Source: Microbacterium sp. SZ1
GTDB taxonomy: Bacteria > Actinomycetota > Actinomycetes > Actinomycetales > Microbacteriaceae
Length of the DNA stretch: 64,000 nucleotides
Assembly (NCBI RefSeq): GCF_002362255.1
Contig: NZ_LPVV01000004.1
Coordinates: forward strand, 186,001 to 250,000
Direction: 5' to 3'
The notes under the pieces were generated by a model, which saw only the letters and a program-made list of their open reading frames with translations, had not been told where the DNA came from and did no database searches. The translations under genes and the position numbers were made by a program. Numbering within the stretch: position 1 is the stretch's first letter; each line of letters begins with the position of its first letter. Below, piece by piece: positions 1 to 64,000 of the stretch.

Positions 1-452
1 AAGCCGGTGCCGTCCCAGATGCCCGCCTCGACACCCACGCCCCGGCGCCGCAGCGCCACCGCGACCTCATCGGCACCCGCCTCGTGCCAGTTCACCGAGG
101 CGTAGTCGGGCAGCTCTGTCCAGGCCTCGATCGCCGCGATACGGCGCTCGACGTCGGGTTCCGTCCAGGCGCCGGTCGTCACGCCGATCGGGATGCCGGG
201 GCACGCCGCGCGCAGCGCGCTCACCCACTCCGCGACATGGTCGGGTGCCACCGAGTCGCGCCCCGCGGCGTCTTTCGGGTGCACGTGGATCTCCCGCGCG
301 CCGGCCGCGACCGCCCGCGCCGCATCCGCGGCGGCCAGCGTCGCATCGGCTGTCAGCCGCGGATGCTGGGTGAGCTCGCGCGCGCCGTTGATGCACGCCT
401 GCACCAGCATCCGTCCTGAATCGACAGACCCCGCGTCACCAGGCGCGGACAT
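1..452 (-). CDS. Beta-keto acid cleavage enzyme (BKACE/DUF849), 5' part only
   Basis: The N-terminal about 150 residues of a BKACE-family enzyme; the gene runs off the left edge of the window. These zinc enzymes condense a beta-keto acid with acetyl-CoA to give acetoacetate and a CoA ester (3-keto-5-aminohexanoate cleavage type). The start reads MSAPGDAGSVDSGRMLVQAC, followed by INGARE, GAREIHVHPKD and AGRDS, which match the family's first beta-strand and its zinc-binding HxH segment. The ATG overlaps the stop codon of the upstream DUF2188 gene by one base (TGATG), so the two are probably translationally coupled. The substrate cannot be predicted from this fragment. Confidence 0.8.
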   Translation of the reverse strand, partial: MSAPGDAGSVDSGRMLVQACINGARELTQHPRLTADATLAAADAARAVAAGAREIHVHPKDAAGRDSVAPDHVAEWVSALRAACPGIPIGVTTGAWTEPDVERRIAAIEAWTELPDYASVNWHEAGADEVAVALRRRGVGVEAGIWDGTG

Positions 453-679
453 CAGTTCATGAGCTCCCGCGGGTGGAACTGATGCAGCCCTCCGGTGTCG
501 GACGGGCCCTCCTCGGTGCGGATGTTGTGCGCGACCTGGCGTGCGGTCGCCGCGCCGCGCCCGACCCGCACCGCTTCCTCCTGCGTCTCGAAGCTGTTCC
601 CCAGAGTGCGTGACTCCCCCTCGATCCGGTTGAACCAGATGCCGTCGCGCTGGAACGTCTCGATGTCTCCTGCAGCCAT
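452..679 (-). CDS. DUF2188 small protein
   Basis: A 75-residue protein with the DUF2188 pattern: an N-terminal short strand with W in DGIWFNRIEG, then a TQEEAVRVGRGAATARQ helix, then an N-I-R-T-E-E-G tail. DUF2188 proteins are small, soluble and of unknown function, often present in several copies in actinobacteria. The ATG at 679 has a purine-rich ribosome site (GGAGAGGA) at good spacing. It is the first gene of a two-gene unit with the BKACE gene. The family assignment is from pattern memory; no function is claimed. Confidence 0.75.
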   Translation of the reverse strand: MAAGDIETFQRDGIWFNRIEGESRTLGNSFETQEEAVRVGRGAATARQVAHNIRTEEGPSDTGGLHQFHPRELMN

Positions 680-880
680 GGGGATGTCCTCTCCGTCCCC
701 TCTTTTCTACGCGAGGGCTGGGACACGGCAGGAGGGGCTTGACAGAATCCGCGGTTCTCGACGATGGGGACGGCCTCGCGATGCAGACATCCCGCGTCAC
801 GTCAAGGGCGATGACGGGGCGATTCCACGACCGTACGGTCATGTCATGCCCGACCCGAAGACCGCTGCGTGGAGCGCCCG

Positions 881-2242
881 ATGAGCCTCGAGGTGATGTC
901 GCCCACTGAGGCGCTGCTCGACGGCCGCTACGTGCTCAAGGAGCGGGTCGGTCGGGGCGGCATGGCGACCGTGTACCGGGCGGAGGACACCCACCTCGAG
1001 CGCGTCGTCGCGATCAAGATGATCCACGAGGATGAGGACGCCTCCTCTGCCGAGCGGGCTCACAACGAGAAGGCACTGCTCGCGGCCGTCGATCACCGTG
1101 CACTGGTCACGCTCTACGACGCGCAGCTGATCCCCGGTCGCCCGCGGTATCTCGTCATGGAGTTCGTCGAGGGCCCTACCCTCGCCCGCCGCATGAGCAC
1201 AGGGCCGATGCGTGCGCGCCAGGTCGCCCGCGTCGCCCGGGACGTCGCCGAGGCACTGTCGATCGTCCACGGAGCGGGCATCGTGCACCGCGACGTCAAA
1301 CCGTCGAACGTGCTGCTGGCCCGCGATCCGGGCGGCGGACCGTGGACCGCCAAGCTCGCCGACTTCGGCATCGCCTGCACGGTCGGCAGCCCCCGCCTGA
1401 CCTCGCCCGGGATCGTGCTCGGCACCCTCACCTACATGGCACCCGAGCAGCTGCGCGACGCCGAGCCCGGCACAGCTGTCGACGTCTTCTCGCTGGGCCT
1501 CATGCTGATCGAAGCCCTCACCGGCGAGCCCGCCTACCCGGCGATGAGCACCGGGCGCGGAGCAGCCGTCGCCCGGCTCATGAACCCGCCCACGATCCCG
1601 GCGAGCGTGCCCGAGGAATGGCGCGAACTGCTCGAGCGGATGACACGCCTCGAGCCCTCCGAACGCCCCACCGCGCGCGAGGTCGCCCGCGCCGCCCGAG
1701 CGCTCATGCGCGGCGAGGCTCCGACCGCTGTCGTGCCCGCTGCTGGTGCCGGGATCGCCGCGGGGGCGGATGCCGCGGGGGCGGATGCCGCCGCCTCTCC
1801 TGACGCCAGCGCAGGCGCCGCAGGCGCCGCTGCCGCCGCCGCTCCTGCGGAACGGCCGACCGACCGCACCGCCGTCCTCGACTCCGCAGCCTCTGCACGC
1901 CGCCGTCGCAACCCGCGCGCCGTCGCCGGCATCGCCGCAGCCGCCGCGGTCGTCGTCGCCGGAGGACTCGTCACCGGCTTCGTGGCCGGGAACCCGCCCG
2001 TCGCCGAGGGCGGCCGCCTCGCGGCATCCTTCGCCGAGCGCACCGTCATCGCGCCCGACGACTCCGGCGAGGCTCCCGTCGAGGTGGTCGTGAGCGAGCC
2101 GACCGATCAGGAACCGATCGTGAACCAGCCGGCGGTCGACCAGCCGGCGAAGAACGAGAACAAGGGCCCGGGCAACAACAACGGCGCCGACAAGCCCGGC
2201 GACGGGAACAAGGGTCCAGGCCACAAGGGCGACGACGACTGA
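881..2242 (+). CDS. Membrane serine/threonine protein kinase (PknB-like, no PASTA domains)
   Basis: A 453-residue Hanks-type kinase. The catalytic domain is at residues about 17-270: glycine loop GRGGMATV (24-31), ATP-anchoring Lys46, HRD 136-138 followed by KPSN, DFG 161-163 and an APE (MAPEQL) motif. A Pro/Ala-rich stretch (about 285-335) leads to one membrane segment (about 345-370) and a short outer tail rich in N, G, K and D. Canonical PknB has PASTA repeats outside; here there is only a low-complexity tail, so a muropeptide-sensing role is not supported. The ATG at 881 is preferred over the in-frame GTG at 869 because GGAG lies 6 nt before it. It appears to be transcribed alone. Confidence 0.9.
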   Translation: MSLEVMSPTEALLDGRYVLKERVGRGGMATVYRAEDTHLERVVAIKMIHEDEDASSAERAHNEKALLAAVDHRALVTLYDAQLIPGRPRYLVMEFVEGPTLARRMSTGPMRARQVARVARDVAEALSIVHGAGIVHRDVKPSNVLLARDPGGGPWTAKLADFGIACTVGSPRLTSPGIVLGTLTYMAPEQLRDAEPGTAVDVFSLGLMLIEALTGEPAYPAMSTGRGAAVARLMNPPTIPASVPEEWRELLERMTRLEPSERPTAREVARAARALMRGEAPTAVVPAAGAGIAAGADAAGADAAASPDASAGAAGAAAAAAPAERPTDRTAVLDSAASARRRRNPRAVAGIAAAAAVVVAGGLVTGFVAGNPPVAEGGRLAASFAERTVIAPDDSGEAPVEVVVSEPTDQEPIVNQPAVDQPAKNENKGPGNNNGADKPGDGNKGPGHKGDDD

Positions 2243-2280
2243 CCCCCGGCCCCCCGCCCCGGCCCCCCGTCCCCCGTTCA

Positions 2281-2331
2281 GTTGGCACCTCCTGCGGGAA
2301 TCCACGCGGAATTCCCGCAGGAGGTGCCAAC
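2281..2331. repeat. Palindromic repeat family 1 (TTGGCACCTC), copy 1
   Basis: Two perfect 21-base inverted arms (2281-2301 and 2311-2331) around a 9-base loop, in the gap between the convergent kinase and VOC genes. The arms begin GTTGGCACCTCCTGCGGGA and end with its complement. Two further copies of the same design, with the same outer TTGGCACCTC arms, lie at 51801-51935. A stem this long will fold in RNA from either strand, so it could terminate both neighbours. It is best seen as a REP-like genomic repeat. Confidence 0.85.
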
Positions 2332-2345
2332 CGAAGGCGTGAGGC

Positions 2346-2799
2346 TCACGCCCCGCGCACGTCGAGCACCCAGGTCACGCCGAACCGGTCGGTCAGCATT
2401 CCGAATCCGGCCGACCACGCCGACGCGGCGAGGGGCTCGATGACCTGCGCGCCGTCGGCCAGGGCAACCCAGCAGCCCTGCAGTTCGACCAGCGACTCCG
2501 GCCTGCAGCGACTGGAAGAACGTCCGATCCGTGAGCGTGACGCCGTTCTCACGGCGGGTGGTCCCGGCGACGGACTCGGCCTCGTCGGCGCCCGGCACGT
2601 CGTAGGCCATGAGGCGGAACCCGGAGGCGTTCGCGACCTGCCCGAATACGACGCGGTCGGAGCCGGGCGCGTCGGCCGGCATCCCGAAGTCGGCGTAAGT
2701 CGCGATCGTGACGTCGGCGGCGAAGACCGCGCCGTAGAACTCGAGCGCCTGACGAGCCGTGCCGCGGAAGTTCAGGTGGGTGGTGGTGGTGACGGTCAT
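2346..2799 (-). pseudogene. VOC/glyoxalase-fold (PhnB-like) protein, apparent frameshift
   Basis: The N-terminal half reads MTVTTTTHLNFRGTARQALE and continues to TDRTFFQSLQ in one frame. The rest of the same family pattern (VELQGCWVALADGA, VIEPL, SAWSAGFGMLTDRFGVTW) continues in a neighbouring frame. The break lies at about 2494-2508, in the run GACTCCGGCCTGCAG, where one extra base would explain it. Both halves are well conserved, so this is either a recent mutation or a sequencing error. PhnB-type VOC proteins are dimeric, metal-binding or antibiotic-binding-like folds of broad function. The ATG at 2799 has AGGAG. The gene diverges from the WYL regulator, a pairing seen often in actinobacteria. 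Confidence 0.75.
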
Positions 2800-2897
2800 G
2801 ACGTTCTCCTGTCGATGAGTGCGGCGGATGCCGATGAGAACCACGATCACAGCAGTAGAGGTCAATTTCGGTCCGCTTCTCGCAGCAGAATGGAGGC

Positions 2898-3845
2898 ATG
2901 TCGGGCTCCTCATCGCGGATGCTGTCGCTGCTGTCCCTCCTGCAGGCAAGGCGCGACTGGCCGGGCGCAGTGTTGGCCGATCGCCTCGAGGTCACCCCGC
3001 GCACGATCCGCCGCGACATCGACCGTCTGCGCGAGCTCGGCTACCGCATCACGGCGATCAAGGGCCCCGACGGCGGGTATCGACTGGATGCCGGATCCGA
3101 GCTGCCCCCGCTCCTCTTCGACGACGCGCAGGCCGTCGCGATCGCCGTCGCCCTGCAGAGCATCCCCGCGAGCGGCGTCGATGTCGACGAAGCGGCGGTG
3201 CGGGCCCTCGCGACGGTGCGCCAGGTGATGCCCTCACGGCTGCGGCACCGCATCGACGGCATCCGCTTCTCCGGATCCGCGAACGACGTGCGCGTCGACC
3301 CCGCTGTGCTCGAAGCGACGAGCGCCGCGGCGCGCGACCACCTCGTGCTGCGCTTCGATTACGGACGGGCCGACCGACCGCCCCGGCGCACCGAGCCGCA
3401 CGCCGTCGTCGCCCGCGAGGGCCGGTGGTATCTGCTCGCCTGGGACCTCGACGCCGACGACTGGCGCACCTTCCGCCTCGATCGGATGACCGCGCGCATC
3501 CCCACCGGCCCGTCGTTCACTCCGCGTCCGCTCCCCGCGCAGGACGCGCAGACCTACCTCGCCGCGCGAGCCAAGGGGTCGGATGCCGACGACCGCTGGC
3601 CCTGCATCGGCGAGGTCGTGATCGAGCTCCCGGCACGCGAAGTGGCACCCTGGATCGGCGCCGACGGCTCGGTCGATCCCGTCGACGACGGATCGTGCCG
3701 GGTCACGGTCGGGTCGTGGTCGTGGGTGGGCGTGCTCGCCGCCGTGACCCGCTTCGACGCCCCGTTCACGGTCGCGGGTCCGGCTGCCTTGGCGGAGGCC
3801 GCCCGCACACTCGCGGCGCGCTTCGCCGCGGCATCCCCCCGGTAG
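2898..3845 (+). CDS. YafY-type HTH/WYL-domain transcriptional regulator
   Basis: A 315-residue regulator. A winged HTH_11 domain occupies residues 1-60 (LADRLEVTPRTIRRDIDRLR is the recognition part), followed by GPDGGYRL. The WYL ligand-binding domain lies at about 145-215 and carries the name motif in the form RWYLLAWDLD. A C-terminal WCX-like region completes the protein. WYL domains bind small ligands or nucleic acids. The ATG at 2898 follows GGAGG. It is divergent from the VOC gene with about 98 bp between them, so it probably controls that gene and itself. Confidence 0.9.
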   Translation: MSGSSSRMLSLLSLLQARRDWPGAVLADRLEVTPRTIRRDIDRLRELGYRITAIKGPDGGYRLDAGSELPPLLFDDAQAVAIAVALQSIPASGVDVDEAAVRALATVRQVMPSRLRHRIDGIRFSGSANDVRVDPAVLEATSAAARDHLVLRFDYGRADRPPRRTEPHAVVAREGRWYLLAWDLDADDWRTFRLDRMTARIPTGPSFTPRPLPAQDAQTYLAARAKGSDADDRWPCIGEVVIELPAREVAPWIGADGSVDPVDDGSCRVTVGSWSWVGVLAAVTRFDAPFTVAGPAALAEAARTLAARFAAASPR

Positions 3846-3848
3846 ACT
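3843..3848 (+). promoter_or_regulatory. Candidate -10 element for purL
   Basis: TAGACT lies 37 nt before the purL start and overlaps the stop codon of the WYL regulator gene. TAGACT-like hexamers are common -10 elements in these organisms. No clear -35 is visible, so this is tentative. Confidence 0.35.
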
Positions 3849-3884
3849 GGGGTCGCCCCGCCGGCCCCTTCCCTAGGAGTGCGC

Positions 3885-6218
3885 GTGACCACCGCCCCTG
3901 CACCTGCCCACAAGCACGTCCCCGACTCCGTCGAGAACGCGATCGCGACTCCCGAGAAGGAGCAGCCCTACGCGGCGCTGGGCCTCAAGGACGACGAGTA
4001 CGCCCGCATCAAGGAGATCCTCGGTCGCCGCCCCACCTCCGGCGAGCTGGCGATGTACTCGGTCATGTGGTCGGAGCACTGCTCCTACAAGTCCTCCAAG
4101 AACTACCTGCGCCGCTTCGGCCAGAAGGTCTCGGACGAGATGAAGGAACGCCTCATGGTCGGCATGGGCCAGAACGCGGGCGTCATCGACGTGGGCGAGG
4201 GCTGGGCCGTCACGTTCAAGGCGGAGAGCCACAACCACCCGAGCTTCATCGAGCCCTTCCAGGGAGCGGCGACCGGCGTCGGGGGCATCGTCCGCGACAT
4301 CATCTCGATGGGCGCCCGCCCGGTCGCGGTCATGGACGCCCTGCGCTTCGGTGCGATCGACCACCCCGACACCGCCCGCGTCGTGCACGGCGTGACGAGC
4401 GGCATCAGCTTCTACGGCAACTGCCTCGGCCTGCCGAACATCGGCGGCGAGACGGTCTTCGACTCCGTCTACCAGGCCAACCCCCTCGTGAACGCCCTCG
4501 CCGTCGGCGTGCTCCGCCACGAAGACCTCAAGCTCGCGAACGCCACCGGCGTGGGCAACAAGGTCGTGCTCTTCGGCGCCCGCACGGGCGGCGACGGCAT
4601 CGGCGGCGCCAGCATCCTCGCCTCCGACACCTTCGCCGACGGCGGACCCACCAAGCGCCCCGCGGTGCAGGTCGGCGACCCCTTCGCCGAGAAGGTGCTC
4701 ATCGAGTGCTGCCTCGAGCTGTACCGCGGCGAGCTCGTCGAGGCCATTCAGGATCTCGGCGCGGCCGGCATCTCGTGCGCGACCTCCGAGCTCGCGGCCA
4801 ACGGCAACAGCGGCATGAAGGTCTCGCTCGACAACGTGCTGCTTCGCGATCCGTCGCTCACGGCCGAGGAGATCCTCATGTCGGAGTCGCAGGAGCGCAT
4901 GATGGCGATCGTCGCTCCCGAGAAGCTCGACGCGTTCATGGCCGTCGTGAACAAGTGGGAGGTCGAGACCTCGGTGCTCGGCGAGGTCACCGGCGACGGA
5001 CGCCTCATCATCGACTGGCAGGGCGAGCGCATCGTCGACGTCGACCCCTCGACCGTCGCGGTCGACGGCCCGGTCTACGACCGCCCGGTCGCCTACCCGA
5101 CGTGGATCGACGCACTCCAGGCGGATGCCGCTGAGAACCTGCCGCGCTCGAACGACCCCGACGTGCTGCGCGAGCAGTTCCTCGCGCTCGTGGCCTCGCC
5201 GAACCTGGCGGACACCCGCTGGATCACCAACCAGTACGACTACTACGTGCTCGGCAACACGGCCCTCGCGTTCCCCGACGACGCCGGCATGATCCGCGTC
5301 GACGAGGAGTCGGGCCTGGGCTTCGCGATCTCGACCGACGCCAACGGCCGCTACTGCCAGCTCGACCCGTACGCGGGTGCGCAGCTCGCCTTGGCCGAGG
5401 CCTACCGCAACGTCGCCGTCACGGGCGCCGTCCCCACCGCGATCACCGACTGCCTGAATTTCGGCTCCCCCGAGAACCCCGAGGTCATGTGGCAGTTCGG
5501 CCAGACCGTCGACGGTCTCGCGGACGGATGCTACGAGCTCGGGACCCCGGTGACCGGCGGCAACGTCTCGTTCTACAACCAGACCGGAGACGTGCCGATC
5601 CACCCGACCCCGCTCGTGGGCGTGCTCGGCATCATCGACGACGTCTCGCGCCGCATCCCGTCGGGATGGCAGGACGAGGGCCAGAACATCTACCTGCTCG
5701 GCACGACGTCGACGGAGCTCTCGGGTTCGGCGTGGGCCGAGACCGTGCACCAGCACCTCGGCGGGCTGCCCCCGAAGGTCGACCTCGCGGGCGAGAAGCG
5801 CCTCGCCGGTCTGCTCGCGGCGGCGCGCGACGAGTGGCTGATCTCGTCGGCGCACGACGTGTCAGAGGGCGGTCTCGCGCAGGCGCTCGCCGAGGGCGTC
5901 TCGCGCTTCGGCGTCGGCGCGCGCGTCTGGCTGAACGAGATCATCGAGCGGGACGGAGTGGATGCCGCATCCGCGCTGTTCTCAGAGTCGACCGGTCGCG
6001 TGATCGTGACCGTGCCACGCGAGGACGACGTGAAGTTCCGCGGTCTCTGCGAGGGCCGGAACTACCCGGTCGCCCGCATCGGCGTCACAGACGGCCAGGA
6101 TGCGAAGCTCGAGGTGCAGGACGTGTTCACGATCCCTGTCGCCGAGATCCGTGAGCGCTCGCAGGCCACGCTGCCCGCGGCCTTCGGCCCGACCGTCGCG
6201 GAGCCGGTCGGCGCATGA
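3885..6218 (+). CDS. purL: Phosphoribosylformylglycinamidine synthase subunit PurL
   Basis: A 777-residue small-type PurL. It uses ATP and ammonia delivered by PurQ to convert FGAR to FGAM in purine synthesis, working with PurS and PurQ (not in this window). Visible family segments: [14 protein letters not shown] near the N-terminus, ESHNHPS (ATP/metal site), [28 protein letters not shown] and [11 protein letters not shown]. Length is normal for the bacterial small form. The GTG at 3885 is preferred because AGGAG sits 5-6 nt upstream; the earlier in-frame GTG at 3879 overlaps that site. The stop overlaps the start of a small membrane protein gene. Confidence 0.97.
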
Positions 6219-6361
6219 GCGAGCTGAGCCGCCCCGACGACGACTACGGCGACCTGGGCGAGCGCCGCAATCGCCGCATCCGCGTGGTCGCGTGGGTCGT
6301 GATCGTGGCTCTGCTGCTCGGCGGTGGCGGCGCGACCGTGATCACGCTGCTCCTCGGCTGA
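6215..6361 (+). CDS. Small single-span membrane protein downstream of purL
   Basis: A 48-residue open frame starting [20 protein letters not shown], with the ATG overlapping the purL stop (ATGA). A charged N-terminal half is followed by one hydrophobic segment (about residues 23-47: [16 protein letters not shown] then TVITLLLG) that ends at the C-terminus. The positive residues RRNRRIR before the segment suggest the N-terminus is in the cytoplasm. The overlap implies coupled translation with purL. It is too short for family recognition and its function is unknown. Confidence 0.6.
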
Positions 6362-6405
6362 TCCCCGGAGTTCATCCGCGACGGGACACCCTCGAGGACA
6401 CGGAT

Positions 6406-6435
6406 GAGGGGTGACCGCCCGAGCGGCCACCCCTC
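6406..6435 (+). terminator. Stem-loop after the purL unit
   Basis: GAGGGGTG and CACCCCTC form an 8-bp outer stem, with an inner CCGC/GCGG pair. It starts 45 nt after the small membrane protein gene. There is no U-run, as is usual for terminators in GC-rich actinobacteria. Confidence 0.6.
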
Positions 6436-6565
6436 TCCGGTTCCGAGGGGAGGTCTCGTCACCGGAATAGGCTCGGTCCCGTACTGAGCCTCTTGTCGAC
6501 CGCGCCCTACGGGGAGTGCGGCCGACGATCGAGGCCCGGCGCCGGCACCGGTCCTCGACGATCGA

Positions 6566-6585
6566 CGGGACTCGGGGGAGTCCCG
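6566..6585 (-). terminator. Stem-loop after mscL
   Basis: CGGGACTC and GAGTCCCG form a perfect 8-bp stem with a 4-base loop, 8 nt beyond the mscL stop codon. It may also back up the purL-side hairpin from the other direction. Confidence 0.6.
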
Positions 6586-6593
6586 CGTCTGTC

Positions 6594-7001
6594 TCAGCGT
6601 GCTGCGCCCTCGCGCAGCAGATCGCGGATCTCCACCAGAAGCTCGGCCTCGGTCGGCGCGATGACCTCGACGACCGCGGGCTTGCGTGCCGCCTGCCGGG
6701 CCTTCCAGGTGTTCATCGGCAGCACGAAGACGAAATACACGACGAGCGCGACCGCGAAGAACGCGATGACCGCCGAGAGCAGGTCGCCCAGCGGGAAGGT
6801 GACCTCGTTGCCGTAGATGTTCGTGAGCTTGGGTCCGAACTCTCCGCTGGCGTCGGCCTCGAACACGAGTCCCACGAGCGGAGTGATGACGCTCGCGACG
6901 ACCGCGTTGACGATGGCCGTGAACGCGGAGCCGATGACGACGGCGACGGCGAGGTCGATCACATTGCCCTGTGCGATGAAATCCTTGAATCCCTTGATCA
7001 T
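6594..7001 (-). CDS. mscL: Large-conductance mechanosensitive channel MscL
   Basis: A 135-residue protein, normal for MscL, which forms a homopentameric pore that opens under membrane tension and releases solutes on osmotic downshock. The start MIKGFKDFIAQGNVIDLAVA followed by VVIGSAFTAIV is the family's amphipathic N-helix plus TM1 pore helix. A periplasmic loop carries GNEVTFPLGD, TM2 is at about 72-97, and the C-terminal helix contains LVEIRDLL. It stands alone with its own hairpin terminator. The opuA-type betaine importer near 54 kb is the other osmotic-stress system in the window. Confidence 0.97.
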   Translation of the reverse strand: MIKGFKDFIAQGNVIDLAVAVVIGSAFTAIVNAVVASVITPLVGLVFEADASGEFGPKLTNIYGNEVTFPLGDLLSAVIAFFAVALVVYFVFVLPMNTWKARQAARKPAVVEVIAPTEAELLVEIRDLLREGAAR

Positions 7002-7248
7002 GGTGTCCCCAATGCAGAAATCGGCCCCAGCCGAGAAGGAAGTGGCGAGACGAATGCCCCGATGACGTCCGTCGCACGATGCACGATCGGATGCCCGACA
7101 TTCAAGCGCATTCCGCGTTCACAGTTGCCGGCCGAATTGTGTGAACAACCGCTCGATCGCGCGCTTTTTCGGAAAATGATGGTGCGCGAACGCGTTGATT
7201 TCATCTCGGTATATTGCGCCACCGCATGATGGCCGACCGAGAAGGGAT

Positions 7249-7821
7249 TCAGCGCGAGAACAGAAAGCGCGTCAGTTGCACAACCGCGGCGGTGTCGTGC
7301 TGCTCGCGTCCGAGTGATTCCACGATGATGGCCCCGAGGATCGCCCGCCCGAGCTGCTCCACCGGAGCGTCGGCGGCGAGCTGCCCGTCGCGGATGCCGC
7401 CGTGCAGCCGCTCATTCAGGTACTTCTCCACCCCGAGGCTCTCGCCGAGGTGGGCGCCGACCCCGGCATCCTCCGTCGCCGCCGCGACGAGCGAGCGCAG
7501 CAGCGCGCCGCCTTCGGGAGCGTCGAGGATCGACAGCACGCTGCGCAGCCACGTCTCGACGTCGGCGGCGAGATCACCGGTGTCGGGCACGACGAAGTCG
7601 ACGGGGATCAGCCTCCCCTCCGCGAGGCACTCGCCGATCAGCGCACCGCGAGACGGCCACCATCGATAGATCGTCTGCTTGCCGACACCGGCCTCTTTGG
7701 CGATCCCCTCGATCGTGAGGCGGTCGTAGCCGCGGTTGTGGAAGAGCCGGGCCGTCGCATCGAGGATCGCCTCGCGAGCAGCCGTGCTGCGCACGGGCCC
7801 GCTCCGATGCTCGTTCACCAC
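7249..7821 (-). CDS. TetR-family regulator of the adjacent MMPL exporter
   Basis: A 190-residue TetR repressor. The HTH is at residues about 35-60 (TIEGIAKEAGVGKQTIYRWW), followed by an all-helical ligand domain. It is divergent from the MMPL transporter gene with 69 bp between starts, the classic repressor/exporter arrangement. The start is GTG at 7821 (a second GTG is the next codon). There is no clear ribosome site, but TTATCC lies 7 nt upstream, consistent with a leaderless message. The ligand is unknown. Confidence 0.9.
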   Translation of the reverse strand: MVNEHRSGPVRSTAAREAILDATARLFHNRGYDRLTIEGIAKEAGVGKQTIYRWWPSRGALIGECLAEGRLIPVDFVVPDTGDLAADVETWLRSVLSILDAPEGGALLRSLVAAATEDAGVGAHLGESLGVEKYLNERLHGGIRDGQLAADAPVEQLGRAILGAIIVESLGREQHDTAAVVQLTRFLFSR

Positions 7822-7890
7822 GTGTTCAGGATAACCACAGAACTCTAGACGAGACGCACCGTATGCTCTTGATGACTGAAGGAGATCGCG

Positions 7891-10455
7891 TTGGCCTCAC
7901 TGCTGTACCGCCTGGGTTCGCTCGCTGCTCGTCGCGCCTGGGCGGTGATCGTCACCTGGGTCGTGCTCCTCGGCATCGGCGTCGGCGCGTTCCTCGGCCT
8001 CGGCGGCACGCTGAGCAACAGCTTCGACATCCCCGGCACCGCGTCCGGGGCCGTTACCGACCAGCTCGCGAAGAAGCTTCCCGACACCGCGGGAGGCACC
8101 GGCACCGTCGTGTATCGCACGACCGACGGCTCAGCGTTCACCGACGAGCAGAAGAAGGAGATCTCCGACCTGGCGACGGGCGCGGAGGATCTCGACGGGG
8201 TCGCCTCTGTCATCGACCCGTTCGCGACGCAGGCGGAGCTGGCCGACCAGGCCGCTCAGCTCGCCGACGGAGAGAAGCAGATCGCCGACGGGCGGGCGCA
8301 GCTCGAGGCCGGTCAGGCACAGCTCGACGACGGCCGCGCGCAGCTGCAGTCCGGACTCGACCAGCTCACCGCCGCCCGCGCGCAGGCCGAGGCCGCCGGG
8401 GCGCCGTCGGCGCAGCTCGCCACACTCGACGCGCAGCTCGCCGGGCTGAACGCTCAGCTCGCCCAGCTCGACGCGCAGCAGAAGACGCTCGACGAGTCGC
8501 GCACCGAGCTGGAGGACAACGAGGAGCAGGTCGAGCTCGGCTCCACGCTCCTCGACCTCGCGAACGGGATCGGCGTCGTCTCGGAGGACGGATCGACCGC
8601 CATCGTCAACGTGTCGTTCGAGGACCCCCGCCTCGAGCTGTCCGAAGAGATCAAGCAGGGGACGATCGCGCACTTCGCCGACTCGCCCGTCGACGGCGTC
8701 GAGGTCGACTTCGGCACCGACATCGCGCAGGGCGTGCCCGAGATCTTCGGCGTGGGCGAGGCGATCGGCCTGGCCATCGCCGCCGTCGTGCTGATCGTGA
8801 TGCTGGGCTCACTGCTCGCGGCATCCTTCCCCATCATCACCGCGGTCGTCGGCGTGGGCGTCGGCGTGACGGCATCCCTCGCGTTCTCCGGAGTGGTCGA
8901 CATGGCGTCGGTGACTCCGGTGCTCGGCGTCATGCTCGGACTCGCCGTCGGCATCGACTACTCGCTCTTCATCGTCAACAGGCACCGCAAGCAGCTGCTC
9001 GCCGGATCGCCGGTGCAGGAGTCGATCGGCCTCGCGACCGGCACCTCGGGAACCGCCGTCGTGTTCGCCGGCTCCACCGTGATCGTCGCGCTGCTCGCGC
9101 TCAACATCACCGGCGTGCCGTTCCTCGGCCTCATGGGCACGGTCGGCGCCGCCTGCGTCGCGGTCGCCGTGCTCGTCGCGATCACGCTGACGCCGGCGCT
9201 GCTCGGACTGGCGGGGATGCGTCTGCTCGGCCGCAAGGCCCGGGCCGCCGTCGGGCAGCCGCACGCCACAGGCAAGCCCGTGAAGCGCATGTCGACCCTG
9301 CGCGCGATCGTCACGGTGCTCGTCAGCGTCGTCGCGCTGCTGGTCGTCGCCATCCCCTCGATGTCGATGCGCCTCGGACTTCCCGACGGGTCGAGCGAAC
9401 CCACCGATTCGACCAGCTACCGCGCGTATCAGACCGTGGACGAGCAGTTCGGCGAGGGCGCGAACGGACCGCTGCTCGTCACGGCGTCGCTCGACGACGC
9501 GGTGAGCGACGACGATCTGCTCGCCACCCAGGTCGAGGTCGCGCAGAAGCTCGCCGATCAGGACGACGTGCTCGCGGTCGCACCGATCGCGGCATCCGAC
9601 GACAACACCCTGCTCGCGTTCCAGGTGCTGCCCGCCGAGGGTCCCAACAGCGCGTCCACCGAGAAGCTCGTGCAGGACATCCGATCGCTGCCGTCGAACG
9701 ACGGCATCACGCTCGGAGTGGCGGGCCAGGCGGCGATCAACATCGACATCTCGGAGTCGCTCGCCGGCGTGCTGCCGATCTACCTCGTCGTCGTGGTCGG
9801 GCTCTCTCTGCTCATCATGATCGTCGTGTTCCGGTCGCTGCTCGTGCCGCTCATCGCCACCGGCGGATTCGTGCTGTCGCTCTTCGCGACCTACGGTCTG
9901 ACCGTCGCGGTGTTCCAGTTCGGCTGGGGTGCGGAGCTCATCGGGCTGCACAGCACGGGGCCGATCCTCAGCTTCCTGCCGGTCATCCTCGTCGGCATCC
10001 TGTTCGGACTCGCGATGGACTACCAGCTGTTCCTCGCCTCAGGGATGCGCGAGGCGTACGTGCACGGAGCGAGCGCGCGGGATGCCGTCGCCCAGGGCTT
10101 CCGCGCCGGCCGCTCGGTCGTCATCGCGGCGGCGCTCATCATGGTGTCGGTGTTCGGCGGGTTCATCTTCTCGGAGTCGACCATCATCCGCTCGATCGGG
10201 TTCGGCCTCGCGTTCGGCGTGCTGCTCGACGCGTTCGTCGTGCGGATGCTGCTCATGCCGGCGCTCATGCACCTGCTCGGACGCTCGGCCTGGTGGCTGC
10301 CACGCTGGCTCGACCGCATCGTGCCGAACGTCGACATGGAGGGAGCGGCGCTCGAGCGCGACCACCCCTCGGTGCACACCGACACGGTGACCGTGGCCGA
10401 CCCGGAGAGTGCTCCGGCACCCCGGACGCGGCGGGCTCGGCGCGAGCGGGGCTGA
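7891..10455 (+). CDS. MMPL/RND-type membrane transporter
   Basis: An 854-residue exporter of the MMPL family, driven by the proton gradient. TM1 is at residues about 15-38. The first outer loop is large and holds a heptad-rich coiled coil (about 112-215) built from QLADGEKQ, QIADGRAQ, QLEAGQAQ and QLDDGRAQ units. TM2-6 follow with GLAVGIDYSLF, then TM7 and TM8-12 with GLAMDYQLF. The two Asp-Tyr pairs are the proton-relay residues known from MmpL3. The start is TTG with GAAGGAGAT 4-5 nt upstream. Substrates are likely lipids or lipophilic toxic compounds. Confidence 0.92.
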   Translation: MASLLYRLGSLAARRAWAVIVTWVVLLGIGVGAFLGLGGTLSNSFDIPGTASGAVTDQLAKKLPDTAGGTGTVVYRTTDGSAFTDEQKKEISDLATGAEDLDGVASVIDPFATQAELADQAAQLADGEKQIADGRAQLEAGQAQLDDGRAQLQSGLDQLTAARAQAEAAGAPSAQLATLDAQLAGLNAQLAQLDAQQKTLDESRTELEDNEEQVELGSTLLDLANGIGVVSEDGSTAIVNVSFEDPRLELSEEIKQGTIAHFADSPVDGVEVDFGTDIAQGVPEIFGVGEAIGLAIAAVVLIVMLGSLLAASFPIITAVVGVGVGVTASLAFSGVVDMASVTPVLGVMLGLAVGIDYSLFIVNRHRKQLLAGSPVQESIGLATGTSGTAVVFAGSTVIVALLALNITGVPFLGLMGTVGAACVAVAVLVAITLTPALLGLAGMRLLGRKARAAVGQPHATGKPVKRMSTLRAIVTVLVSVVALLVVAIPSMSMRLGLPDGSSEPTDSTSYRAYQTVDEQFGEGANGPLLVTASLDDAVSDDDLLATQVEVAQKLADQDDVLAVAPIAASDDNTLLAFQVLPAEGPNSASTEKLVQDIRSLPSNDGITLGVAGQAAINIDISESLAGVLPIYLVVVVGLSLLIMIVVFRSLLVPLIATGGFVLSLFATYGLTVAVFQFGWGAELIGLHSTGPILSFLPVILVGILFGLAMDYQLFLASGMREAYVHGASARDAVAQGFRAGRSVVIAAALIMVSVFGGFIFSESTIIRSIGFGLAFGVLLDAFVVRMLLMPALMHLLGRSAWWLPRWLDRIVPNVDMEGAALERDHPSVHTDTVTVADPESAPAPRTRRARRERG

Positions 10456-10485
10456 CGACCGGCATCCGCCCTTTCGCAGGTCGGG

Positions 10486-10551
10486 AACCCGCCTGCATGC
10501 CGAACCGTCCGATTTCGGCATGCAGGCGGGTTTCGGGCATGCAGGCGGGTT
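10486..10551. repeat. Palindromic repeat family 2 (GCCTGCATGCC) with an extra half copy
   Basis: Perfect 19-base arms (10486-10504 and 10514-10532) around a 9-base loop, followed at 10532-10551 by a third, direct half copy (TTCGGGCATGCAGGCGGGTT). It lies 30 nt after the MMPL stop and could terminate it. The inner GCATGC makes each arm partly self-complementary. Confidence 0.8.
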
Positions 10552-10684
10552 CGGTGTGGCCGTCTGGTTGACGGAATCCCGGATGGCGGGATGCCGGTGG
10601 TCGGCCAGCCGACCGGGGAAGGGCCAGCCATGCGGGTGGTGGGAGCGGACGCCGGACGGTAGCCTCGGCGTGCGAGGAGGCGCC

Positions 10685-11008
10685 ATGACGACCCAGCCCA
10701 CCCCCATCGGAGCGGACGAGAACATCAAGGGCTACCTGATCGGCTCGCCGGTGAGCCTGATCCGGGAGTTCACGGCGGCGCCGGGATCGGGGCCGCGGCT
10801 GCACCGGCATCCGTACGTCGAGACGTTCCTCGTGCACTCGGGGCGGGCGCTGTTCACGCTCGGCGACGACCAGGTCGTCGTCGAGGGCGGACACGTCATC
10901 ACGGCGCCCGCGCTCGTCGCGCACCGGTTCGAGGTGCTCGACGGCGGCACGTACAACGCGACGCACATCCACGCCAGCGACCGGTTCGTGACGGAGTGGC
11001 TGGTCTAG
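10685..11008 (+). CDS. Cupin-domain protein
   Basis: A 107-residue single cupin barrel. Cupin motif 1 is HRHPYVETFLVHSGRALF (about residues 39-56) with His and Glu metal ligands, and motif 2 follows in the region GGHVITAPALVAHRFE. Such proteins are small metal enzymes or sugar/ligand-binding proteins; nothing here fixes the substrate. The ATG at 10685 is chosen over upstream in-frame starts because GAGGAGG precedes it by 6 nt. It seems to be a single-gene unit. Confidence 0.85.
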   Translation: MTTQPTPIGADENIKGYLIGSPVSLIREFTAAPGSGPRLHRHPYVETFLVHSGRALFTLGDDQVVVEGGHVITAPALVAHRFEVLDGGTYNATHIHASDRFVTEWLV

Positions 11009-11153
11009 ATCTCGTCGGGCACGGAGGTCTGGCGCATTCTCGGATGACGGGACGGCTGCCGCGGCGCCGCCGGCCATCCGGGGATCATCAGCCGGATGTA
11101 CCGTGCCGCAGGTGTCGGATGCCGTCGGGGATGCCGGTGTCGGTAGGGCGGCG

Positions 11154-11159
11154 TAGGGT
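11154..11159 (+). promoter_or_regulatory. -10-like TAGGGT six bases before the DksA-type gene
   Basis: TAGGGT ends 6 nt before the ATG at 11166. If it is the -10 element, transcription would start at or next to the A of ATG, giving a leaderless mRNA. The same spacing recurs at several other genes in this window. Confidence 0.4.
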
Positions 11160-11165
11160 GTGCGG

Positions 11166-11516
11166 ATGGCATCGGACCCGCGTGACCTGCTCGAACGGCT
11201 GCGCGCGGACGCGCTCTCGCGGGTCGAGTCGACGAGGGCGACGCTGGATCAGCTCACGCACGACCGCGAAGGATCGAACGACGATGACGAGCACGACCCC
11301 GAAGGGGTGACGCTCTCGTCGGAGTGGTCGCGACTGACCGGGCTGGCCGAGGCGGCGGCATCCGAGCTCCGGCAGGTGGACGAGGCGATGGAGCGGCTGG
11401 ATGCCGGAACGTACGGCGTCTGCGCACGCTGCGGCCGGCCGATCCCGGCGGCGCGCCTGGAGGTGCGACCGTTCGCCACGCACTGCGTCGCCTGTGCGGA
11501 GAAGCTCGGGCTGTGA
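11166..11516 (+). CDS. TraR/DksA-type C4 zinc-finger protein
   Basis: A 116-residue protein: an N-terminal coiled-coil-like helical half (residues 1-75) and a C-terminal four-cysteine zinc finger, CARC-x17-CVAC (about 88-112), as in DksA/TraR proteins. DksA proteins reach into the RNA polymerase secondary channel; actinobacterial short forms are mostly uncharacterised. The acidic stretch NDDDEHDPEG lies at the turn of the hairpin, where DksA carries its functional acidic tip. The ATG at 11166 is taken; GTG at 11160 is possible. Confidence 0.85.
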   Translation: MASDPRDLLERLRADALSRVESTRATLDQLTHDREGSNDDDEHDPEGVTLSSEWSRLTGLAEAAASELRQVDEAMERLDAGTYGVCARCGRPIPAARLEVRPFATHCVACAEKLGL

Positions 11517-11535
11517 GGCGCCCTGCGGAACCGGA

Positions 11536-11601
11536 ACCGCGTTTCGTCTCGCTCCGCTCGCTCAACGACCCGAAGCGTCGCTCCGCTCGCTCAACGACTG
11601 G
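11536..11601. repeat. Repeat family 3 (GTTTCGTCTCGCTCCGCTCG), one full and one partial unit
   Basis: A full unit at 11536-11570 and a shorter unit at 11575-11601 sharing GCTCCGCTCGCTCAACGAC. The stop codon of the dehydrogenase gene on the other strand (TGA at 11593-11591) is formed by the second unit. Other copies of the family are at 53482-53617 and at the right edge from 63988. It separates two convergent genes. Confidence 0.8.
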
Positions 11602-12676
11602 AGGCCACGGCCTCCGCGATCGCCGTGCCGAGGTCGACCGTCGTGGCGGTGCCGCCGAGGTCGGGAGTGAAGGGCGCGGCATCCGCTCCACGGGCGAGCA
11701 CCTGCTCGATGCCGGCGAGCACGGCGGCGCCGGCATCCGCGTGGCCGAGGTGCTCGAGCATCATGGCGCCGCACCAGATCTGGCCGATCGGGTTGGCGAC
11801 GCCCCGCCCGGCGATGTCGGGCGCCGATCCGTGCACCGGCTCGAACAGGCTCGGGAACACGCCCTCGGGGTTGATGTTCGCGCTCGGCGCGATGCCGATC
11901 GTGCCGGTGCAGGCGGGGCCGAGGTCGGACAGGATGTCGCCGAACAGGTTGCTCGCCACGACCACGTCGAACCAGTCGGGGTGCAGCACGAAGTTCGCGG
12001 TGAGGATGTCGATGTGGAACTGGTCGCGCGTCACGTCGGGGTAGTCCAGCCCGACCGCCGCGACACGTTCGTCCCAGTAGGGCATCGAGATCGAGATGCC
12101 GTTGCTCTTCGTCGCCGAGGTGAGGTGCCCGCTGCGACGCGCCGCCAGATCATAGGCGTAGCGCAGCACCCGGTCGACGCCGGTGCGGGTCATGACGGTC
12201 TCCTGCAGCACGAACTCGCGCTCGGTGCCCTCGAACATGCGGCCGCCGATCGACGAGTACTCGCCCTCGGTGTTCTCGCGCACCACGTAGAAGTCGATGT
12301 CGCCCGGCTCGCGTCCTGCGAGGGGCGAGACGACGCCGGGCATCAAACGGCACGGCCGCAGATTGACGTACTGGTCGAACGCACGCCGGAACTGGATGAG
12401 GCTCCCCCACAGGCTCACATGATCGGGAACGACCTCGGGCCAGCCGACGGCGCCGAAGTAGATGGCGTCGAATCCGCGGAGGGTCTCGAACCAGTCGTCG
12501 GGCAGCATCGTGCCGTGCTGCTGCCAGTACGCGGCGCTCGCGAAGTCGAACTCCTCGAACTCCAGGGCGATGTCGAACCGGGATGCCGCGGCGCGCAGAA
12601 CGCGCAGCCCTTCTGGCATCACCTCGGTGCCGATGCCGTCTCCGGCGATCACTGCGATGCGGTGGATGGTGGTCAT
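11591..12676 (-). CDS. Tartrate/D-malate-type decarboxylating dehydrogenase (isocitrate/isopropylmalate dehydrogenase fold)
   Basis: A 361-residue beta-decarboxylating dehydrogenase. Family marks: AVIAGDGIGTEVMPEGLRV at the N-terminus, the arginine-rich substrate segment RRAFDQYVNLRPCR, VVRENTEGEYS, TSATKSNGI (catalytic Lys), FDVVVASNLFGDILSDLG (metal Asps) and EPVHGSAPDIAG. The NLRPCR/NTEGEYS pattern fits tartrate dehydrogenase/D-malate dehydrogenase rather than LeuB, and there is no leuCD nearby. These enzymes oxidise and decarboxylate 2-hydroxy acids with NAD+. It is the last gene of the peptide-importer operon, 10 nt after it, so its substrate may come from the imported compound. Confidence 0.85.
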   Translation of the reverse strand: MTTIHRIAVIAGDGIGTEVMPEGLRVLRAAASRFDIALEFEEFDFASAAYWQQHGTMLPDDWFETLRGFDAIYFGAVGWPEVVPDHVSLWGSLIQFRRAFDQYVNLRPCRLMPGVVSPLAGREPGDIDFYVVRENTEGEYSSIGGRMFEGTEREFVLQETVMTRTGVDRVLRYAYDLAARRSGHLTSATKSNGISISMPYWDERVAAVGLDYPDVTRDQFHIDILTANFVLHPDWFDVVVASNLFGDILSDLGPACTGTIGIAPSANINPEGVFPSLFEPVHGSAPDIAGRGVANPIGQIWCGAMMLEHLGHADAGAAVLAGIEQVLARGADAAPFTPDLGGTATTVDLGTAIAEAVASSR

Positions 12677-12686
12677 GAAAGTCCTC

Positions 12687-13708
12687 TCAGTGTCCGGGTC
12701 GGAGCACGTCGCGCTCGGCGGGGTGATGGCACGCGACGCGGTGCGTGCCGCCGTGGTCGGCGAGCTCGGGCACGACCTCGGCGCAGATCTCGCTGGCCTT
12801 CCAGCAGCGGGTGCGGAACCGGCATCCGCTCGGCGGTGCCACCGGGCTCGGCACGTCTCCCGTGAGCACGATGCGCTCGCGGGCCCGCTCGGCCCGGGGG
12901 TCGGGAACGGGGATCGCCGACAGCAGCGCCTGCGTGTACGGGTGCAGCGGACGCTCGTAGAGCTCGTCGACCGGGGCCTCCTCGACGAGCTTGCCGAGGT
13001 ACATGACTCCCACGCGATCGCTGAGATGGCGCACGACCGACAGGTCGTGGGCGATGAACAGGTAGGTGAGGCCCAGGTCGCGCTGCAGGTCGTCGAGCAG
13101 GTTGAGCACGCCGGCCTGCACGCTGACATCGAGCGCGCTGACCGGCTCGTCGAGCACGATCACCTCCGGCTCGACGGCGAGCGCCCTGGCGATGCCGATG
13201 CGCTGCCGCTGGCCGCCGGAGAACTCGTGCGGGAAGCGGTCGGCGTGGGCGGGGTTCAGCCCGACCTGCGCGAGAAGCTCCTCGACGCGGCGATCACGGT
13301 CGCCGCGGTGCAGCCCGTGGATGATGAGCGGCTCGGCGAGCGTCGCCCGCACCGACTTTCGCGGGTTGAGCGAGGCGTACGGATCCTGGAACACGAACTG
13401 CACCCGCCGTCGCAGCAGGCGCAGACTCTCCCCCGACACGGCGGTGATGTCGTCGTCGCCGAGCCGGATGGAACCGGCGTCGCTGGGCTGCAGGCGGGCG
13501 ACGCTGCGTCCGAGCGACGACTTGCCGCACCCCGACTCGCCCACGAGCCCGAAGGTCTGTCCGCCCTCGATCGACAGGCTCACATCCGACACCGCCTGCA
13601 CGACGTCGCGGCCCCGGCCGAACAGGCCGCCGCCGACGCGGTACTCCTTGACGAGTCCGTCGACCGTGAGACCGGTGCTGCCGGTACGTTCCCCCACCTG
13701 CGATGCGC

Positions 13709-13712
<4 letters not shown>
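12687..13712 (-). CDS. Oligopeptide-type ABC transporter ATPase (DppF/OppF-like)
   Basis: A 341-residue ATPase with the C-terminal extension typical of peptide importers. Walker A is GESGCGKSS, the Q-loop is FVFQDP, the signature is [15 protein letters not shown], Walker B is [12 protein letters not shown], and the switch His is in IAHDLS. A cysteine cluster near the C-terminus (GCRFRTRC...C...C) matches the Fe-S-like motif of Opp/Dpp ATPases. Its ATG overlaps the stop of the upstream ATPase gene (ATGA). It works with the partner ATPase to power import. Confidence 0.93.
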
Positions 13713-14730
<1,018 letters not shown>

Positions 14731-14734
<4 letters not shown>

Positions 14735-15633
14735 AGGTTCTTCCCCTGCGGGTCGAGGGCGTCGCGGAGACCGTCTCCGATGAAATTGACGCAGAGCACG
14801 GTGACGAGGATGAACAGGCCGGGGAAGTACAGCAGGTACACCTGCGGGGTGCCGACGTACCCGGCGGCCTGGCTGAGCATCGATCCCCAGCTCGTCTGCG
14901 GCGGCTGCACGCCGAACCCGAGGAAGCTGAGGGTCGACTCGGCGATGATCGACGACGCGACGGCGAGGCTCATCGCGACCGCGATCACTCCGGCGAGGTT
15001 CGGCAGCAGGTGCGACACGACGATGCGGAACCCGGATGCTCCGATGCCGCGCGCCGCGTCGATGAAGTCCTTCTCGCGCAGCGACAGCACCTGCGCCCGC
15101 ACGACCCGGGCGATGTAGGTCCAGCCCAGCGCGGTGAGTGCGAAGACGATCGTCGTGGGCGACGAGCCGAGCCCCTGCAGGATGACGGCGAGCAGCGCGA
15201 TCGCCGGCACGATGAGGAACAGGTCGGTGATGCGCATGATGAGCTCGCCGATCCACCCGCCGAGGTAGCCGGCGATCGCGCCCAGCGCTGTGCCGACAAC
15301 CGTGGCGAGGAGGGCGACGGCGAGACCGATCGCGAGGGAGATCTGCCCGGCGAACAGGATCTCGCTGAGGTAGTCGCGGCCCAGTTCGTCTGTGCCGAGC
15401 CAGTGCGCGCCCGAGGGCGGGGTCGGGCCGGTCAGCAGGTCCTGCTGTCCCTGCGGGTACGGCGCGATCCACGACGCGCCGAAGCAGACCACGAGCAGGA
15501 TGACCAGGACGACGAGACTCACGACCCCGAGCCGATGCCGCAGGAAACCCTTCAGCAGCTGCCGGGTCGGCGCCTTCTGCGGATCCTGCTCGGCCAGCAG
15601 CTCCTCCCGGCCGGCGATGCCTGCACCGCTCAT
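14731..15633 (-). CDS. Oligopeptide-type ABC permease (DppC/OppC-like)
   Basis: A 300-residue inner-membrane permease. The N-terminal region (LLKGFLRHRLGVVSL, then TM1) and the WLGTDELGRDYLSEI motif are typical of the DppC branch. The coupling-helix region reads REKDFIDAARGIGASGFRI (EAA loop). Six membrane spans are expected. It pairs with the DppB-like permease encoded just upstream and overlaps it by 4 nt. Confidence 0.92.
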
Positions 15634-16595
15634 GACAGCCTCACTCTCGGGTCGAGCACCGCGTAGGCGGTGTCGGCGATCAGGTTGCAGACGACGACCG
15701 CGACGGCGACCACGATCATCCACGGCAGGAGCACGTAGACGTCGCCCGCGACGAGCGACTGCAGGAACAGTCGACCCATGCCGGGGATCGCGAAGATCTG
15801 CTCGGTCACGACGAGTCCGCCGATGAGGATCGCCGCATCGAGTGCCACGACCGTCACGAAGGGGGCGAGGGAGTTGCGCACCGCGTGCCGCCAGATGACC
15901 TGGCGGCGGGGCACGCCCTTCGCCCGCGCGGTGCGGACGTAGTCGCTGGACAGCGCGTCGAGCATGGCCGCGCGCCCGAACCTGCTCCACGACGCGACGA
16001 GCGCGATCATCAGCGCGGCCACCGGGAGGACGAGGTGACGGAGGTAGTCGAGCGGATCGCTCTGCCCCGGCGAGTTCAGCCCGATGAAGAACAGCGGCGG
16101 CTCGCTGAGACCGAACTGCTCCTTGGGCCACACCGCGAAGGTCTGGATGAGGATGAGGCCGAACCAGAACGCGGGCATGGCGATGCCGATGTACGAGGCG
16201 CCCGTCAGCAGGTTGTCGCCCAGCGAGTACTGCCGGACGGCCGAGTACACGCTCACCGCGCCGGCGATGAGCACGGCGATCACGAGTCCCCAGAACGCGA
16301 GCTGCAGCGTCGGCCACAGCGCTTCACCGATGAGCGGCAGCACCGGGGTGCCGGTGCGGGTGCTGAGCCCCCAGTCGCCGACGACCATCGATCGCAGCCA
16401 CAGGAAGTACTGCTCGGGGATGCTGCGGTCGAGGCCGAGGCGCTCGATCTCACGGGCGATCACCGCCGGGTCGTGCGCCAGGCGGAGCTTCGCCAGCGGG
16501 TCGAACGTCGAGCGCACGGCCCAGAAGAGGATGAACGAGGCGACGACGATCACCGGGATCGAGTAGAGAACCCGTCGGGTAATGAATGTGAGCAC
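15630..16595 (-). CDS. Oligopeptide-type ABC permease (DppB/OppB-like)
   Basis: A 321-residue permease: ITRRVLYSIPVIVVASFILF as TM1, a periplasmic domain with the LGLDRSIPEQY segment, and the EAA loop SDYVRTARAKGVPRRQVIWR. DppB/OppB proteins usually read LGLDxPxxxQY here. It forms the channel with the DppC-like subunit. Spacing to the binding-protein gene is 40 nt. Confidence 0.92.
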   Translation of the reverse strand: MLTFITRRVLYSIPVIVVASFILFWAVRSTFDPLAKLRLAHDPAVIAREIERLGLDRSIPEQYFLWLRSMVVGDWGLSTRTGTPVLPLIGEALWPTLQLAFWGLVIAVLIAGAVSVYSAVRQYSLGDNLLTGASYIGIAMPAFWFGLILIQTFAVWPKEQFGLSEPPLFFIGLNSPGQSDPLDYLRHLVLPVAALMIALVASWSRFGRAAMLDALSSDYVRTARAKGVPRRQVIWRHAVRNSLAPFVTVVALDAAILIGGLVVTEQIFAIPGMGRLFLQSLVAGDVYVLLPWMIVVAVAVVVCNLIADTAYAVLDPRVRLS

Positions 16596-16635
16596 GTCGT
16601 CGCCTCGTTCCTGTCCTGCTGTGCGGGAGCGCGCC

Positions 16636-18336
16636 TCAGCCGGCCAGGCCCCATTCGGCGAGGTTCCAGAACGGACCCTCGATCGGGTTGATCTGCAGCG
16701 GACCGCCGACCTTCTCGCTCCACAGGAGCACGTTCGGCACGACGTCGAGCGGCAGCGAGGGCACGTTCTCGGCGATCAGAGCGTCGGCTTCCTGCGAGGC
16801 CGCGATCCGCGCATCCTGGTCCACCTCGGTGTCGACCTGCGCGAGCAGGTCATCGAGGCCGTCGATGTTCGCGCGGTAGAAGTTGATGCCCGAGAAGCCG
16901 TTCGCGTCGCTGGGGATGTTTACCGACGAGAAGGTCGACGACAGCGTGGGGTCGGGGAACGTGTCGACCAGCGCCCAGATGCCGGCCTGGAAGTCGCCCT
17001 CGGGCGCGATCGTGCCGAACAGGTCGGCGGGGGTGACCTGGTCGATGGTCATCTCGAATCCGGCATCCGCCAGCTGCGACTGCAGCACCTGCACCGTGAG
17101 GTCGCGGCGCTTGTTGCCGGCGAGCGTCTTGATCGAGAACGTCGCGGTCTCGCCGCCCTTGGCCCAGACGCCGTCGCCGTTCTTCGACCAGCCGTCGCCC
17201 TGCATGAGCTCGTCGACCTTGTCGAGGTCGAGCGAGTACTGCGAGAAGTCGTCGGCAGCGAACGGCGCGACCATCGGGGAGTTGAAGCTCTGCTGCGCCT
17301 CGTCGATCCCGAGGCTGCCGAACAGTCGCTCGACGATCGCGTCGCGATCGATCGAGTACGCGAGAGCCTGACGCACGGCGACCGAGTCGAAGGGCGCGAC
17401 GGCGTTGTTCAGCCAGATCGCCTCGAGGTTGCCGCTGCGCGCATCGACCTGCGAGCGGATGCCGGGCAGCCCCGCCTCGATCTGGTTCAGCGCGTCGAGC
17501 TGCGGCGTCGGAGCGAGGACGCTGACCTGGCCGCTCTTGAGCGCCTGGAACGCCGCGGTCGTGTCGGGCAGGAACAGGAACGTGACCTTGTCGAGGTGCG
17601 GCTTCTCACCCCAGTAGTTATCGTTCGGGACGAGCGTGACCGAGGTGCCGCGCGTCCACTTCTCGATCTTCCACGGGCCGCCGCTGAAGTCGTAGCCGTC
17701 GGCCATGATCGCCGCGCGGTCCTGCCCCTCGAGCAGGTGGGAGGGCATCACGCCGTAGACGCTGAACAGAGTGCGCCACCCGGCGTAGGCGGAGTTCAGA
17801 GTCACCACCGCGGTCGCCGGGTCGGACGAGTCGACCGCGGTGATGCGGTCGTAGCCCGTCTTGTCGAAGATGTCGTCGCCGTCGCGGATCTGCAGCGCGG
17901 TATAGGCGAAGTCGGCGGAAGTGATCGGCTCTCCGTCCGACCACACGGCGTCGGGATTGATCGAGTAGGTGATGGTCTGGGTGCCGTCGTCGGCGACCAC
18001 GACCTCGGGCTCGCCCGTGACGAGGTCGGACGGGGTGGGCTGCCACTCGTCGTCGACGAGCCGGGTCTGGAACACGCTCGGCATCGTCGGGATCTGCATC
18101 ACGTACGTGCCCCAGATCGAGCCCCCGCAGGTCGCGATCCAGTCGGCGCAGTCGGGCTCCTGCTCGGCGCCGATGACGATCTCTCCCCCGTCGACGACGG
18201 CGACGTCGCTGGGCTCCGGCGTCGACGACGACGAGGTGCAGGCGGCCAGCGAGCCGACGAGGGCGGCGGCGGTCAGGGCCGCGATGACAGCGCGGCGTGA
18301 AGCGGGTACAGCGGTGCGGAGGCGTGATTGCGACAT
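16636..18336 (-). CDS. Peptide-type solute-binding lipoprotein (SBP_bac_5)
   Basis: A 566-residue extracellular binding lipoprotein. The signal peptide (residues 1-32) ends with lipobox SLAAC, so Cys33 is the lipidated residue; a Ser/Pro linker follows. The mature part matches SBP_bac_5 with VWSDGEPITSADFAYT and the ALAYSIDRDAI segment. These proteins bind peptides, nickel, opines or other amphoteric compounds. It is the first gene of the six-gene importer operon; a TetR-type operator lies about 106 bp upstream. Confidence 0.92.
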   Translation of the reverse strand: MSQSRLRTAVPASRRAVIAALTAAALVGSLAACTSSSSTPEPSDVAVVDGGEIVIGAEQEPDCADWIATCGGSIWGTYVMQIPTMPSVFQTRLVDDEWQPTPSDLVTGEPEVVVADDGTQTITYSINPDAVWSDGEPITSADFAYTALQIRDGDDIFDKTGYDRITAVDSSDPATAVVTLNSAYAGWRTLFSVYGVMPSHLLEGQDRAAIMADGYDFSGGPWKIEKWTRGTSVTLVPNDNYWGEKPHLDKVTFLFLPDTTAAFQALKSGQVSVLAPTPQLDALNQIEAGLPGIRSQVDARSGNLEAIWLNNAVAPFDSVAVRQALAYSIDRDAIVERLFGSLGIDEAQQSFNSPMVAPFAADDFSQYSLDLDKVDELMQGDGWSKNGDGVWAKGGETATFSIKTLAGNKRRDLTVQVLQSQLADAGFEMTIDQVTPADLFGTIAPEGDFQAGIWALVDTFPDPTLSSTFSSVNIPSDANGFSGINFYRANIDGLDDLLAQVDTEVDQDARIAASQEADALIAENVPSLPLDVVPNVLLWSEKVGGPLQINPIEGPFWNLAEWGLAG

Positions 18337-18441
18337 TGCCGGATCTCCAGTGATCGATACGAATCGGGCGGGTACGACCGTGCTGTGGTGCGGGTAGGTG
18401 GTCTGACTCTAGAACCGTCGACCCGAGATAGCAAGTGTTTT

Positions 18442-18460
18442 AGTCAATGTTCGTGACTAT
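18442..18460. promoter_or_regulatory. TetR-type operator, site A (importer operon)
   Basis: AGTCAATGTTCGTGACTAT, with outer inverted arms AGTCA and TGACT. It shares GTCAAT and TGACTAT, at identical spacing, with the sites at 20594-20612 and 23586-23604. On the minus strand it overlaps a -10-like GATAGT reading toward the binding-protein gene. Confidence 0.65.
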
Positions 18461-18537
18461 CGGACGGGCAGGCACCCTGTTCGAGGGTGGCGAGGGGCCC
18501 GAGAGGCGCCTCGGATCAGGCGTTCGGCGCGGCTACG

Positions 18538-18636
18538 TCAGGGCGCCGCCCCCTTGAGGAGCAACCCGGCGAGGAAGGCGACGGCGATGAGTCCCAGCGT
18601 CAGAAGGACGCATCCGATCACGATCGTGCGCGACAC
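18538..18636 (-). CDS. Possible 32-residue membrane peptide after the S9 peptidase gene
   Basis: An open frame with GTG start reading VSRTIVIGCVLLTLGLIAVA then FLAGLLLKGAAP, one clear hydrophobic span. It lies in the same frame as the S9 peptidase; the stretch between that gene's stop and this GTG has no usable start codon and reads as a Pro/Ala-rich linker. It could be a small membrane protein, the relic of a C-terminal membrane anchor, or chance. A terminator hairpin (18660-18684) lies upstream, which argues against strong expression from the peptidase promoter. Confidence 0.3.
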   Translation of the reverse strand: MSRTIVIGCVLLTLGLIAVAFLAGLLLKGAAP

Positions 18637-18659
18637 GAAGAAACCGGTGCCGTGGCCTT

Positions 18660-18684
18660 GCGTCGGGGGCTCATCCCCCGACGC
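18660..18684 (-). terminator. Stem-loop after the S9 peptidase gene
   Basis: GCGTCGGGGG and CCCCCGACGC form a perfect 10-bp stem with a 5-base loop, starting 37 nt after the peptidase stop codon. Confidence 0.65.
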
Positions 18685-18720
18685 TATCGCGGCGGGTGCC
18701 GCGGGGCGCGCCGCGTCGGG

Positions 18721-20553
18721 TCAGCCGTCCCAGCGCTCTCCGGCAAGGGTGCGGCGGGCGAACTCGTGCATCCGACGCTGGTCGACCGCCGCGGCATCCA
18801 GCCCGGTGGGCTCATGCCCACCCTCGAAGACGTCCAGTACGACGTCGCCGCCACGCGCGCTCAGCTCGTCGACGTAGCGCTGCACGCCGACGATCGGAGT
18901 GCGGGTATCGACGTCGCCCTGGTTGATCCACACGGAGGCCGTCACGTCGTCGAGATAGGTGATGGCCGAGAAGGGTTCGACCATCTCCGGCGGGACCCAC
19001 GAGCTCCACACACTGCGCACCGCGGGGTTCATCGCGTCGATCGCCGCCGACCACTCGGCTACCGCGACGTGGGCGAGTCCGCCGGCGAACAGGTCGGGCA
19101 GCCGTCCGACGCTGAGCAGGGTCATGTGCCCGCCGTAGGACGCACCCGTGATGAACGTCGTCGCGGGGTCGGCGAGGCCCTGCTCGCGGAGGAAGCCGAT
19201 CGCGGCCGCGACGTCTTCGATCTCCCGATCTCCGCCGACGCCCCAGAAGCCCTCTCGAAAGGCGCGGCCGAATGTCACCGACCCGCGATAGTTGAGCGCG
19301 GCGACGGCGAAGCCGGCATCCAGCCACGCCTGCGCCGAGGGATCGTAGCCGTCGACCGTCACGAGGTTCGGCCCGCCATGGATGGTCAGCACCGTGCCGA
19401 GCGGCTCAGCCCGCGACGGCCGCCCCCACCAGAGCTGTACGCGGGTGCCGTCGGCGCTCGGCACCATGGCCGAAGCGAGCGGATGCCCCGGCGGCACCGG
19501 TGCGGGCTCGATCAGGGTGACCGCGGTGCCGTCGGCGGCGATCTGCTCGACGTGCAAAGGCACGTCCCAGGTCGAGCGCACGGCACGCACGGCGCCGGTC
19601 GGTGCGAAGTACGACGCCCATTGGAACGGATGCAGGTCGGCCACGTCGGGGTCGAAGACGCTGCCGCCCTCTGCCACCACACGCACGTCGCCGGTGGCCT
19701 CGGCGATCTCGAGCAGACGGTGGATGCCGTCGTCGACGTGAACCGCGAGGATCCGGCCGGTCGGCGAGTGCCAGTCGACCGGGACCACCTCACCGGCGAG
19801 ATCGGGCAGGTCGAAGTCGACGCGCTCCCCCGTGCGAACGCTCCAGATCGCGGGGCGCGAGAACCCGCTGCGCTCGGTGTTCAGCAGGAGACGGTCGTCA
19901 CCGGCATCCGACGCGAAGCGCACTCCGCGCACGGGCCCGGCGGGGAGGTCGTCGAGAGTCGCGACGACCTCGCCGGTACGACCGTCGACGACCGTGAGCA
20001 GCGGACGGCGGATGCCGGGATTGTGCGCCGTCGTGTCGACCGAGACGAGCGCGCCGTCAGGGGAGATCTGCCCGTACCAGGCCTCCACGGGGTTCGAGTA
20101 GACGACCCGGGGATCGCCCCACGGAGCTGCGGGGATCACGAGCACGTGGAAGCCGTCCTCGTCGACCACGGTCGAGACGACCGAGCGGCCGTCGAACGAG
20201 GACTCGAGACCGCGCAGGACGTACGGGGCGCGGCCGGGCGTCAGCGAGACGCGTTCGGAGCCGTCGACCGCGAAAGCGACGAGACCGCCGACCTCCGATC
20301 CGCCGTCGTCGTCGAGGTCGACCACCCAGCGGGCATCCGCCGTGAGGATCGCTCCGACCCCGACCGGGAACGGCAGGAGATCACTCGGCGCAGCGGGCGC
20401 ACGCCAGATGCGACCGCGCGCGCCGTCGGGGTGGTTCTCGACGAGGAGGGCGAGGTCGTCCGGGCCGGGCACGGGGCGCACCGTCAGCAGGTACGGCACC
20501 GCGAAGCGCGCATCGAGCGCCTCGTCGGACGGGACTGCGGGGACCTCGAGCAT
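18721..20553 (-). CDS. S9-family serine peptidase (prolyl oligopeptidase/acylaminoacyl peptidase type)
   Basis: A 610-residue protein: an N-terminal beta-propeller-like part (residues about 20-375) and a C-terminal alpha/beta-hydrolase domain. Catalytic Ser472 lies in GASYGGH, Asp549 in GDVDTRTP and His580 in EGGHEPT, with the oxyanion-region HGGP at 392-395. S9 enzymes cleave short peptides or N-acyl residues, in the cytoplasm here since no signal peptide is seen. The ATG at 20553 follows AAGGAG. The operator at 20594-20612 overlaps its likely -10 (TATAGT), so the TetR encoded next door probably represses it. Confidence 0.9.
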   Translation of the reverse strand: MLEVPAVPSDEALDARFAVPYLLTVRPVPGPDDLALLVENHPDGARGRIWRAPAAPSDLLPFPVGVGAILTADARWVVDLDDDGGSEVGGLVAFAVDGSERVSLTPGRAPYVLRGLESSFDGRSVVSTVVDEDGFHVLVIPAAPWGDPRVVYSNPVEAWYGQISPDGALVSVDTTAHNPGIRRPLLTVVDGRTGEVVATLDDLPAGPVRGVRFASDAGDDRLLLNTERSGFSRPAIWSVRTGERVDFDLPDLAGEVVPVDWHSPTGRILAVHVDDGIHRLLEIAEATGDVRVVAEGGSVFDPDVADLHPFQWASYFAPTGAVRAVRSTWDVPLHVEQIAADGTAVTLIEPAPVPPGHPLASAMVPSADGTRVQLWWGRPSRAEPLGTVLTIHGGPNLVTVDGYDPSAQAWLDAGFAVAALNYRGSVTFGRAFREGFWGVGGDREIEDVAAAIGFLREQGLADPATTFITGASYGGHMTLLSVGRLPDLFAGGLAHVAVAEWSAAIDAMNPAVRSVWSSWVPPEMVEPFSAITYLDDVTASVWINQGDVDTRTPIVGVQRYVDELSARGGDVVLDVFEGGHEPTGLDAAAVDQRRMHEFARRTLAGERWDG

Positions 20554-20593
20554 CCTTGCTCCTTCATGTCGCACCCATGCTCGCGCACGCGTT

Positions 20594-20612
20594 GGTCAAT
20601 AACGTTGACTAT
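20594..20612. promoter_or_regulatory. TetR-type operator, site B (S9 peptidase / tetR intergenic region)
   Basis: GGTCAATAACGTTGACTAT, with a near-perfect dyad GGTCAA-N5-TTGACT. On the minus strand TATAGT inside it is a good -10 for the peptidase gene. Next to it, AACAGT-GGCT-ACTGTT (20613-20628) is another perfect dyad of unknown meaning. Confidence 0.7.
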
Positions 20613-20740
20613 AACAGTGGCTACTGTTCCGAGGCTAGACTTCGGGCATTGTCGACGGCACTGACAGCTCGGCTGACAGGCGTGAGGTACCGTGAATCTG
20701 CGCGAGCCGACACGGCCGCGATCTGCGAACGGAGTACTCG

Positions 20741-21472
20741 ATGGCGACACGGAAGGCCGCGGATCCGGCGAAGAAGCCGGCAGCGACATCCGGTGCGAAG
20801 GCGACCAAGGCAACCGGTCGCCCGCGCCGAGCCCGCGACTCGCTCAGCCGCGAGATCATCGTCGCCGCCGCCGACCGCGTGGTCGAGCGCGAAGGCCTCG
20901 ACCGCCTGACGTTCCAATCGATCGGCGAAGAGCTCGGCGCACACCCCACGTCGATCTACCGGCACTTCCGCGATAAGGACGAACTGCTGCTCGCGCTCAT
21001 CGACACGCTGCGCGCCCGCTCGTACAGCGGCGGCATGGTCGCGACCGACGACTGGCTCGCCGACCTGCGCGCCCAGGCGCACCTCATCCACGACCACTAC
21101 ATGCGCTATCCCGAGTTCGCCCTGCAGATGGCGCTGCGCCGGCCGACGGACTTCTCGTCGATGGAGTTCTCGATCGGCGCGCTGCGCCGCGGCGGGTACG
21201 ACAGGGAGCAGGCCGCCCTGTATGCCAGGGCGCTCGGGCAGCTGATCCGCTCGGCGTCGAGCATCCAGGCGGCGCTCACCGCGATTCCGGCCGAGGTGCA
21301 GGATGCCGATGAGCTGACGTGGCAGATGGACCGCCGCCGCCTCGACGCCGACGAGTATCCGGAGATCACGTGGGCGGGCGACGCGCTGCCCGGCATCCGC
21401 GACCCCCGGGCCTGGGAGACGGCGCTCGACCTGATGCTGGAGAGCATCGCACGACACGCCCCCGGCGCCTGA
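20741..21472 (+). CDS. TetR-family regulator, candidate controller of the peptide/dehalogenase regulon
   Basis: A 243-residue TetR protein with a long basic, Ala-rich N-terminal extension (residues 1-32), then an HTH at about 55-78 (TFQSIGEELGAHPTSIYRHF) and a C-terminal helical ligand domain. It is divergent from the S9 peptidase gene, and the shared intergenic region carries operator site B; the same operator lies before the importer operon and before the hydrolase/M20 operon. By position it is the natural binder of these sites. The inducer is probably the imported compound or a breakdown product. ATG at 20741 has GGAG upstream. Confidence 0.9.
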   Translation: MATRKAADPAKKPAATSGAKATKATGRPRRARDSLSREIIVAAADRVVEREGLDRLTFQSIGEELGAHPTSIYRHFRDKDELLLALIDTLRARSYSGGMVATDDWLADLRAQAHLIHDHYMRYPEFALQMALRRPTDFSSMEFSIGALRRGGYDREQAALYARALGQLIRSASSIQAALTAIPAEVQDADELTWQMDRRRLDADEYPEITWAGDALPGIRDPRAWETALDLMLESIARHAPGA

Positions 21473-21493
21473 CGCGGGCAAGGCGTCTTGTGC

Positions 21494-21577
21494 GCGCATA
21501 ACGAAGGAGATCTCGCGCTACGAAGGAGCATCTACGCGGATTCGTCCTGCGATACGTGAGATCTCCTTCTTTGTGCG
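21494..21577. repeat. Palindromic repeat family 4 (AAGGAGATCTC), copy 1
   Basis: Imperfect arms of about 24 bases: GCGCATAACGAAGGAGATCT at the left and its near-complement ending GTGCGC at the right, with another CGAAGGAGCAT unit in the loop. It sits between the convergent tetR and M20 peptidase genes. A second copy lies at 34143-34211. Confidence 0.75.
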
Positions 21578-21588
21578 CGTGGCGCGAG

Positions 21589-22689
21589 TCAGCCCGCGCC
21601 CGATTCAGAGGCGGCGTCGAGGTCGTCGATCATGCCGGCGAGCAGATCGATCCGCTCGTGCAGCGACGCGATGGACACCCACTCGTGGTCGGCGTGGGCG
21701 CCGGAGCCGCGCGGCCCGAGGCCGTCCAGGGTCCTCGCGCCGACCGCGGCGGTGAAGTTGCCGTCCGACGCCCCTCCCGCCGACACCGCCTCGACCTCGG
21801 CGTGCCCGAGCCGCTCGGCGACGCGGCGCGCACACGCGAGCAGCTCCTCCGACACGCTCTGCTCCATGGGCGGCCGGTTGATGCCGCCGTGCACGTCGAC
21901 CCGCACATCGGGCGTATGGGCGCCGAGCGACTGCATCCGTCCGTCGACCCGTTCGAGCTCGTCGAGTGTCCAGGCGCGGACGTCGACGCGCAGCTCGGCG
22001 TGTTCGGGGATGACGTTGGTGACCGTGCCGGCCTCCGCGACGGTCGGGCTCACCGTCGTGCCTCGGTCATCGTCGGCGAGCAGCGGCAGCGCCAGCACGT
22101 GGTGGGCGAGCTCGGCGAGGGCGCTGCGTCCCTTCGCCGGTTCGAGTCCGGCGTGCGCGGCGCGTCCGGTGAAGGCGAGGCGGTAGATGCTGCCACCGCG
22201 CCGAGCGATCTTGAGCGCGCCGTCGAGGCTGGGTTCGAGCACGAGTACCGTGCCCACGCGGGCAGCCTCGCGCTCGATCAGCGCACGGGATGTGATCGAG
22301 CCGACCTCCTCGTCGCTCGTGAGAAGGATCGCGACGCGTTCGGGGCGCGCCACCTTCTCGAGGGCGGCGGCGATGATCACGATGCCCGCCTTCATGTCGA
22401 AGACACCGGGGCCGGTGGCGCGATCGCCGTCGACCCGGAATGGGCGCTCGGCGATCGTGCCCGCTGGGAAGACCGTGTCGACGTGGCCGATCAGCAGCAC
22501 CGTCGGATCGTCCCCACCCGACCATCGCAGATGCGCGACGCCCTCGACCGTCTCGAGGTCGCCATCGCCCACGATGGGACTGATCCACGAGCGAATGAGC
22601 TGCTGCGCAGCGGCCAGGCCCGCGGAATCCCCCGTCGGCGTCTCGATCGTCACCAGCTCAGCGAGCCGGTCGACCTCGCGCGCGGTCAT
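21589..22689 (-). CDS. M20-family metallopeptidase (carboxypeptidase G2-like)
   Basis: A 366-residue M20 zinc peptidase. Metal and catalytic residues: His69 and Asp71 in GHVDTVF, Asp98 in GPGVFDMKAG, and the Glu pair at 127-128 in SDEEVGS. The dimerisation insert follows, with FTGRAAHAGLEPAKGRSA, and a late His in GAHADHEW. This pattern fits the carboxypeptidase G2 branch, which removes C-terminal residues or deacylates N-acyl amino acids. It overlaps the hydrolase gene by 4 nt and is in the same operon, under operator C. There is no signal peptide, so it acts on material already imported. Confidence 0.9.
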   Translation of the reverse strand: MTAREVDRLAELVTIETPTGDSAGLAAAQQLIRSWISPIVGDGDLETVEGVAHLRWSGGDDPTVLLIGHVDTVFPAGTIAERPFRVDGDRATGPGVFDMKAGIVIIAAALEKVARPERVAILLTSDEEVGSITSRALIEREAARVGTVLVLEPSLDGALKIARRGGSIYRLAFTGRAAHAGLEPAKGRSALAELAHHVLALPLLADDDRGTTVSPTVAEAGTVTNVIPEHAELRVDVRAWTLDELERVDGRMQSLGAHTPDVRVDVHGGINRPPMEQSVSEELLACARRVAERLGHAEVEAVSAGGASDGNFTAAVGARTLDGLGPRGSGAHADHEWVSIASLHERIDLLAGMIDDLDAASESGAG

Positions 22690-23561
22690 GCGCCCACCTC
22701 CGCGAGAAAGGTGCGGAGTGCGGATGCCGTGGGCGCCGGCGACTCCTCAGCGAGGTAGTGGTCGGCGTCGATCGACCGGCCCGTGATGCCTGGAGCGTAC
22801 GGCTCCCAGGTCGACAGCACGTCGAAGTTGCGGCCGACGTAGCTGTGCGCTCCCCAGAGGGCGAGGGTCGGCGCGGTGACGACTCGCCCCGCCGACCGGT
22901 CGGCGCGGTCGTGGTCGAGATCGACGGATGCCGCGGCGCGATAGTCGGCGCCGGAGGCGTGCACGGTATCGAGGTCGAAGCAGCGCCGATACTCGTCGAA
23001 CGCATCGGGCAGGGCATCGCCGTCGTGCCGGCGTCCGGCGAATCGGCTGCGCAGCCAGGTCTCCGGATCGGCCCCGATCAGGGCCTCAGGGAGCCCGTCT
23101 GCGCGCGCGAGGAAGAACCAGTGGAAGTACGCGGTCGCCATCTCGCGGTCGACGTTCTCAAACATGTGCAGCGTCGGCACGATGTCGAGCACGGCGAGCG
23201 CCGTCACGGCCTCCGGGTGATCGAGCGCCAGGCGGTGCCCGACGCGGCCGCCCCGGTCGTGGCCGATCACTGCGAAGCTCGCGTGTCCGAGCTGCCGCAT
23301 GAGCGCGACCTGGTCGCGCGCCATGTCGCGCTTCGCATACGGGGCATCTCGCGGCTTGGCGGAGTCTCCGTATCCACGCAGGTCGGCGGCGACGATCGTG
23401 TGGTCCACGGCGAGCGCGCCGGCGACGGCATCCCACATCGCCTTGGTCTCGGGGTAGCCGTGCAGCAGCAGCACGGCCGGCCCGGAGCCGCGGACCTCAG
23501 CCGCGATCCGGATGCCGTCGCACTCCGCCGTGATCGACACGGGAGCGGGAGGTGTGGTCAT
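22686..23561 (-). CDS. Haloacetate/fluoroacetate dehalogenase-like alpha/beta hydrolase
   Basis: A 291-residue alpha/beta hydrolase with Asp nucleophile: GHDRGGRVGHRLALDHPE puts Asp102 at the nucleophile elbow. By spacing it matches fluoroacetate dehalogenase residue for residue: Arg103 and Arg106 (carboxylate clamp, +1 and +4), Asp126 (+24, acid of the triad, in VLDIVPT), His147-Trp148 (+45/46, halide pocket, in YFHWFF), Tyr207 (in ADYRA) and His268 (in DADHYL). The oxyanion region is HGYPETKAMW. Such enzymes displace halide from short 2-haloacids; epoxide hydrolases share the Asp but not the whole set. It leads the two-gene operon with the M20 peptidase. Start ATG 23561 chosen; the upstream TTG lies in the operator. 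Confidence 0.85.
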   Translation of the reverse strand: MTTPPAPVSITAECDGIRIAAEVRGSGPAVLLLHGYPETKAMWDAVAGALAVDHTIVAADLRGYGDSAKPRDAPYAKRDMARDQVALMRQLGHASFAVIGHDRGGRVGHRLALDHPEAVTALAVLDIVPTLHMFENVDREMATAYFHWFFLARADGLPEALIGADPETWLRSRFAGRRHDGDALPDAFDEYRRCFDLDTVHASGADYRAAASVDLDHDRADRSAGRVVTAPTLALWGAHSYVGRNFDVLSTWEPYAPGITGRSIDADHYLAEESPAPTASALRTFLAEVGA

Positions 23562-23585
23562 CGTCGTCCAACCGTCGGAACAGCA

Positions 23586-23604
23586 AGTCAATAGCGTTGA
23601 CTAT
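23586..23604. promoter_or_regulatory. TetR-type operator, site C (dehalogenase/M20 operon)
   Basis: AGTCAATAGCGTTGACTAT, a dyad AGTCAA-N5-TTGACT. On the minus strand it overlaps TATAGT, a good -10 for the hydrolase gene starting 25 nt further on. A trailing CATTGAC at 23608-23614 looks like an extra half site. Confidence 0.7.
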
Positions 23605-23683
23605 ATCATTGACGAGCGAATCCGCCACCCCGGTTCTGCTCGGGTGTCCACCGGAACAACGCCGGAAGTAGGCTGAGGGCATC

Positions 23684-24493
23684 ATGGACGAGTTCATCCG
23701 CGGTTTCTGGGTATGGGCAGGCACCTATTGGTGGCTCATCTTCCCCGTCATGGGTATGGCCGGCGGAGCCGCGAAGGCCTGGGAGCGCAGTGCGAAGCGC
23801 CGGCATGAACGCCGTCTCGAGACGCTCCGCGTGAAGGCCGAGCTCAAGGCGGCGCAGCTCGAAGCCCGCGCCGGGGGCAGGCGTCAGGGACCGTCGGTCG
23901 TCGACACCACGGCCCCGCCCGTCGCATCGAACACCCTGCTCGAGCGGCTCTTCGCCGAGCACGACGAGATCACCGCGCGGTGGCTCGACTACGAACTCGA
24001 CGTCGCGAAGCTCATCGCGTTCCCCGCCATGAGCGACGGCCGCCAGCCGCTCGTCGCCGCGTTCCTGCGGGCGAAGCGCACGGCCGACGCGCTGCGTCCG
24101 GCATCCGCCGACGCCCCCGTGACCGAGCAGCAGGTGTCGGAGTACCTCGACGCGGTCGGCGCCTACGCCGTGGCGTTCGAGGTCGCGGAGAAGGATGCCA
24201 GGCGACTGCGCGACTCGACCTTCACCGAACCGGAGCGCAAGCGTCTCGATCGTGCGCAGCAGCTGCTCAAGGTCGCGGTCGACGAATCGGCCACGCAGGC
24301 CGAGCGGAACATCGCCTACAAGCGGGTGCGCGACGAGCTCGACGGGCTGATCCTGCTCAGCGACGAGGCCGTGCAGGTGCTCGAGAAGCAGGTGGCACGC
24401 GAGCTCCCCGCCCACCCGGCAGCGATTCCGGATGCTCCGGAATCGCATCCCGAACCCGAGCGGCTGCCGCTGCGCCGCGACGAGGCATCATGA
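23684..24493 (+). CDS. N-terminally anchored coiled-coil membrane protein, unknown function
   Basis: A 269-residue protein I do not recognise. The N-terminus carries an aromatic membrane segment (about residues 8-30: GFWVWAGTYWWLIFPVMGMA). It is followed by a basic, charged helix (AKRRHERRLETLRVKAELKA) likely to be a coiled coil, and then a helical domain with ERLFAEHDEITARWLDYELD. The C-terminal 25 residues are Pro/Glu rich. It overlaps the SMP-30 gene by 4 nt. TAGGCT at 23669-23674, 9 nt before the ATG, suggests a leaderless or near-leaderless mRNA. Confidence 0.75.
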   Translation: MDEFIRGFWVWAGTYWWLIFPVMGMAGGAAKAWERSAKRRHERRLETLRVKAELKAAQLEARAGGRRQGPSVVDTTAPPVASNTLLERLFAEHDEITARWLDYELDVAKLIAFPAMSDGRQPLVAAFLRAKRTADALRPASADAPVTEQQVSEYLDAVGAYAVAFEVAEKDARRLRDSTFTEPERKRLDRAQQLLKVAVDESATQAERNIAYKRVRDELDGLILLSDEAVQVLEKQVARELPAHPAAIPDAPESHPEPERLPLRRDEAS

Positions 24494-25335
24494 CGCCGGA
24501 GAATCTGACCGGGCCGATCTGCGTGCACGCCGAGGCGCCGGTGTGGTCGCCGTCGTGGGGCGGGGTCAGATGGGTGGATGCCGAGGCCGCCGACCTCGTG
24601 ACCCTGCGCGACGACGGCATCCACCGCCTGCACCTCGACGACGACTACGCGGCGTTCTTCCGGCCTCGCATCGGCGGCGGCTTCGTCGCGGTCGGGGCGC
24701 GCCGTCTTCACCTCGCCGACACCGCGGACGGACCGGCGCGGGTCGTGGCGTCCTTCGATCTCGGGTCCGCGCAGTTCAACGACGGCACGGTCGATCCGCG
24801 GGGTCGCCTGCTCGCCGGATCCATGGCCACCGGGAACGACAGCGCGGCCGGGAGAGTGCTGCGCATCGACGGCGATCTCTCCTCGACCGACGTGCTGTCC
24901 GGAGTCGAGACCTCGAACGGCATCGGTTTCTCCCCCGACGCCACGCTTGCCTATTACAACGACACACCGACGGGCCGCGTCGACGTGTTCGACGTCGTCG
25001 ACGGCGAGCTGCGCGACCGGCGCGGGTTCGTGTCGATCGCGGACGACCAGGGGCTGCCGGACGGCCTCACCGTCGCGGCGGACGGTTCTGTCTGGGTCGC
25101 GCTCTGGAACGGCTCGGCCGTGCACGGGTACTCGCCCGAAGGGGCGCTGATCGCCCGCATCGAGCTGCCGGTCCCGCAGGTCAGCGCGTGCACGTTCGGC
25201 GGCGACGACCTCGGCACGCTGTTCATCACCACGTCGGCGCAGGGGCTCGGCCCCGATCACGGCACCGAAGCCGGATCGCTGTTCGCGGTGCACCCCGGCG
25301 TGCGCGGTCTGCCGGTCGCGCCGTTCGCCGGCTGA
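24490..25335 (+). CDS. SMP-30/gluconolactonase-family protein
   Basis: A 281-residue six-bladed beta-propeller of the SMP-30/LRE family. Metal ligands are suggested by EAPVW (Glu near residue 14), the Asn in TSNGIGFSPD and the Asp in GLPDGLTVAADGSVW. Members hydrolyse sugar lactones. With the FAH hydrolase, 2-hydroxyacid dehydrogenase, SDRs and enolase-type dehydratase nearby, a lactonase step in sugar-acid breakdown is plausible. It faces those genes from the other strand and is not clearly in their regulon. Confidence 0.85.
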   Translation: MTPENLTGPICVHAEAPVWSPSWGGVRWVDAEAADLVTLRDDGIHRLHLDDDYAAFFRPRIGGGFVAVGARRLHLADTADGPARVVASFDLGSAQFNDGTVDPRGRLLAGSMATGNDSAAGRVLRIDGDLSSTDVLSGVETSNGIGFSPDATLAYYNDTPTGRVDVFDVVDGELRDRRGFVSIADDQGLPDGLTVAADGSVWVALWNGSAVHGYSPEGALIARIELPVPQVSACTFGGDDLGTLFITTSAQGLGPDHGTEAGSLFAVHPGVRGLPVAPFAG

Positions 25336-25353
25336 ATCAGCCACGGTCGGGGT

Positions 25354-25380
25354 GGCGGAGGGGTCCCGACGCCCTCCGCC
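25354..25380. terminator. Bidirectional stem-loop between SMP-30 and FAH genes
   Basis: GGCGGAGGG and CCCTCCGCC form a perfect 9-bp stem with a 9-base loop between convergent genes. A weaker second hairpin (GACACGG at 25384, CCGTGTC at 25410) follows. Confidence 0.6.
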
Positions 25381-25444
25381 CGCGACACGGCTGCACTCAG
25401 CCGGATGAACCGTGTCACGGGCGCAAGGCGCCGGGTCAGCGAGG

Positions 25445-26299
25445 TCAGCGCACCCGGGCGCGCTCCACCCGCTGCCGCTGGCGACCGAGTCCCTCGATCT
25501 CGATCAGCATCTCGTCGCCCTCCGCGAGATACGGGAACCGCCCCGACAGCGCCACACCCTCCGGTGTTCCGGTGTTCACCACGTCGCCGGGCTCCAGCAC
25601 CATGTACTGGCTGAGATCGCGGACGAGCTCGAGAACGGGGAACACCATGTCGGCGGTCGACGAGTCCTGTCGGGCCGCGCCGTTCACCGACGACCGAAGC
25701 CGCAGCGCCTGCGGGTCGACCTCGTCGGCCGGCACGAGCGCAGGCCCGAGCGGATTGAAGGTCTCGGCGCACTTGCCCTTCGACCACTGGCCGCCCGACA
25801 CCTCGATCTGGAAGGCGCGCTCGGACACGTCGTTCGACACGGCGTACCCGGCGATCACGTCGCGCGCCGCCTCGGCCGAGGGCAGGTAGCGCGCGGTGCG
25901 ACCGATCACGACCGCGAGCTCCACCTCCCAGTCGACCTTCTCGGCCTCCGGCGGCAGCAGCACCACGTCGTCGGGCCCGACGACGGTGTTCGGATGCTTG
26001 AAGAAGACCACCGGATGCTCGGGAGGCAGCGACCCCGATTCGGCGGCGTGCGCGGCGTAGTTCATGCCGATGCAGATCACGGCTCCGGGGCGCGCGACCG
26101 GGGCGCCGATGCGCAGACCGCTGATGTCGGCCGCCGGCAGCGCGTCTGCGGCGAGCGCCGCTCGGACGCGGGTGATGCCGCCATCGGCGAGGAACGCCCC
26201 GTCGATGTCGGGCGTGAGCGAGGACAGATCGTAGACGGCACCGTCGTGTCGCACGAAGGGCTTCTCCGAGCCGAGCGATCCGAGACGCAGCAGTTCCAT
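25445..26299 (-). CDS. Fumarylacetoacetate hydrolase-family protein, 2,4-diketo-3-deoxy-acid hydrolase type
   Basis: A 284-residue FAH-fold enzyme. Marks are ICIGMNYAAHAAESG, FFKHPNTVVGPDD, the metal-binding DWEVELAVVIGR, SNDVSERAFQIEVSGGQW followed by SKGKCAETFNPLGP, and TGTPEGVALSG. This pattern is close to the branch that cleaves 2,4-diketo-3-deoxy-L-fuconate or -rhamnonate to pyruvate and lactate. Substrate choice is inferred from pattern memory and from neighbouring genes. It is downstream of the 2-hydroxyacid dehydrogenase gene with 13 nt between them, so they share an operon. Confidence 0.85.
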   Translation of the reverse strand: MELLRLGSLGSEKPFVRHDGAVYDLSSLTPDIDGAFLADGGITRVRAALAADALPAADISGLRIGAPVARPGAVICIGMNYAAHAAESGSLPPEHPVVFFKHPNTVVGPDDVVLLPPEAEKVDWEVELAVVIGRTARYLPSAEAARDVIAGYAVSNDVSERAFQIEVSGGQWSKGKCAETFNPLGPALVPADEVDPQALRLRSSVNGAARQDSSTADMVFPVLELVRDLSQYMVLEPGDVVNTGTPEGVALSGRFPYLAEGDEMLIEIEGLGRQRQRVERARVR

Positions 26300-26312
26300 G
26301 GTCGGCTCGCGA

Positions 26313-27290
26313 TCAGCCGGCGTGGGCGGGGGCAGGAGTGACGAGCGGGACGGACTCGTCGGCGAGGAAGCGGATGACGTTGTCCGCCGCGTGCACGGGC
26401 AGGTCGTCGAGCGCCTCCGGCGAGAACCACGCGGCGTGCGGGGTGAGCAGGACATCGTCGAGATCGCGCAGCGGGGAGTCCGCCGCGAGCGGTTCGCCGT
26501 CGAAGACATCCAGCGCCGCACCGCCGAGGTGCCCGGATAGGAGGGAGGAGGCAAGCGCCCCCTCGTCGACCAGCGGCCCGCGACACGTGTTCACCACGAC
26601 CGCTCCCCGCTTCATCGTCGCCAGGGCGTCGGCGTCGATCAGATGCCGAGTCTCATCGGTGAGCGGCACGTGCAGGGTGAGGATGTCGGCGGCGGCGATC
26701 GCCTCGCCGATCGCGACCGGCTCGCAGCCGGCCGCCCGCACGGAGTCGGCGGCGGCGAACGGATCGGCGACGAGAACACGGAACCCGAGCGCACGGCATC
26801 CGCTCGCGACGACGCGTCCGATGCGCCCGAAACCGAGCACCGAAACCGTGGTGCGCGAGGGGCGCACGGCGAGAGGACGCGCGTCGACGGCCTTCCACGT
26901 GCCGGCGCGCACCGCGCGGTCGTACGCGAGGAGGCCGCGCGCCTGAGCCATGATCATGGCGACGGTGTGCGCGGCGACCTCTTCGATGCAGTAGCTCGGG
27001 GTGTTCGCGACGGCGATCCCGCGCTCGGCGGCGGCATCCACGTCGATCATGTCGTAGCCGATGCCGACGCGGCTGATGATGCGGAGGTTCGGCAGACGAT
27101 CGAGGACGTCGGCGGTGATCGGCATCCACTGCACGACCAGTCCTTCGGCGTCGGCGGCGCCGGCGGCGAGGAGGTCGTCGATCGTGGCGGACGCGGCACG
27201 CTCGGGGCGTAGACCGGCGGCGCGGAGGGTGTCTTCGATGACGGACCCCGGCAGGTCGCAGTCGGTCACGATGATGAGGGGCTCGGTCAT
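26313..27290 (-). CDS. D-isomer-specific 2-hydroxyacid dehydrogenase
   Basis: A 325-residue NAD(P)-dependent dehydrogenase. The Rossmann motif is VLGFGRIGR, with Asp in VADPF suggesting NAD preference. Catalytic residues appear in NTCRGPLVDEGAL (Arg), FDGEPL (Glu) and LLTPHAAW (His). It interconverts 2-keto and D-2-hydroxy acids. Its ATG is 6-9 nt from the -10-like part of the operator at 27297-27310, so its mRNA is probably leaderless and directly repressible. The C-terminal end precedes the FAH gene. Confidence 0.92.
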   Translation of the reverse strand: MTEPLIIVTDCDLPGSVIEDTLRAAGLRPERAASATIDDLLAAGAADAEGLVVQWMPITADVLDRLPNLRIISRVGIGYDMIDVDAAAERGIAVANTPSYCIEEVAAHTVAMIMAQARGLLAYDRAVRAGTWKAVDARPLAVRPSRTTVSVLGFGRIGRVVASGCRALGFRVLVADPFAAADSVRAAGCEPVAIGEAIAAADILTLHVPLTDETRHLIDADALATMKRGAVVVNTCRGPLVDEGALASSLLSGHLGGAALDVFDGEPLAADSPLRDLDDVLLTPHAAWFSPEALDDLPVHAADNVIRFLADESVPLVTPAPAHAG

Positions 27291-27296
27291 GAATGC

Positions 27297-27310
27297 GATG
27301 CTATAGCATC
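27297..27310. promoter_or_regulatory. GntR-type operator, site 1 (2-hydroxyacid dehydrogenase promoter)
   Basis: GATGCTATAGCATC, a perfect 14-bp palindrome ending 7 nt before the dehydrogenase start on the minus strand. It overlaps a -10-like TATAGC. Related sites are at 27351-27362 and 32553-32565. Confidence 0.65.
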
Positions 27311-27348
27311 TAGCAAATGCACCGCCAGGTCGTTTCGGGTGATCGCGC

Positions 27349-27362
27349 ATTTGCTATAGCGT
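27349..27362. promoter_or_regulatory. GntR-type operator, site 2 (SDR promoter)
   Basis: ATTTGCTATAGCGT, matching the core TGCTATAGC of site 1. TATAGC (27355-27360) ends 8 nt before the ATG at 27369, as expected of a leaderless promoter under repressor control. Confidence 0.55.
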
Positions 27363-27368
27363 TCAGGT

Positions 27369-28118
27369 ATGACACAGCGACGAGCGCTCATCACCGGCGC
27401 GAGCTCGGGCATCGGAACCGCAGCCGCCCTCGAACTCGCCACCGAGGGGTACGCCCTCTGGATCACCTACACCGGGCGCGAGGCCGAAGCCGCCCGCGTC
27501 GCCGACGAGTGCCGCGCCGCCGGCTCTCCCGATGTGCACGTGTCACGGCTCGACCTGCGCGATCAGGCGTCGATCGACGCGCTGCTCGCGGAGATCACCG
27601 CCGAGTGGGGATCGCTGCACGTGCTGATCAACAACGGCGGCGTCTGCCCCTACACCCCGTACGACGACATCGACGTCGAGGAATGGGACTTCGTGCTCGA
27701 GACGAACGTGCGCGGCATGTTCTTCCTCACCCGCGGCGCGCTCCCCCTGCTGCGCGCCGCCGACGGCGACCGCTCCGTCGTCAACCTGTCGTCGATCGCC
27801 GGCCAGGTCGGCGCGCTGCAGACCGGACTCCACTACTCCGCGAGCAAGGGAGCGATCCTCGCACTCACGCGCAGCTTCGCTCGGCACCTCGCTCCGGAGG
27901 GCATCCGGGTGAACGCCGTCAGCCCCGGGCCCGTCGCGAGCGCCATCACCGATCAGCTGCAGGGCGAGGGACGCGACAGGCTCGCGGCATCCATCCCCCT
28001 CGGCGCATTCGGACAGCCGGCCGACGTCGCGTGGATCATCGCCTCCCTCGCCTCCGAGCGGGCGGGCTTCATCACCGGCGCCACGTACGACGTCAACGGA
28101 GGAGTGCGCATTGACTGA
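27369..28118 (+). CDS. Short-chain dehydrogenase/reductase (SDR)
   Basis: A 249-residue classical SDR: cofactor loop TGASSGIGTA, NNGGV (variant of NNAG), active-site Ser in LSSIAGQVGA, and YSASK with catalytic Tyr and Lys. The C-terminal FITGATYDVNGG is standard. It is divergent from the 2-hydroxyacid dehydrogenase gene and probably shares its GntR control. It likely oxidises a sugar or sugar acid hydroxyl. It overlaps the following NTF2-like gene by 8 nt. Confidence 0.9.
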   Translation: MTQRRALITGASSGIGTAAALELATEGYALWITYTGREAEAARVADECRAAGSPDVHVSRLDLRDQASIDALLAEITAEWGSLHVLINNGGVCPYTPYDDIDVEEWDFVLETNVRGMFFLTRGALPLLRAADGDRSVVNLSSIAGQVGALQTGLHYSASKGAILALTRSFARHLAPEGIRVNAVSPGPVASAITDQLQGEGRDRLAASIPLGAFGQPADVAWIIASLASERAGFITGATYDVNGGVRID

Positions 28119-28452
28119 CAGCATCCGCTCGGCGGCGCTCACCGTGCAGGCCCAGCTCGACGCGTTCAACGCGCACGACCTCGACGCGTTCGTCGCGACC
28201 TACGCGGCGGATGCCGTGATCACCGGCGTCGCACCGGAGCCGATCGTCGGCACGGCGGCGATCCGCGCGTTCTACGAACCCCGGCTGCAGAACCCCGAGC
28301 TGTCGTGCGTGATCGAGAACGCCGTGCTGTTCGGCTCGCGATGGGTCGTGGCCCAGGAGCAGGTCGTGAACGCGGGCGTCGCCACCGAGACCATCGCGAC
28401 CTTCGACGTGGTCGACGGTCTCATCGCCCGGGCCTCGCTGCTCAAGGCCTGA
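28111..28452 (+). CDS. SnoaL/NTF2-like small protein
   Basis: A 113-residue alpha+beta barrel protein of the NTF2/SnoaL type: an N-terminal helix with LDAFNAHDLDAFVATYAADA, then GTAAIRAFY and strand-rich remainder. The family includes isomerases, hydrolases and ligand-binding proteins. The start is TTG at 28111 with GGAGG about 8 nt before it, overlapping the SDR stop by 8 nt. The 3' end overlaps the convergent SDR gene on the other strand by 11 nt. Function unknown. Confidence 0.8.
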   Translation: MTDSIRSAALTVQAQLDAFNAHDLDAFVATYAADAVITGVAPEPIVGTAAIRAFYEPRLQNPELSCVIENAVLFGSRWVVAQEQVVNAGVATETIATFDVVDGLIARASLLKA

Positions 28453-29245
28453 GTCGACCGTCGAAGCGGGCGCGGAGCGCCGGGTCGACGACGACCTCGC
28501 CGAAGGACGCCGTCCACGCGCCGTCGACCGCGATCGACTGCCCCGACAGATACGGCGCCTCGTCGGAGAGCAGGAACGCCGCGACAGCCGCGACCTCCTC
28601 GGCTCGGGCGACCCGGCCCATGGGCGGCCCCTCCGCGAGCGCGCGCTCTGCAGCCACCGGGTCGGAGGATGCCGCGATCTGCGCCTCGAGGTGCGGCGTG
28701 CGCACGCCACCCGGCGCGACCGTGTTCGCACGTATGCCGAGTCCGCCATATGTCACGGCCACACTGCGGCTGAGCGCGTCGATGCCACCCTTCGTGAACT
28801 CGTACGCCGCGTGGTCGACGAAGCTGGAGCGGCCGTGGATCGACCCGACGTTGACGATCGCACCCGCGACGCCCTGGGCGAGGAACGACGAGACCGCCGC
28901 CGAGCATCCCCAGACGTACCCGAGGCCGTTGATGTCGAGGATCTCGCGCACCACCGTCTCGTCGAGCTCGTGCAGGGGTGTGCGCTTGGTGATGCCCGCG
29001 TTGTTGACCCAGCCGCGCAGGGGCGCGTAGGCGAGGGCGGCGTCGGCGGCACGCTCGTGGACGCTGCGGTCCGCAGCATCCCCCGCCACGACCTGGGCGA
29101 CGATCCCCTGCTCGACGGTGCCCGACCCGGCGGACCGCTCGAGCCCCACCACCGTCCACCCGTCGGCGGTCAGCCGTTCGGCGATCGCCCGGCCGATGCC
29201 CTTGCCGCTGCCGGTCACGACGGCGCTCCTCGGCGCGGATGTCAT
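28442..29245 (-). CDS. Short-chain dehydrogenase/reductase (SDR), last gene of the ceramidase-like operon
   Basis: A 267-residue SDR: TGSGKGIGRA, NNAGITKRTP, Ser in NVGSIHGRSS, YEFTK (Tyr/Lys pair) and SGQSIAVDGAW. It sits downstream of the enolase-type dehydratase gene with a 4-nt overlap. Two SDRs in one operon with a dehydratase and the FAH hydrolase nearby fit a pathway in which a sugar and then a keto-deoxy acid are oxidised. Confidence 0.9.
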   Translation of the reverse strand: MTSAPRSAVVTGSGKGIGRAIAERLTADGWTVVGLERSAGSGTVEQGIVAQVVAGDAADRSVHERAADAALAYAPLRGWVNNAGITKRTPLHELDETVVREILDINGLGYVWGCSAAVSSFLAQGVAGAIVNVGSIHGRSSFVDHAAYEFTKGGIDALSRSVAVTYGGLGIRANTVAPGGVRTPHLEAQIAASSDPVAAERALAEGPPMGRVARAEEVAAVAAFLLSDEAPYLSGQSIAVDGAWTASFGEVVVDPALRARFDGRLRP

Positions 29246-30327
29246 GGTCGCTCCTCTCGGTCGAAGGCGAAGACGGCCGGGTCGAGGCCGAATCCGAGTC
29301 CCGGACCGCCGGCGGGACGGACGTCGCCCGCGAACGTCGGCCCGCCCGTCACGAAGCTCGGCGCGGGGTCGTACGGATTCACTCCGCGAGCGAACGTCTC
29401 CACCTCGATCCCGAGGTGGGCGGTGACCTCCGGGTACACGTGCCCGGACACCCGGATGCCGCGCTCCGCCGCCCACGACACGATCTCGCGCGCGGGAGTG
29501 ATGCCGCCGATCGCGACGACGTCGAGGCGCAGCACATCGACCCCGCCCTGCTCGACGAGCGCACGCAGCACGGCGGGGTCGGTGACCTCGTCGCCGACCG
29601 ACAGCGGCAGCCCGCTCTCGGCCCGGATCCGTGCGCATCCCGCTGCATCCTCGGGCAGGAGCGGATCCTCGAGCCAGGCGAGGTCGGGCGCTCCCCACTG
29701 CGCGATCTCGGAGAGCGCCTCGTCGGCGTCCTGCCATCCGAAGCCCACATCGACCACGAGGCCCGTCTGCCGCGGCAGCTCCGCACCGAGGATCACGAAC
29801 AGCTCGCGCATGTATGCCGGATCGGGAATGCGCGACACCTTGACCTGCGCCCATCCCGCGGCCTGGCGCAGAACCTCGTCGGCGACGTCGCGAGGAGTGC
29901 GCTGCGGCGAGGGGTACGCCGCGACGAGCATCGCGCGACGAGGGGCGTCGCCGGTCCCGAGGAGCTGCCACAGCGGCACCCCCGCCCGGCGAGCGGCGAT
30001 GTCCCACAGGGCGATGTCGACGAGGCCGATCGCGCGCCGCACGAGGCCCACTCGTCCGACGATCGCGCTGCCCCGCAGCATCCGGTCCCACGCGGCCGAC
30101 GGATCGTCGGCATCCGCCCCGATCGCGTGCGGAGCGACCAGGCGGTCGACGATCTCGGCCATCGGCGCCTCCCGCGACAGGCAGTACGCGACGCCGGTCG
30201 TGCCGTCGGCGTCGGACACGCGCACGGCGCTGTACTCGCGACGGGTCACCGTCATGGCACCGAGGTGCAGCGGAGCAGGAAGCGGCAGCACCGCCGTCGC
30301 GGTGTCGACCCGTGCGACCGCCGTCAT
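29242..30327 (-). CDS. Enolase-superfamily sugar-acid dehydratase (mandelate racemase/muconate lactonizing type)
   Basis: A 361-residue enolase-superfamily protein: N-terminal capping domain (residues 1-120) and a barrel. The KxK base position reads QVKVSR, keeping only the second Lys. Metal ligands appear as Asp in LVVDVGFGW, Glu in WLEDPL and the acid pair in VGDEVTD. A His on the opposite face is in SGHVYPEV. This resembles sugar-acid dehydratases more than muconate cycloisomerases. The exact substrate cannot be read from sequence. It overlaps both neighbours by 4 nt. Confidence 0.85.
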   Translation of the reverse strand: MTAVARVDTATAVLPLPAPLHLGAMTVTRREYSAVRVSDADGTTGVAYCLSREAPMAEIVDRLVAPHAIGADADDPSAAWDRMLRGSAIVGRVGLVRRAIGLVDIALWDIAARRAGVPLWQLLGTGDAPRRAMLVAAYPSPQRTPRDVADEVLRQAAGWAQVKVSRIPDPAYMRELFVILGAELPRQTGLVVDVGFGWQDADEALSEIAQWGAPDLAWLEDPLLPEDAAGCARIRAESGLPLSVGDEVTDPAVLRALVEQGGVDVLRLDVVAIGGITPAREIVSWAAERGIRVSGHVYPEVTAHLGIEVETFARGVNPYDPAPSFVTGGPTFAGDVRPAGGPGLGFGLDPAVFAFDREERP

Positions 30328-31085
30328 TCGGGCCTCTTCGCGAGCGGCACGCCGTAGTCGACCAGGAACCCGCCGTCGACGTAGAGCGTCTGGCCGTTCA
30401 TGTAGCGCGACTGATCCGAGACGAGGAAGCTCACGGCATCCGCGATCTCACTCGCCTCCGCGAGACGACCCGCCGGGATGCGCGACAGGATCGTGTCGAG
30501 GCTCAGCGTGCCCTGCTCGACACCCTGGCGGAACACGCCCGTGTCGACATAACCGGGTGCGACCGCGTTCACGCGCACCCCGCGGGCCGCCCATTCCGCC
30601 CCCGCGGTCGACGTGAGACCGATCACCGCGGCCTTCGTCGTCGCATACGGTGCGCGGCCGGCGGAACCTCGCGACGAGATCGACGAGATGTTCACGATCC
30701 GGCCGGCGCCGCGCGACAGCATCCGTCGTCCGGCTGCCTGCAGCGCCGAGAACACGCCGTGCAGGTTCACGTCGACCACCGCCGACCACTCGTCCCACGA
30801 GAGGTCTTCGATCGCGCGATGGCGCTGGATGCCGGCATTGTTCACCAGCACCTCGATCGGCCCCAGCTCCGCCTCGATGGCCCCGAAGACCCGATCGGTC
30901 GCATCGTGGTCGGCGACGTCGAGCTCGCGCCACAGCACGCCGGCGCCCGCATCGGATGCCGTGAGGCCCGGCACCCGGTCGGCGGCGACGACGCGATAGC
31001 CGTCTGCGACGAGGCGGCGTCCGATCTCCCAGCCGATGCCGGCGGATCCTCCCGTGACGATGGCGACGGGGGCGTGGTCTGTCAT
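30324..31085 (-). CDS. Short-chain dehydrogenase/reductase (SDR), sugar or keto-deoxy-acid type
   Basis: A 253-residue SDR with TGGSAGIGWE, Asp in AADRV (NAD-type), NNAGIQRHR, SSISSRGSAGRAPYATTKAA covering Ser, Tyr and Lys, and the C-terminal MNGQTLYVDGGF. It lies between the ceramidase-like gene and the dehydratase gene, with 4-nt overlaps on both sides. 2-keto-3-deoxy-L-fuconate dehydrogenases are SDRs of this type; that role is inferred from context. Confidence 0.9.
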   Translation of the reverse strand: MTDHAPVAIVTGGSAGIGWEIGRRLVADGYRVVAADRVPGLTASDAGAGVLWRELDVADHDATDRVFGAIEAELGPIEVLVNNAGIQRHRAIEDLSWDEWSAVVDVNLHGVFSALQAAGRRMLSRGAGRIVNISSISSRGSAGRAPYATTKAAVIGLTSTAGAEWAARGVRVNAVAPGYVDTGVFRQGVEQGTLSLDTILSRIPAGRLAEASEIADAVSFLVSDQSRYMNGQTLYVDGGFLVDYGVPLAKRPE

Positions 31086-32521
31086 TTCTCTCCTCTGGTC
31101 GGGGCGGATGCGGCTGGCACGGATGGCGCGTGCGGGGCACTCGCGAGGAGGGCCGCGACGACCTCGCAGGCGTGCTCCTCGAGAAGCTCGAGGCAGCCCG
31201 CGGCGAGGGGCGTCTGCCAGGCCTGATACGCGCCTCGTTCGTACGCCTCTCGCGTCGGCAGGTACACGAAGCCCGGGCCGTTCGTGAGGTTCATCACCAC
31301 GATCGGGACGTCGGGAAACCGGGCGCGCAGCGTCGTCTGCAGCCGCGAATACGCCTCGCCGGGGTGGCCGACGATCACCGCATGCCCCCACCGCCAGGCC
31401 CACACGGGGTGCGGGACGGTGGGCCCGTCGATGTACCCCTCGCGGAGGTTGCGGGCACGGCCCAGCCGCTCGTCGCGCGAGCGCGGATCGATGTCCTTCC
31501 ACTCCTCGGCGAGCTGATCGAGCGTGGGCAGGTCGCGGAGCGGCAGATCGACCGTCGTCGTCGAGCCCGCGGCATCCTCCCCTCCGTCCCCCGGGCGTCC
31601 CTGCCAGATCGCAAGCGGTGCGCCGGACTCGACGACCCCGCCGAGGGTCAGCTCGTCTCCGGGCAGCGGCAGGCCGTCGAGGGCCGAGAGCACCGCGTGT
31701 CCGAGCGATCGTCCGTGTCGGTCGGCCACGGCGACATCGCCGGTGTACTGCTCGCGCGGCGCGAGCTCGCCCGACGCTCCCTGCACGAACAGGCACGGCG
31801 CTCCGGTCGCCGTCTCGACGATCTCGCGCATCGCGCCGACGTAGTCGGGAGACAACTCGCGGTTCTGCCACGCGAGCGTGGTGGGGTGGCACGCGTAGTT
31901 CACGATCGTCGCGCGCACCGCCCCGCCGACGCTCACCCGTCCGATCGTCACGGTGTCGTCGGCGGCGACGCCCGGGTTCCAGCCCACGAGGGCCCGGCCG
32001 TCGACGTCGAGTTCGCGATCGGCGGCGAGGTCGCAGCGCCCGGTCGTCCACTCGATGAGGCCGGGTCGGGCGGAGTCGAGCGCATCACGGCCGGCCGCGA
32101 TGCCCTGCTCTGCAAGGGTCTCGAGGTATCCGGGGATCAGCTCGCCGCCTTCGAGGTGCGCGTCGGCCGCGCACAGCACCGCGCCGGCGTGCGTGTGCGA
32201 GAGCGACAGCATGAGTTGATCAGCGTCGAGGCCGAGCCCGTCGAGGATGGCCCCTCGCACCCCGAGCTCGTCGGCCACCCGTCGCCACCATGTGCCGTCG
32301 ACCGCGAGCAGCACACGCGCGCGCCCGTCGCCACCGGTCACCGCGAGCGCGGTCAGTTCGAAGGGCCGATGCGCGCCCTCCGCGCGCTCCCAGTCGGCGG
32401 GTCCCCAGTTCTTCGCGCGGATGCCGACCGGCGGGGTCACATCGCGCCTGCCCACGCCGACGAGCGCCGACGTGCGCGGGACGCGGATGCTGTCGCCGAT
32501 CGCGAGCGGGGCGGTGGTCAT
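31082..32521 (-). CDS. Neutral/alkaline ceramidase-like N-terminal-domain hydrolase
   Basis: A 479-residue cytoplasmic protein with the fold signature of the neutral/alkaline non-lysosomal ceramidase N-terminal domain: VGVGRRDVTPPVG near the start, a metal-site motif SHTHAG (108-113), NYACHPTTL, and a late ALIVGHPGEAY-like segment (AVIVGHPGEAYS). Bacterial homologues without the C-terminal domain and without a signal peptide are common in sugar loci and are not proven ceramidases. It is the first gene of a four-gene operon with two SDRs and a dehydratase. ATG at 32521 has GAAGGAG; the GntR-type operator lies upstream. Confidence 0.8.
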   Translation of the reverse strand: MTTAPLAIGDSIRVPRTSALVGVGRRDVTPPVGIRAKNWGPADWERAEGAHRPFELTALAVTGGDGRARVLLAVDGTWWRRVADELGVRGAILDGLGLDADQLMLSLSHTHAGAVLCAADAHLEGGELIPGYLETLAEQGIAAGRDALDSARPGLIEWTTGRCDLAADRELDVDGRALVGWNPGVAADDTVTIGRVSVGGAVRATIVNYACHPTTLAWQNRELSPDYVGAMREIVETATGAPCLFVQGASGELAPREQYTGDVAVADRHGRSLGHAVLSALDGLPLPGDELTLGGVVESGAPLAIWQGRPGDGGEDAAGSTTTVDLPLRDLPTLDQLAEEWKDIDPRSRDERLGRARNLREGYIDGPTVPHPVWAWRWGHAVIVGHPGEAYSRLQTTLRARFPDVPIVVMNLTNGPGFVYLPTREAYERGAYQAWQTPLAAGCLELLEEHACEVVAALLASAPHAPSVPAASAPTRGEK

Positions 32522-32552
32522 GCGGACTCCTTCGGGTGTGCAGGGGGAGGGA

Positions 32553-32565
32553 ATGCCATAGCATC
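32553..32565. promoter_or_regulatory. GntR-type operator, site 3 (ceramidase-like operon / gntR intergenic region)
   Basis: ATGCCATAGCATC, one mismatch from the palindrome at 27297-27310. It lies in the 99-bp gap between the divergent operon and gntR, and overlaps CTATGG, a -10-like sequence for the minus-strand operon. Confidence 0.6.
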
Positions 32566-32620
32566 GAGCGGAGCGCCCCGGCATCCGCTGACGGCGTCGC
32601 GCATCGAGGAGGGCACACGA

Positions 32621-33277
32621 GTGCGCAGCGTGTCTGACCAGAACATCGCCGAACAGGTCGCCGACGAACTGCGCTCCGCGATCCATTCCGGGGAACTCGC
32701 TCCCGGCGAGAGACTCGTCGAGCGGAAGCTGGCGGAACGGCTCGGCGTGAGCCACATCCCCGTGCGCGAAGCGCTCACGAGGCTCGCGCAGGAACGCCTC
32801 GTCGTGCACGAACCGCGCCGCGGAGCCCGCGTGGCCGCGCTCACCGCCCGCGACCTGGAGGAGATCTCGAGCCTGCGGATCGTGCTCGAGCAGTTCATGG
32901 CCGTCCGCGTGCAGGAGCGGTGGGACGAGGAGGCGGCCGCGCGCCTCGGCTCCGTGGTCGAGGCGATGGCGGCGGTGCCCGAGGGCGACATCGCCGAATT
33001 GCTGCGGCAGGACCGGCTGTTCCACGAGACGCTGTCGGAGCTCGCCGACCACCGCTTCCTCGACGAGGTCACCTCGCACCTGCGCGGCCGGGTCGCCGGG
33101 TTCCTGCACGCGGCGAACTCCGCTCTCGACCCCGCCGAGCAGGAGGAGCACGTGCGCAGCCACCAGCGGATCGTGGACGCGATCGCCGGCGCCGACCCCG
33201 GGACCGCTCGCGCCGTGATCGCCGAGCACGTGACCAGAGCAGCCCAGCGCATCACCCCGACCGACGCGGAGGCATGA
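32621..33277 (+). CDS. GntR-family regulator (FadR/FCD type)
   Basis: A 218-residue regulator. The winged helix is at about residues 10-72, with KLAERLGVSHIPVREALTRL as recognition segment. An all-helical FCD ligand domain follows, with metal-binding candidates in DRLFHETLSELADH and a late SHQRIVDAI. FCD regulators of sugar-acid pathways respond to the acid substrate. It is divergent from the ceramidase-like operon and is the best candidate to bind the ATGCYATAGCAT sites. GTG at 32621 has GAGGAGGG 7 nt upstream; GTG at 32630 is an alternative. Confidence 0.9.
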   Translation: MRSVSDQNIAEQVADELRSAIHSGELAPGERLVERKLAERLGVSHIPVREALTRLAQERLVVHEPRRGARVAALTARDLEEISSLRIVLEQFMAVRVQERWDEEAAARLGSVVEAMAAVPEGDIAELLRQDRLFHETLSELADHRFLDEVTSHLRGRVAGFLHAANSALDPAEQEEHVRSHQRIVDAIAGADPGTARAVIAEHVTRAAQRITPTDAEA

Positions 33278-33282
33278 CCCCC

Positions 33283-34122
33283 ATGACGAAGACCATCGTG
33301 ATCACGGGAGCGTCCGACGGCATCGGTGCCGCCGCCGCTCGGCAGCTCGCGGATTCCGGGCACCGGCTGCTGCTCGTCGGTCGATCGGCCGAGAAGACCG
33401 GCGCGGTGGCCGACGACACCGGCGGCGAGGCGCTGACCGCCGATTTCGCGCGACTCGACGACGTGCGGGCGCTGGCCGGTCGGATCGACGACCTCCTCGG
33501 CGACGACGGCCTCGACGTGCTCGCCAACAACGCCGGCGGCATCTTCGGCGACCGCACCCCCACCGTCGACGGACACGAGAAGACCATCCAGGTCAACCAT
33601 CTCGCACCGTTCCTCTTGACGAACCTGCTCCTGCCCCGACTGCTGCGCAGCCGAGGGGCCGTCATCAACACGTCGAGCGTCGGGCACCGCCTGTTCGGCG
33701 ACCTCGACGTCGACGACCTCGACAACGAGCGGCGCTTCAGCGCGAACAAGGCCTACGGCGACGCCAAGCTCGCGAACGTCCTCTTCGCGAAGAGCCTGCA
33801 CACGCGGTTCCATGCCGACGGGCTCAGCGCGGTCGCCTTCCACCCCGGCACCGTTCGGACGAACTTCGCGGCCGACTCGTCGAGCCTCATGCGCCTCGTC
33901 TACCGCAGCTTCCTCGGCCGGCTCATACTCACGGGCGTCGAGGAGGGCGGCAGCATCCTGCGCTGGTTCATCGAGGGCACCCCCGACGAGACCTGGTTCT
34001 CGGGCGCCTACTACGACGAACGCACCCTCTCGAACCGCGTCAATCCGCAGGTCGACGACCCTGCCCTCGCCGAGGCGCTGTGGCAGAAGAGCGCCGAGCT
34101 CGTCGGCATCCCGGCATCCTGA
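33283..34122 (+). CDS. Short-chain dehydrogenase, retinol-dehydrogenase-like
   Basis: A 279-residue SDR of the longer RDH/WWOX-like class: TGASDGIGAA, LANNAGGIFGDR, Ser in NTSSVGHRLFG, and YGDAKLAN with Tyr and Lys spaced as YxxxK. The C-terminal extension (about 60 residues) is also typical. The ATG at 33283 is chosen because GGAGG lies 10 nt before it; the ATG at 33274 overlaps the gntR stop but leaves only one base after the ribosome site. Co-transcription with gntR is likely. Confidence 0.88.
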   Translation: MTKTIVITGASDGIGAAAARQLADSGHRLLLVGRSAEKTGAVADDTGGEALTADFARLDDVRALAGRIDDLLGDDGLDVLANNAGGIFGDRTPTVDGHEKTIQVNHLAPFLLTNLLLPRLLRSRGAVINTSSVGHRLFGDLDVDDLDNERRFSANKAYGDAKLANVLFAKSLHTRFHADGLSAVAFHPGTVRTNFAADSSSLMRLVYRSFLGRLILTGVEEGGSILRWFIEGTPDETWFSGAYYDERTLSNRVNPQVDDPALAEALWQKSAELVGIPAS

Positions 34123-34142
34123 CCTCGCGCGCCCGCGCGGCT

Positions 34143-34211
34143 GCGAAGGAGATCTCTCATAACGAAGGAGCGGACGGGGCATCTGCTCCTTCGTTACGCG
34201 AGATCTCCTGC
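34143..34211. repeat. Palindromic repeat family 4 (GGAGATCTC), copy 2
   Basis: Long inverted arms: GGAGATCTCTCATAACGAAG plus GAGC on the left and the near-complement GCTCCTTCGTTACGCGAGAT plus CTCC on the right. It lies between the convergent SDR and beta-helix genes. The arms share AACGAAGGAG and GAGATCTC with the copy at 21494-21577 but in swapped order. Confidence 0.75.
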
Positions 34212-34234
34212 ACAGCACGGGGCGACCAGGATGC

Positions 34235-36388
34235 TCAGACCGCGATGTTCGCGGTGTCGACGACGCGGTCGCCCTCGGCGGGGAACCCCATGCGGGTGAC
34301 GCCTGATTCGACGTTGCCGGTGTGCAGGAGGGTCGACTCCGAGCCGAAGGCGCCGTCAGCGAGTTCGAGCGCGCCGCCCTCGAAGCGGTTGCCGACCGCG
34401 CGGTAGTGCGTGACCCCGGTCTTCAGCGAGACGTGCGTCGCCGACCCCTCCGCGCGCAGGGTGCTGTCGCTCACGGTCAGGTGCAGCGGCCCGGCGCCGG
34501 TCCGCGTCACCCCGGTGCCACCCTTCAGCAGGACGTCCGACCCGGCGATCTCGACGGCCTGACGCTCGCCGCGGGCGGCAGCGATGCGGGCGTTTCGCAG
34601 CGTGGACCCCTCGAAGCGCAGGCGCTCGGATGCCGAGGTGATCGGCGCCGCGTCGTCGGCCGCGGTGAGCGTCGACCCGCGGAACGTGACGGCTCCTGGT
34701 CCGGTGATCTTCATGCCGCCGACGCCGCTGAGCACGGTGTCGACGAAGGTCACGGGCGTGGTGACCGCCGCGCTCGTGAGCTCGCCGGGGGCGACGAACG
34801 TGAAGTGCGAGTCGGCGATCACGTTCGGCCGAGCCGACGCATCGGACTGCTGCGTGATGATCAGGGTGTCGGATGCCGTGCAGCCGCGCAGCTGCGCCCC
34901 GTCGGCGTTGATCCACAGCATTCCGGAGCCGGAGAGCGAGGGCTTGCCGATCACCTGCACGTCTTCCAGGGTGAGATCGGTGATGCGCACCCTGGCGACG
35001 AACCACGAGCAGACGTGCTTGCGCACCGTGATGCGCTTGGCCGCCGAACCCCAGGCCGCGCCCGAGTTCGCGAACGTCATGAGCCCCGAGTTCCCGGTGT
35101 AGGTGAGGTCGTGCTCGTACTGGCCGTGCGTCACGAACGGTCCCTGATCGTCGCCGTCGCCGTGGCAGTTCTCGACGAGGCAGTAGGCGCTGGCGGTGAA
35201 GTCGTTGAGGTGCCGGGCGTTCGAGGTGTGGCAGTTCGCCACGTAGCCGTACAGGCAGTAGATCTGCTGCGTCAGGTACCCGGCACCGCCCCATGTGACC
35301 GACGTCGGGTTCGAGAGGTTGCAGCTCTCGGTGGTGAAGTACGTGTTCCAGCGGCGCTGGATGAGTGGCCAGAACGTCGCGGTCCCGTCGATGTGGTCGA
35401 CGTCGCAGCGCACCGCGTACTCGAACGCGAGCGGGTGCGAGCCGGTGTACTCGTCGGCCCCGCCGCCCAGGAATCGCAGGTTCGACACGGTCACGTCGTG
35501 CACGGGCTTCACGAGCCGCCACGTGATCGTGCGGTCCTTGCCGAGCGGCCAGCCGTTCTTGTAGTTGACGCGGATGTGGGTGCCGTCGACGATCTGGGTC
35601 ACCTGCACGAGCCGCTGCAGCTCGCGCTCCCACCGACCGGCCAGGCCGTTCACCTCCGCGGCGTACCAGCTGCCCACGGCGAAGAACGACGAATCGGCGA
35701 CCGGGAAGACGTCGGCCAGGTCGGGCACGGTCTCTCCGAGCTTCGCCTCCTGCACGGCATCCGTCACCTCGCCGCGGAAGAACATGACCGCGGCGAACGG
35801 GTCGTCCTTGGGGGCGTTCTCGATGCCGACGGTGGTCATGAGGTTGTTGCCGAAGTCGAAGGCCAGGTTCGAGCGGGTGAAGCGGTGCCGTCGCACGAAG
35901 TTCAGGTCGGTGTGCGCCTCGATGCGGTGGATCGAGAGGTCTCCGACCATCGCGTCGAGGGCGTCGTCGGCGGGCGCGGAGGCGTCGAACAGCCCGAACT
36001 GCCGGAACTCCACGACGCCGGAGTGCACGAGCAGCCACGCGCCCTCCTTCTTCGCGGCGAGCACGGTACCCCCGTTCACGGCCGGTGCGTCCTTCTTCAC
36101 GAAGCGGTAGAGCCCGTGTCCGCCGTCGCCCGGTGCCGCGTACCCGGACGTGCGCACGAGATCGCCGTCCTTGCCCTTGAGCCCGGCGAGGTCGGCGGCG
36201 GTCCCGGCGTTGCCGACGGCCTTCGACGTCGCGGCGCTCAGCGGAGCAACCGGACCAGCGGCCTGCGCGGGCGCGTGGCTCGCGACCGCCGCCACCCCGC
36301 CCAGCGCTGCGGCCCCGAAGCCGGCGAGCAGCATCCGCCGGCTGCGGAACGCGGCGGTCTCGGTCCTGTCCTCGTTCGTGATCGTCAT
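34235..36388 (-). CDS. Tat-exported parallel beta-helix protein (pectate-lyase-fold)
   Basis: A 717-residue secreted protein. A twin-arginine signal (FRSRRMLLAGFGAAALGGVA, ending near APAQA at residue about 43) sends it out folded. The N-terminal domain (LAGLKGKDGDLVRTSGYAAP) resembles the cap of phage tailspike and pectate-lyase-fold proteins. The rest is strand-rich with repeats such as VTFVDTVLSGVG, VTFRGSTLTAA and LRFEGSTLRNA spaced like beta-helix coils. It is probably a polysaccharide lyase or hydrolase feeding the adjacent sugar importer. It is the last gene of that minus-strand cluster, 85 nt after the oxidoreductase gene. Catalytic residues cannot be assigned. Confidence 0.8.
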   Translation of the reverse strand: MTITNEDRTETAAFRSRRMLLAGFGAAALGGVAAVASHAPAQAAGPVAPLSAATSKAVGNAGTAADLAGLKGKDGDLVRTSGYAAPGDGGHGLYRFVKKDAPAVNGGTVLAAKKEGAWLLVHSGVVEFRQFGLFDASAPADDALDAMVGDLSIHRIEAHTDLNFVRRHRFTRSNLAFDFGNNLMTTVGIENAPKDDPFAAVMFFRGEVTDAVQEAKLGETVPDLADVFPVADSSFFAVGSWYAAEVNGLAGRWERELQRLVQVTQIVDGTHIRVNYKNGWPLGKDRTITWRLVKPVHDVTVSNLRFLGGGADEYTGSHPLAFEYAVRCDVDHIDGTATFWPLIQRRWNTYFTTESCNLSNPTSVTWGGAGYLTQQIYCLYGYVANCHTSNARHLNDFTASAYCLVENCHGDGDDQGPFVTHGQYEHDLTYTGNSGLMTFANSGAAWGSAAKRITVRKHVCSWFVARVRITDLTLEDVQVIGKPSLSGSGMLWINADGAQLRGCTASDTLIITQQSDASARPNVIADSHFTFVAPGELTSAAVTTPVTFVDTVLSGVGGMKITGPGAVTFRGSTLTAADDAAPITSASERLRFEGSTLRNARIAAARGERQAVEIAGSDVLLKGGTGVTRTGAGPLHLTVSDSTLRAEGSATHVSLKTGVTHYRAVGNRFEGGALELADGAFGSESTLLHTGNVESGVTRMGFPAEGDRVVDTANIAV

Positions 36389-36473
36389 GCTGTCGTCCCT
36401 TCGTGCGGCGGCATCGCCGCTGTCGGGCGTGCGACCGGCCGGTCGGCACGCGGCATCCGGTACATCTCCTGCG

Positions 36474-37415
36474 TCACCACGAATCCCCGCCGTCACCGGA
36501 GCGCGCGAGCTGCGCTGCGCGCACGGTGTTCTCGACGACGACCTGCGCCGAACGCCACGGGGCGACGACGCGTCGATCAGCACTCGCATCGAGCAGAGCG
36601 CCGATCAGTCCCTCGAAGCCGAGGGCAGCATGGGGGTTCTCCACATCGAGCACGCACGAGCGGAGCCCGTCGGTCGTGACGACGTCGATCGCATAGGCAT
36701 CCGGACCGGGGGTCCCCGACAGCGACACCTGCACGGGCAGCTCGCGCCCGCCGACGAAGACGCGGACGTCGAGGCCCGCGACATCCTCCGAGTGCGGCGA
36801 TCCCGCGGCCTGGCGCGTCCAGCCGGTGCCCGAGGTCAGCCGCGCGCCGGGCAGCACGACGTCGACCATCTCCCAGGCGTGCACGCCCACGGTCGCCAGG
36901 ATCCCGCCTCCGAGGTCCGGCGCGTCCTGCCAGTTGCGCTCCGGCGTACGGAACCCGGCCGCGTCGTGCTGCGCCCGCACTCGCACAGCGAGCACCTCGG
37001 CGTGCTCGACCTCGGCGCGGAGCGCGGCGAGCGCGGGGGCGAACCGCAGCACCGAGCTCGTTCCGACGAGCGCGGGGTCCGCGGCATCCGACCACTCGTG
37101 GAGCTGCGCCGAGGTGGCGGCCACGACCTTGTTCACGAACACGGGTGTCACGCCGTCCTGCAGCACCCGGATCAGCGCCGCCGCCTCGTGCGTCCGCGGC
37201 GTGGCGATCACGAGATCCGGACCGAGCGCGAGCAGGTCGGCCGGTGAGCCGACGGATGCCGTGCCGTGCCGCCGCGCGAAAGCCGCCGCCGCGACGTGGT
37301 CGTCGTCGTGCACGCCCACGACCTCGCCGCCGAGTCCACGGACGTGGGTCGCATCCGTGTCGGGGTGGGAGTGCGCGAGACCGGCGAAGGCCACGCGCTG
37401 CGGCGACGTCGTCAT
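36474..37415 (-). CDS. Gfo/Idh/MocA-family oxidoreductase, divergent
   Basis: A 313-residue NAD(P)-dependent oxidoreductase-like protein. The N-terminal Rossmann domain starts VAFAGLAHSHPDTDATHVRG, lacking the usual GxGxxG, and the normal EKP motif reads VNKVVAAT, so the catalytic Lys is kept but its neighbours are not. The C-terminal domain has GGGILATVGVHAWEMVD, with a His where the family has its catalytic His. It may act on an unusual sugar or be a non-canonical member. It overlaps the dehydrogenase gene upstream by 4 nt. Confidence 0.8.
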   Translation of the reverse strand: MTTSPQRVAFAGLAHSHPDTDATHVRGLGGEVVGVHDDDHVAAAAFARRHGTASVGSPADLLALGPDLVIATPRTHEAAALIRVLQDGVTPVFVNKVVAATSAQLHEWSDAADPALVGTSSVLRFAPALAALRAEVEHAEVLAVRVRAQHDAAGFRTPERNWQDAPDLGGGILATVGVHAWEMVDVVLPGARLTSGTGWTRQAAGSPHSEDVAGLDVRVFVGGRELPVQVSLSGTPGPDAYAIDVVTTDGLRSCVLDVENPHAALGFEGLIGALLDASADRRVVAPWRSAQVVVENTVRAAQLARSGDGGDSW

Positions 37416-38434
37416 GCCATCGACGCCAGTCGGGCTCGATCGACGGCTTCGACCAGCGGCCGGCCCTCCGCGAAGGCGGTGATCTCGTCGGCCACGATGC
37501 GGCCCTGGCGCAGACGCCCCTCGACCGTGCCGGCGGCGCGGTGCGGGGTGAGCAGCACGTGCGGGAGTCCGCGGAAGGGGCTGGTGGCCGGCAGCGGCTC
37601 CTCGTCGAACACGTCGATCGCTGCACTCAGGCGTCCGCTGCGCACCTCGTCGAGCAGCGCCGCCTCGTCGACCAGCCAGGAACGAGCCGTGTTCACGAGT
37701 CCGGCGCCGTCTGGCATGAGTGCGAGCTCGCGTCGCCCGATGAGGTGGCGGGTCTCGGGCAGGGTGGGCGCGTGCACCGCGACGATGCGGGCTCGGCGCA
37801 GCGCCTCGTCGAGCGGCAGCAGCTCGGCGCCGAGAACAGCGGCCTGCGCGGCGTCGAGGGTCGGATCGACGAGCAGGGGCTCGGCCCCGAGCAGCCGGAC
37901 GAGCTCGAGGTACGCGCGCCCCGTGCGCGAGGCGCCGATCACCGCGATCGGCGCCCCGAGGATCTCGTGCTGCGGGCCAGCGGCACCGGCGTCGTCCCAG
38001 TCCGCCGAGTCGCGCAGGGCGTTGTGCATGCTCGGGATGCGGTGCAGCAGCGCCATCGTGAACGCCAGCGCCACCTCGGCCACCGGTCGGGCCATCGCCG
38101 CACCGGCCTGCGTCACGACCACGCCGCGGTCGAAGAGCGCGTCGGTCGCGAAGGCCTTCACCGATGCGCCGATGTGCGCGACGACCTGCAGGTTCGGGAG
38201 CCGTGCGAGCAGCGCCTCGTCGAACGGCGGAGCGCCCCAGCTGGTCAGCACCACGCGGGCATCGTCGAGTCGGGCATCGTCGAGTCGGGCGTCGTCGAGT
38301 GCGTCGACCCGCGCGAAGGCACCGCCGAGCGCGCGTGCCGCGGCGTGCAGGCGCTGCTCGTCGTCGCGCGAGAACAGCTCGGCGAACAGCGGTGCCGGCA
38401 CAGCGGCCACGACGACGACCGGTGCGGCGCTCAT
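37412..38434 (-). CDS. D-2-hydroxyacid dehydrogenase-family protein
   Basis: A 340-residue dehydrogenase. The Rossmann loop is IGASRTGRAY (third Gly kept, second replaced by Ser). Catalytic Arg is in NTARSWLVDEAAL, Glu in FDEEPLP and His in LLTPHRAAG. An acidic tandem repeat, DDARL DDARL DDARV (residues about 46-60), comes from three 15-base units in the DNA (38259-38303). The gene belongs to the importer/ROK sugar cluster and overlaps both neighbours by 4 nt. Confidence 0.88.
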   Translation of the reverse strand: MSAAPVVVVAAVPAPLFAELFSRDDEQRLHAAARALGGAFARVDALDDARLDDARLDDARVVLTSWGAPPFDEALLARLPNLQVVAHIGASVKAFATDALFDRGVVVTQAGAAMARPVAEVALAFTMALLHRIPSMHNALRDSADWDDAGAAGPQHEILGAPIAVIGASRTGRAYLELVRLLGAEPLLVDPTLDAAQAAVLGAELLPLDEALRRARIVAVHAPTLPETRHLIGRRELALMPDGAGLVNTARSWLVDEAALLDEVRSGRLSAAIDVFDEEPLPATSPFRGLPHVLLTPHRAAGTVEGRLRQGRIVADEITAFAEGRPLVEAVDRARLASMA

Positions 38435-39516
38435 GCCAGCCAGGCCTCGAGGTGCTCGGCGATGAAGGCGTCGTCGTTCAGGTCGGGGTAGGCCAGGCGC
38501 ACGCGGCGGATCTCCTCGGCCTGCCCGGGCGAGAGCCCTTCGGCGGGATCGAGGCACCAGGTGCCCTCGAGCAGGCCCTGCTGGCGCAGCAGCTCGTGCA
38601 CCCCGGCGATCACGCCGTGGAAGTCGTTGCCCGGATCGAACACGGCCTGGTTCACATCGACCATGTCGGACGCGACGAGCCCCAGTTCGCGATAGGCGAC
38701 GGCATCCCCCTCCATCGCCGTCCTCGCCCGGGCGAGCAGGTCGACCGCGGCCTTGGTACCCACGGCCCATTGCCCCAGCAGCCCGCCGACGAAGCGCAGC
38801 GTGCGCGGGCCGTCCGGCGACTCGACGTGGAACTCCGACAGCAGGTCGGCGACGATCGCGTCGTCGTTGCCCGTGTACAGGGCGATCTCGTCGGCGCGGC
38901 CGGAGGCGGCGACGCCGCGCACCAGCTCCAGGGTGCGGTACCGGTCGAACGGCGCGGCCTTGACCGCCACGACCGCGGGGATCGCGGCGAACTCGCGCCA
39001 GAACTGCCGATCGAGCACAGGACCGCCGATCGCGGTCTGCAGGTAGAAGCCGACGATCGGCAGCACCTCGCCCACCGCGCGCGCCCGGTCGAGCAGAGCC
39101 CGATCGTCGGCGCCGGCGACCCGCGGGCTCACGAGCACCGCGTCGTAGCCGAGAGAGCGCGCGAGCTCGGCCTCGGCGACGGCCTGCGCGGTGTCGCCGG
39201 CCACGCCGGCGATGCGCACGACACCGGAGTCGGCCCGTGCGTCCATCTCCTCCGCCGCGAGCGCGAGCACCGGCTCGAACAGAGCATGCTCGGGGTCGCG
39301 GATCTCGAACTGGGTCGTGTGCACGCCCACCGCGAGGCCGCCGGCTCCCGCATCCAGGTAGTACCGGGTCAGAGCGCGCTGGCGGCGCTCGTCGAGCGTG
39401 CGATCGGCGGTCAGGGCGAGCGGATGCGCCGGGATCACGGCCCCCTGCGCGAGGGTCGCGGCGGCCTCCGCGCGGAGCACCGGCACGGTCGAGGCGTGCG
39501 CAGCGTACCCGCGCAT
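38431..39516 (-). CDS. Dihydrodipicolinate-synthase-like aldolase (DUF993 family)
   Basis: A 361-residue barrel protein. GVHTTQFEIRD, GYDAVLVSPRV, VGFYLQTAIGG, the Schiff-base-type VVAVKAAPFDRYRTLELVRG (Lys) and LYTGNDDAIVADLL match the DUF993 group of the DapA superfamily. Its reaction is unknown, but an aldolase or lyase acting on a keto acid is likely. The ATG overlaps the epimerase stop by one base (TGATG). It sits between the epimerase and hydroxyacid dehydrogenase genes in the sugar cluster. Confidence 0.8.
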   Translation of the reverse strand: MRGYAAHASTVPVLRAEAAATLAQGAVIPAHPLALTADRTLDERRQRALTRYYLDAGAGGLAVGVHTTQFEIRDPEHALFEPVLALAAEEMDARADSGVVRIAGVAGDTAQAVAEAELARSLGYDAVLVSPRVAGADDRALLDRARAVGEVLPIVGFYLQTAIGGPVLDRQFWREFAAIPAVVAVKAAPFDRYRTLELVRGVAASGRADEIALYTGNDDAIVADLLSEFHVESPDGPRTLRFVGGLLGQWAVGTKAAVDLLARARTAMEGDAVAYRELGLVASDMVDVNQAVFDPGNDFHGVIAGVHELLRQQGLLEGTWCLDPAEGLSPGQAEEIRRVRLAYPDLNDDAFIAEHLEAWLA

Positions 39517-40550
39517 CAGAACCTGCCGTCCCGCACGGCCCACTTCGTGGGCTTGGCGATCATCGGAAGTCCGGCGGTGATCCACTCGGCCTGCAGACCG
39601 ATCAGCGTCTCGGCGGCGACGGACGGGTAGCCGAACAGCGCCATGCAGCGGCGGGCGTCGCTGAGGAGCGCGGTCGGCTGCGGCTCGTCGACGAGCGTCA
39701 CCTCGCGCTCGAACAGCTCGCCGAAGCGCCGGGCGATCGACTCGACGCTCAGCAGTTCGGGACCGGTCAGGTTGATGGTGAACGGGTCGGTCGAGGCGTG
39801 CACGAGGCTGCGCAGCACGACCTCGTTCGCATACCCCTGCCACACCACGTTGACGTTCGCCGTCGCGAGAGACACGGGCTGACCCGCATGCACGGCGCTG
39901 CCGATGTCGGCGAGCACCCCGTAGCGCAGGTCGATCGCGTAGTTGAGTCGGATGATCGCCACGCGGGTGCCGCGCTCCTGCGCGCCGAACTCGAAGACGC
40001 GTTCGCGCCCGAGGCACGACTGCGCGTACTCGCCGATCGGCGCCGGCGTCAGCTGCTCGGAGGCGCCGCCGGACGCGGCGGGCACGAACGGATACACGTT
40101 GCCGGTCGAGAGCACCGAGATGGCGCTGTCGCGGTAGCGCCGAGCGACGCGGTCGGGCAGAGCGGCGTTGACCTCCCACGCCCATGACGCATTGGTCGCC
40201 GCCCCGAACTTGGCCCCCACCATGAACACGACGTTCGGGGCGTCGGGAAGGCCGCTGAAGTCGTCGTTCTCGATGAGGTCGAACGGCACGACGATGACAC
40301 CGGTAGCGTCGAGGCGCTCGCGGATCTCGGCGTCGCCGAACCGCGACACCGCGTAGACGGCATCCTTCTCCCGCCCTGCGGCGTCCATGCCCCGACGCGC
40401 GAGCATCGCGAGGGTCGGGCCCATCTTGCCGCCTGCGCCGAGGATGACGAGGTCGCCCGAGCCCTGGGCCAGATCGGCGATGAGCGCGTCAGAGGGTGTC
40501 GAGAGGACCTCCTCGAGCTGCGCCTCCGAGGTGAATGCGTGCTGAGTCAC
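39516..40550 (-). CDS. NAD-dependent epimerase/dehydratase-family protein
   Basis: A 344-residue extended-SDR-like protein. The glycine motif GAGGKMGPTLAM is at about residues 38-49, preceded by a helical N-terminal extension. Further segments are VYAVSRF, NVVFMVGAKFG, LSTGNVYPF (Ser/Thr) and EYAQSCLGRE (Tyr with a Gly-Arg in place of the usual YxxxK Lys), then IIRLNYAID. The missing Lys suggests altered chemistry. The start is GTG at 40550 with an AAAGGGA site about 10 nt upstream. It follows the permease gene in the importer operon. Confidence 0.82.
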   Translation of the reverse strand: MTQHAFTSEAQLEEVLSTPSDALIADLAQGSGDLVILGAGGKMGPTLAMLARRGMDAAGREKDAVYAVSRFGDAEIRERLDATGVIVVPFDLIENDDFSGLPDAPNVVFMVGAKFGAATNASWAWEVNAALPDRVARRYRDSAISVLSTGNVYPFVPAASGGASEQLTPAPIGEYAQSCLGRERVFEFGAQERGTRVAIIRLNYAIDLRYGVLADIGSAVHAGQPVSLATANVNVVWQGYANEVVLRSLVHASTDPFTINLTGPELLSVESIARRFGELFEREVTLVDEPQPTALLSDARRCMALFGYPSVAAETLIGLQAEWITAGLPMIAKPTKWAVRDGRF

Positions 40551-40569
40551 GTGGTGATTCCCTTTCTTC

Positions 40570-41484
40570 TCAGCCCTTGATGCCCGTGCCGGTGACGCCC
40601 TCCTGCACGTACCTCTGGGCGATGAGGTAGGCGAGGAAGATGGGCAGCAGTGCGACGACGGATCCGGCGAGCATGGTGCTCAGCGGCACGTTCTGCTGCT
40701 GCAGAGACGAGATGCCGACGGTGAGCGTGAACATCGAGTTGGACTTCGCGATGATGAGCGGCCACAGGAAGTCGTTCCAGTGCCAGAGGAACACGAAGAT
40801 GCCGAGGGTCGCGAGAATCGGCTTGCACAACGGCAGCACGATGCGCAGGAAGATCCGGAACTCGCCTGCGCCGTCGATGCCGGCGGCCTCGAAGAGCTCG
40901 TCGGGCAGCCCCTGGATGAACTGCCGCATGAGGAACACGGCCTGCGCATTGGCGAGCGTCGGCAGGATGAGGCCCCAGTAGGTGTCGATGCCGCCCAGAT
41001 TCGCCATGAGGATGAAGGTCGGGATGAGGGTGACGTGGAACGGCACCATCACCATCGCGAGGAACGACCAGAACATCACCTCCTTGCCGGCGAACCGCTT
41101 CTTGGCGAAGGCGTATCCGGCCATCGCCGAGAGGAACAGCACGGCCACCACCGACACGAGGGAGTAGATGACCGTGTTCCACAGCCAGCCGAGGATGTTC
41201 TGGCCGCCGAGCACCTGCTCGTACGACTCGAACGAGATGTCGGTCCACGGCAGCAGCGAGCCGGGGAGCTCGACCACCAGCCCCGGCTTGAGGCTCAGCA
41301 CGACCATCGCGTAGAAGGGGAAGAAGCTCAGGATGCCGGCGATGCTCAACCAGATCCACCGCACGACCACACCCATGCGGCTCGGTTCGAGGGCTCGGAA
41401 CGACCGATGGCGGCGCGGCGCGGCCGGCTTCTTCGGGGGCGCCGAGACCGGCGTCTGCGTGGGCGGCTGGATCAGGGCGGTCAT
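40570..41484 (-). CDS. Carbohydrate ABC permease (MalG type)
   Basis: A 304-residue permease. A 40-residue cytoplasmic Pro/Arg-rich lead is followed by TM1 (IWLSIAGILSFFPFYAMVVL). SLKPG, the MFWSFLAMVMVPFHVTLIPT segment and the EAA loop ELFEAAGIDGAGEFRIFLRI match MalG-type subunits. Six spans. Works with the MalF-type subunit encoded upstream (4-nt overlap). No ATPase gene is in the cluster, so a shared MsiK-like ATPase is likely. Confidence 0.92.
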   Translation of the reverse strand: MTALIQPPTQTPVSAPPKKPAAPRRHRSFRALEPSRMGVVVRWIWLSIAGILSFFPFYAMVVLSLKPGLVVELPGSLLPWTDISFESYEQVLGGQNILGWLWNTVIYSLVSVVAVLFLSAMAGYAFAKKRFAGKEVMFWSFLAMVMVPFHVTLIPTFILMANLGGIDTYWGLILPTLANAQAVFLMRQFIQGLPDELFEAAGIDGAGEFRIFLRIVLPLCKPILATLGIFVFLWHWNDFLWPLIIAKSNSMFTLTVGISSLQQQNVPLSTMLAGSVVALLPIFLAYLIAQRYVQEGVTGTGIKG

Positions 41485-42386
41485 TTCTGCTTTCCGATCA
41501 CGAGGCGCTGGATGAGGGCGACCGCGAGGGTCATGATGAACAGGGCGACGCCGACCGCGGCCGCATAGCCGTAGTCGAAGTACCGGAAGCCCTGGTCGTA
41601 CAGCAGGTAGACGAGCGAGTAGCTGGCGTTCGCTGGACCGCCCTGGGTCATGACGTAGATGACGTCGAAGACCTGGAAGGCCGCGGTCGTCTCGATCACC
41701 GCGAGGAAGAAGAAGGTGGGGCGCAGGTACGGGAACACGATGTACCGGAAGCGGTTCCACGCGTTCGCGCCGTCGACCAGCGCGGCCTCCTCGAGCTCCC
41801 GAGGCACATCCTGCAGCGCGGCGATGACGATCATCATCCCGTAGCCGAACCGCGACCAGACGCCCACGACGACGATCGCGGGGATGACGAGCACGGTGCT
41901 GCCGAGCCACGAACCGCCGAGTCCCAGCGGAGCCATGAGCTGCGACCAGGGGCCGTTGCTCGAGAAGATCCAGACGAAGATACTCCCGGCGAGCACGAGC
42001 GAGGTGATGACCGGCAGGAAGAAGATCGAGCGGAAGAACCGTGCGCCGCGGAACGCGCGCCGCACGCCGAGCGCCATGATCGTCGACAGCGCCAGCGAGA
42101 TCGGAACCGCGAAGACCGTGTAGATGAGGGTGGTGCCCATCGCCCGCCAGAACAGCGGATCGGCGACGAGACGCTGGAAGTGATCGAGACCCCGCCACGC
42201 CACCTCGCCGGAGATGTCGTAGTCGAAGAAGCTCAACGCGACCCCGGCGATGCTCGGACCGAACCGGAACGCAATGAAGAGCAGGAACGCGGGGAGCACG
42301 AACAGGAACGCCACGCGCCCCTCGCGCCTGGCCAGCACCCGCGCCACCCGACCCGGTGGTCGCTTCGCGATGGTTGCCGTCGTCAT
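41481..42386 (-). CDS. Carbohydrate ABC permease (MalF type)
   Basis: A 301-residue permease: cytoplasmic RVARVLARREGRVAF then TM1 (LFVLPAFLLFIAFRF), FFLPVITSLVLAGSIF, and the EAA loop RELEEAALVDGANAWNRFRYI. A typical MalF-type subunit without the large periplasmic insert of E. coli MalF. It follows the binding-protein gene by 71 nt. Confidence 0.92.
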   Translation of the reverse strand: MTTATIAKRPPGRVARVLARREGRVAFLFVLPAFLLFIAFRFGPSIAGVALSFFDYDISGEVAWRGLDHFQRLVADPLFWRAMGTTLIYTVFAVPISLALSTIMALGVRRAFRGARFFRSIFFLPVITSLVLAGSIFVWIFSSNGPWSQLMAPLGLGGSWLGSTVLVIPAIVVVGVWSRFGYGMMIVIAALQDVPRELEEAALVDGANAWNRFRYIVFPYLRPTFFFLAVIETTAAFQVFDVIYVMTQGGPANASYSLVYLLYDQGFRYFDYGYAAAVGVALFIMTLAVALIQRLVIGKQK

Positions 42387-42457
42387 CAGGAGACCTCACC
42401 TCGGTGATGGAAGGGGGACGGGGGTGCACGGCGATCGTCGCGCACCCCCGATGGGGG

Positions 42458-43696
42458 CTACTTGATGAGCGGGGCGGCCGCGCTCGCGGCATCCTTCAGC
42501 GCATCGGCCGGCGACTTCTGGCCGAGCAGCGCCGCCTGGATCTCGGGCGCGAGTACGCCCATCAGCGCGCGGGAGCTCGCATTCAGCTCGCCCACTGTCG
42601 TGTCGGGGACGTACTTCTCGACCTCGCCGAGCAGCGGGTCGTCGGCGTACAGCGGCTCCGTGGTGCTGAGAGCCGAGAAGTAGCCGGCCGCCGTCAGGTA
42701 CGGCTCGACGACATCGGCGCTCGTCGCGTACTCGGCGAAGGCCGCCGCGGCATCCTGCGCCTTCGAGCCCTTGAGCACCGAGAGCGAGCCGACCGTTCCG
42801 TACGCCACCGACTCTTCGTCGGTGAGCGGTGCGAGCACCTTGACGTTCTCCTCGCCCCAGAACGGTGCGACCTCGGTCACGCCGTTGTTCCAGGTGCACG
42901 CGACCTTGCCCTGGGCGATCGCGGTCTGCTCGAGCGGGACGTTGGTGGTGAGCGCCTCGGGGTCGAGCGCGCCGGCCGCGGCGAGGTCGGTGATGAAGGT
43001 CAGTGCCTCCTCGCCCGCCTTGCTGTCGAACCCCACCTCGCCCTCGTCGGTGTATACCGCGCCGCCCGCCTGCCACAGCAGCGGGTAGAAGGTGAGGTTG
43101 AGGGTGTTCTCGGCCGAGGCGGGGTAGTTCAGCACGTACATGTCGGCCGCCGTGAACTTCGGGGCGATGTCGACGATGTCGTCCCACGTCTCGGGGTACT
43201 CGGTGACGCCGGCCGCCTCGAACGCGGCGGCGTTGCAGATGAGCGGCTGCGCGCTCGTGAGGATGGGGGCGCCGAGGATGTCGCCGTCGATCGTGACGGA
43301 GTCCTTGACGTTCGGGAGCAGATCGTCCTGGCGCTGCTCACTGAGCAGATCGTTCAGCGGTGCGATCGACTTCTGGTACGCGGCGAGCTGATCGGGGATC
43401 AGGTAGACGACGTCCGGACCCTTGCCCGCGGCGATGGCCGTCTGCAGCGCCTCGTCGCGGTTCGCCCACGGGAAGATCTCGTAGGAGACGTTGATCCCCT
43501 CGTTCTCCTTCTCGAAGTCGGCGATCGTGGAGTCCCAGAACTCCTTGTGAGCCGCCTCGTCGGCGATGACCGGGTACAGCCAGACAGTGATGTCCTGCTC
43601 GCCCTCTGCGGTGGTGCCTCCGCCGGCCGAACATCCGGCCAACAGGGTGGCGGCCGCGATGCCCGCGGCGACGCCGGTGAACTTGCTGACGCGCAT
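42458..43696 (-). CDS. Sugar-type ABC solute-binding lipoprotein (SBP_bac_1)
   Basis: A 412-residue binding protein: signal peptide of 21 residues ending in lipobox LLAGC (Cys22), a Gly/Thr/Glu linker, then DITVWLYPV, GKGPDVVYLIPDQLAAY and the late EVAPFWGEE. It captures a carbohydrate outside the cell and leads the operon 43696 to about 34235. ATG with AAAGGAG. The ROK-type operator and a good promoter lie immediately upstream. Confidence 0.92.
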   Translation of the reverse strand: MRVSKFTGVAAGIAAATLLAGCSAGGGTTAEGEQDITVWLYPVIADEAAHKEFWDSTIADFEKENEGINVSYEIFPWANRDEALQTAIAAGKGPDVVYLIPDQLAAYQKSIAPLNDLLSEQRQDDLLPNVKDSVTIDGDILGAPILTSAQPLICNAAAFEAAGVTEYPETWDDIVDIAPKFTAADMYVLNYPASAENTLNLTFYPLLWQAGGAVYTDEGEVGFDSKAGEEALTFITDLAAAGALDPEALTTNVPLEQTAIAQGKVACTWNNGVTEVAPFWGEENVKVLAPLTDEESVAYGTVGSLSVLKGSKAQDAAAAFAEYATSADVVEPYLTAAGYFSALSTTEPLYADDPLLGEVEKYVPDTTVGELNASSRALMGVLAPEIQAALLGQKSPADALKDAASAAAPLIK

Positions 43697-43713
43697 GGTG
43701 CTCCTTTGCTCAT

Positions 43714-43763
43714 ACCGTGCTGAGTACGGTTTATTATGACATCGGGTTGGGATAATTAGTCAA
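43714..43763 (-). promoter_or_regulatory. Promoter and operator of the sugar importer operon
   Basis: On the minus strand: -35 TTGACT (43763-43758), 19-nt spacer, -10 CATAAT (43738-43733), then a 17-bp dyad ACCGT-N7-ACGGT (43730-43714) over the expected start site. The dyad is the best candidate for binding by the divergently encoded ROK regulator. Confidence 0.6.
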
Positions 43764-43818
43764 GTACAACTTCTCAAGCTGTTGTTACAGCCGTGTTTCC
43801 GGGAGGAAACGACTGATC

Positions 43819-43846
43819 TTGATTTGAGAATGCGGTGTGCTATTTT
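43819..43846 (+). promoter_or_regulatory. Promoter of the ROK regulator gene
   Basis: TTGATT (43819-43824), 16-nt spacer and TATTTT (43841-43846), about 35 nt before the ATG. This stretch is clearly more AT-rich than its surroundings. A dyad GTTTCC-GGGA-GGAAAC (43795-43810) lies just upstream. Confidence 0.55.
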
Positions 43847-43881
43847 GATCGCACCCCGCGACGACGAGAAGGAGGCCGCAC

Positions 43882-45048
43882 ATGGTCGTGCCGACCCAGC
43901 TGTCGATCGTCGCCCGCTCGGCGCAGCACCTGCGAGACGCGGGCGCCGCCACGGTGAACGAGATCGCACGCTCGCTCGAGGTCTCCCGCACCTCCGTCGA
44001 GAACGCGGTCGCCACCCTCAGCGAGTCGGGGCTCATCGTCGAGGGCTCGGCCGCACCGTCGGCCGGTGCCGGACGCCCCGCGCGCCACTACTCCTTCCAT
44101 GCGGCAGCCGGCACGGTGGTCGGCATCGACATCGGCGTGGCCAGCGTGCGCGTCATCCTCGCCGACCTCACCGGCCGCGTGATCGCCCAGCAGGCCTTCG
44201 CCGGGGTCGCCGCGCAGAGCGACGGCGCCGCCAAGCTCGCCGCCGTGATCGAGGACGTCCGCCGGACGCTCGCCGCCGCCTCGGTTCCCGCATCGCGGGT
44301 GCGCGCGATCGGAGTCTCGCTCCCCGGTCTCGTCGACGACGCGGGCCGCGTCGTGATGTCGGTCGTGATCCCCGAGTGGTCGGGCGTCGACATCGGCGCG
44401 CAGCTGCACCAGGCCTTCGGCTGCCCCGTGTCCGTCGACAACGGCGTGCGTCTCGCCGCGGTCGCCGAACACCACCTCGGCGTCGCCCAGCTCGTCGACG
44501 ACGTCGTCTACCTGTCGGTCGGCAACCGCATCTCGATGGGGCTCATCCTGGGCGGTCGGCCGCGTCGCGGCATCCACAACGCCGCCGGCGACATCGGGCG
44601 CCTCGCGTTCCGCGGGCTGAACACCGAGACGGGTCAGATCACGTGGCGCACCGCGGGATCCGCCGCCGAGGTCTTCGCCCTCGCCCGCTCGGGCGACGCC
44701 GACGCGCAGCACGAGCTGGACGCCTTCATCGACGAGCTCGCCCACGGCATCGCGACCCTCATCATGACCGTCGATCCGGCCATGATCGTGATCGGCGGCG
44801 GACTGTCGGCCGCGCACGAGCAGCTGCTCGACCCGCTGCGGGCCGCCCTGCCCGGCCATCTCGGACTCCCGTTTCAAGTGCCCGTGGCCGAAGCGCGGCT
44901 GGGCGCCGAGGCCGCCGCTCACGGCGCCGTCGTGCACGCGTTCCGCCGTCACGCCGCGAGCATCTACGGCATCGACGACATGCCGGTGCCGCCCATCACC
45001 CCGCTGACCCCCGAGTCGGCGACCCACCCCGCAGAGGAGAAGCAGTGA
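43882..45048 (+). CDS. ROK-family transcriptional regulator, lacking the zinc motif
   Basis: A 388-residue protein. The N-terminal HTH is at about residues 20-55 (NEIARSLEVSRTSVENAVAT), followed by a linker and a ROK domain with VGIDIGVASVRVILADLTG and VSLPGLVDDAGRV. Typical ROK proteins then carry GHxxxxxxGxxCxCGxxGC; here the region reads GDIGRLAFRGLNTETGQITW and has no cysteines, so structural zinc is lost. GGAGG precedes the ATG. It is divergent from the sugar importer and co-transcribed with two oxidoreductase genes (overlaps of 4 nt). Confidence 0.88.
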   Translation: MVVPTQLSIVARSAQHLRDAGAATVNEIARSLEVSRTSVENAVATLSESGLIVEGSAAPSAGAGRPARHYSFHAAAGTVVGIDIGVASVRVILADLTGRVIAQQAFAGVAAQSDGAAKLAAVIEDVRRTLAAASVPASRVRAIGVSLPGLVDDAGRVVMSVVIPEWSGVDIGAQLHQAFGCPVSVDNGVRLAAVAEHHLGVAQLVDDVVYLSVGNRISMGLILGGRPRRGIHNAAGDIGRLAFRGLNTETGQITWRTAGSAAEVFALARSGDADAQHELDAFIDELAHGIATLIMTVDPAMIVIGGGLSAAHEQLLDPLRAALPGHLGLPFQVPVAEARLGAEAAAHGAVVHAFRRHAASIYGIDDMPVPPITPLTPESATHPAEEKQ

Positions 45049-46043
45049 GCACGCTGACGGTCGGACTCATCGGCGCCGGAGGCATCTCGCGCGTCCACGC
45101 CGACGCCTGGCGGGCCCTCGGCGCCCGCGGATACGTGACCTCGCTCGACGGGGCGGAGGAGATCGCCGCCGAATACGGCTTCGAGGTCGTCGCCGACGTC
45201 GACGCGCTCATCGACCTGGTCGACCTGGTCGACATCGTCACGCCCAGCGGCACGCACGCCGACTTCGCGCTGCGCGCGATCGCCAGCGGACGCGACGTGA
45301 TCTGCGAGAAGCCGCTGGCCGCGACGGCCGAAGCCGCCGCGCAGGTCGCAGCCGCCGCCGAGGAGGCGGGCGTGCGGCTCTTCCCCGCCCACGTCGTGCG
45401 GTACATGGCCGAGTACGCGGCGATCAAGGATACCGTCGACGCCGGCCGCATCGGCGAGATCGCCGTGCAGCGGTTCAGCCGCACCGGGTCCGCACCCCAG
45501 TCGCCCTGGTTCTTCTCGGAGCGGGCGGGCGGAGGCGTCATCCGCGACCTCATGATCCACGACCTCGACCAGGCGCTGTGGTTCGCCGGCCCCGTCGACA
45601 CCGTCTACGCGGTGCAGAACCCGCCGACGGTCGACGATCGCGTGCCGGTGCCCGTGTCGTCGCACGTCGTGCTCACGCACCGCAGCGGTGTGATCAGCCA
45701 CGTGCACGCGAGCTGGGGGCTCCCCGGCATGCCGTTCCGCACGAGCGTCGAGGTGGCCGGGTCCGAGGGGCGCGTGCGGTACGACAGCGCCGAGGACCGC
45801 ACCCAGCGCACGGATGCCGTGCTCGACGACACGGCGACCGACTACCTGCCGCCGATGTCGCCGCAGGAGAGCCCGTACTACGCCGAGATCGCCGACTTCA
45901 TCGCCGCCGTGCGCGAGCACAGGGACGCGCGGGTGGACCCCGCCGACGGCATCCGTGCGGTGGCCGTGGCGGAGGCGGCGATGGCGTCGATCGCGTCCGG
46001 CGCCCCGGTCGCCGTCGTCTCGTCCGAGGAGGTCGTCCGATGA
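45045..46043 (+). CDS. Gfo/Idh/MocA-family oxidoreductase
   Basis: A 332-residue NAD(P)-dependent sugar oxidoreductase: GLIGAGGISRVHADAW (Rossmann), DIVTPSGTHADFAL, CEKPLAAT (the family's catalytic Lys), GGGVIRDLMIHDLDQALWF (catalytic His). GTG start overlaps the ROK stop codon, with GAGGAGA upstream. Encodes one of two tandem oxidoreductases made with the regulator; probably part of an oxidation/reduction pair acting on the imported sugar. Confidence 0.92.
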   Translation: MSTLTVGLIGAGGISRVHADAWRALGARGYVTSLDGAEEIAAEYGFEVVADVDALIDLVDLVDIVTPSGTHADFALRAIASGRDVICEKPLAATAEAAAQVAAAAEEAGVRLFPAHVVRYMAEYAAIKDTVDAGRIGEIAVQRFSRTGSAPQSPWFFSERAGGGVIRDLMIHDLDQALWFAGPVDTVYAVQNPPTVDDRVPVPVSSHVVLTHRSGVISHVHASWGLPGMPFRTSVEVAGSEGRVRYDSAEDRTQRTDAVLDDTATDYLPPMSPQESPYYAEIADFIAAVREHRDARVDPADGIRAVAVAEAAMASIASGAPVAVVSSEEVVR

Positions 46044-47059
46044 CCGCTCCGCTGCGCATCGCCGTGCTCTCGTTCGCCCACACGCACGCCCTCAGCTACG
46101 TGCACGCGCTGCAGGCGATGCCCGGGGTCGAGCTCATCGCCACCGACCCCGACGGCGCCTCTGCGCCCGACGATGCGCTGCGCGGCGCCGACCTCGCCGC
46201 CGAGCTGGGTGTCTCCTACGTCGACGACTACGACACCGCATTCGCGTGGAAGCCGGATGCCGTCGTGATCGCGGCCGAGAACTCGCGGCATCGTGAGCTC
46301 GTCGAACGGGCGGCGAGCGCCGGTGCGCACGTGCTGTGCGAGAAGCCGCTCGCAACGACCGTCGACGACGCGGTCGCGATGCAGCGCGCGTGCGACGAGG
46401 CGGGTGTGATCCTCATGGTCGCCTACCCCGTGCGGTTCTCCCCCGTGGTGCGGGACGCCCTCGCCGAGCTGCGCGCGGGACGACTGGGACGCATCCTCTC
46501 CGTCACCGGCGTCAACAACGGCAAGCTGCCGGGGGACCGCGCCTGGTTCACCGATCCGGACCTCGCGGGCGGGGGCGCGCTCGTCGACCACGTCGTGCAC
46601 TGCGCCGACCTGCTCGACGAGCTGCTCGGCGAGCGGGCCTCGTCGGTCAGGGCCGTGTCGAACGGCATCCTGCACGCGCAGCGCGACCTTGCCGTCGAGA
46701 CGGGCGGGCTCGTCACGATCGGCTACCCGAGCGGCGTGATCGCGACGATCGACTGCTCGTGGAGCTGGCCGATGAGCTCGCCGACGTGGGGCGGGGTGAC
46801 GCTGCAGGTCGTCGCCGAGCGCGGCACCGTCACCGTGAGCCCGTTCGCGAAGGGCGTCGCCGGGCACGACGCGAGCGGCGAGACGTGGACGCCGGTCGGT
46901 GCCGATCTCGACGCGCTGCTGCTCGACGAGTTCGTCGCCGCCGTGCGCGAGGGGCGGCAGCCGCAGCCCGACGCCGGCGTCGGCATCCGCACCGTAGAGA
47001 TCGTGAAGGCCGCGCAGGCGTCCGCCGCCTCGGGCGGGCAGGTCGTCACCCTGGGCTGA
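46040..47059 (+). CDS. Gfo/Idh/MocA-family oxidoreductase
   Basis: A 339-residue oxidoreductase. The N-terminus AVLSFAHTHALSYVHALQAM replaces the standard GxGxxG, as in the 36474-37415 protein, suggesting the two are related. CEKPLATT is intact and the C-terminal part has GGGALVDHVVHCADLLDEL with a His pair. Overlaps the previous gene by 4 nt. Substrate unknown. Confidence 0.9.
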   Translation: MTAPLRIAVLSFAHTHALSYVHALQAMPGVELIATDPDGASAPDDALRGADLAAELGVSYVDDYDTAFAWKPDAVVIAAENSRHRELVERAASAGAHVLCEKPLATTVDDAVAMQRACDEAGVILMVAYPVRFSPVVRDALAELRAGRLGRILSVTGVNNGKLPGDRAWFTDPDLAGGGALVDHVVHCADLLDELLGERASSVRAVSNGILHAQRDLAVETGGLVTIGYPSGVIATIDCSWSWPMSSPTWGGVTLQVVAERGTVTVSPFAKGVAGHDASGETWTPVGADLDALLLDEFVAAVREGRQPQPDAGVGIRTVEIVKAAQASAASGGQVVTLG

Positions 47060-47071
47060 TCGATGCCCATT

Positions 47072-47126
47072 CCCGTCGCAGTTCGTGCCGTCGACACCTG
47101 ACGCAGGCGGCACGGAGTGCGACGGG
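47072..47126. repeat. Palindromic repeat family 5 (GTCGCAGTTCGTGCCG), copy 1
   Basis: Arms CCCGTCGCAGTTCGTGCCG (47072-47090) and CGGCACGGAGTGCGACGGG (47108-47126) pair over 19 bases with two mismatches. It starts 12 nt after the oxidoreductase stop, at a tandem gene junction. A second copy is at 49319-49364. Confidence 0.75.
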
Positions 47127-47418
47127 AGGCGCCTCGGAGCGGGCACCGCACACATCACGCATCACACGTCCGGGATGCGGGAGTATGCTGGGCGATCGGG
47201 TCACGTGGCCCCAGATGCGAGAGGCGGTGATGGCGATGTCCGGTGATAGTAGCGACGCCGCCTTCGTTGCGTCGCGTCTGACGGCATCCGTGCGTTGAGC
47301 TCCGGCTCCGCACCGACCGTTCTCCTCCGCAGCGTCGGCGGCGTCATCCGCCCCTGACGATTCCTGCGCACGCCGCCGACCCTTCGCGGCGAGCGCCTGC
47401 GAGAACGGAGGCCGCATC
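47127..47418 (+). other. Long 5' region of corA, no recognised element
   Basis: About 290 bp between the repeat and corA. It contains TATGCT at 47187-47192 (possible -10), and directly over it a 37-codon open frame (47189-47299? starting MLGDRVTWPQMREAV) that could be a leader peptide. GC-rich inverted segments follow nearer corA (GTCGGCGGCG / CGCCGCCGAC). I could not match it to a known Mg2+ riboswitch by eye. Confidence 0.3.
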
Positions 47419-48420
47419 ATGGCCCTCATCGACAACGGCGTGTACGTCCACGGACGTCGCGTGGAGACCCTGCACAACCTCGACGACACGTCGCGCACCC
47501 TCGGCGCGCTCGGCGGCATCGCCTGGATCGGGCTGTACCGCCCGAGCCCGCAGGAGGTCGAATCGGTCGCGCGCGAGTTCGACCTGCATCCGCTCGCCGT
47601 CGAGGATGCGCTCTCCGGGCACCAGCGCTCGAAGGTCGAGCGCTACGGCGACACCCTGTTCGCCGTGCTGCGGCCGGCACGCTATCGCGACAAGGAGGAG
47701 TCGATCGAGTTCGGCGAACTGCACCTGTTCATCGGACCCGACTTCGTCGTGACCATCCGGCACGCCGAGTCGCCGAACCTCGCCGCCGTTCGGCGGCGGA
47801 TGGAGGCGAACCCCGAGCTGCTCGCGATGGGGCCGGAGGCCGTGCTGTACGCCATCCTCGACGAGGTCGTCGACGAGTACGAGCCGATCGTCGCCGGACT
47901 CGAGAACGACATCGACGAGATCGAGGACCAGCTGTTCGGCGACAGCGACGACGACGCCCTCTCCCGACGCATCTACGAGCTCTCGCGCGAGGTGATCGGC
48001 TTCCAGCGCGCCGTGCACCCGCTGGCCGGGATGCTGCAGTGGCTGCGTCGAGGATCCGACAAGTACCGCATCGACGAGGAACTGCAGCGGTCGCTGCGCG
48101 ACGTGCTCGACCACGTCATCCGCGTGCAGGAGAAGATCGACTCGTTCCGGGCGATCCTCGAGAACGCGCTCACCGTGCAGTCGGCGCTCGTCGCGCGGCG
48201 ACAGTCGGAGGCGGGGCTCGCGCAGAACGACGAGATCAAGAAGATCTCGTCGTGGGCGGCCATCATCTTCGCCCCGACACTCGTCGGCACCGTCTACGGG
48301 ATGAACTTCGAGGGGATGCCGGAACTGCAGTGGACCTTCGGATACCCGATGGCGATCGGCGCGATGGCGGCCTTCGCGGTCGGGCTGTACGGGGTGTTCA
48401 AGTACAAGCGCTGGCTCTGA
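47419..48420 (+). CDS. corA: CorA-family magnesium/divalent-cation channel
   Basis: A 333-residue CorA protein. The large cytoplasmic funnel (residues 1-265) includes LHPLAVEDALSGHQRSKVERYG and long helices. Two C-terminal spans follow; TM1 ends with YGMNFEGMPEL, the GMN selectivity motif. The C-terminus is the basic KYKRWL. CorA forms a homopentameric Mg2+ channel gated by intracellular Mg2+. The upstream non-coding region is unusually long and may hold regulation. Confidence 0.95.
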   Translation: MALIDNGVYVHGRRVETLHNLDDTSRTLGALGGIAWIGLYRPSPQEVESVAREFDLHPLAVEDALSGHQRSKVERYGDTLFAVLRPARYRDKEESIEFGELHLFIGPDFVVTIRHAESPNLAAVRRRMEANPELLAMGPEAVLYAILDEVVDEYEPIVAGLENDIDEIEDQLFGDSDDDALSRRIYELSREVIGFQRAVHPLAGMLQWLRRGSDKYRIDEELQRSLRDVLDHVIRVQEKIDSFRAILENALTVQSALVARRQSEAGLAQNDEIKKISSWAAIIFAPTLVGTVYGMNFEGMPELQWTFGYPMAIGAMAAFAVGLYGVFKYKRWL

Positions 48421-48549
48421 CGGCATCCCCTTCCTTCCCCTTTCTGCGTCGACGCCCCTGCCGGTCGCCGACGCCCCGCCTGAGTCACGTCGCTGAAGGG
48501 GGGCCTCGGCAACCAGGAGGGGCGCCGGCGCATGGACGACGAGGACCGG

Positions 48550-48555
48550 TAGGGT
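48550..48555 (+). promoter_or_regulatory. -10-like TAGGGT six bases before the SGNH gene
   Basis: TAGGGT ends 6 nt before the GTG start at 48562, the same layout as at 11154-11159, consistent with leaderless transcription. Confidence 0.4.
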
Positions 48556-48561
48556 CGGAGC

Positions 48562-49266
48562 GTGAGCTCCGCAGCATCCGACCTCGCCCGCCTCGCCGAC
48601 CTGCTCGCCGGCCCCGAGCCGCTGAACTGGGTCATCACCGGCGACTCGATCACGCACGGACTCGTGCACACCCAGGGTGCGCGCAGCTACGCCGAGCACC
48701 TGCATGAGCTGATCCGCGGCGAGCTCGGGCGCACGCGCGACATCGTCGTGAACTCGGCGATCAGCGGACACCGACTGCCTGACATCCTCGGCGACTTCGA
48801 GCGGCGCGTCTCGGCGTGGCGTCCCGATGTCGTCACGCTCATGATCGGCACGAACGACATGTCGACGCTGCCGGGCAGCCCCCACGTCGAGCCCGCCGCG
48901 TTCACGGCATCCCTGCGCGAGTTCGTGGCGCGGGTGCGCGAGCTCGGCGCGATCCCGGTGCTGCAGACACCGCCGTCGATCGACACCGCGAACGCTCCGG
49001 GTCGGGAGCGGATCGCGGAGTTCTCGGATGTCGTGCGCGCCGCCGCGGCGGCAGACGACGTCATCCTCGTAGACCAGAACGCCCGCTTCACCGAGATCGG
49101 GGGAGGCGGCGTGCCGTGGGGTCTCATGAACGACCCCTTCCACCCGAACGCCGCCGGTCACGCCGCGCTCGCGCTCGGGCTCGCCGCGACCCTCGGCATC
49201 CGCCCTGCCGCATCGCGCGCGCTGCCGCTGCTCGAGGCGCGGGTCGCCGCCGCACGCCTCGTCTGA
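48562..49266 (+). CDS. SGNH/GDSL-family hydrolase
   Basis: A 234-residue cytoplasmic SGNH hydrolase: block I GDSITHG (Ser29), block II Gly in NSAISGHRL, block III GTNDMS (Asn), block V DPFHPNAAGH (Asp and His). Family members are esterases, lipases or carbohydrate deacetylases. The start is GTG at 48562. It is a single gene followed by a repeat of family 5. Confidence 0.9.
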   Translation: MSSAASDLARLADLLAGPEPLNWVITGDSITHGLVHTQGARSYAEHLHELIRGELGRTRDIVVNSAISGHRLPDILGDFERRVSAWRPDVVTLMIGTNDMSTLPGSPHVEPAAFTASLREFVARVRELGAIPVLQTPPSIDTANAPGRERIAEFSDVVRAAAAADDVILVDQNARFTEIGGGGVPWGLMNDPFHPNAAGHAALALGLAATLGIRPAASRALPLLEARVAAARLV

Positions 49267-49318
49267 CCTACGCGATCCTTCCTTCGCCCTGTCGCGGCGA
49301 TCGCCCCGCGCGGCCGTG

Positions 49319-49364
49319 GCAGTTCATGCCGTCTGCGAGCTCGTCAGGCGGCACGAACTGCGAC
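49319..49364. repeat. Palindromic repeat family 5, copy 2
   Basis: GCAGTTCATGCCG (49319-49331) pairs with CGGCACGAACTGC (49349-49361) with one mismatch. It lies between the SGNH gene and the padR operators and shares the GCAGTTC-TGCCG core with 47072-47126. Confidence 0.75.
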
Positions 49365-49384
49365 ACGACGCCCGGGAAGAATCT

Positions 49385-49457
49385 CGGTATTCATTGTTGC
49401 TAAGTACCGGTACTCAGTGTTACTTTGTACCGGTACCCAGCATCACTGAGTACCGAG
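49385..49457. promoter_or_regulatory. Three 23-bp tandem repeats: PadR operator array
   Basis: Units at 49385-49407, 49408-49430 and 49431-49453, each starting CGGTAYYCA and ending GTAC, then a final partial unit CGAG. The unit junctions create GTACCGGTAC palindromes at 49404-49413 and 49427-49436 and a half site at 49450. The array ends 18 nt before the padR start. Even 23-bp spacing (about two helical turns) suggests cooperative dimer binding, most likely autoregulation by PadR. Confidence 0.75.
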
Positions 49458-49474
49458 CGATAGAAGGGAGCGTC

Positions 49475-49846
49475 ATGGGCAAGCAGATGACCGAGATGCT
49501 CAAAGGCACTCTGGAGGGCATCGTCCTGGCCCTCCTCGCCGAGCAGCCGGCCTACGGATACGAGATCACCGCGCGACTGCGCGATCACGGATTCACCGAC
49601 ATCGCCGAGGGGACGATCTACGCCCTCCTCGTGCGGATCGAGCAGAAGAAGCTCGTCGACGTCGAGAAGGTGCCGAGCGAGAAGGGCCCGCCCCGCAAGG
49701 TGTACTCCCTCAACTCCGCCGGCACCCAGGAGCTCGAGGAGTTCTGGACCACCTGGACCTTTCTCGCGCAGCGCATCGACCAGCTGAACAGCACCCCCTC
49801 GAACACCACGAACACCCCGAACAGCACCACGAACAAGGAGAACTGA
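49475..49846 (+). CDS. PadR-family transcriptional regulator
   Basis: A 123-residue PadR protein: winged HTH with GTLEGIVLALLAEQPAYGYE, ITARLRDHGF and EGTIYALLVRIEQKKLVDVE, then a short C-terminal helix and an Asn/Thr/Ser-rich tail (about 20 residues) that is unusual. AAGGGAG precedes the ATG. It heads a four-gene unit with DUF1048 and an ABC exporter, a well-known stress/antibiotic-responsive layout. Confidence 0.93.
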   Translation: MGKQMTEMLKGTLEGIVLALLAEQPAYGYEITARLRDHGFTDIAEGTIYALLVRIEQKKLVDVEKVPSEKGPPRKVYSLNSAGTQELEEFWTTWTFLAQRIDQLNSTPSNTTNTPNSTTNKEN

Positions 49847-49847
49847 C

Positions 49848-50215
49848 ATGGCCGCCAAGTGGCTCGAATTCATCACCGGATCGCTCGAGCAGAAGAAGCA
49901 GTACCGCGATGCGAAGAAGCGCATCGAGGCCCTGCCCGAGCCCTACCGCACCGTCGCGAACGCGCAGCACCGCTACACCATGTACTACGGCGGGATCACC
50001 GACGGCGACACCCTCGTGCGGATCTTCCTCGACCTCGCCGACCTCTGGGAGCGCGCAGCCGTCGACGGAACCCCCATCGCCGACATCGTCGGAGACGACC
50101 CCGTCGAGTACGCCGAGAGCTACGCCGAGGCGTACGGCGGCACCCAGTGGGTCGACAAGGAACGCGCCCGCCTGATCGAGGCGGTCGACGACGCGAAAAA
50201 GAAGGAGCACCGCTC

Positions 50216-50219
<4 letters not shown>
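49848..50219 (+). CDS. DUF1048-family protein
   Basis: A 123-residue mostly helical protein: KWLEFITGSLEQKKQYRDAK, RIEALPEPYR, HRYTMYYGG, VEYAESYAEAYGG. This is the DUF1048 pattern, commonly encoded between padR and an ABC exporter. Role unknown; perhaps a partner of PadR or the transporter. It overlaps the ATPase gene by 4 nt. Confidence 0.88.
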
Positions 50220-51015
<796 letters not shown>

Positions 51016-51019
<4 letters not shown>

Positions 51020-51783
51020 CCACGCACTTCGCCGCAGACACGGCGACCCTCACCGGCCGCTCGATGCGGCATATCTTCCGCAGCCCCGACACGATCATCA
51101 CCACGGCGGTCACCCCGATCGCCCTGATGCTCCTGTTCGTGTACGTGTTCGGAGGGGCGCTGCGCACGAGCACCGGCTCCGAGAACTACGTGAACTATCT
51201 GCTTCCCGGCATCCTGCTGATCGCGATCGCATCCGGCATCGCCTACACGGCGTTCCGGCTGTTCACCGACATGCAGAGCGGCATCTTCGAGCGCTTCCAC
51301 TCCATGCCGATCGCGCGGTCCAGCGTGCTCTGGGCGCACGTGCTGACGTCGCTCACCGCGAACGCGATCACCCTCGCGATCATCTTCGGAGTCGGGTTCC
51401 TGATGGGATTCCGCACCGGAGCGGGCGTGCTCGCGTGGCTCGGCGCCATCGGCATCCTCCTGCTGTTCACCCTGGCGCTCACGTGGCTGGCGATCATCGC
51501 GGGACTCAGCGCCAAGACGGTCGACGGAGCGAGCGCGTTCTCGTACCCGCTGATCTTCCTGCCCTTCATCAGCTCGGCGTTCGTGCCGACCGACACCATG
51601 CCGGGACCGGTGCGCTGGTTCGCCGAGAACCAGCCCGTCACGTCGATCGTGAACACGCTCCAGGCGCTGTTCGCCGAGCAACCCGTCGGCGACGACATCT
51701 GGATCGCGCTCGCCTGGTGCGTCGGCATCCTGGTCGTGGCCTATGTGCTCGCGATCGTGACGTACAGGAAGAAGATCAGTTGA
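51016..51783 (+). CDS. ABC-2 type exporter permease (DrrB-like)
   Basis: A 255-residue six-span permease: FRSPDTIITTAVTPIALMLL, NYVNYLLPGILLIAIASG, FERFHSMPIARSSVLWAH and LPFISSAFVPTDTMPGPVRW. This matches DrrB-like subunits exporting drugs or lipids. Last gene of the PadR cassette; followed by two copies of repeat family 1. Confidence 0.92.
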
Positions 51784-51800
51784 TCTGGTCGTGCCCCGCC

Positions 51801-51935
51801 CTTCGGTTGGCACCTCGTGTCGGAATTCTTGAGGAATTGCGACGGGAGGTGCCAACCGAGCTGCGCGCACGCGAACTCGAGTTGGCACCTCGTGTCGGAA
51901 TTCCTGAGGAGTTGCGGCAGCAGGTGTCAACCGAG
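51801..51935. repeat. Palindromic repeat family 1, copies 2 and 3 in tandem
   Basis: Copy 2 (51801-51860) has arms CGGTTGGCACCTC and GAGGTGCCAACCG with GTGTCGGAATTC toward the loop. Copy 3 (51881-51935) repeats GTTGGCACCTCGTGTCGGAA exactly and ends GGTGTCAACCGAG. They lie between the convergent permease and LMF-like genes. Outer arms match 2281-2331; inner parts differ. Confidence 0.85.
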
Positions 51936-51954
51936 CGGAGCGGATGCCGCGGGC

Positions 51955-53418
51955 TCACCGCAACCCGAGCGGACCGAGCACCACGCGCTGCCGAGTCCGC
52001 ATCCATCGCACGCCGTGCGCGCGGCGCTCGGCGCGGGTCGCGAAGCGGTACCGGTACGACACCGCCCGCACCCACCGGGGTCGCTCGCCGTCGAAGGGAT
52101 CGGAGCGCAGCAGCGCCAGCGTCGGCGCATCCGCTTCGAGCAGCCGCAGCAGGAACACGGTGAACCAGTCGTCGAGCGAGCGCCCGAGCGGCAGGAACCA
52201 CATCAGCCAGTCCAGACGCAGGTGGTACGGCGCGAACTGACGGGGCATTCGCCGCACATCGCCGGGTTTGCCCTTGAACTCGTACTCCCGCCAGAGCAGC
52301 GCGTCGTCGTCGAGCGAGCCCTCGACCACGAGTTCGATCCGCTCCTTCGTGACGGTTCCGAACGCGCCGTACGCATTGGCGATCTGCCACCGGTTGAAGC
52401 TCGCGTTCATGAGCTGCCGTCGAGCGAACAGGTTCCGCAGAGCCGGCCAGCTCAGCACAGCCACGAGCACGCCGACGGCCGCCGTGATCACGAACCAGTA
52501 CAGCGGGATGCCGGGCCACGCCGCGCTCGTCGCCTCCTCCGCCGAGCCGACGCCGGGAAGCGCTACCGCGGAGAACGCGATCACGATCGTCACCCAGTTC
52601 AGCCACGCGAAGTTCCCGGTCGCGACGAGCCACAGCTGGGTCGCGATCATGATGAGCGCAGCCGTCGTTCCGATGATCTGCGGCACGGGCCCCGGCACCC
52701 AGATCGACAGCAGCGGAGCGAACACGAAGAACGGCACGACGAGCTGCGCGAGATGGTTGCCGACGACCTCCGCCCGGTGGAACCAGGTCGGCAGCAGGTG
52801 CGCCTGACGGCTCAGCGGTCCGGGCATCGGCTGCGTCTCATGGTGGTACATGAGCGCGGTGAGGTCTCGCCATTCGCGACCGCCGCGGATCTTGATCATG
52901 CCGGCCCCGAACTCGACCCGGAAAAGCAGCCACCAGAACAGCACGATCACGACCGTCGGAGGCGGCTGGTCGTACGACCCGAGGAACGCCGCGAGGAACC
53001 CCGCCTCGAGCAGCAGCATCTCCCACCCGAAGGAGTAGAACGTCTGCCCGATGCTCACGATCGACATGTACCCGATCCACAGTGCGAGGAACGCGATCAT
53101 CGGCACCCACGGCGGCGCGAGCTGCGGGATGCCGAGCACGAGCAGCGCGGAGACCGCGATGCCGCACCAGCTCAGCGCGACCAGACGCCGATCGGTGTAG
53201 CGGATGCGGAGGAAGAGGGTGGGATGCAGCATCCGCCGTCGTGACGGCTTGTCGCCGACCCAGTCGAGCAGCGTCGGCACCGGGAGCAGGCCGTGCTCGC
53301 CGAGCAGGGGCCGGAACTGGTTAAGCGTCGAGACGAAGGCGACGAGGTACAGCGCCGCGATGCCGCGCTGTAGCACCTCTCGGGCGAACCCGAAGTCGAC
53401 CGCCGCGAACCCGTCCAT
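51955..53418 (-). CDS. Lipase maturation factor (LMF1/2)-like membrane protein
   Basis: A 487-residue protein with many membrane spans in its first about 340 residues. Conserved stretches are QFRPLLGEHGLLPVP, GQTFYSFGWEMLLLEAGFLA, LFRVEFGAGMIKIRGG, EWRDLTALMYHHETQPMPGP and, in the soluble tail, PYHLRLDWLMWFLPLG. This is the pattern of lipase maturation factor proteins, which in animals help lipase dimers fold; bacterial roles are unknown. TAGCCT ends 6 nt before the ATG, consistent with a leaderless message. Confidence 0.88.
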   Translation of the reverse strand: MDGFAAVDFGFAREVLQRGIAALYLVAFVSTLNQFRPLLGEHGLLPVPTLLDWVGDKPSRRRMLHPTLFLRIRYTDRRLVALSWCGIAVSALLVLGIPQLAPPWVPMIAFLALWIGYMSIVSIGQTFYSFGWEMLLLEAGFLAAFLGSYDQPPPTVVIVLFWWLLFRVEFGAGMIKIRGGREWRDLTALMYHHETQPMPGPLSRQAHLLPTWFHRAEVVGNHLAQLVVPFFVFAPLLSIWVPGPVPQIIGTTAALIMIATQLWLVATGNFAWLNWVTIVIAFSAVALPGVGSAEEATSAAWPGIPLYWFVITAAVGVLVAVLSWPALRNLFARRQLMNASFNRWQIANAYGAFGTVTKERIELVVEGSLDDDALLWREYEFKGKPGDVRRMPRQFAPYHLRLDWLMWFLPLGRSLDDWFTVFLLRLLEADAPTLALLRSDPFDGERPRWVRAVSYRYRFATRAERRAHGVRWMRTRQRVVLGPLGLR

Positions 53419-53481
53419 GAAATCAGGCTACGTCGCGGCGATTCCGACATCGAAGGGGGTTGCGCGATGGCCGCAGGCCCC

Positions 53482-53617
53482 GGGTCGTTGAGCGAGGAGC
53501 GAAGCGACGAGACGAAACGCGGTGAGGCGATCTCGAACCCCACCGCGTTTCGTCTCGCTCCGCTCGCTCAACGACCGCGATTCACCGTTTCGTCTCGCTC
53601 CGCTCGCTCAACGACCG
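53482..53617. repeat. Repeat family 3, three units (one inverted pair plus one direct)
   Basis: An inverted unit at 53482-53520 (GGGTCGTTGAGCGAGGAGCG, then AAGCGACGAGACGAAACGC) pairs with CACCGCGTTTCGTCTCGCTC and the rest of the unit at 53541-53576. A third unit, CACCGTTTCGTCTCGCTCCG onward, is at 53583-53617. It fills the gap between the LMF-like gene and the betaine-binding protein gene. Confidence 0.85.
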
Positions 53618-53637
53618 GGAGCGCGCCCGCCCTCAGG

Positions 53638-54564
53638 TCAGTCGACGACCCAGTCGAAGTCCGAGCCGTGCTCGTCGAGCCATGCGTCGACGGCCTCGGC
53701 CTCGCGACCCTCGCCGTACTCGTTGACGACGAGGTCCTCCAGCGAGCCGTACTGCGCGTCGTCGAGTTTGATCTTCTCGATGAGCTCGGCTGCCTCGGGG
53801 TACTCGGCGGCGAAGCCCTTCGTCCCGAGGAAGTGCAGCCCCTCGGCCTCGCCCATGGCGCCCTTCGGGTCTTCGAGGTCCTTCACGGGATAGGCGTCGT
53901 TGGCCCAGAACGGACGCCACAGCGTCACCACGATGTCCTTCTCGTTCTCGGTCGCCGACTTCAGCTCCGTGAGCATCGCGGCGGTCGACGAGGTCACCAG
54001 CTCGTACGACCCGTCGAGTCCGTATTCGGGCATCATCTTCTGGGTCTGGCCGGTGAGTCCGGCGCCCGGTTCGATGCCGTAGATCTTGCCGTCGAACCGA
54101 TCGCTCGCGGCGGCGAGCTCGTCGATCGAGTCGATGTCGGTGTACTCGGGCACCGCGATCGTGAGCTTCGCGTTGTCGTAGTACGTGCCCAGGTCTTCGA
54201 TCGAGTCGCCGTAGGTCGCCATGTACTCGGCGTGCGTGATCTCGGGCCACGCCGAGGGGAACACGTCGACGTCGCCCTGCGCGAGTCCCGTGTACAGCGG
54301 CCCGGCCTCGGTGAGGGTGTTCATCTCCACGGTGTACCCGAGCTTCTCGAGCTGATCCTGCAGCAGGTACGCGGTGCTGAGACCGTCGGTCCACGAGGGC
54401 AGGAACCCGAGGGTGATCGTGCCCTTGTCACCGCCGCCCGCGGCATCCGACCCGCCACCGGCGAGTTCGATGGTTCCGCCGGCGCCGTCGCTCGCGCACC
54501 CGGCGAGGGCGAGGGATGCCGCGGCGCCGAGCGCCGCGACGGTGATGAGCCTGCGATCACGCAT
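53638..54564 (-). CDS. Glycine betaine-type ABC solute-binding lipoprotein (OpuAC/ProX-like)
   Basis: A 308-residue lipoprotein: signal peptide ending in LALAGC (Cys23), a Gly/Ala/Asp linker, then TITLGFLPSWTDGLSTAYLL, DVDVFPSAWPEI and VVTLWRPFWAND. The aromatic residues fit the Trp/Tyr cage that binds quaternary amines such as glycine betaine or proline betaine. It is the last gene of the operon and its start overlaps the permease stop by 8 nt. Confidence 0.9.
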   Translation of the reverse strand: MRDRRLITVAALGAAASLALAGCASDGAGGTIELAGGGSDAAGGGDKGTITLGFLPSWTDGLSTAYLLQDQLEKLGYTVEMNTLTEAGPLYTGLAQGDVDVFPSAWPEITHAEYMATYGDSIEDLGTYYDNAKLTIAVPEYTDIDSIDELAAASDRFDGKIYGIEPGAGLTGQTQKMMPEYGLDGSYELVTSSTAAMLTELKSATENEKDIVVTLWRPFWANDAYPVKDLEDPKGAMGEAEGLHFLGTKGFAAEYPEAAELIEKIKLDDAQYGSLEDLVVNEYGEGREAEAVDAWLDEHGSDFDWVVD

Positions 54565-55512
54565 TCTGGAGCTCCTTCTCTTCGACGGACGCGGGTGCGG
54601 TTGCGGGTGCCGGGGCTGCCTCGATCGCGGCAGCGCGCTGCTGCGCGCGGCGATCGCGGATCAGAGCCAGCAGCGAACCGCGGTTGCGTCCGAGTGTGCC
54701 GAGGGCGGCGGTGACGCGGTCGAGGAAGACGGCGATGAGCACGACCCCCAGACCTGCCTCGACGCCCTTGGCGATGTTCACGGTGGAGATGGCCTCGACG
54801 ACCATCTTTCCGAGGCCGTCGGCTCCGGCCATACCGGCGATGACGGCCATCGAGAGCGCGAGCATGATGACCTGGTTCACGCCGGCGAGGATGGTCGGCA
54901 TGGCGAGCGGAAGCTGGATGCCGCGCAGGATCTGCCCCGGCTTCGCGCCGAACGCCTGTCCCGCCTCGACGGTCTCGGAGTCGACGCCGCGGATGCCGAG
55001 CTCGGTGAGGCGCACGCCGGGCGGAAGCGCGAAGATCACCGTCGCGACGAGACCCGGCACGACGCCGATGCTGAAGAACACGATCGCGGGGATCAGGTAC
55101 ACGAACGCGGGCATCGTCTGCATGAAGTCGAGCACCGGCTTGAGCACCGCTCGCACGGTCGCGTTGCGTGCCGACCAGATGCCGAGCGGGATCGCGATGA
55201 TCACGGCGACGAGCGCGGCGACCAGCACCAGGGCGAGCGTCTGCATCGCGGGGACCCAGAGGCCCATCGCCACGATCAGGGTGAACGAGATCACGGTGCC
55301 GATCGCAAGCTGCCACGACCGCACGAGCCACGCGATGAGCGCGGCGACCACGATCACGACGTAGAAGTACGGCAGGAGCAGCAGGAAGGTCAGGCCCTGC
55401 ACGAGCGAGGTGACGACGAACGACACCACGTCGAGGAGGCCGTCGAGGTTGGTCTTGATCCAGTCGACGCCGGATGCGACCCACGAGCCGAGGGGAATGC
55501 GGAAGCCGTCCA

Positions 55513-55513
<1 letters not shown>
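54557..55513 (-). CDS. Glycine betaine-type ABC permease (OpuAB/ProW-like)
   Basis: A 318-residue permease: N-terminal LGSWVASGVDWIKTN, TM segments from about residue 48 on, VLDFMQTMPAFVYLIPAIVF, EAA loop VDSETVEAGQAFGAKPGQIL, then QLPLAMPTILAGVNQ. This is the ProW/OpuAB pattern. An Ala/Pro tail of about 30 residues ends the protein. TGATG overlap with the ATPase gene. Confidence 0.92.
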
Positions 55514-56826
<1,313 letters not shown>

Positions 56827-57171
56827 GTTTCCCCCGCGGCTCGCCTTCGGGTGGCTGAGCCTGCTTCGGTTACGCCCGGGTGACGCTCCCGGCCGTTTCG
56901 ACATGGTGCTGTGGCGGCACGGACGGCGGATTTCGGATCCCCCGCGATAGAGCATCGACCGTACGCCCACGCCTCTTCGCAGCACAGCACAATCGAAAGA
57001 AGGACGTGGTCGCGGACTGGTCTTCGGGCCGTCAGGCCCACAGACCAACGTAACGAAATGGCCGGTCAGCGCCAAATCCGGGTTTGCTAGTCTGCCTGAC
57101 TTTCCGCGTCTGACCGGGGGATTGCGCGGGGTCCGTCGCGCGTGTCGTCGGGCGTTTCGTCGGGCGTGGCG
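56827..57171 (-). promoter_or_regulatory. Leader/promoter region of the betaine importer operon
   Basis: 345 bp without a gene, to the end of the rRNA methyltransferase gene. On the minus strand TTGGCG followed at 16 nt by TTACGT is a possible promoter. Just downstream GGTCT-GT-GGGCC-TGAC-GGCCC-GA-AGACC (57046-57019) forms a 10-bp interrupted hairpin, leaving about 190 nt of leader before the start codon, with repeated GCGGGGGA words. A structured regulatory leader is possible; no known riboswitch could be confirmed by eye. Confidence 0.4.
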
Positions 57172-58305
57172 TCAGCGGCGGATGCTGCGCGTCACCGTGA
57201 ACTTCGAGGTGCGGTGCAGTTGCTCGGTCGGACCGACGAGACGGGTCAGCTCGGCGCGATAGCCCAGCGACGAGTTGTACACCGTGAAGAGCTCTCCGCC
57301 GGGGCGGAGGATGCGCGCGGCGGCGTCGAACAGCCGGGTCGCGGCGCCGGTGTGGACGCTCGCGCCGAGGTGGAACGGCGGGTTGAGCAGCACGACGTCG
57401 GCGATGCCGTCGGCAAGTGCGGATGCCGCGTCGTCGTGCATGACCTCGATCCGATCAGCGACGCCGTTCGCCGCGGCCGTGGCCCGCGCGGAGGCGACCG
57501 CTGCAGCCGAGCGATCGGTCGCGATGACCCGGGCGTCAGGATGGGCGAGCGCGTAGGAGACGGCGAGCGCGCCGGTGCCGCAGCCGAGGTCGACGACCGT
57601 CTGCGCTGTCGAGCCGCCGGGCTCGGCGGCCCAGGCGGCGCGCTCCCGGTCGAGCACATCGAGCAGCACCCGGGTGCCGATGTCGAGCTTCGCGCCGGCG
57701 AACGCTCCGCCATGCGCGACCAGCGTGAGTCCGTCGTGCCGCTGCATGACCGGGAAGGGCGGCTCGCCCTCGGCATCCCGCGGTCCCGAGGCGACCACGA
57801 GCCGGGACTTCCGCTCCGCCCGCTGCGGCTGGACAGCCGCGAACCGGCGGCCGACCACGTCGTTCTGCGCTAGGGTCATGTGCTTGACCCGGCCGCCGGC
57901 GACGAGCACGACGTCCGGTGCCGCCCATCGCGCGACGGCATCCGCGATCTCCTCGAGCTCGGCGAGCGACTTCGGCAGTTGCAGCAGCACGAGTCGCGCA
58001 CCCGCGAGCAGTTCGGCGTCGAGCTCGTGCGGCGCGAAGCCCGACAGTCCGAGCTCGGCGGCGTTGAGGTCGAGTGCGCGGCGACCGGTGGCGAGGTCCT
58101 GGTGCACCCGGATGCCGGAGAGTCCCGCCGCGACGAGAGGCAGCGTGATCGCTCCATACGCGTCGCCGACTACGGCCACCTCGGCGCCGGGGATGCCGGA
58201 GGCGAGCGCGCGCTCGACGAGCAGCAGGTCGGTCGCGTCGTGAGCCTGCAGGTTCGCGGCCTCGACGTCTGGCCGCCGACGAAGCCGTGCGTACGGGAAT
58301 TCCAC
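57172..58305 (-). CDS. rRNA guanine-N2 methyltransferase (RlmG/RsmC-like)
   Basis: A 377-residue class I SAM methyltransferase of the MTS-domain type: a degenerate N-terminal Rossmann half (residues 1-180) and a C-terminal catalytic half with VVDLGCGTGALAVSYA (SAM motif I), ATDRSAAAV, and the N2-guanine motif LLNPPFHLG. Length and the duplicated fold match RlmG or RsmC. Start is GTG; TAGGCT lies 6 nt before it, suggesting a leaderless mRNA. Confidence 0.85.
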   Translation of the reverse strand: MEFPYARLRRRPDVEAANLQAHDATDLLLVERALASGIPGAEVAVVGDAYGAITLPLVAAGLSGIRVHQDLATGRRALDLNAAELGLSGFAPHELDAELLAGARLVLLQLPKSLAELEEIADAVARWAAPDVVLVAGGRVKHMTLAQNDVVGRRFAAVQPQRAERKSRLVVASGPRDAEGEPPFPVMQRHDGLTLVAHGGAFAGAKLDIGTRVLLDVLDRERAAWAAEPGGSTAQTVVDLGCGTGALAVSYALAHPDARVIATDRSAAAVASARATAAANGVADRIEVMHDDAASALADGIADVVLLNPPFHLGASVHTGAATRLFDAAARILRPGGELFTVYNSSLGYRAELTRLVGPTEQLHRTSKFTVTRSIRR

Positions 58306-58331
58306 TCGTTCAGCCTAGGAGCGCCCGGCCC

Positions 58332-58360
58332 TTGACCCGGACTGAACACGCGTTTAGTCT
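58332..58360 (+). promoter_or_regulatory. Promoter of the TetR/ABC-2 cassette with dyad
   Basis: TTGACC (58332-58337), exact 17-nt spacer, TAGTCT (58355-58360). The ATG is 7 nt after the -10, so the mRNA should be leaderless. Between the two boxes CTGAAC-ACGC-GTTTAG (58341-58356) is an imperfect dyad fit for TetR autoregulation. Confidence 0.7.
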
Positions 58361-58367
58361 GCTGTAC

Positions 58368-59024
58368 ATGCGTTCAGCATCCGACGATCTCACGACCCGC
58401 GCTCGCATCCGCGACACCGCCATCGCCGCTTTCGCTCGCGACGGCTTCGACGCGACGAGCCTGCGCTCCATCGCCCGCGAGGTCGGGGTGAGTCCGGCGC
58501 TGATCGTGCATCACTTCGGCGACAAGAACGCGCTGCGCGCCGAGTGCGACGCCTACGTGGTGAGCGTCTTCATCGACGAAGAGCACGTAGTCATCGAGGC
58601 GCCGACGCGAGACCGCATCCGGGCGGCGATGCACGACATCGAGCGTTACGGCCCCTACATCGACTACCTGGCGCGCATGCTCGTCGACGGCTCACCTGCG
58701 GCAGACGGCCTCTTCGACAGACTGCTCGACGCCACCCGGGGCGTCTTCGAGGATCAGCGCAACGCCGGAGTGCTCGAGCCGATGAGCGACCCCGAGATGA
58801 CGATCCTCCTGGTCACGCTGATCGGACTCGGCCCGGTGGTGATGCGCGCGCAGATGGCGCGGGCGCTCGGTTCCGATCAGCTCAGCCCGGCGGGGCTCCG
58901 GCGCATGACGGTCCCGACGCTGGAGCTGCTCACGCACGGCATCTACTCGACCACTGCGCTGCTCGACGGAGCGCGTGCGGCGCTCGCCGACGACGCGGAA
59001 GCGGAGAAGGGATCGGACTCATGA
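58368..59024 (+). CDS. TetR-family regulator of the adjacent ABC exporter
   Basis: A 218-residue TetR protein: HTH at about residues 30-55 (SLRSIAREVGVSPALIVHHF), then the ligand domain with YGPYIDYLARMLVDGS, similar to regulators paired with ABC-2 exporters. ATG at 58368 is favoured over upstream in-frame starts because the promoter lies directly before it. It overlaps the ATPase gene by 4 nt. Confidence 0.9.
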   Translation: MRSASDDLTTRARIRDTAIAAFARDGFDATSLRSIAREVGVSPALIVHHFGDKNALRAECDAYVVSVFIDEEHVVIEAPTRDRIRAAMHDIERYGPYIDYLARMLVDGSPAADGLFDRLLDATRGVFEDQRNAGVLEPMSDPEMTILLVTLIGLGPVVMRAQMARALGSDQLSPAGLRRMTVPTLELLTHGIYSTTALLDGARAALADDAEAEKGSDS

Positions 59025-59998
59025 GTGACGCGGTCGAGATCCGGAAACTGCACAAGCGCTACGGTCGCCGGGTGGCGGTGCATGAGCTCGACCTGACCGT
59101 GCGGCCGGGCACCGTGTTCGGGCTCATCGGACCCAACGGCGCCGGAAAGACCACGACCCTCCGCACGCTCGTCGACGTCATCCGCCCGTCATCGGGCGAC
59201 GTGCGAGTGCTCGGGGCCGAACCGAGGCGCGGCGGGGCGGCGCTGCGCCGACGCATCGGCTACGTGCCCGGCGAGCTGCACCTCGAGGGCCGCGCGAGCG
59301 GACACCGCACCCTCTCGTTCTACGCCCAGGTGTCGGGCACGCGCGACACCGCCGGTACTCTGCGGACCGCCCACGACCTGGCCGATCGCCTCGGCGTCGA
59401 CCTCGGCCGTCCCGTCCGCACTCTCTCGAAGGGCAACAAGCAGAAGGTCGGGCTCATCCAGGCGTTCATGCACCGACCGGAGCTGCTCATCCTCGACGAG
59501 CCGACCAGCGGCCTCGACCCGCTCGTGCAGCGCGAGTTCTTGGCGATGGTCCGCGAGGCGCGGGACGCCGGACAGACCGTGCTGCTCAGCTCGCACGTAC
59601 TGAGCGAGATCCAGCAGACGGCCGACGAGGTCGCAGTGCTCGCGAACGGCCGCGTGGTCGCCGACGGAGACGTGTCGTCGCTCCGGCTCGGCTCGATCCG
59701 TCGGGTGCGCGCGGAGCTGGCGGCGGATGCCGCGACCGCCCGCCCTGCCCTGGACAGCCTTCCGGGCCTCACCGGTCTCGAGCTGCGCGACGCCGATGGC
59801 ATCCTGCAGCTCTCCGGCACCGTCGAGGGCGCGATCGATCCGTTCGTGAAGGCGCTCGCGCGGTTCGACGTCCGTGATCTGTCGGTCGAGGAGCCCGACC
59901 TCGAGGAGTCGGTGCTGCGCCTCTACGGACGGGCGGCTTCCCTTGCACCCTCTCCTTCCCGACGATCTCGGCGCACACGGCGGGAGGAGCGGGGATGA
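59021..59998 (+). CDS. ABC exporter ATPase
   Basis: A 325-residue ATPase: Walker A GPNGAGKTT, signature LSKGNKQKVGLIQAF, Walker B LLILDEPTSGLDP, switch His in LSSHVLSEI, and a C-terminal domain of about 100 residues ending in a basic Arg-rich tail. The signature has K in place of the second Gly, as in the CcmA/NatA-like branch for membrane-perturbing compounds. Coupled to the permease gene by a 4-nt overlap. Confidence 0.92.
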   Translation: MSDAVEIRKLHKRYGRRVAVHELDLTVRPGTVFGLIGPNGAGKTTTLRTLVDVIRPSSGDVRVLGAEPRRGGAALRRRIGYVPGELHLEGRASGHRTLSFYAQVSGTRDTAGTLRTAHDLADRLGVDLGRPVRTLSKGNKQKVGLIQAFMHRPELLILDEPTSGLDPLVQREFLAMVREARDAGQTVLLSSHVLSEIQQTADEVAVLANGRVVADGDVSSLRLGSIRRVRAELAADAATARPALDSLPGLTGLELRDADGILQLSGTVEGAIDPFVKALARFDVRDLSVEEPDLEESVLRLYGRAASLAPSPSRRSRRTRREERG

Positions 59999-60795
59999 AC
60001 GGCATCCTTCCGGTGTTCCGGCGCAGTCTGAGGGAGTCCTGGCGCAGCGCGCTCGGCTGGACCGTCGGTGTCACCGCGGTGCAGGCGCTCTACCTGCCGT
60101 TGTACCCGAGCCTCGGCGGCAGCGACCAGTTGCAGGGGCTCATCGATGCGCTGCCCAAGGAACTCGTCGATACGCTCGGTTACGACCAGATCTCCAGTGG
60201 CGCGGGTTACACCCAGAGCACGTTCTACGGGCTCATGGGCTTTCTGCTGTTGACCATCGCCGCCGTCTCGTGGGGCTCCGCAGCCCTCGCCGGCGCAGAG
60301 GAGAGCGGACGCGCCGAACTCGACCTCGCGCACGGCATCGGACGGGTGCCGTACGCCCTCGAATCGGCGCTCAGCGTGCTCGTGCGACTGCTGTGGTTGG
60401 GCGCCTTCTCGGGCCTCGTGGTCTGGGCACTGAACGGACCGGCCGAACTCGAGCTCGAACCGGTGCGCATCGTCGGGGCCAGCGCCGCGCTGACCGGACT
60501 CGCATTCCTCACGGCATCCGCCGCCCTGCTCGCGGGCGCAGCCACGGGTCGACGCGTCTGGGCGACCGGCGCGGGCGCGGGCATCGCGGTTCTCGGGTAC
60601 ATCCTGCAGGCGCTCGCGAAGCAGTCCAGCGACCTCGAATGGCTGAACGCCCTGTCGCCGTATGCGTGGGTGTATCGCCAGTCGCCGCTCGCCGAGGGCG
60701 TGGATGCCGCTGGTCTCGCGCTCACGTGGGGCGTGGCGCTCGTGCTCGCCTCGGCATCCGCCCTCGCGCTTCGGGCCCGCGACCTGCGGGGCTGA
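59995..60795 (+). CDS. ABC-2 type permease, partner of the preceding ATPase
   Basis: A 266-residue membrane protein, about half the length of the usual about 530-residue partner in actinobacterial TetR/ATPase/ABC-2 cassettes. It has an N-terminal cytoplasmic helix (FRRSLRESWRSALGWTVG), TM segments, an outer loop with LPKELVDTLGYDQI, then spans to the C-terminus ending RARDLRG. It may work as a homodimer. Last gene of the TetR cassette. Confidence 0.85.
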   Translation: MNGILPVFRRSLRESWRSALGWTVGVTAVQALYLPLYPSLGGSDQLQGLIDALPKELVDTLGYDQISSGAGYTQSTFYGLMGFLLLTIAAVSWGSAALAGAEESGRAELDLAHGIGRVPYALESALSVLVRLLWLGAFSGLVVWALNGPAELELEPVRIVGASAALTGLAFLTASAALLAGAATGRRVWATGAGAGIAVLGYILQALAKQSSDLEWLNALSPYAWVYRQSPLAEGVDAAGLALTWGVALVLASASALALRARDLRG

Positions 60796-60841
60796 GCCGC
60801 CGCCGCCCCTTGCGGAGGAAACACGATCGTCACACAATGGT

Positions 60842-60872
60842 CATCTAATAGATCAATCTGATCTATTAGATG
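60842..60872. promoter_or_regulatory. Perfect 31-bp palindrome before the nitrilase operon
   Basis: CATCTAATAGATC (60842-60854), 5-nt centre AATCT, then GATCTATTAGATG (60860-60872), all exact. It is AT-rich in a GC-rich window and ends 32 nt before the nitrilase start. Best read as an operator, probably for the GntR regulator that ends this operon. Confidence 0.75.
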
Positions 60873-60904
60873 GATCACGACGACGTATCCCGAGGAGCCC
60901 CCGC

Positions 60905-61684
60905 ATGACCCTGACCATCGCCGGACTGCAGCACGACGGCGTCGCCGGCGATGTCGAGGCGAACCTCGCGATCATCGCGGATGCCGCGCGCGACGCGGTC
61001 ACTCGGGGAGCGAGCATGCTCGTCACCCCCGAGATGTTCGTCACCGGGTACAACATCGGCGATGCGCTGGCGCCGCTCGCCGTGCCCGAGCTCGTCGACC
61101 GCATCGCCGCCATCGCCCGAGACGCGGGCGTCGCGATCATCGCCGGCCTCCCCGAGACCCTCCAGGACGGCGCCATCACGAACTCGCTCGTCGCCGTCGA
61201 TCGCGAGGGCGCCGAACTGCTCCGCTACCGCAAGACGCACCTCTTCGGCGACCTCGACCGCAGTCTCTTCGTACCGGGCGACACCCTGCCACCCACGGTC
61301 GACATCGACGGCGTCAAGATCTCGGTGCTCATCTGCTACGACGTCGAGTTCCCCGAGACCGTGCGCGCCGCGGCTCTCAGCGGAGCGGATGCCGTCATCG
61401 TCCCGACCGCGCAGATGGAGCCGTACGCCCACATCGCCGAACGGCTCATCCCCGTGCGTGCCTGGGAGAACCAGGTGCACGTCGTCTACGTCAACCGCAC
61501 CGGCACCGAAGGCGACCTGACCTACGTCGGGCGCAGCAGCATCGTCTCCCCCGAGGGCGTCGTCCTCGACTCCCTCGGACCCACCGACACCGGCCTCCTG
61601 ATCGCCACGATCGATCCCGAGGCCACGCGACGCGCGCGACGGGAGAACCCGTACCTCGCCGACCGCCGCACCGATCTGTACTGA
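60905..61684 (+). CDS. Nitrilase-superfamily carbon-nitrogen hydrolase
   Basis: A 259-residue C-N hydrolase. The catalytic triad is visible: Glu43 (TPEMFVTGYN), Lys110 (RYRKTHLFGD) and Cys144 (LICYDVEFPE). Family members hydrolyse amides, carbamoyl amines or nitriles; short proteins of this sort are mostly amidases acting on amino-acid-like substrates, such as R-amidase or N-carbamoylputrescine amidase. It is co-transcribed with an amino-acid/amine permease and a GntR regulator, so it likely processes the imported amide. Confidence 0.92.
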   Translation: MTLTIAGLQHDGVAGDVEANLAIIADAARDAVTRGASMLVTPEMFVTGYNIGDALAPLAVPELVDRIAAIARDAGVAIIAGLPETLQDGAITNSLVAVDREGAELLRYRKTHLFGDLDRSLFVPGDTLPPTVDIDGVKISVLICYDVEFPETVRAAALSGADAVIVPTAQMEPYAHIAERLIPVRAWENQVHVVYVNRTGTEGDLTYVGRSSIVSPEGVVLDSLGPTDTGLLIATIDPEATRRARRENPYLADRRTDLY

Positions 61685-61731
61685 CCCCTCCTCTCCCGCA
61701 TCCCCTTCGGATGCTCGTCGAAAGAGACCAC

Positions 61732-63201
61732 ATGACCGTCTCCCCTCTCGCCGAGCCGCGCCAGCGCCTCAGCGGACAGCTCGGCACCGGCGCGATCGTC
61801 TTCATGGTGATCGCCGCCGCCGCTCCCCTCACCGTGATCGGCGGCAACGTGCCGATCGCGATCGGCTCCGGCAACGGCGCCGGCGCCCCGATCGGCTTCG
61901 CGCTCGCGGCCGTCATCCTGCTCGTCTTCTCCGTGGGCTTCGTCACCATGACCCCGTTCGTGAAGGAGGCCGGCGCCTTCTTCTCGTACGTGACCGCCGG
62001 ACTCGGATCCCGGTTCGGACTCGGCTCGGCCTTCACCGCCCTCGTCGCCTACACCGCCATCCAGGTCGGCGTGTACGGCTACATGGGGTGGGCGGTCGAC
62101 GACCTCGTGACGTTCTTCGGCGGGCCGAGCCTGCCGTGGTGGCTGTACTCCTTCGCGACCATGGCGATCGTCGCCGTGCTCGGATACCGGCACATCGAGC
62201 TGAGCGCGAGGGTGCTCGGCATCGCGCTCGCGCTCGAGATCCTCGTCGTGGTCGTGCTCGATGTCGTCATCTTCGCCACCGGAGGCGCCGACGGCGTCGC
62301 CCTCGAGACCTTCGACCCGGCGAACGTGTTCACGGGCGGAATCGGCGTGGCCGTGCTCTTCGCGCTCACCGGATTCATCGGATTCGAGGCGACCGCCGTG
62401 TTCCGCGACGAGGCCCGCTCGCCCGAGCGCACCATCCCCCGGGCGACGTACCTCGCGGTCATCATCATCGGCGTCTTCTACGCCGTCTCCTGCTGGGCGC
62501 TCGTCACCGGAGTCGGCGCGAGCAACGCGGTCGCCGTGGCGCAGCAGACCCTCGCGGGGGAGGGCAACCTGCTGCTCGACACCACGACCCAGTACCTCGG
62601 TCCGATCCTCCGCGACGTCGTGCAGGTGCTGCTCATCACGAGCCTGTTCGCCTGCGTGCTCTCGTTCCACAACGTGATCGCGCGCTACCAGTTCACGCTC
62701 GCGCACAAGGCGGTCCTCCCCGCTCGACTCGGACGCCGTCACGCGACCCACCACTCCCCGGCGTTCTCGTCGATCGTGCAGACCATCACCGCCGCCATCG
62801 TGCTGGCCGTGCTCGCGCTGCTGGGTCTCGACCCTCTCGTCGGCGTGTTCGGCTCCATGGCCGGCGTGGCGACGGTCGGCATGGTGCTGCTGATGCTGAC
62901 GACCTCGATCGCCGTGCTCGTCTTCTTCGCGCGACGCCCCGAGCTCGCGTCCGGTCGCTCGGTCAAGGCACGGGTGTTCCCGATCCTCGCCGTGATCGGT
63001 CTCGCGTTCGCGCTGTGGCTCGTGCTGTCGAACTTCACTCTCGTGACCGGGGGGAGCGTCGCGGTGAGCACCGTGCTCGCGCTGATCCCCGTCGCCGCGA
63101 TGGCGATCGGTATCGTGGCGGGCAGGCGGTTCCACCTCGACGCCGAACTCGTCGAGGACCCCGCCGCACCGGATCGCACGGAGGAACGCGCGACGAACTG
63201 A
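61732..63201 (+). CDS. APC-superfamily amino acid/amine permease
   Basis: A 489-residue transporter with 12 predicted spans: GQLGTGAIVFMVIAAAAPLT (TM1 unwound-helix region), FVTMTPFVKEAGAFFSYVTA, the GFIGFEATAVFRDEARSPER loop (APC signature), and SLFACVLSFHNVIARYQFTL. ATG at 61732 is preferred over ATG 61711 because GAAAGAGA lies 4 nt upstream. It probably brings in the substrate of the nitrilase-family enzyme. Confidence 0.92.
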   Translation: MTVSPLAEPRQRLSGQLGTGAIVFMVIAAAAPLTVIGGNVPIAIGSGNGAGAPIGFALAAVILLVFSVGFVTMTPFVKEAGAFFSYVTAGLGSRFGLGSAFTALVAYTAIQVGVYGYMGWAVDDLVTFFGGPSLPWWLYSFATMAIVAVLGYRHIELSARVLGIALALEILVVVVLDVVIFATGGADGVALETFDPANVFTGGIGVAVLFALTGFIGFEATAVFRDEARSPERTIPRATYLAVIIIGVFYAVSCWALVTGVGASNAVAVAQQTLAGEGNLLLDTTTQYLGPILRDVVQVLLITSLFACVLSFHNVIARYQFTLAHKAVLPARLGRRHATHHSPAFSSIVQTITAAIVLAVLALLGLDPLVGVFGSMAGVATVGMVLLMLTTSIAVLVFFARRPELASGRSVKARVFPILAVIGLAFALWLVLSNFTLVTGGSVAVSTVLALIPVAAMAIGIVAGRRFHLDAELVEDPAAPDRTEERATN

Positions 63202-63246
63202 GTCGGGGGCGCCCGGCCGACCGGTGCCGACCGAGAGACGCACACG

Positions 63247-63957
63247 ATGGACCTGGCCTCCCCGGCACTCGGCGCGATCCGCCGCACGACCGCCGTCGAC
63301 ACGGTGCGTGCGCGGATCTCGCTGGCCGTCGAGCTCGGGATGCTGGCACCGGGGCAGCGTCTGCCCAGCACCGAGGACACGGCTCGCGCGTTCGAGGTCA
63401 GCGAGATGACCGTGCGACGCGCATACCGCGCGCTGAGCGACGAGGGCGTCGTCGTCCGGCGCAAGGGCCACGCCGGCGGCACGTTCATCGCCGACGCACC
63501 GGCGGTGGGCACGGTCGTCGAGATCGACGCGTACCGGGCGGATGCCGCGCACGTGCACGCCCTGATCGACCAGCGCGCCGCCCTCGAGGCCGGACTCGCT
63601 GCGGTCGCCAGCGCCGCCGTCGACGAGGAGGCGCTCGCGCGGCTCGACGCCCTCGTCGAGGAGATGCGGTCCGTGCCCGACTGGACCGGCTTCCGCACCG
63701 CCGACGCTGCGTTCCACGAGGTGCTCGTCGGGATGGCGGGCGCAGCCGGCGCCGCCGACCTGCACCAGCGCGTGTCGCACGAGCTCTACGCCTACTTCAT
63801 CCCGTACCGCATCGACTACCTGCGGGAGTCGAACGAGGAGCACGCCCGACTCGTCGAAGCGCTGCGAGCGAAGGATGCCGCGGCGGCGAGCCGCCTCGCC
63901 TTCGACCACGTCGCCGAGCTGCACGGGTCGATGTACGTCGGGAGTCCCCGCGCCTGA
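63247..63957 (+). CDS. GntR-family regulator (FCD type) of the nitrilase/permease operon
   Basis: A 236-residue GntR protein. Winged helix at about residues 15-80 (DTARAFEVSEMTVRRAYRAL, then RRKGHAGGTF). The C-terminal helical ligand domain has DAAFHEVLVGMAG and a late NEEHARLVEAL, matching FCD metal-ligand positions. Last gene of the operon, 45 nt after the permease; likely binds the 31-bp palindrome at 60842-60872. Confidence 0.9.
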   Translation: MDLASPALGAIRRTTAVDTVRARISLAVELGMLAPGQRLPSTEDTARAFEVSEMTVRRAYRALSDEGVVVRRKGHAGGTFIADAPAVGTVVEIDAYRADAAHVHALIDQRAALEAGLAAVASAAVDEEALARLDALVEEMRSVPDWTGFRTADAAFHEVLVGMAGAAGAADLHQRVSHELYAYFIPYRIDYLRESNEEHARLVEALRAKDAAAASRLAFDHVAELHGSMYVGSPRA

Positions 63958-63987
63958 GCCGCGGTCGCGCGGGCGCGTTCCCCAGCA

Positions 63988-64000
63988 GGTCGTTGAGCGA
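63988..64000. repeat. Start of another repeat family 3 unit at the right edge
   Basis: GGTCGTTGAGCGA, identical to the beginning of the inverted unit at 53483-53495. The rest lies beyond the window. It follows the GntR gene by about 30 nt, again at a gene 3' end. Confidence 0.55.

Follow-up and report, generated by a model that had tools for sequence, protein, structure and literature searches.

Units in which a TetR-family protein controls both the uptake and the catabolism of a compound are of a known kind. Tartrate degradation is described from P. putida and from the Ttu system of Agrobacterium vitis, the latter LysR-controlled and accompanied by a tartrate transporter. The locus analyzed here lies in a window of 64,000 nucleotides from the soil bacterium Microbacterium sp. 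SZ1 (contig NZ_LPVV01000004.1). Like TetR-family local repressor systems, it has a short inverted repeat, a site adjoining the regulator's own gene and a small local regulon, but here site 1 lies upstream of a −35 box. It shares with P. putida/Ttu tartrate degradation an enzyme of the tartrate dehydrogenase/decarboxylase family (TDH) and, in some relatives, a glycerate kinase partner, whereas it differs in having a TetR regulator, a peptide-type ABC importer, two peptidases and a dehalogenase-type hydrolase (ABH) ahead of TDH. ABH has the fold and all eight catalytic and pocket residues of the fluoroacetate dehalogenases RPA1163, FA1, Daro3835 and D4B, but the cassette ABHs have W169, R173, R177 and D267 in common, with R177 at the place of a Trp in FA1 and RPA1163. 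Cis-epoxysuccinate hydrolases (CESH) would yield tartrate from an epoxysuccinate, as is proposed below for ABH, but in the accessible text of PMC6429283 the known CESH are relatives of L-2-haloacid dehalogenases or TIM-barrel proteins, not members of the ABH family. The combination of this gene set with this operator was found in no report in the open-access literature searched, and full-text literature searches matched the operator sequence and its target set to no described TetR. We propose, with a probability of about one half, a self-contained TetR regulon at this locus that serves the use of an acyl amino acid or N-acylated peptide, whose C4 acid cap would be opened to tartrate and then converted to D-glycerate.

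Gene content and operator sites

The gene calls of the first-pass annotation were correct: a six-gene SBP-OppB-C-D-F-TDH operon, the S9 peptidase gene, tetR and an ABH-M20 operon (Table 1). The Opp/Dpp peptide-type importer set is complete, with a family 5 solute-binding protein (SBP), two BPD_transp_1 permeases and two oligo_HPY ATPases. The best PDB relatives of S9 are acylamino-acid-releasing enzymes (92 bits, residues 363-580) and the best solved relatives of M20 are of the carboxypeptidase G2 type (6xj5, 143 bits; 1cg2, 142 bits); the likeness is one of sequence only, and for S9 it runs via the catalytic domain. The annotation's proposal that the units import and degrade a peptide-like compound is supported by this gene content and sharpened by the family assignments of S9, M20, ABH and TDH. 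The tetR and M20 genes are convergent, and the hairpin that separates them is likely a bidirectional terminator for both.

Table 1. Features of the locus, in window coordinates
Feature	Position	Strand	Evidence
TDH, tartrate dehydrogenase/decarboxylase family	11591..12676	-	TIGR02089 547.5 bits, cut-off 470.4
OppF/DppF-type ATPase	12687..13712	-	ABC_tran + oligo_HPY
OppD-type ATPase	13709..14734	-	ABC_tran + oligo_HPY
OppC-type permease	14731..15633	-	BPD_transp_1 + OppC_N
OppB-type permease	15630..16595	-	BPD_transp_1
Solute-binding protein, SBP family 5	16636..18336	-	SBP_bac_5 207.7 bits; lipoprotein-like N-terminus (LAAC)
Importer promoter	18406..18434	-	-35 TTGCTA 18434-18429; -10 TAGAGT 18411-18406; pattern in 18/18 relatives
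Operator 1, GTCA-N7-TGAC	18443..18457	.	Pattern search; matrix score 33.2; upstream of importer -35
S9 serine peptidase, acylamino-acid-releasing-enzyme-like	18721..20553	-	Peptidase_S9; GASYGG at residue 470
Operator 2	20595..20609	.	Overlaps extended -10 TGTTATAGT of S9; matrix score 32.7
TetR-family regulator	20741..21472	+	TetR_N 44.5 bits; recurs with operator and cassette
Hairpin between convergent tetR and M20	21495..21580	.	-44.8 kcal/mol, z -6.51
M20 metallopeptidase, carboxypeptidase-G2-like	21589..22689	-	Peptidase_M20 + M20_dimer
ABH, alpha/beta-hydrolase, fluoroacetate-dehalogenase type	22686..23561	-	Asp102 nucleophile
Operator 3	23587..23601	.	Overlaps extended -10 TGATATAGT of ABH-M20 operon; matrix score 31.8

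TetR contains the helix-turn-helix domain of its family (PF00440, cut-off 24 bits), and a palindromic operator, GTCA-N7-TGAC, stands near its own promoter: operator 2 precedes the start codon of tetR by 131 bp. Three sites at fixed spacing had been noted in the window, and a pattern search recovered them: GTCAATN{5,6}TGACTAT matched 18443-18460, 20595-20612 and 23587-23604, in all three with a spacer of N5, and gave 0 matches in 100 shuffles. In the whole 3.45 Mb genome the pattern matched the same three sites only, and the reversed-pattern control gave 0. The symmetric form of the palindromic core, TAGTCAANNNNNTTGACTA, was found with at most one mismatch only at the three window sites. A single genomic match had two mismatches, in a stretch (L007) that we take to be the initiation factor 3 gene; at up to three mismatches there were 19 genome matches versus 29 for the reversed control, so the weaker matches are at chance level. 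The genome motif search for additional members that the annotation had called for therefore yielded nothing beyond the three sites, and further regulon members in the organism's own genome were rejected.

Phylogenetic footprinting

Of 53 actinobacterial loci, 45 carry the cassette of tetR, Opp importer, S9, M20, ABH and TDH; L031 (truncated contig) and L068-L071 and L073-L075 (no cassette) were removed from the 53 before counting. L195 (G895) and L196 (G667) also carry the cassette and stand outside the 45; L195, whose contig equals that of L067 in length, is probably the same record as L067. An operator matrix was trained on 40 sites from L023-L040 and the window, and the independent test was confined to L041-L067 and L072 (28 loci, none in training). 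These loci held 44 sites of at least 15 bits, every one of them (44/44) upstream of a gene of the cassette or of a glycerate kinase linked to it, where the counted zone extended from -60 to +400 bp of the start of the gene match and made up 21% of the sequence. Five mononucleotide shuffles of the same loci gave 0, 0, 0, 2 and 0 sites and the reversed sequence gave 3. Over all 45 cassette loci, training loci included, 97/97 sites were in such upstream places. Within 300 bp upstream of tetR, a site reached at least 20 bits in 18 and at least 15 bits in 19 of the 28 independent loci, leaving 9 without, as compared with a mean of 0.06 of 28 loci for permuted matrices. Among other 330-base blocks of these loci, a control that retains the cassette's other operators, 13/1513 reached 20 bits and 22/1513 reached 15. 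In the Streptomyces group, no site was present upstream of tetR in L047, L049, L051, L056, L057, L061 and L063, and L047, L057 and L061 were the 3/45 cassette loci with no operator site at all. By this footprinting the three sites constitute a regulon: one TetR with one operator for three units, as first put forward from the window, is strongly supported by the comparison of loci, as is a cassette common to many actinobacteria.

That the sites are read by a regulator other than the TetR at 20741 is very improbable. The link between TetR and site comes from comparing sequences, and such a regulator would suit both the Streptomyces loci with no site upstream of tetR and L068, which encodes a TetR at 49% identity and has neither cassette nor site. 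Against it, sites accompany TetRs of the clade even where the cassette is absent: at 42% identity, L069 and L070 still have sites of 27.6 and 35.3 bits, and weaker ones lie beside the TetRs in L071, L073, L074 and L075. Among the 26 loci L077-L102, sites of at least 10 bits were found only in L087 (27.6), L095 (24.3) and L096 (14.9).

TetR is present in 25/366 genus genomes, own included, and in one of the 25 its identity is no more than 38%; a class-level profile search found it at E ≤ 1e-40 in 10/296 genomes and at E < 1e-100 in four, own included. This patchy distribution is unlike housekeeping peptide uptake and argues against general scavenging, in which ordinary peptides would be imported and degraded by the two peptidases, with ABH and TDH as passengers. 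An Opp-type importer and two peptidase families are what such scavenging would employ, but ABH (37/45) and TDH (33/45) remain associated with the cassette across a wide phylogenetic range; in the loci where one was not seen, some end at a contig or stretch end and others have the gene absent from the stretch. In addition, operators stand directly ahead of ABH (3/44), ABH+GlxK (1/44) and TDH (5/44) in the 28 non-training loci, and we regard scavenging as unlikely.

Other conserved neighbours were sought among 20 hand-picked ORFs near far cassettes and rejected; the scan gave five glycerate kinases and two LysR, and no tie to the pathway was found for the remaining ORFs. Amidohydro_3 (L060), an amidohydrolase (L045), DAO (L053, L061) and a beta-lactamase-fold protein (L041) are neighbours without a pathway explanation.

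Promoter geometry

Promoters were compared in L023-L040, the 18 relative loci. In 17/18 for S9, and again in 17/18 for ABH, a TATAGTC[AT] ahead of the gene overlaps the core of the operator, and the extended -10 TGnTATAGTC is present upstream of S9 in 17/18 and of ABH in 14/18. Upstream of the binding-protein gene, a promoter TTGCT[AT]-N15-19-T[AC]nAGT is conserved in 18/18, and in every case exactly 8 bp lie between the operator core and the start of this promoter downstream of it. The earlier reading that each site overlaps a -10-like box thus holds for sites 2 and 3 and fails for site 1, which is 8 bp upstream of the -35. Counted from the window sequence, the centre of operator 1 is at about -51 relative to the importer promoter, which is not the usual repressor position.

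The predicted target of TetR (20741-21472) is the palindrome (T)AGTCA-N7-TGACT(A). Bound at sites 2 and 3, the protein would cover the extended -10 and the start site and so block the S9 and ABH-M20 promoters. The fixed 8 bp between operator 1 and the -35 implies that TetR would act there by a different geometry, in which RNA polymerase may be hindered from upstream, the three sites may be joined by looping, or control may be positive. An imported ligand, or a product, would release TetR.

Catabolic enzymes

The ABH model (mean pLDDT 94) matched 3qyj with a fold Z of 44.7 and 1y37 with 43.4, and Z was 41.6-44.7 for the best 50 structural relatives listed. Its nearest solved relatives are fluoroacetate dehalogenases, many so named, and some close ones are labelled putative epoxide hydrolases (P. 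aeruginosa 4b9a-4bb0). D102, R103, R106, D126, H147, W148, Y207 and H268 are invariant in 39/39 cassette ABHs; with residue labels that we take to be those of the fluoroacetate dehalogenase catalytic and pocket positions, these supply an Asp-His-Asp triad, two Arg for a carboxylate and a His-Trp-Tyr halide pocket. Because all eight occur in 28/28 non-cassette homologues as well and putative epoxide hydrolases are among the relatives, dehalogenation is not proven. No TDH was found within up to 1.5 kb of flank of the non-cassette homologues (0/28), and a general ABH-TDH coupling outside the cassette was rejected.

Esterases of the ABH fold have, as a rule, a Ser nucleophile. The Asp nucleophile in 39/39 ABHs speaks against an ordinary Ser esterase and makes it quite improbable that the compound already holds tartrate, as an ester or amide, to be freed by ABH acting as an esterase, although TDH and glycerate kinase would fit a tartrate intermediate.

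The active-site Trp of fluoroacetate dehalogenases (Trp185 of RPA1163, Trp179 of FA1) is not retained, and Arg177 is found in 39/39 cassette ABHs; R177 aligns with Trp179 of FA1 and by offset with Trp185 of RPA1163, and R173 would fall on Lys181 of RPA1163. Trp185 lies in the active-site pocket according to the available part of PMC11465415, and, as judged by their titles, PDB entries with bulkier acids carry mutations at the positions of Trp185 and Lys181. Since 9c9f (Delftia acidovorans D4B), named a fluoroacetate dehalogenase, likewise carries Arg where the window protein has R177, Trp is no strict family feature and Arg177 does not exclude dehalogenation. In view of 9c9f and of the Trp-to-Arg change present in a family alignment in the accessible portion of PMC12955510, Arg177 is a hint of a second carboxylate rather than proof of one; R173 and R177 were placed in the pocket by alignment.

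TDH scored 515 bits against the P. putida tartrate dehydrogenase/decarboxylase 3flk versus 251.7 for the best isopropylmalate dehydrogenase and fell below the leuB cut-off (236.4 versus 353.2), and a role as the leucine-pathway enzyme was rejected. TIGR02089 covers D-malate dehydrogenases too, and a D-malate route would give pyruvate. Linkage of glycerate kinase favours tartrate over D-malate as the predicted substrate. The kinase is linked to the cassette in 6/30 non-Microbacterium loci. In L039 it follows TDH at about 20 bp, and in L043 and L044 (two Embleya loci, not independent) it follows S9 at about 40 bp. An operator precedes it in L060, in L062 it has an operator in common with ABH, and in L064, a loose case, it lies 1.1 kb from TDH. 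A glycerate kinase near L052 was rejected, its contig not holding the cassette. None of the 15 Microbacterium cassette loci has a linked copy (0/15), and the single glycerate kinase of the organism's own genome is on another contig; at least one, linked or not, was found in 33/33 genomes searched, a count that leaves out L055.

Proposed pathway

These results suggest an N-acyl peptide with a C4 acid cap that would be opened to tartrate and passed on to D-glycerate, a scheme in which binding, ligand, every reaction and the order of reactions are predicted from gene families, the operator footprint and co-occurrence. The Opp system would take up the N-acylated peptide or acyl amino acid, and S9 (acylaminoacyl-peptidase-like) and M20 (carboxypeptidase-G2-like) would cut amide bonds and release the free acyl cap. 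ABH would use its Asp nucleophile to open a reactive bond, C-X or epoxide, adjacent to a carboxylate, and TDH would carry out the oxidative decarboxylation of the resulting C4 hydroxy-diacid. The recurrence of glycerate kinase as a partner points to tartrate as this diacid and to D-glycerate as the product that leaves the route.

The cap may instead be halogenated, which is possible but doubtful: ABH would dehalogenate a 2-halo-succinyl-type acid to D-malate and TDH would act as D-malate dehydrogenase to give pyruvate. The whole fluoroacetate-dehalogenase set of residues, halide pocket included, is kept in the cassette ABHs, many of whose nearest solved relatives bear that name, and 9c9f shares the Arg at R177. 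The same eight residues recur outside the cassette, however, with putative epoxide hydrolases among the relatives, and a glycerate kinase, recurrent and twice behind an operator, would be superfluous for pyruvate.

Returning to the tartrate route, a tentative extension, which we hold to be conceivable rather than probable, is that the substrates are epoxysuccinyl peptides, either E-64-type fungal cysteine-protease inhibitors or related dapdiamide-type antibiotics, with a full route to glycolysis. S9 and M20 would strip the peptide to leave trans-epoxysuccinate. ABH would be a new kind of epoxysuccinate hydrolase within the fluoroacetate-dehalogenase family, with Arg173 and Arg177 holding the second carboxylate, and would convert the epoxide to meso-tartrate; TDH would then form D-glycerate, which glycerate kinase would pass to glycolysis. 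E-64-type epoxysuccinyl peptides are the boldest candidate and a halogenated cap the main rival. No report of a dedicated catabolic route for the epoxysuccinyl inhibitor class was found in the literature searched.

If the pathway is true, four enzyme families would be linked in a single route open to testing, and members of the fluoroacetate-dehalogenase family would gain a proposed physiological substrate. If the substrates are epoxysuccinyl peptides, there would be a dedicated catabolic route for them and a natural role for part of that family. E-64 gene clusters are reported, in the available text of PMC12568646, to be conserved in hundreds of Ascomycetes, and bacteria that consume the inhibitors would thus be their ecological counterpart.

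Operator and promoters

The first-pass annotation had placed one candidate TetR operator, GTCAATN{5,6}TGACTAT, at three promoters of the locus, and this placement held: the pattern matched the window exactly three times, at 18443-18460, 20595-20612 and 23587-23604 (operators 1 to 3, see table), and was absent from 100 shuffles. The genome-wide search it had proposed returned the same three matches and no others in the 3,452,203-base assembly (reversed-pattern control, 0). The spacer was N5 at all three sites, and the pattern reflects an inverted repeat with the core GTCA-N7-TGAC, which in most cases continues outward as (T/A)AGTCA...TGACTA. In symmetric form with at most one mismatch, only the three window sites were found in the genome; with three mismatches allowed, there were 19 genome matches versus 29 in the reversed control. 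Because only three sites had at most one mismatch and weaker matches fell below the reversed control, the regulon in this genome would, as far as this motif tells, be limited to them.

The annotation's further claim, that every site overlaps a -10 element, stood ahead of S9 (a peptidase) and ABH (an alpha/beta-hydrolase of fluoroacetate-dehalogenase type), where a TATAGTC[AT] box overlapped the operator core in 17 of 18 relative loci each and the extended -10 TGnTATAGTC was present in 17 and 14, respectively. It failed for operator 1, which lies upstream of the -35: the SBP (solute-binding protein) gene has a conserved promoter downstream of the operator, with the -35 beginning exactly 8 bp past the operator core in 18/18 loci. 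Applied to the window, this places operator 1 at about -51 of the importer promoter. So invariant a distance suggests a defined arrangement relative to RNA polymerase, in which TetR may repress, loop or activate at operator 1.

Features of the cassette and its surroundings in the window
Feature	Position	Strand	Content
Operator 1	from 18443		ahead of importer operon
Importer operon		-	six genes, in the order SBP family 5, OppB, OppC, OppD, OppF, TDH
Operator 2	from 20595		ahead of S9
S9		-	single-gene unit
tetR		+	
Hairpin	21495-21580		between convergent tetR and M20
Operator 3	from 23587		ahead of ABH-M20 operon
ABH-M20 operon		-	two genes
Putative dehydrogenase-type gene	26316-27290	-	
Inverted repeat	27311-27356		between divergent flanking genes
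Putative SDR-type gene	from 27369	+	

The hairpin was very stable (-44.8 kcal/mol, z -6.51). The inverted repeat (TAGCAAATGC/GCATTTGCTA, with CTATAGC close by) resembles an operator, presumably one read by a different regulator.

Distribution of TetR, cassette and operator

TetR was found in 25/366 Microbacterium genomes at E <= 1e-30 (own genome counted), at 76% identity or more in 24 and at 38% in one. Loci were taken from a scan of genome contigs (best 80 of 181), and the ten-gene cassette was counted as present if at least six genes were found. It was present in 45 of 53 loci (L023-L075), 15 from Microbacterium and 30 from other genera, including Agromyces, Leucobacter, Nocardioides, Streptomyces, Amycolatopsis, Embleya, Acrocarpospora and Sciscionella, in several gene arrangements.

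An operator matrix was trained on 40 sites from L023-L040 and the window and applied to 28 loci outside the training set. In these 542 kb, 44 sites reached at least 15 bits, and 44/44 lay at -60 to +400 bp from the match start of a cassette gene or linked glycerate kinase, a zone comprising 21% of the total. The controls yielded 0, 0, 0, 2 and 0 sites (five shuffles) and 3 sites (reversed sequence). In the 300 bp ahead of tetR, a 20-bit site was present in 18/28 loci and a 15-bit site in 19/28 (permuted matrices, mean 0.06/28). Among other blocks of these loci, which include the cassette's other operators, 13/1513 reached 20 bits and 22/1513 reached 15. The loci lacking a site within 300 bp upstream of tetR were a Streptomyces group of seven and the two of Sciscionella; in the latter two the site lay between M20 (a peptidase) and SBP. 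Cassette-free TetRs at 42% identity (L069, L070) keep a site, weaker sites lay near L071 and L073-L075, and the matrix found none at L068. The operator thus tends to accompany TetR, not the cassette alone.

Upstream of tetR in the Streptomyces cassettes L047, L049, L051, L056, L057, L061 and L063, GTCA-N7-TGAC was absent and a common conserved stretch, TAGCAA...TAGGCTAGTAACTATG, was present, perhaps a changed operator. A LysR gene adjoined ABH in L049, L051, L057 and L061, with TDH (a tartrate dehydrogenase/decarboxylase-type protein) on its far side in L051 and L061; this is possibly a separately controlled ABH-TDH module. At loci of distant TetRs (L077-L102; 31-36% identity, L087 apart), an opposite-strand Amidohydro_3-type gene lay at a distance of about 0.07-4.2 kb from that for the TetR homologue in 24/26 (not L087 or L096), and the GTCA-N7-TGAC operator was mostly absent.

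Enzymes of the cassette

TDH scored 547.5 against TIGR02089 (cut-off 470.4) and matched the tartrate dehydrogenase/decarboxylase of Pseudomonas putida at 515 bits, while the highest-scoring isopropylmalate dehydrogenase reached 251.7 bits. The nearest relative of M20 was carboxypeptidase G2 (143 bits), and that of S9 was acylamino-acid-releasing enzyme (92 bits, across the catalytic domain). ABH was nearest to a fluoroacetate-dehalogenase group of 22 sequences (280 to 209 bits), mostly named fluoroacetate dehalogenase and some Alr0039, putative acyltransferase or probable epoxide hydrolase; a soluble epoxide hydrolase followed at 101 bits. The ABH AlphaFold model (mean pLDDT 94) matched family structures with Z 41.6-44.7 among the 50 matches listed.

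Eight ABH residues (window numbering D102, R103, R106, D126, H147, W148, Y207, H268), corresponding to the eight catalytic and pocket residues of fluoroacetate dehalogenase, were invariant in 39/39 cassette ABHs and kept in 28/28 non-cassette homologues. In this fold an Asp nucleophile serves to hydrolyse carbon-halogen or epoxide bonds beside a carboxylate; because the nucleophile is Asp, ABH is predicted to hydrolyse such a bond, and the Asp speaks against an esterase. W169, R173 and R177 (39/39 each) and D267 (38/39) marked the cassette group. The R177 position, equivalent to Trp185 of RPA1163, is mostly Trp in other family members. In published work, this Trp185 is an active-site residue (PMC11465415), smaller residues in its place admit bulkier acids, and a homologue's Trp was retained in selections for defluorination (PMC12955510). 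Since 9c9f, a named fluoroacetate dehalogenase, also has Arg there, R177 is only a hint of a binder for a second carboxylate.

Glycerate kinase linkage and predicted pathway

A PF02595 glycerate kinase adjoined the cassette in L039, L043, L044, L060, L062 and L064 (domain confirmed for five; L043 by similarity), that is, in 6/30 non-Microbacterium versus 0/15 Microbacterium loci, with L043 and L044, both Embleya, not independent. Five of the six were flush with a cassette operon or behind an operator. Each of the 33 genomes searched matched glycerate kinase at least once and at most a few times, so adjacency to the cassette is a small target. At L060:14649-17366, an Amidohydro_3 gene and the glycerate kinase diverge from one operator copy adjoining the cassette.

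Anti opening of trans-epoxysuccinate gives meso-tartrate, which tartrate dehydrogenase converts to D-glycerate, with glycerate kinase as the following step; D-malate as substrate would yield pyruvate. Tartrate was placed in the predicted pathway mainly because the linked glycerate kinase fits D-glycerate, not pyruvate. In its boldest form, the proposal is that the imported compound is an epoxysuccinyl peptide. (2S,3S)-trans-epoxysuccinate is part of E-64, whose gene clusters are conserved in hundreds of Ascomycetes, according to PMC12568646, a text in which "degrad", "epoxide hydrolase" and "tartr" were absent. No such regulon was named among the papers listed in the literature searches. The leading alternative is that the cap is halogenated.

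Judged from the gene content, the regulon most likely serves an N-acylated peptide with a reactive C4 diacid cap. The importer would take up this peptide, S9 and M20 would take off the peptide part, ABH would open the cap to a hydroxy-diacid, and TDH would oxidatively decarboxylate it.
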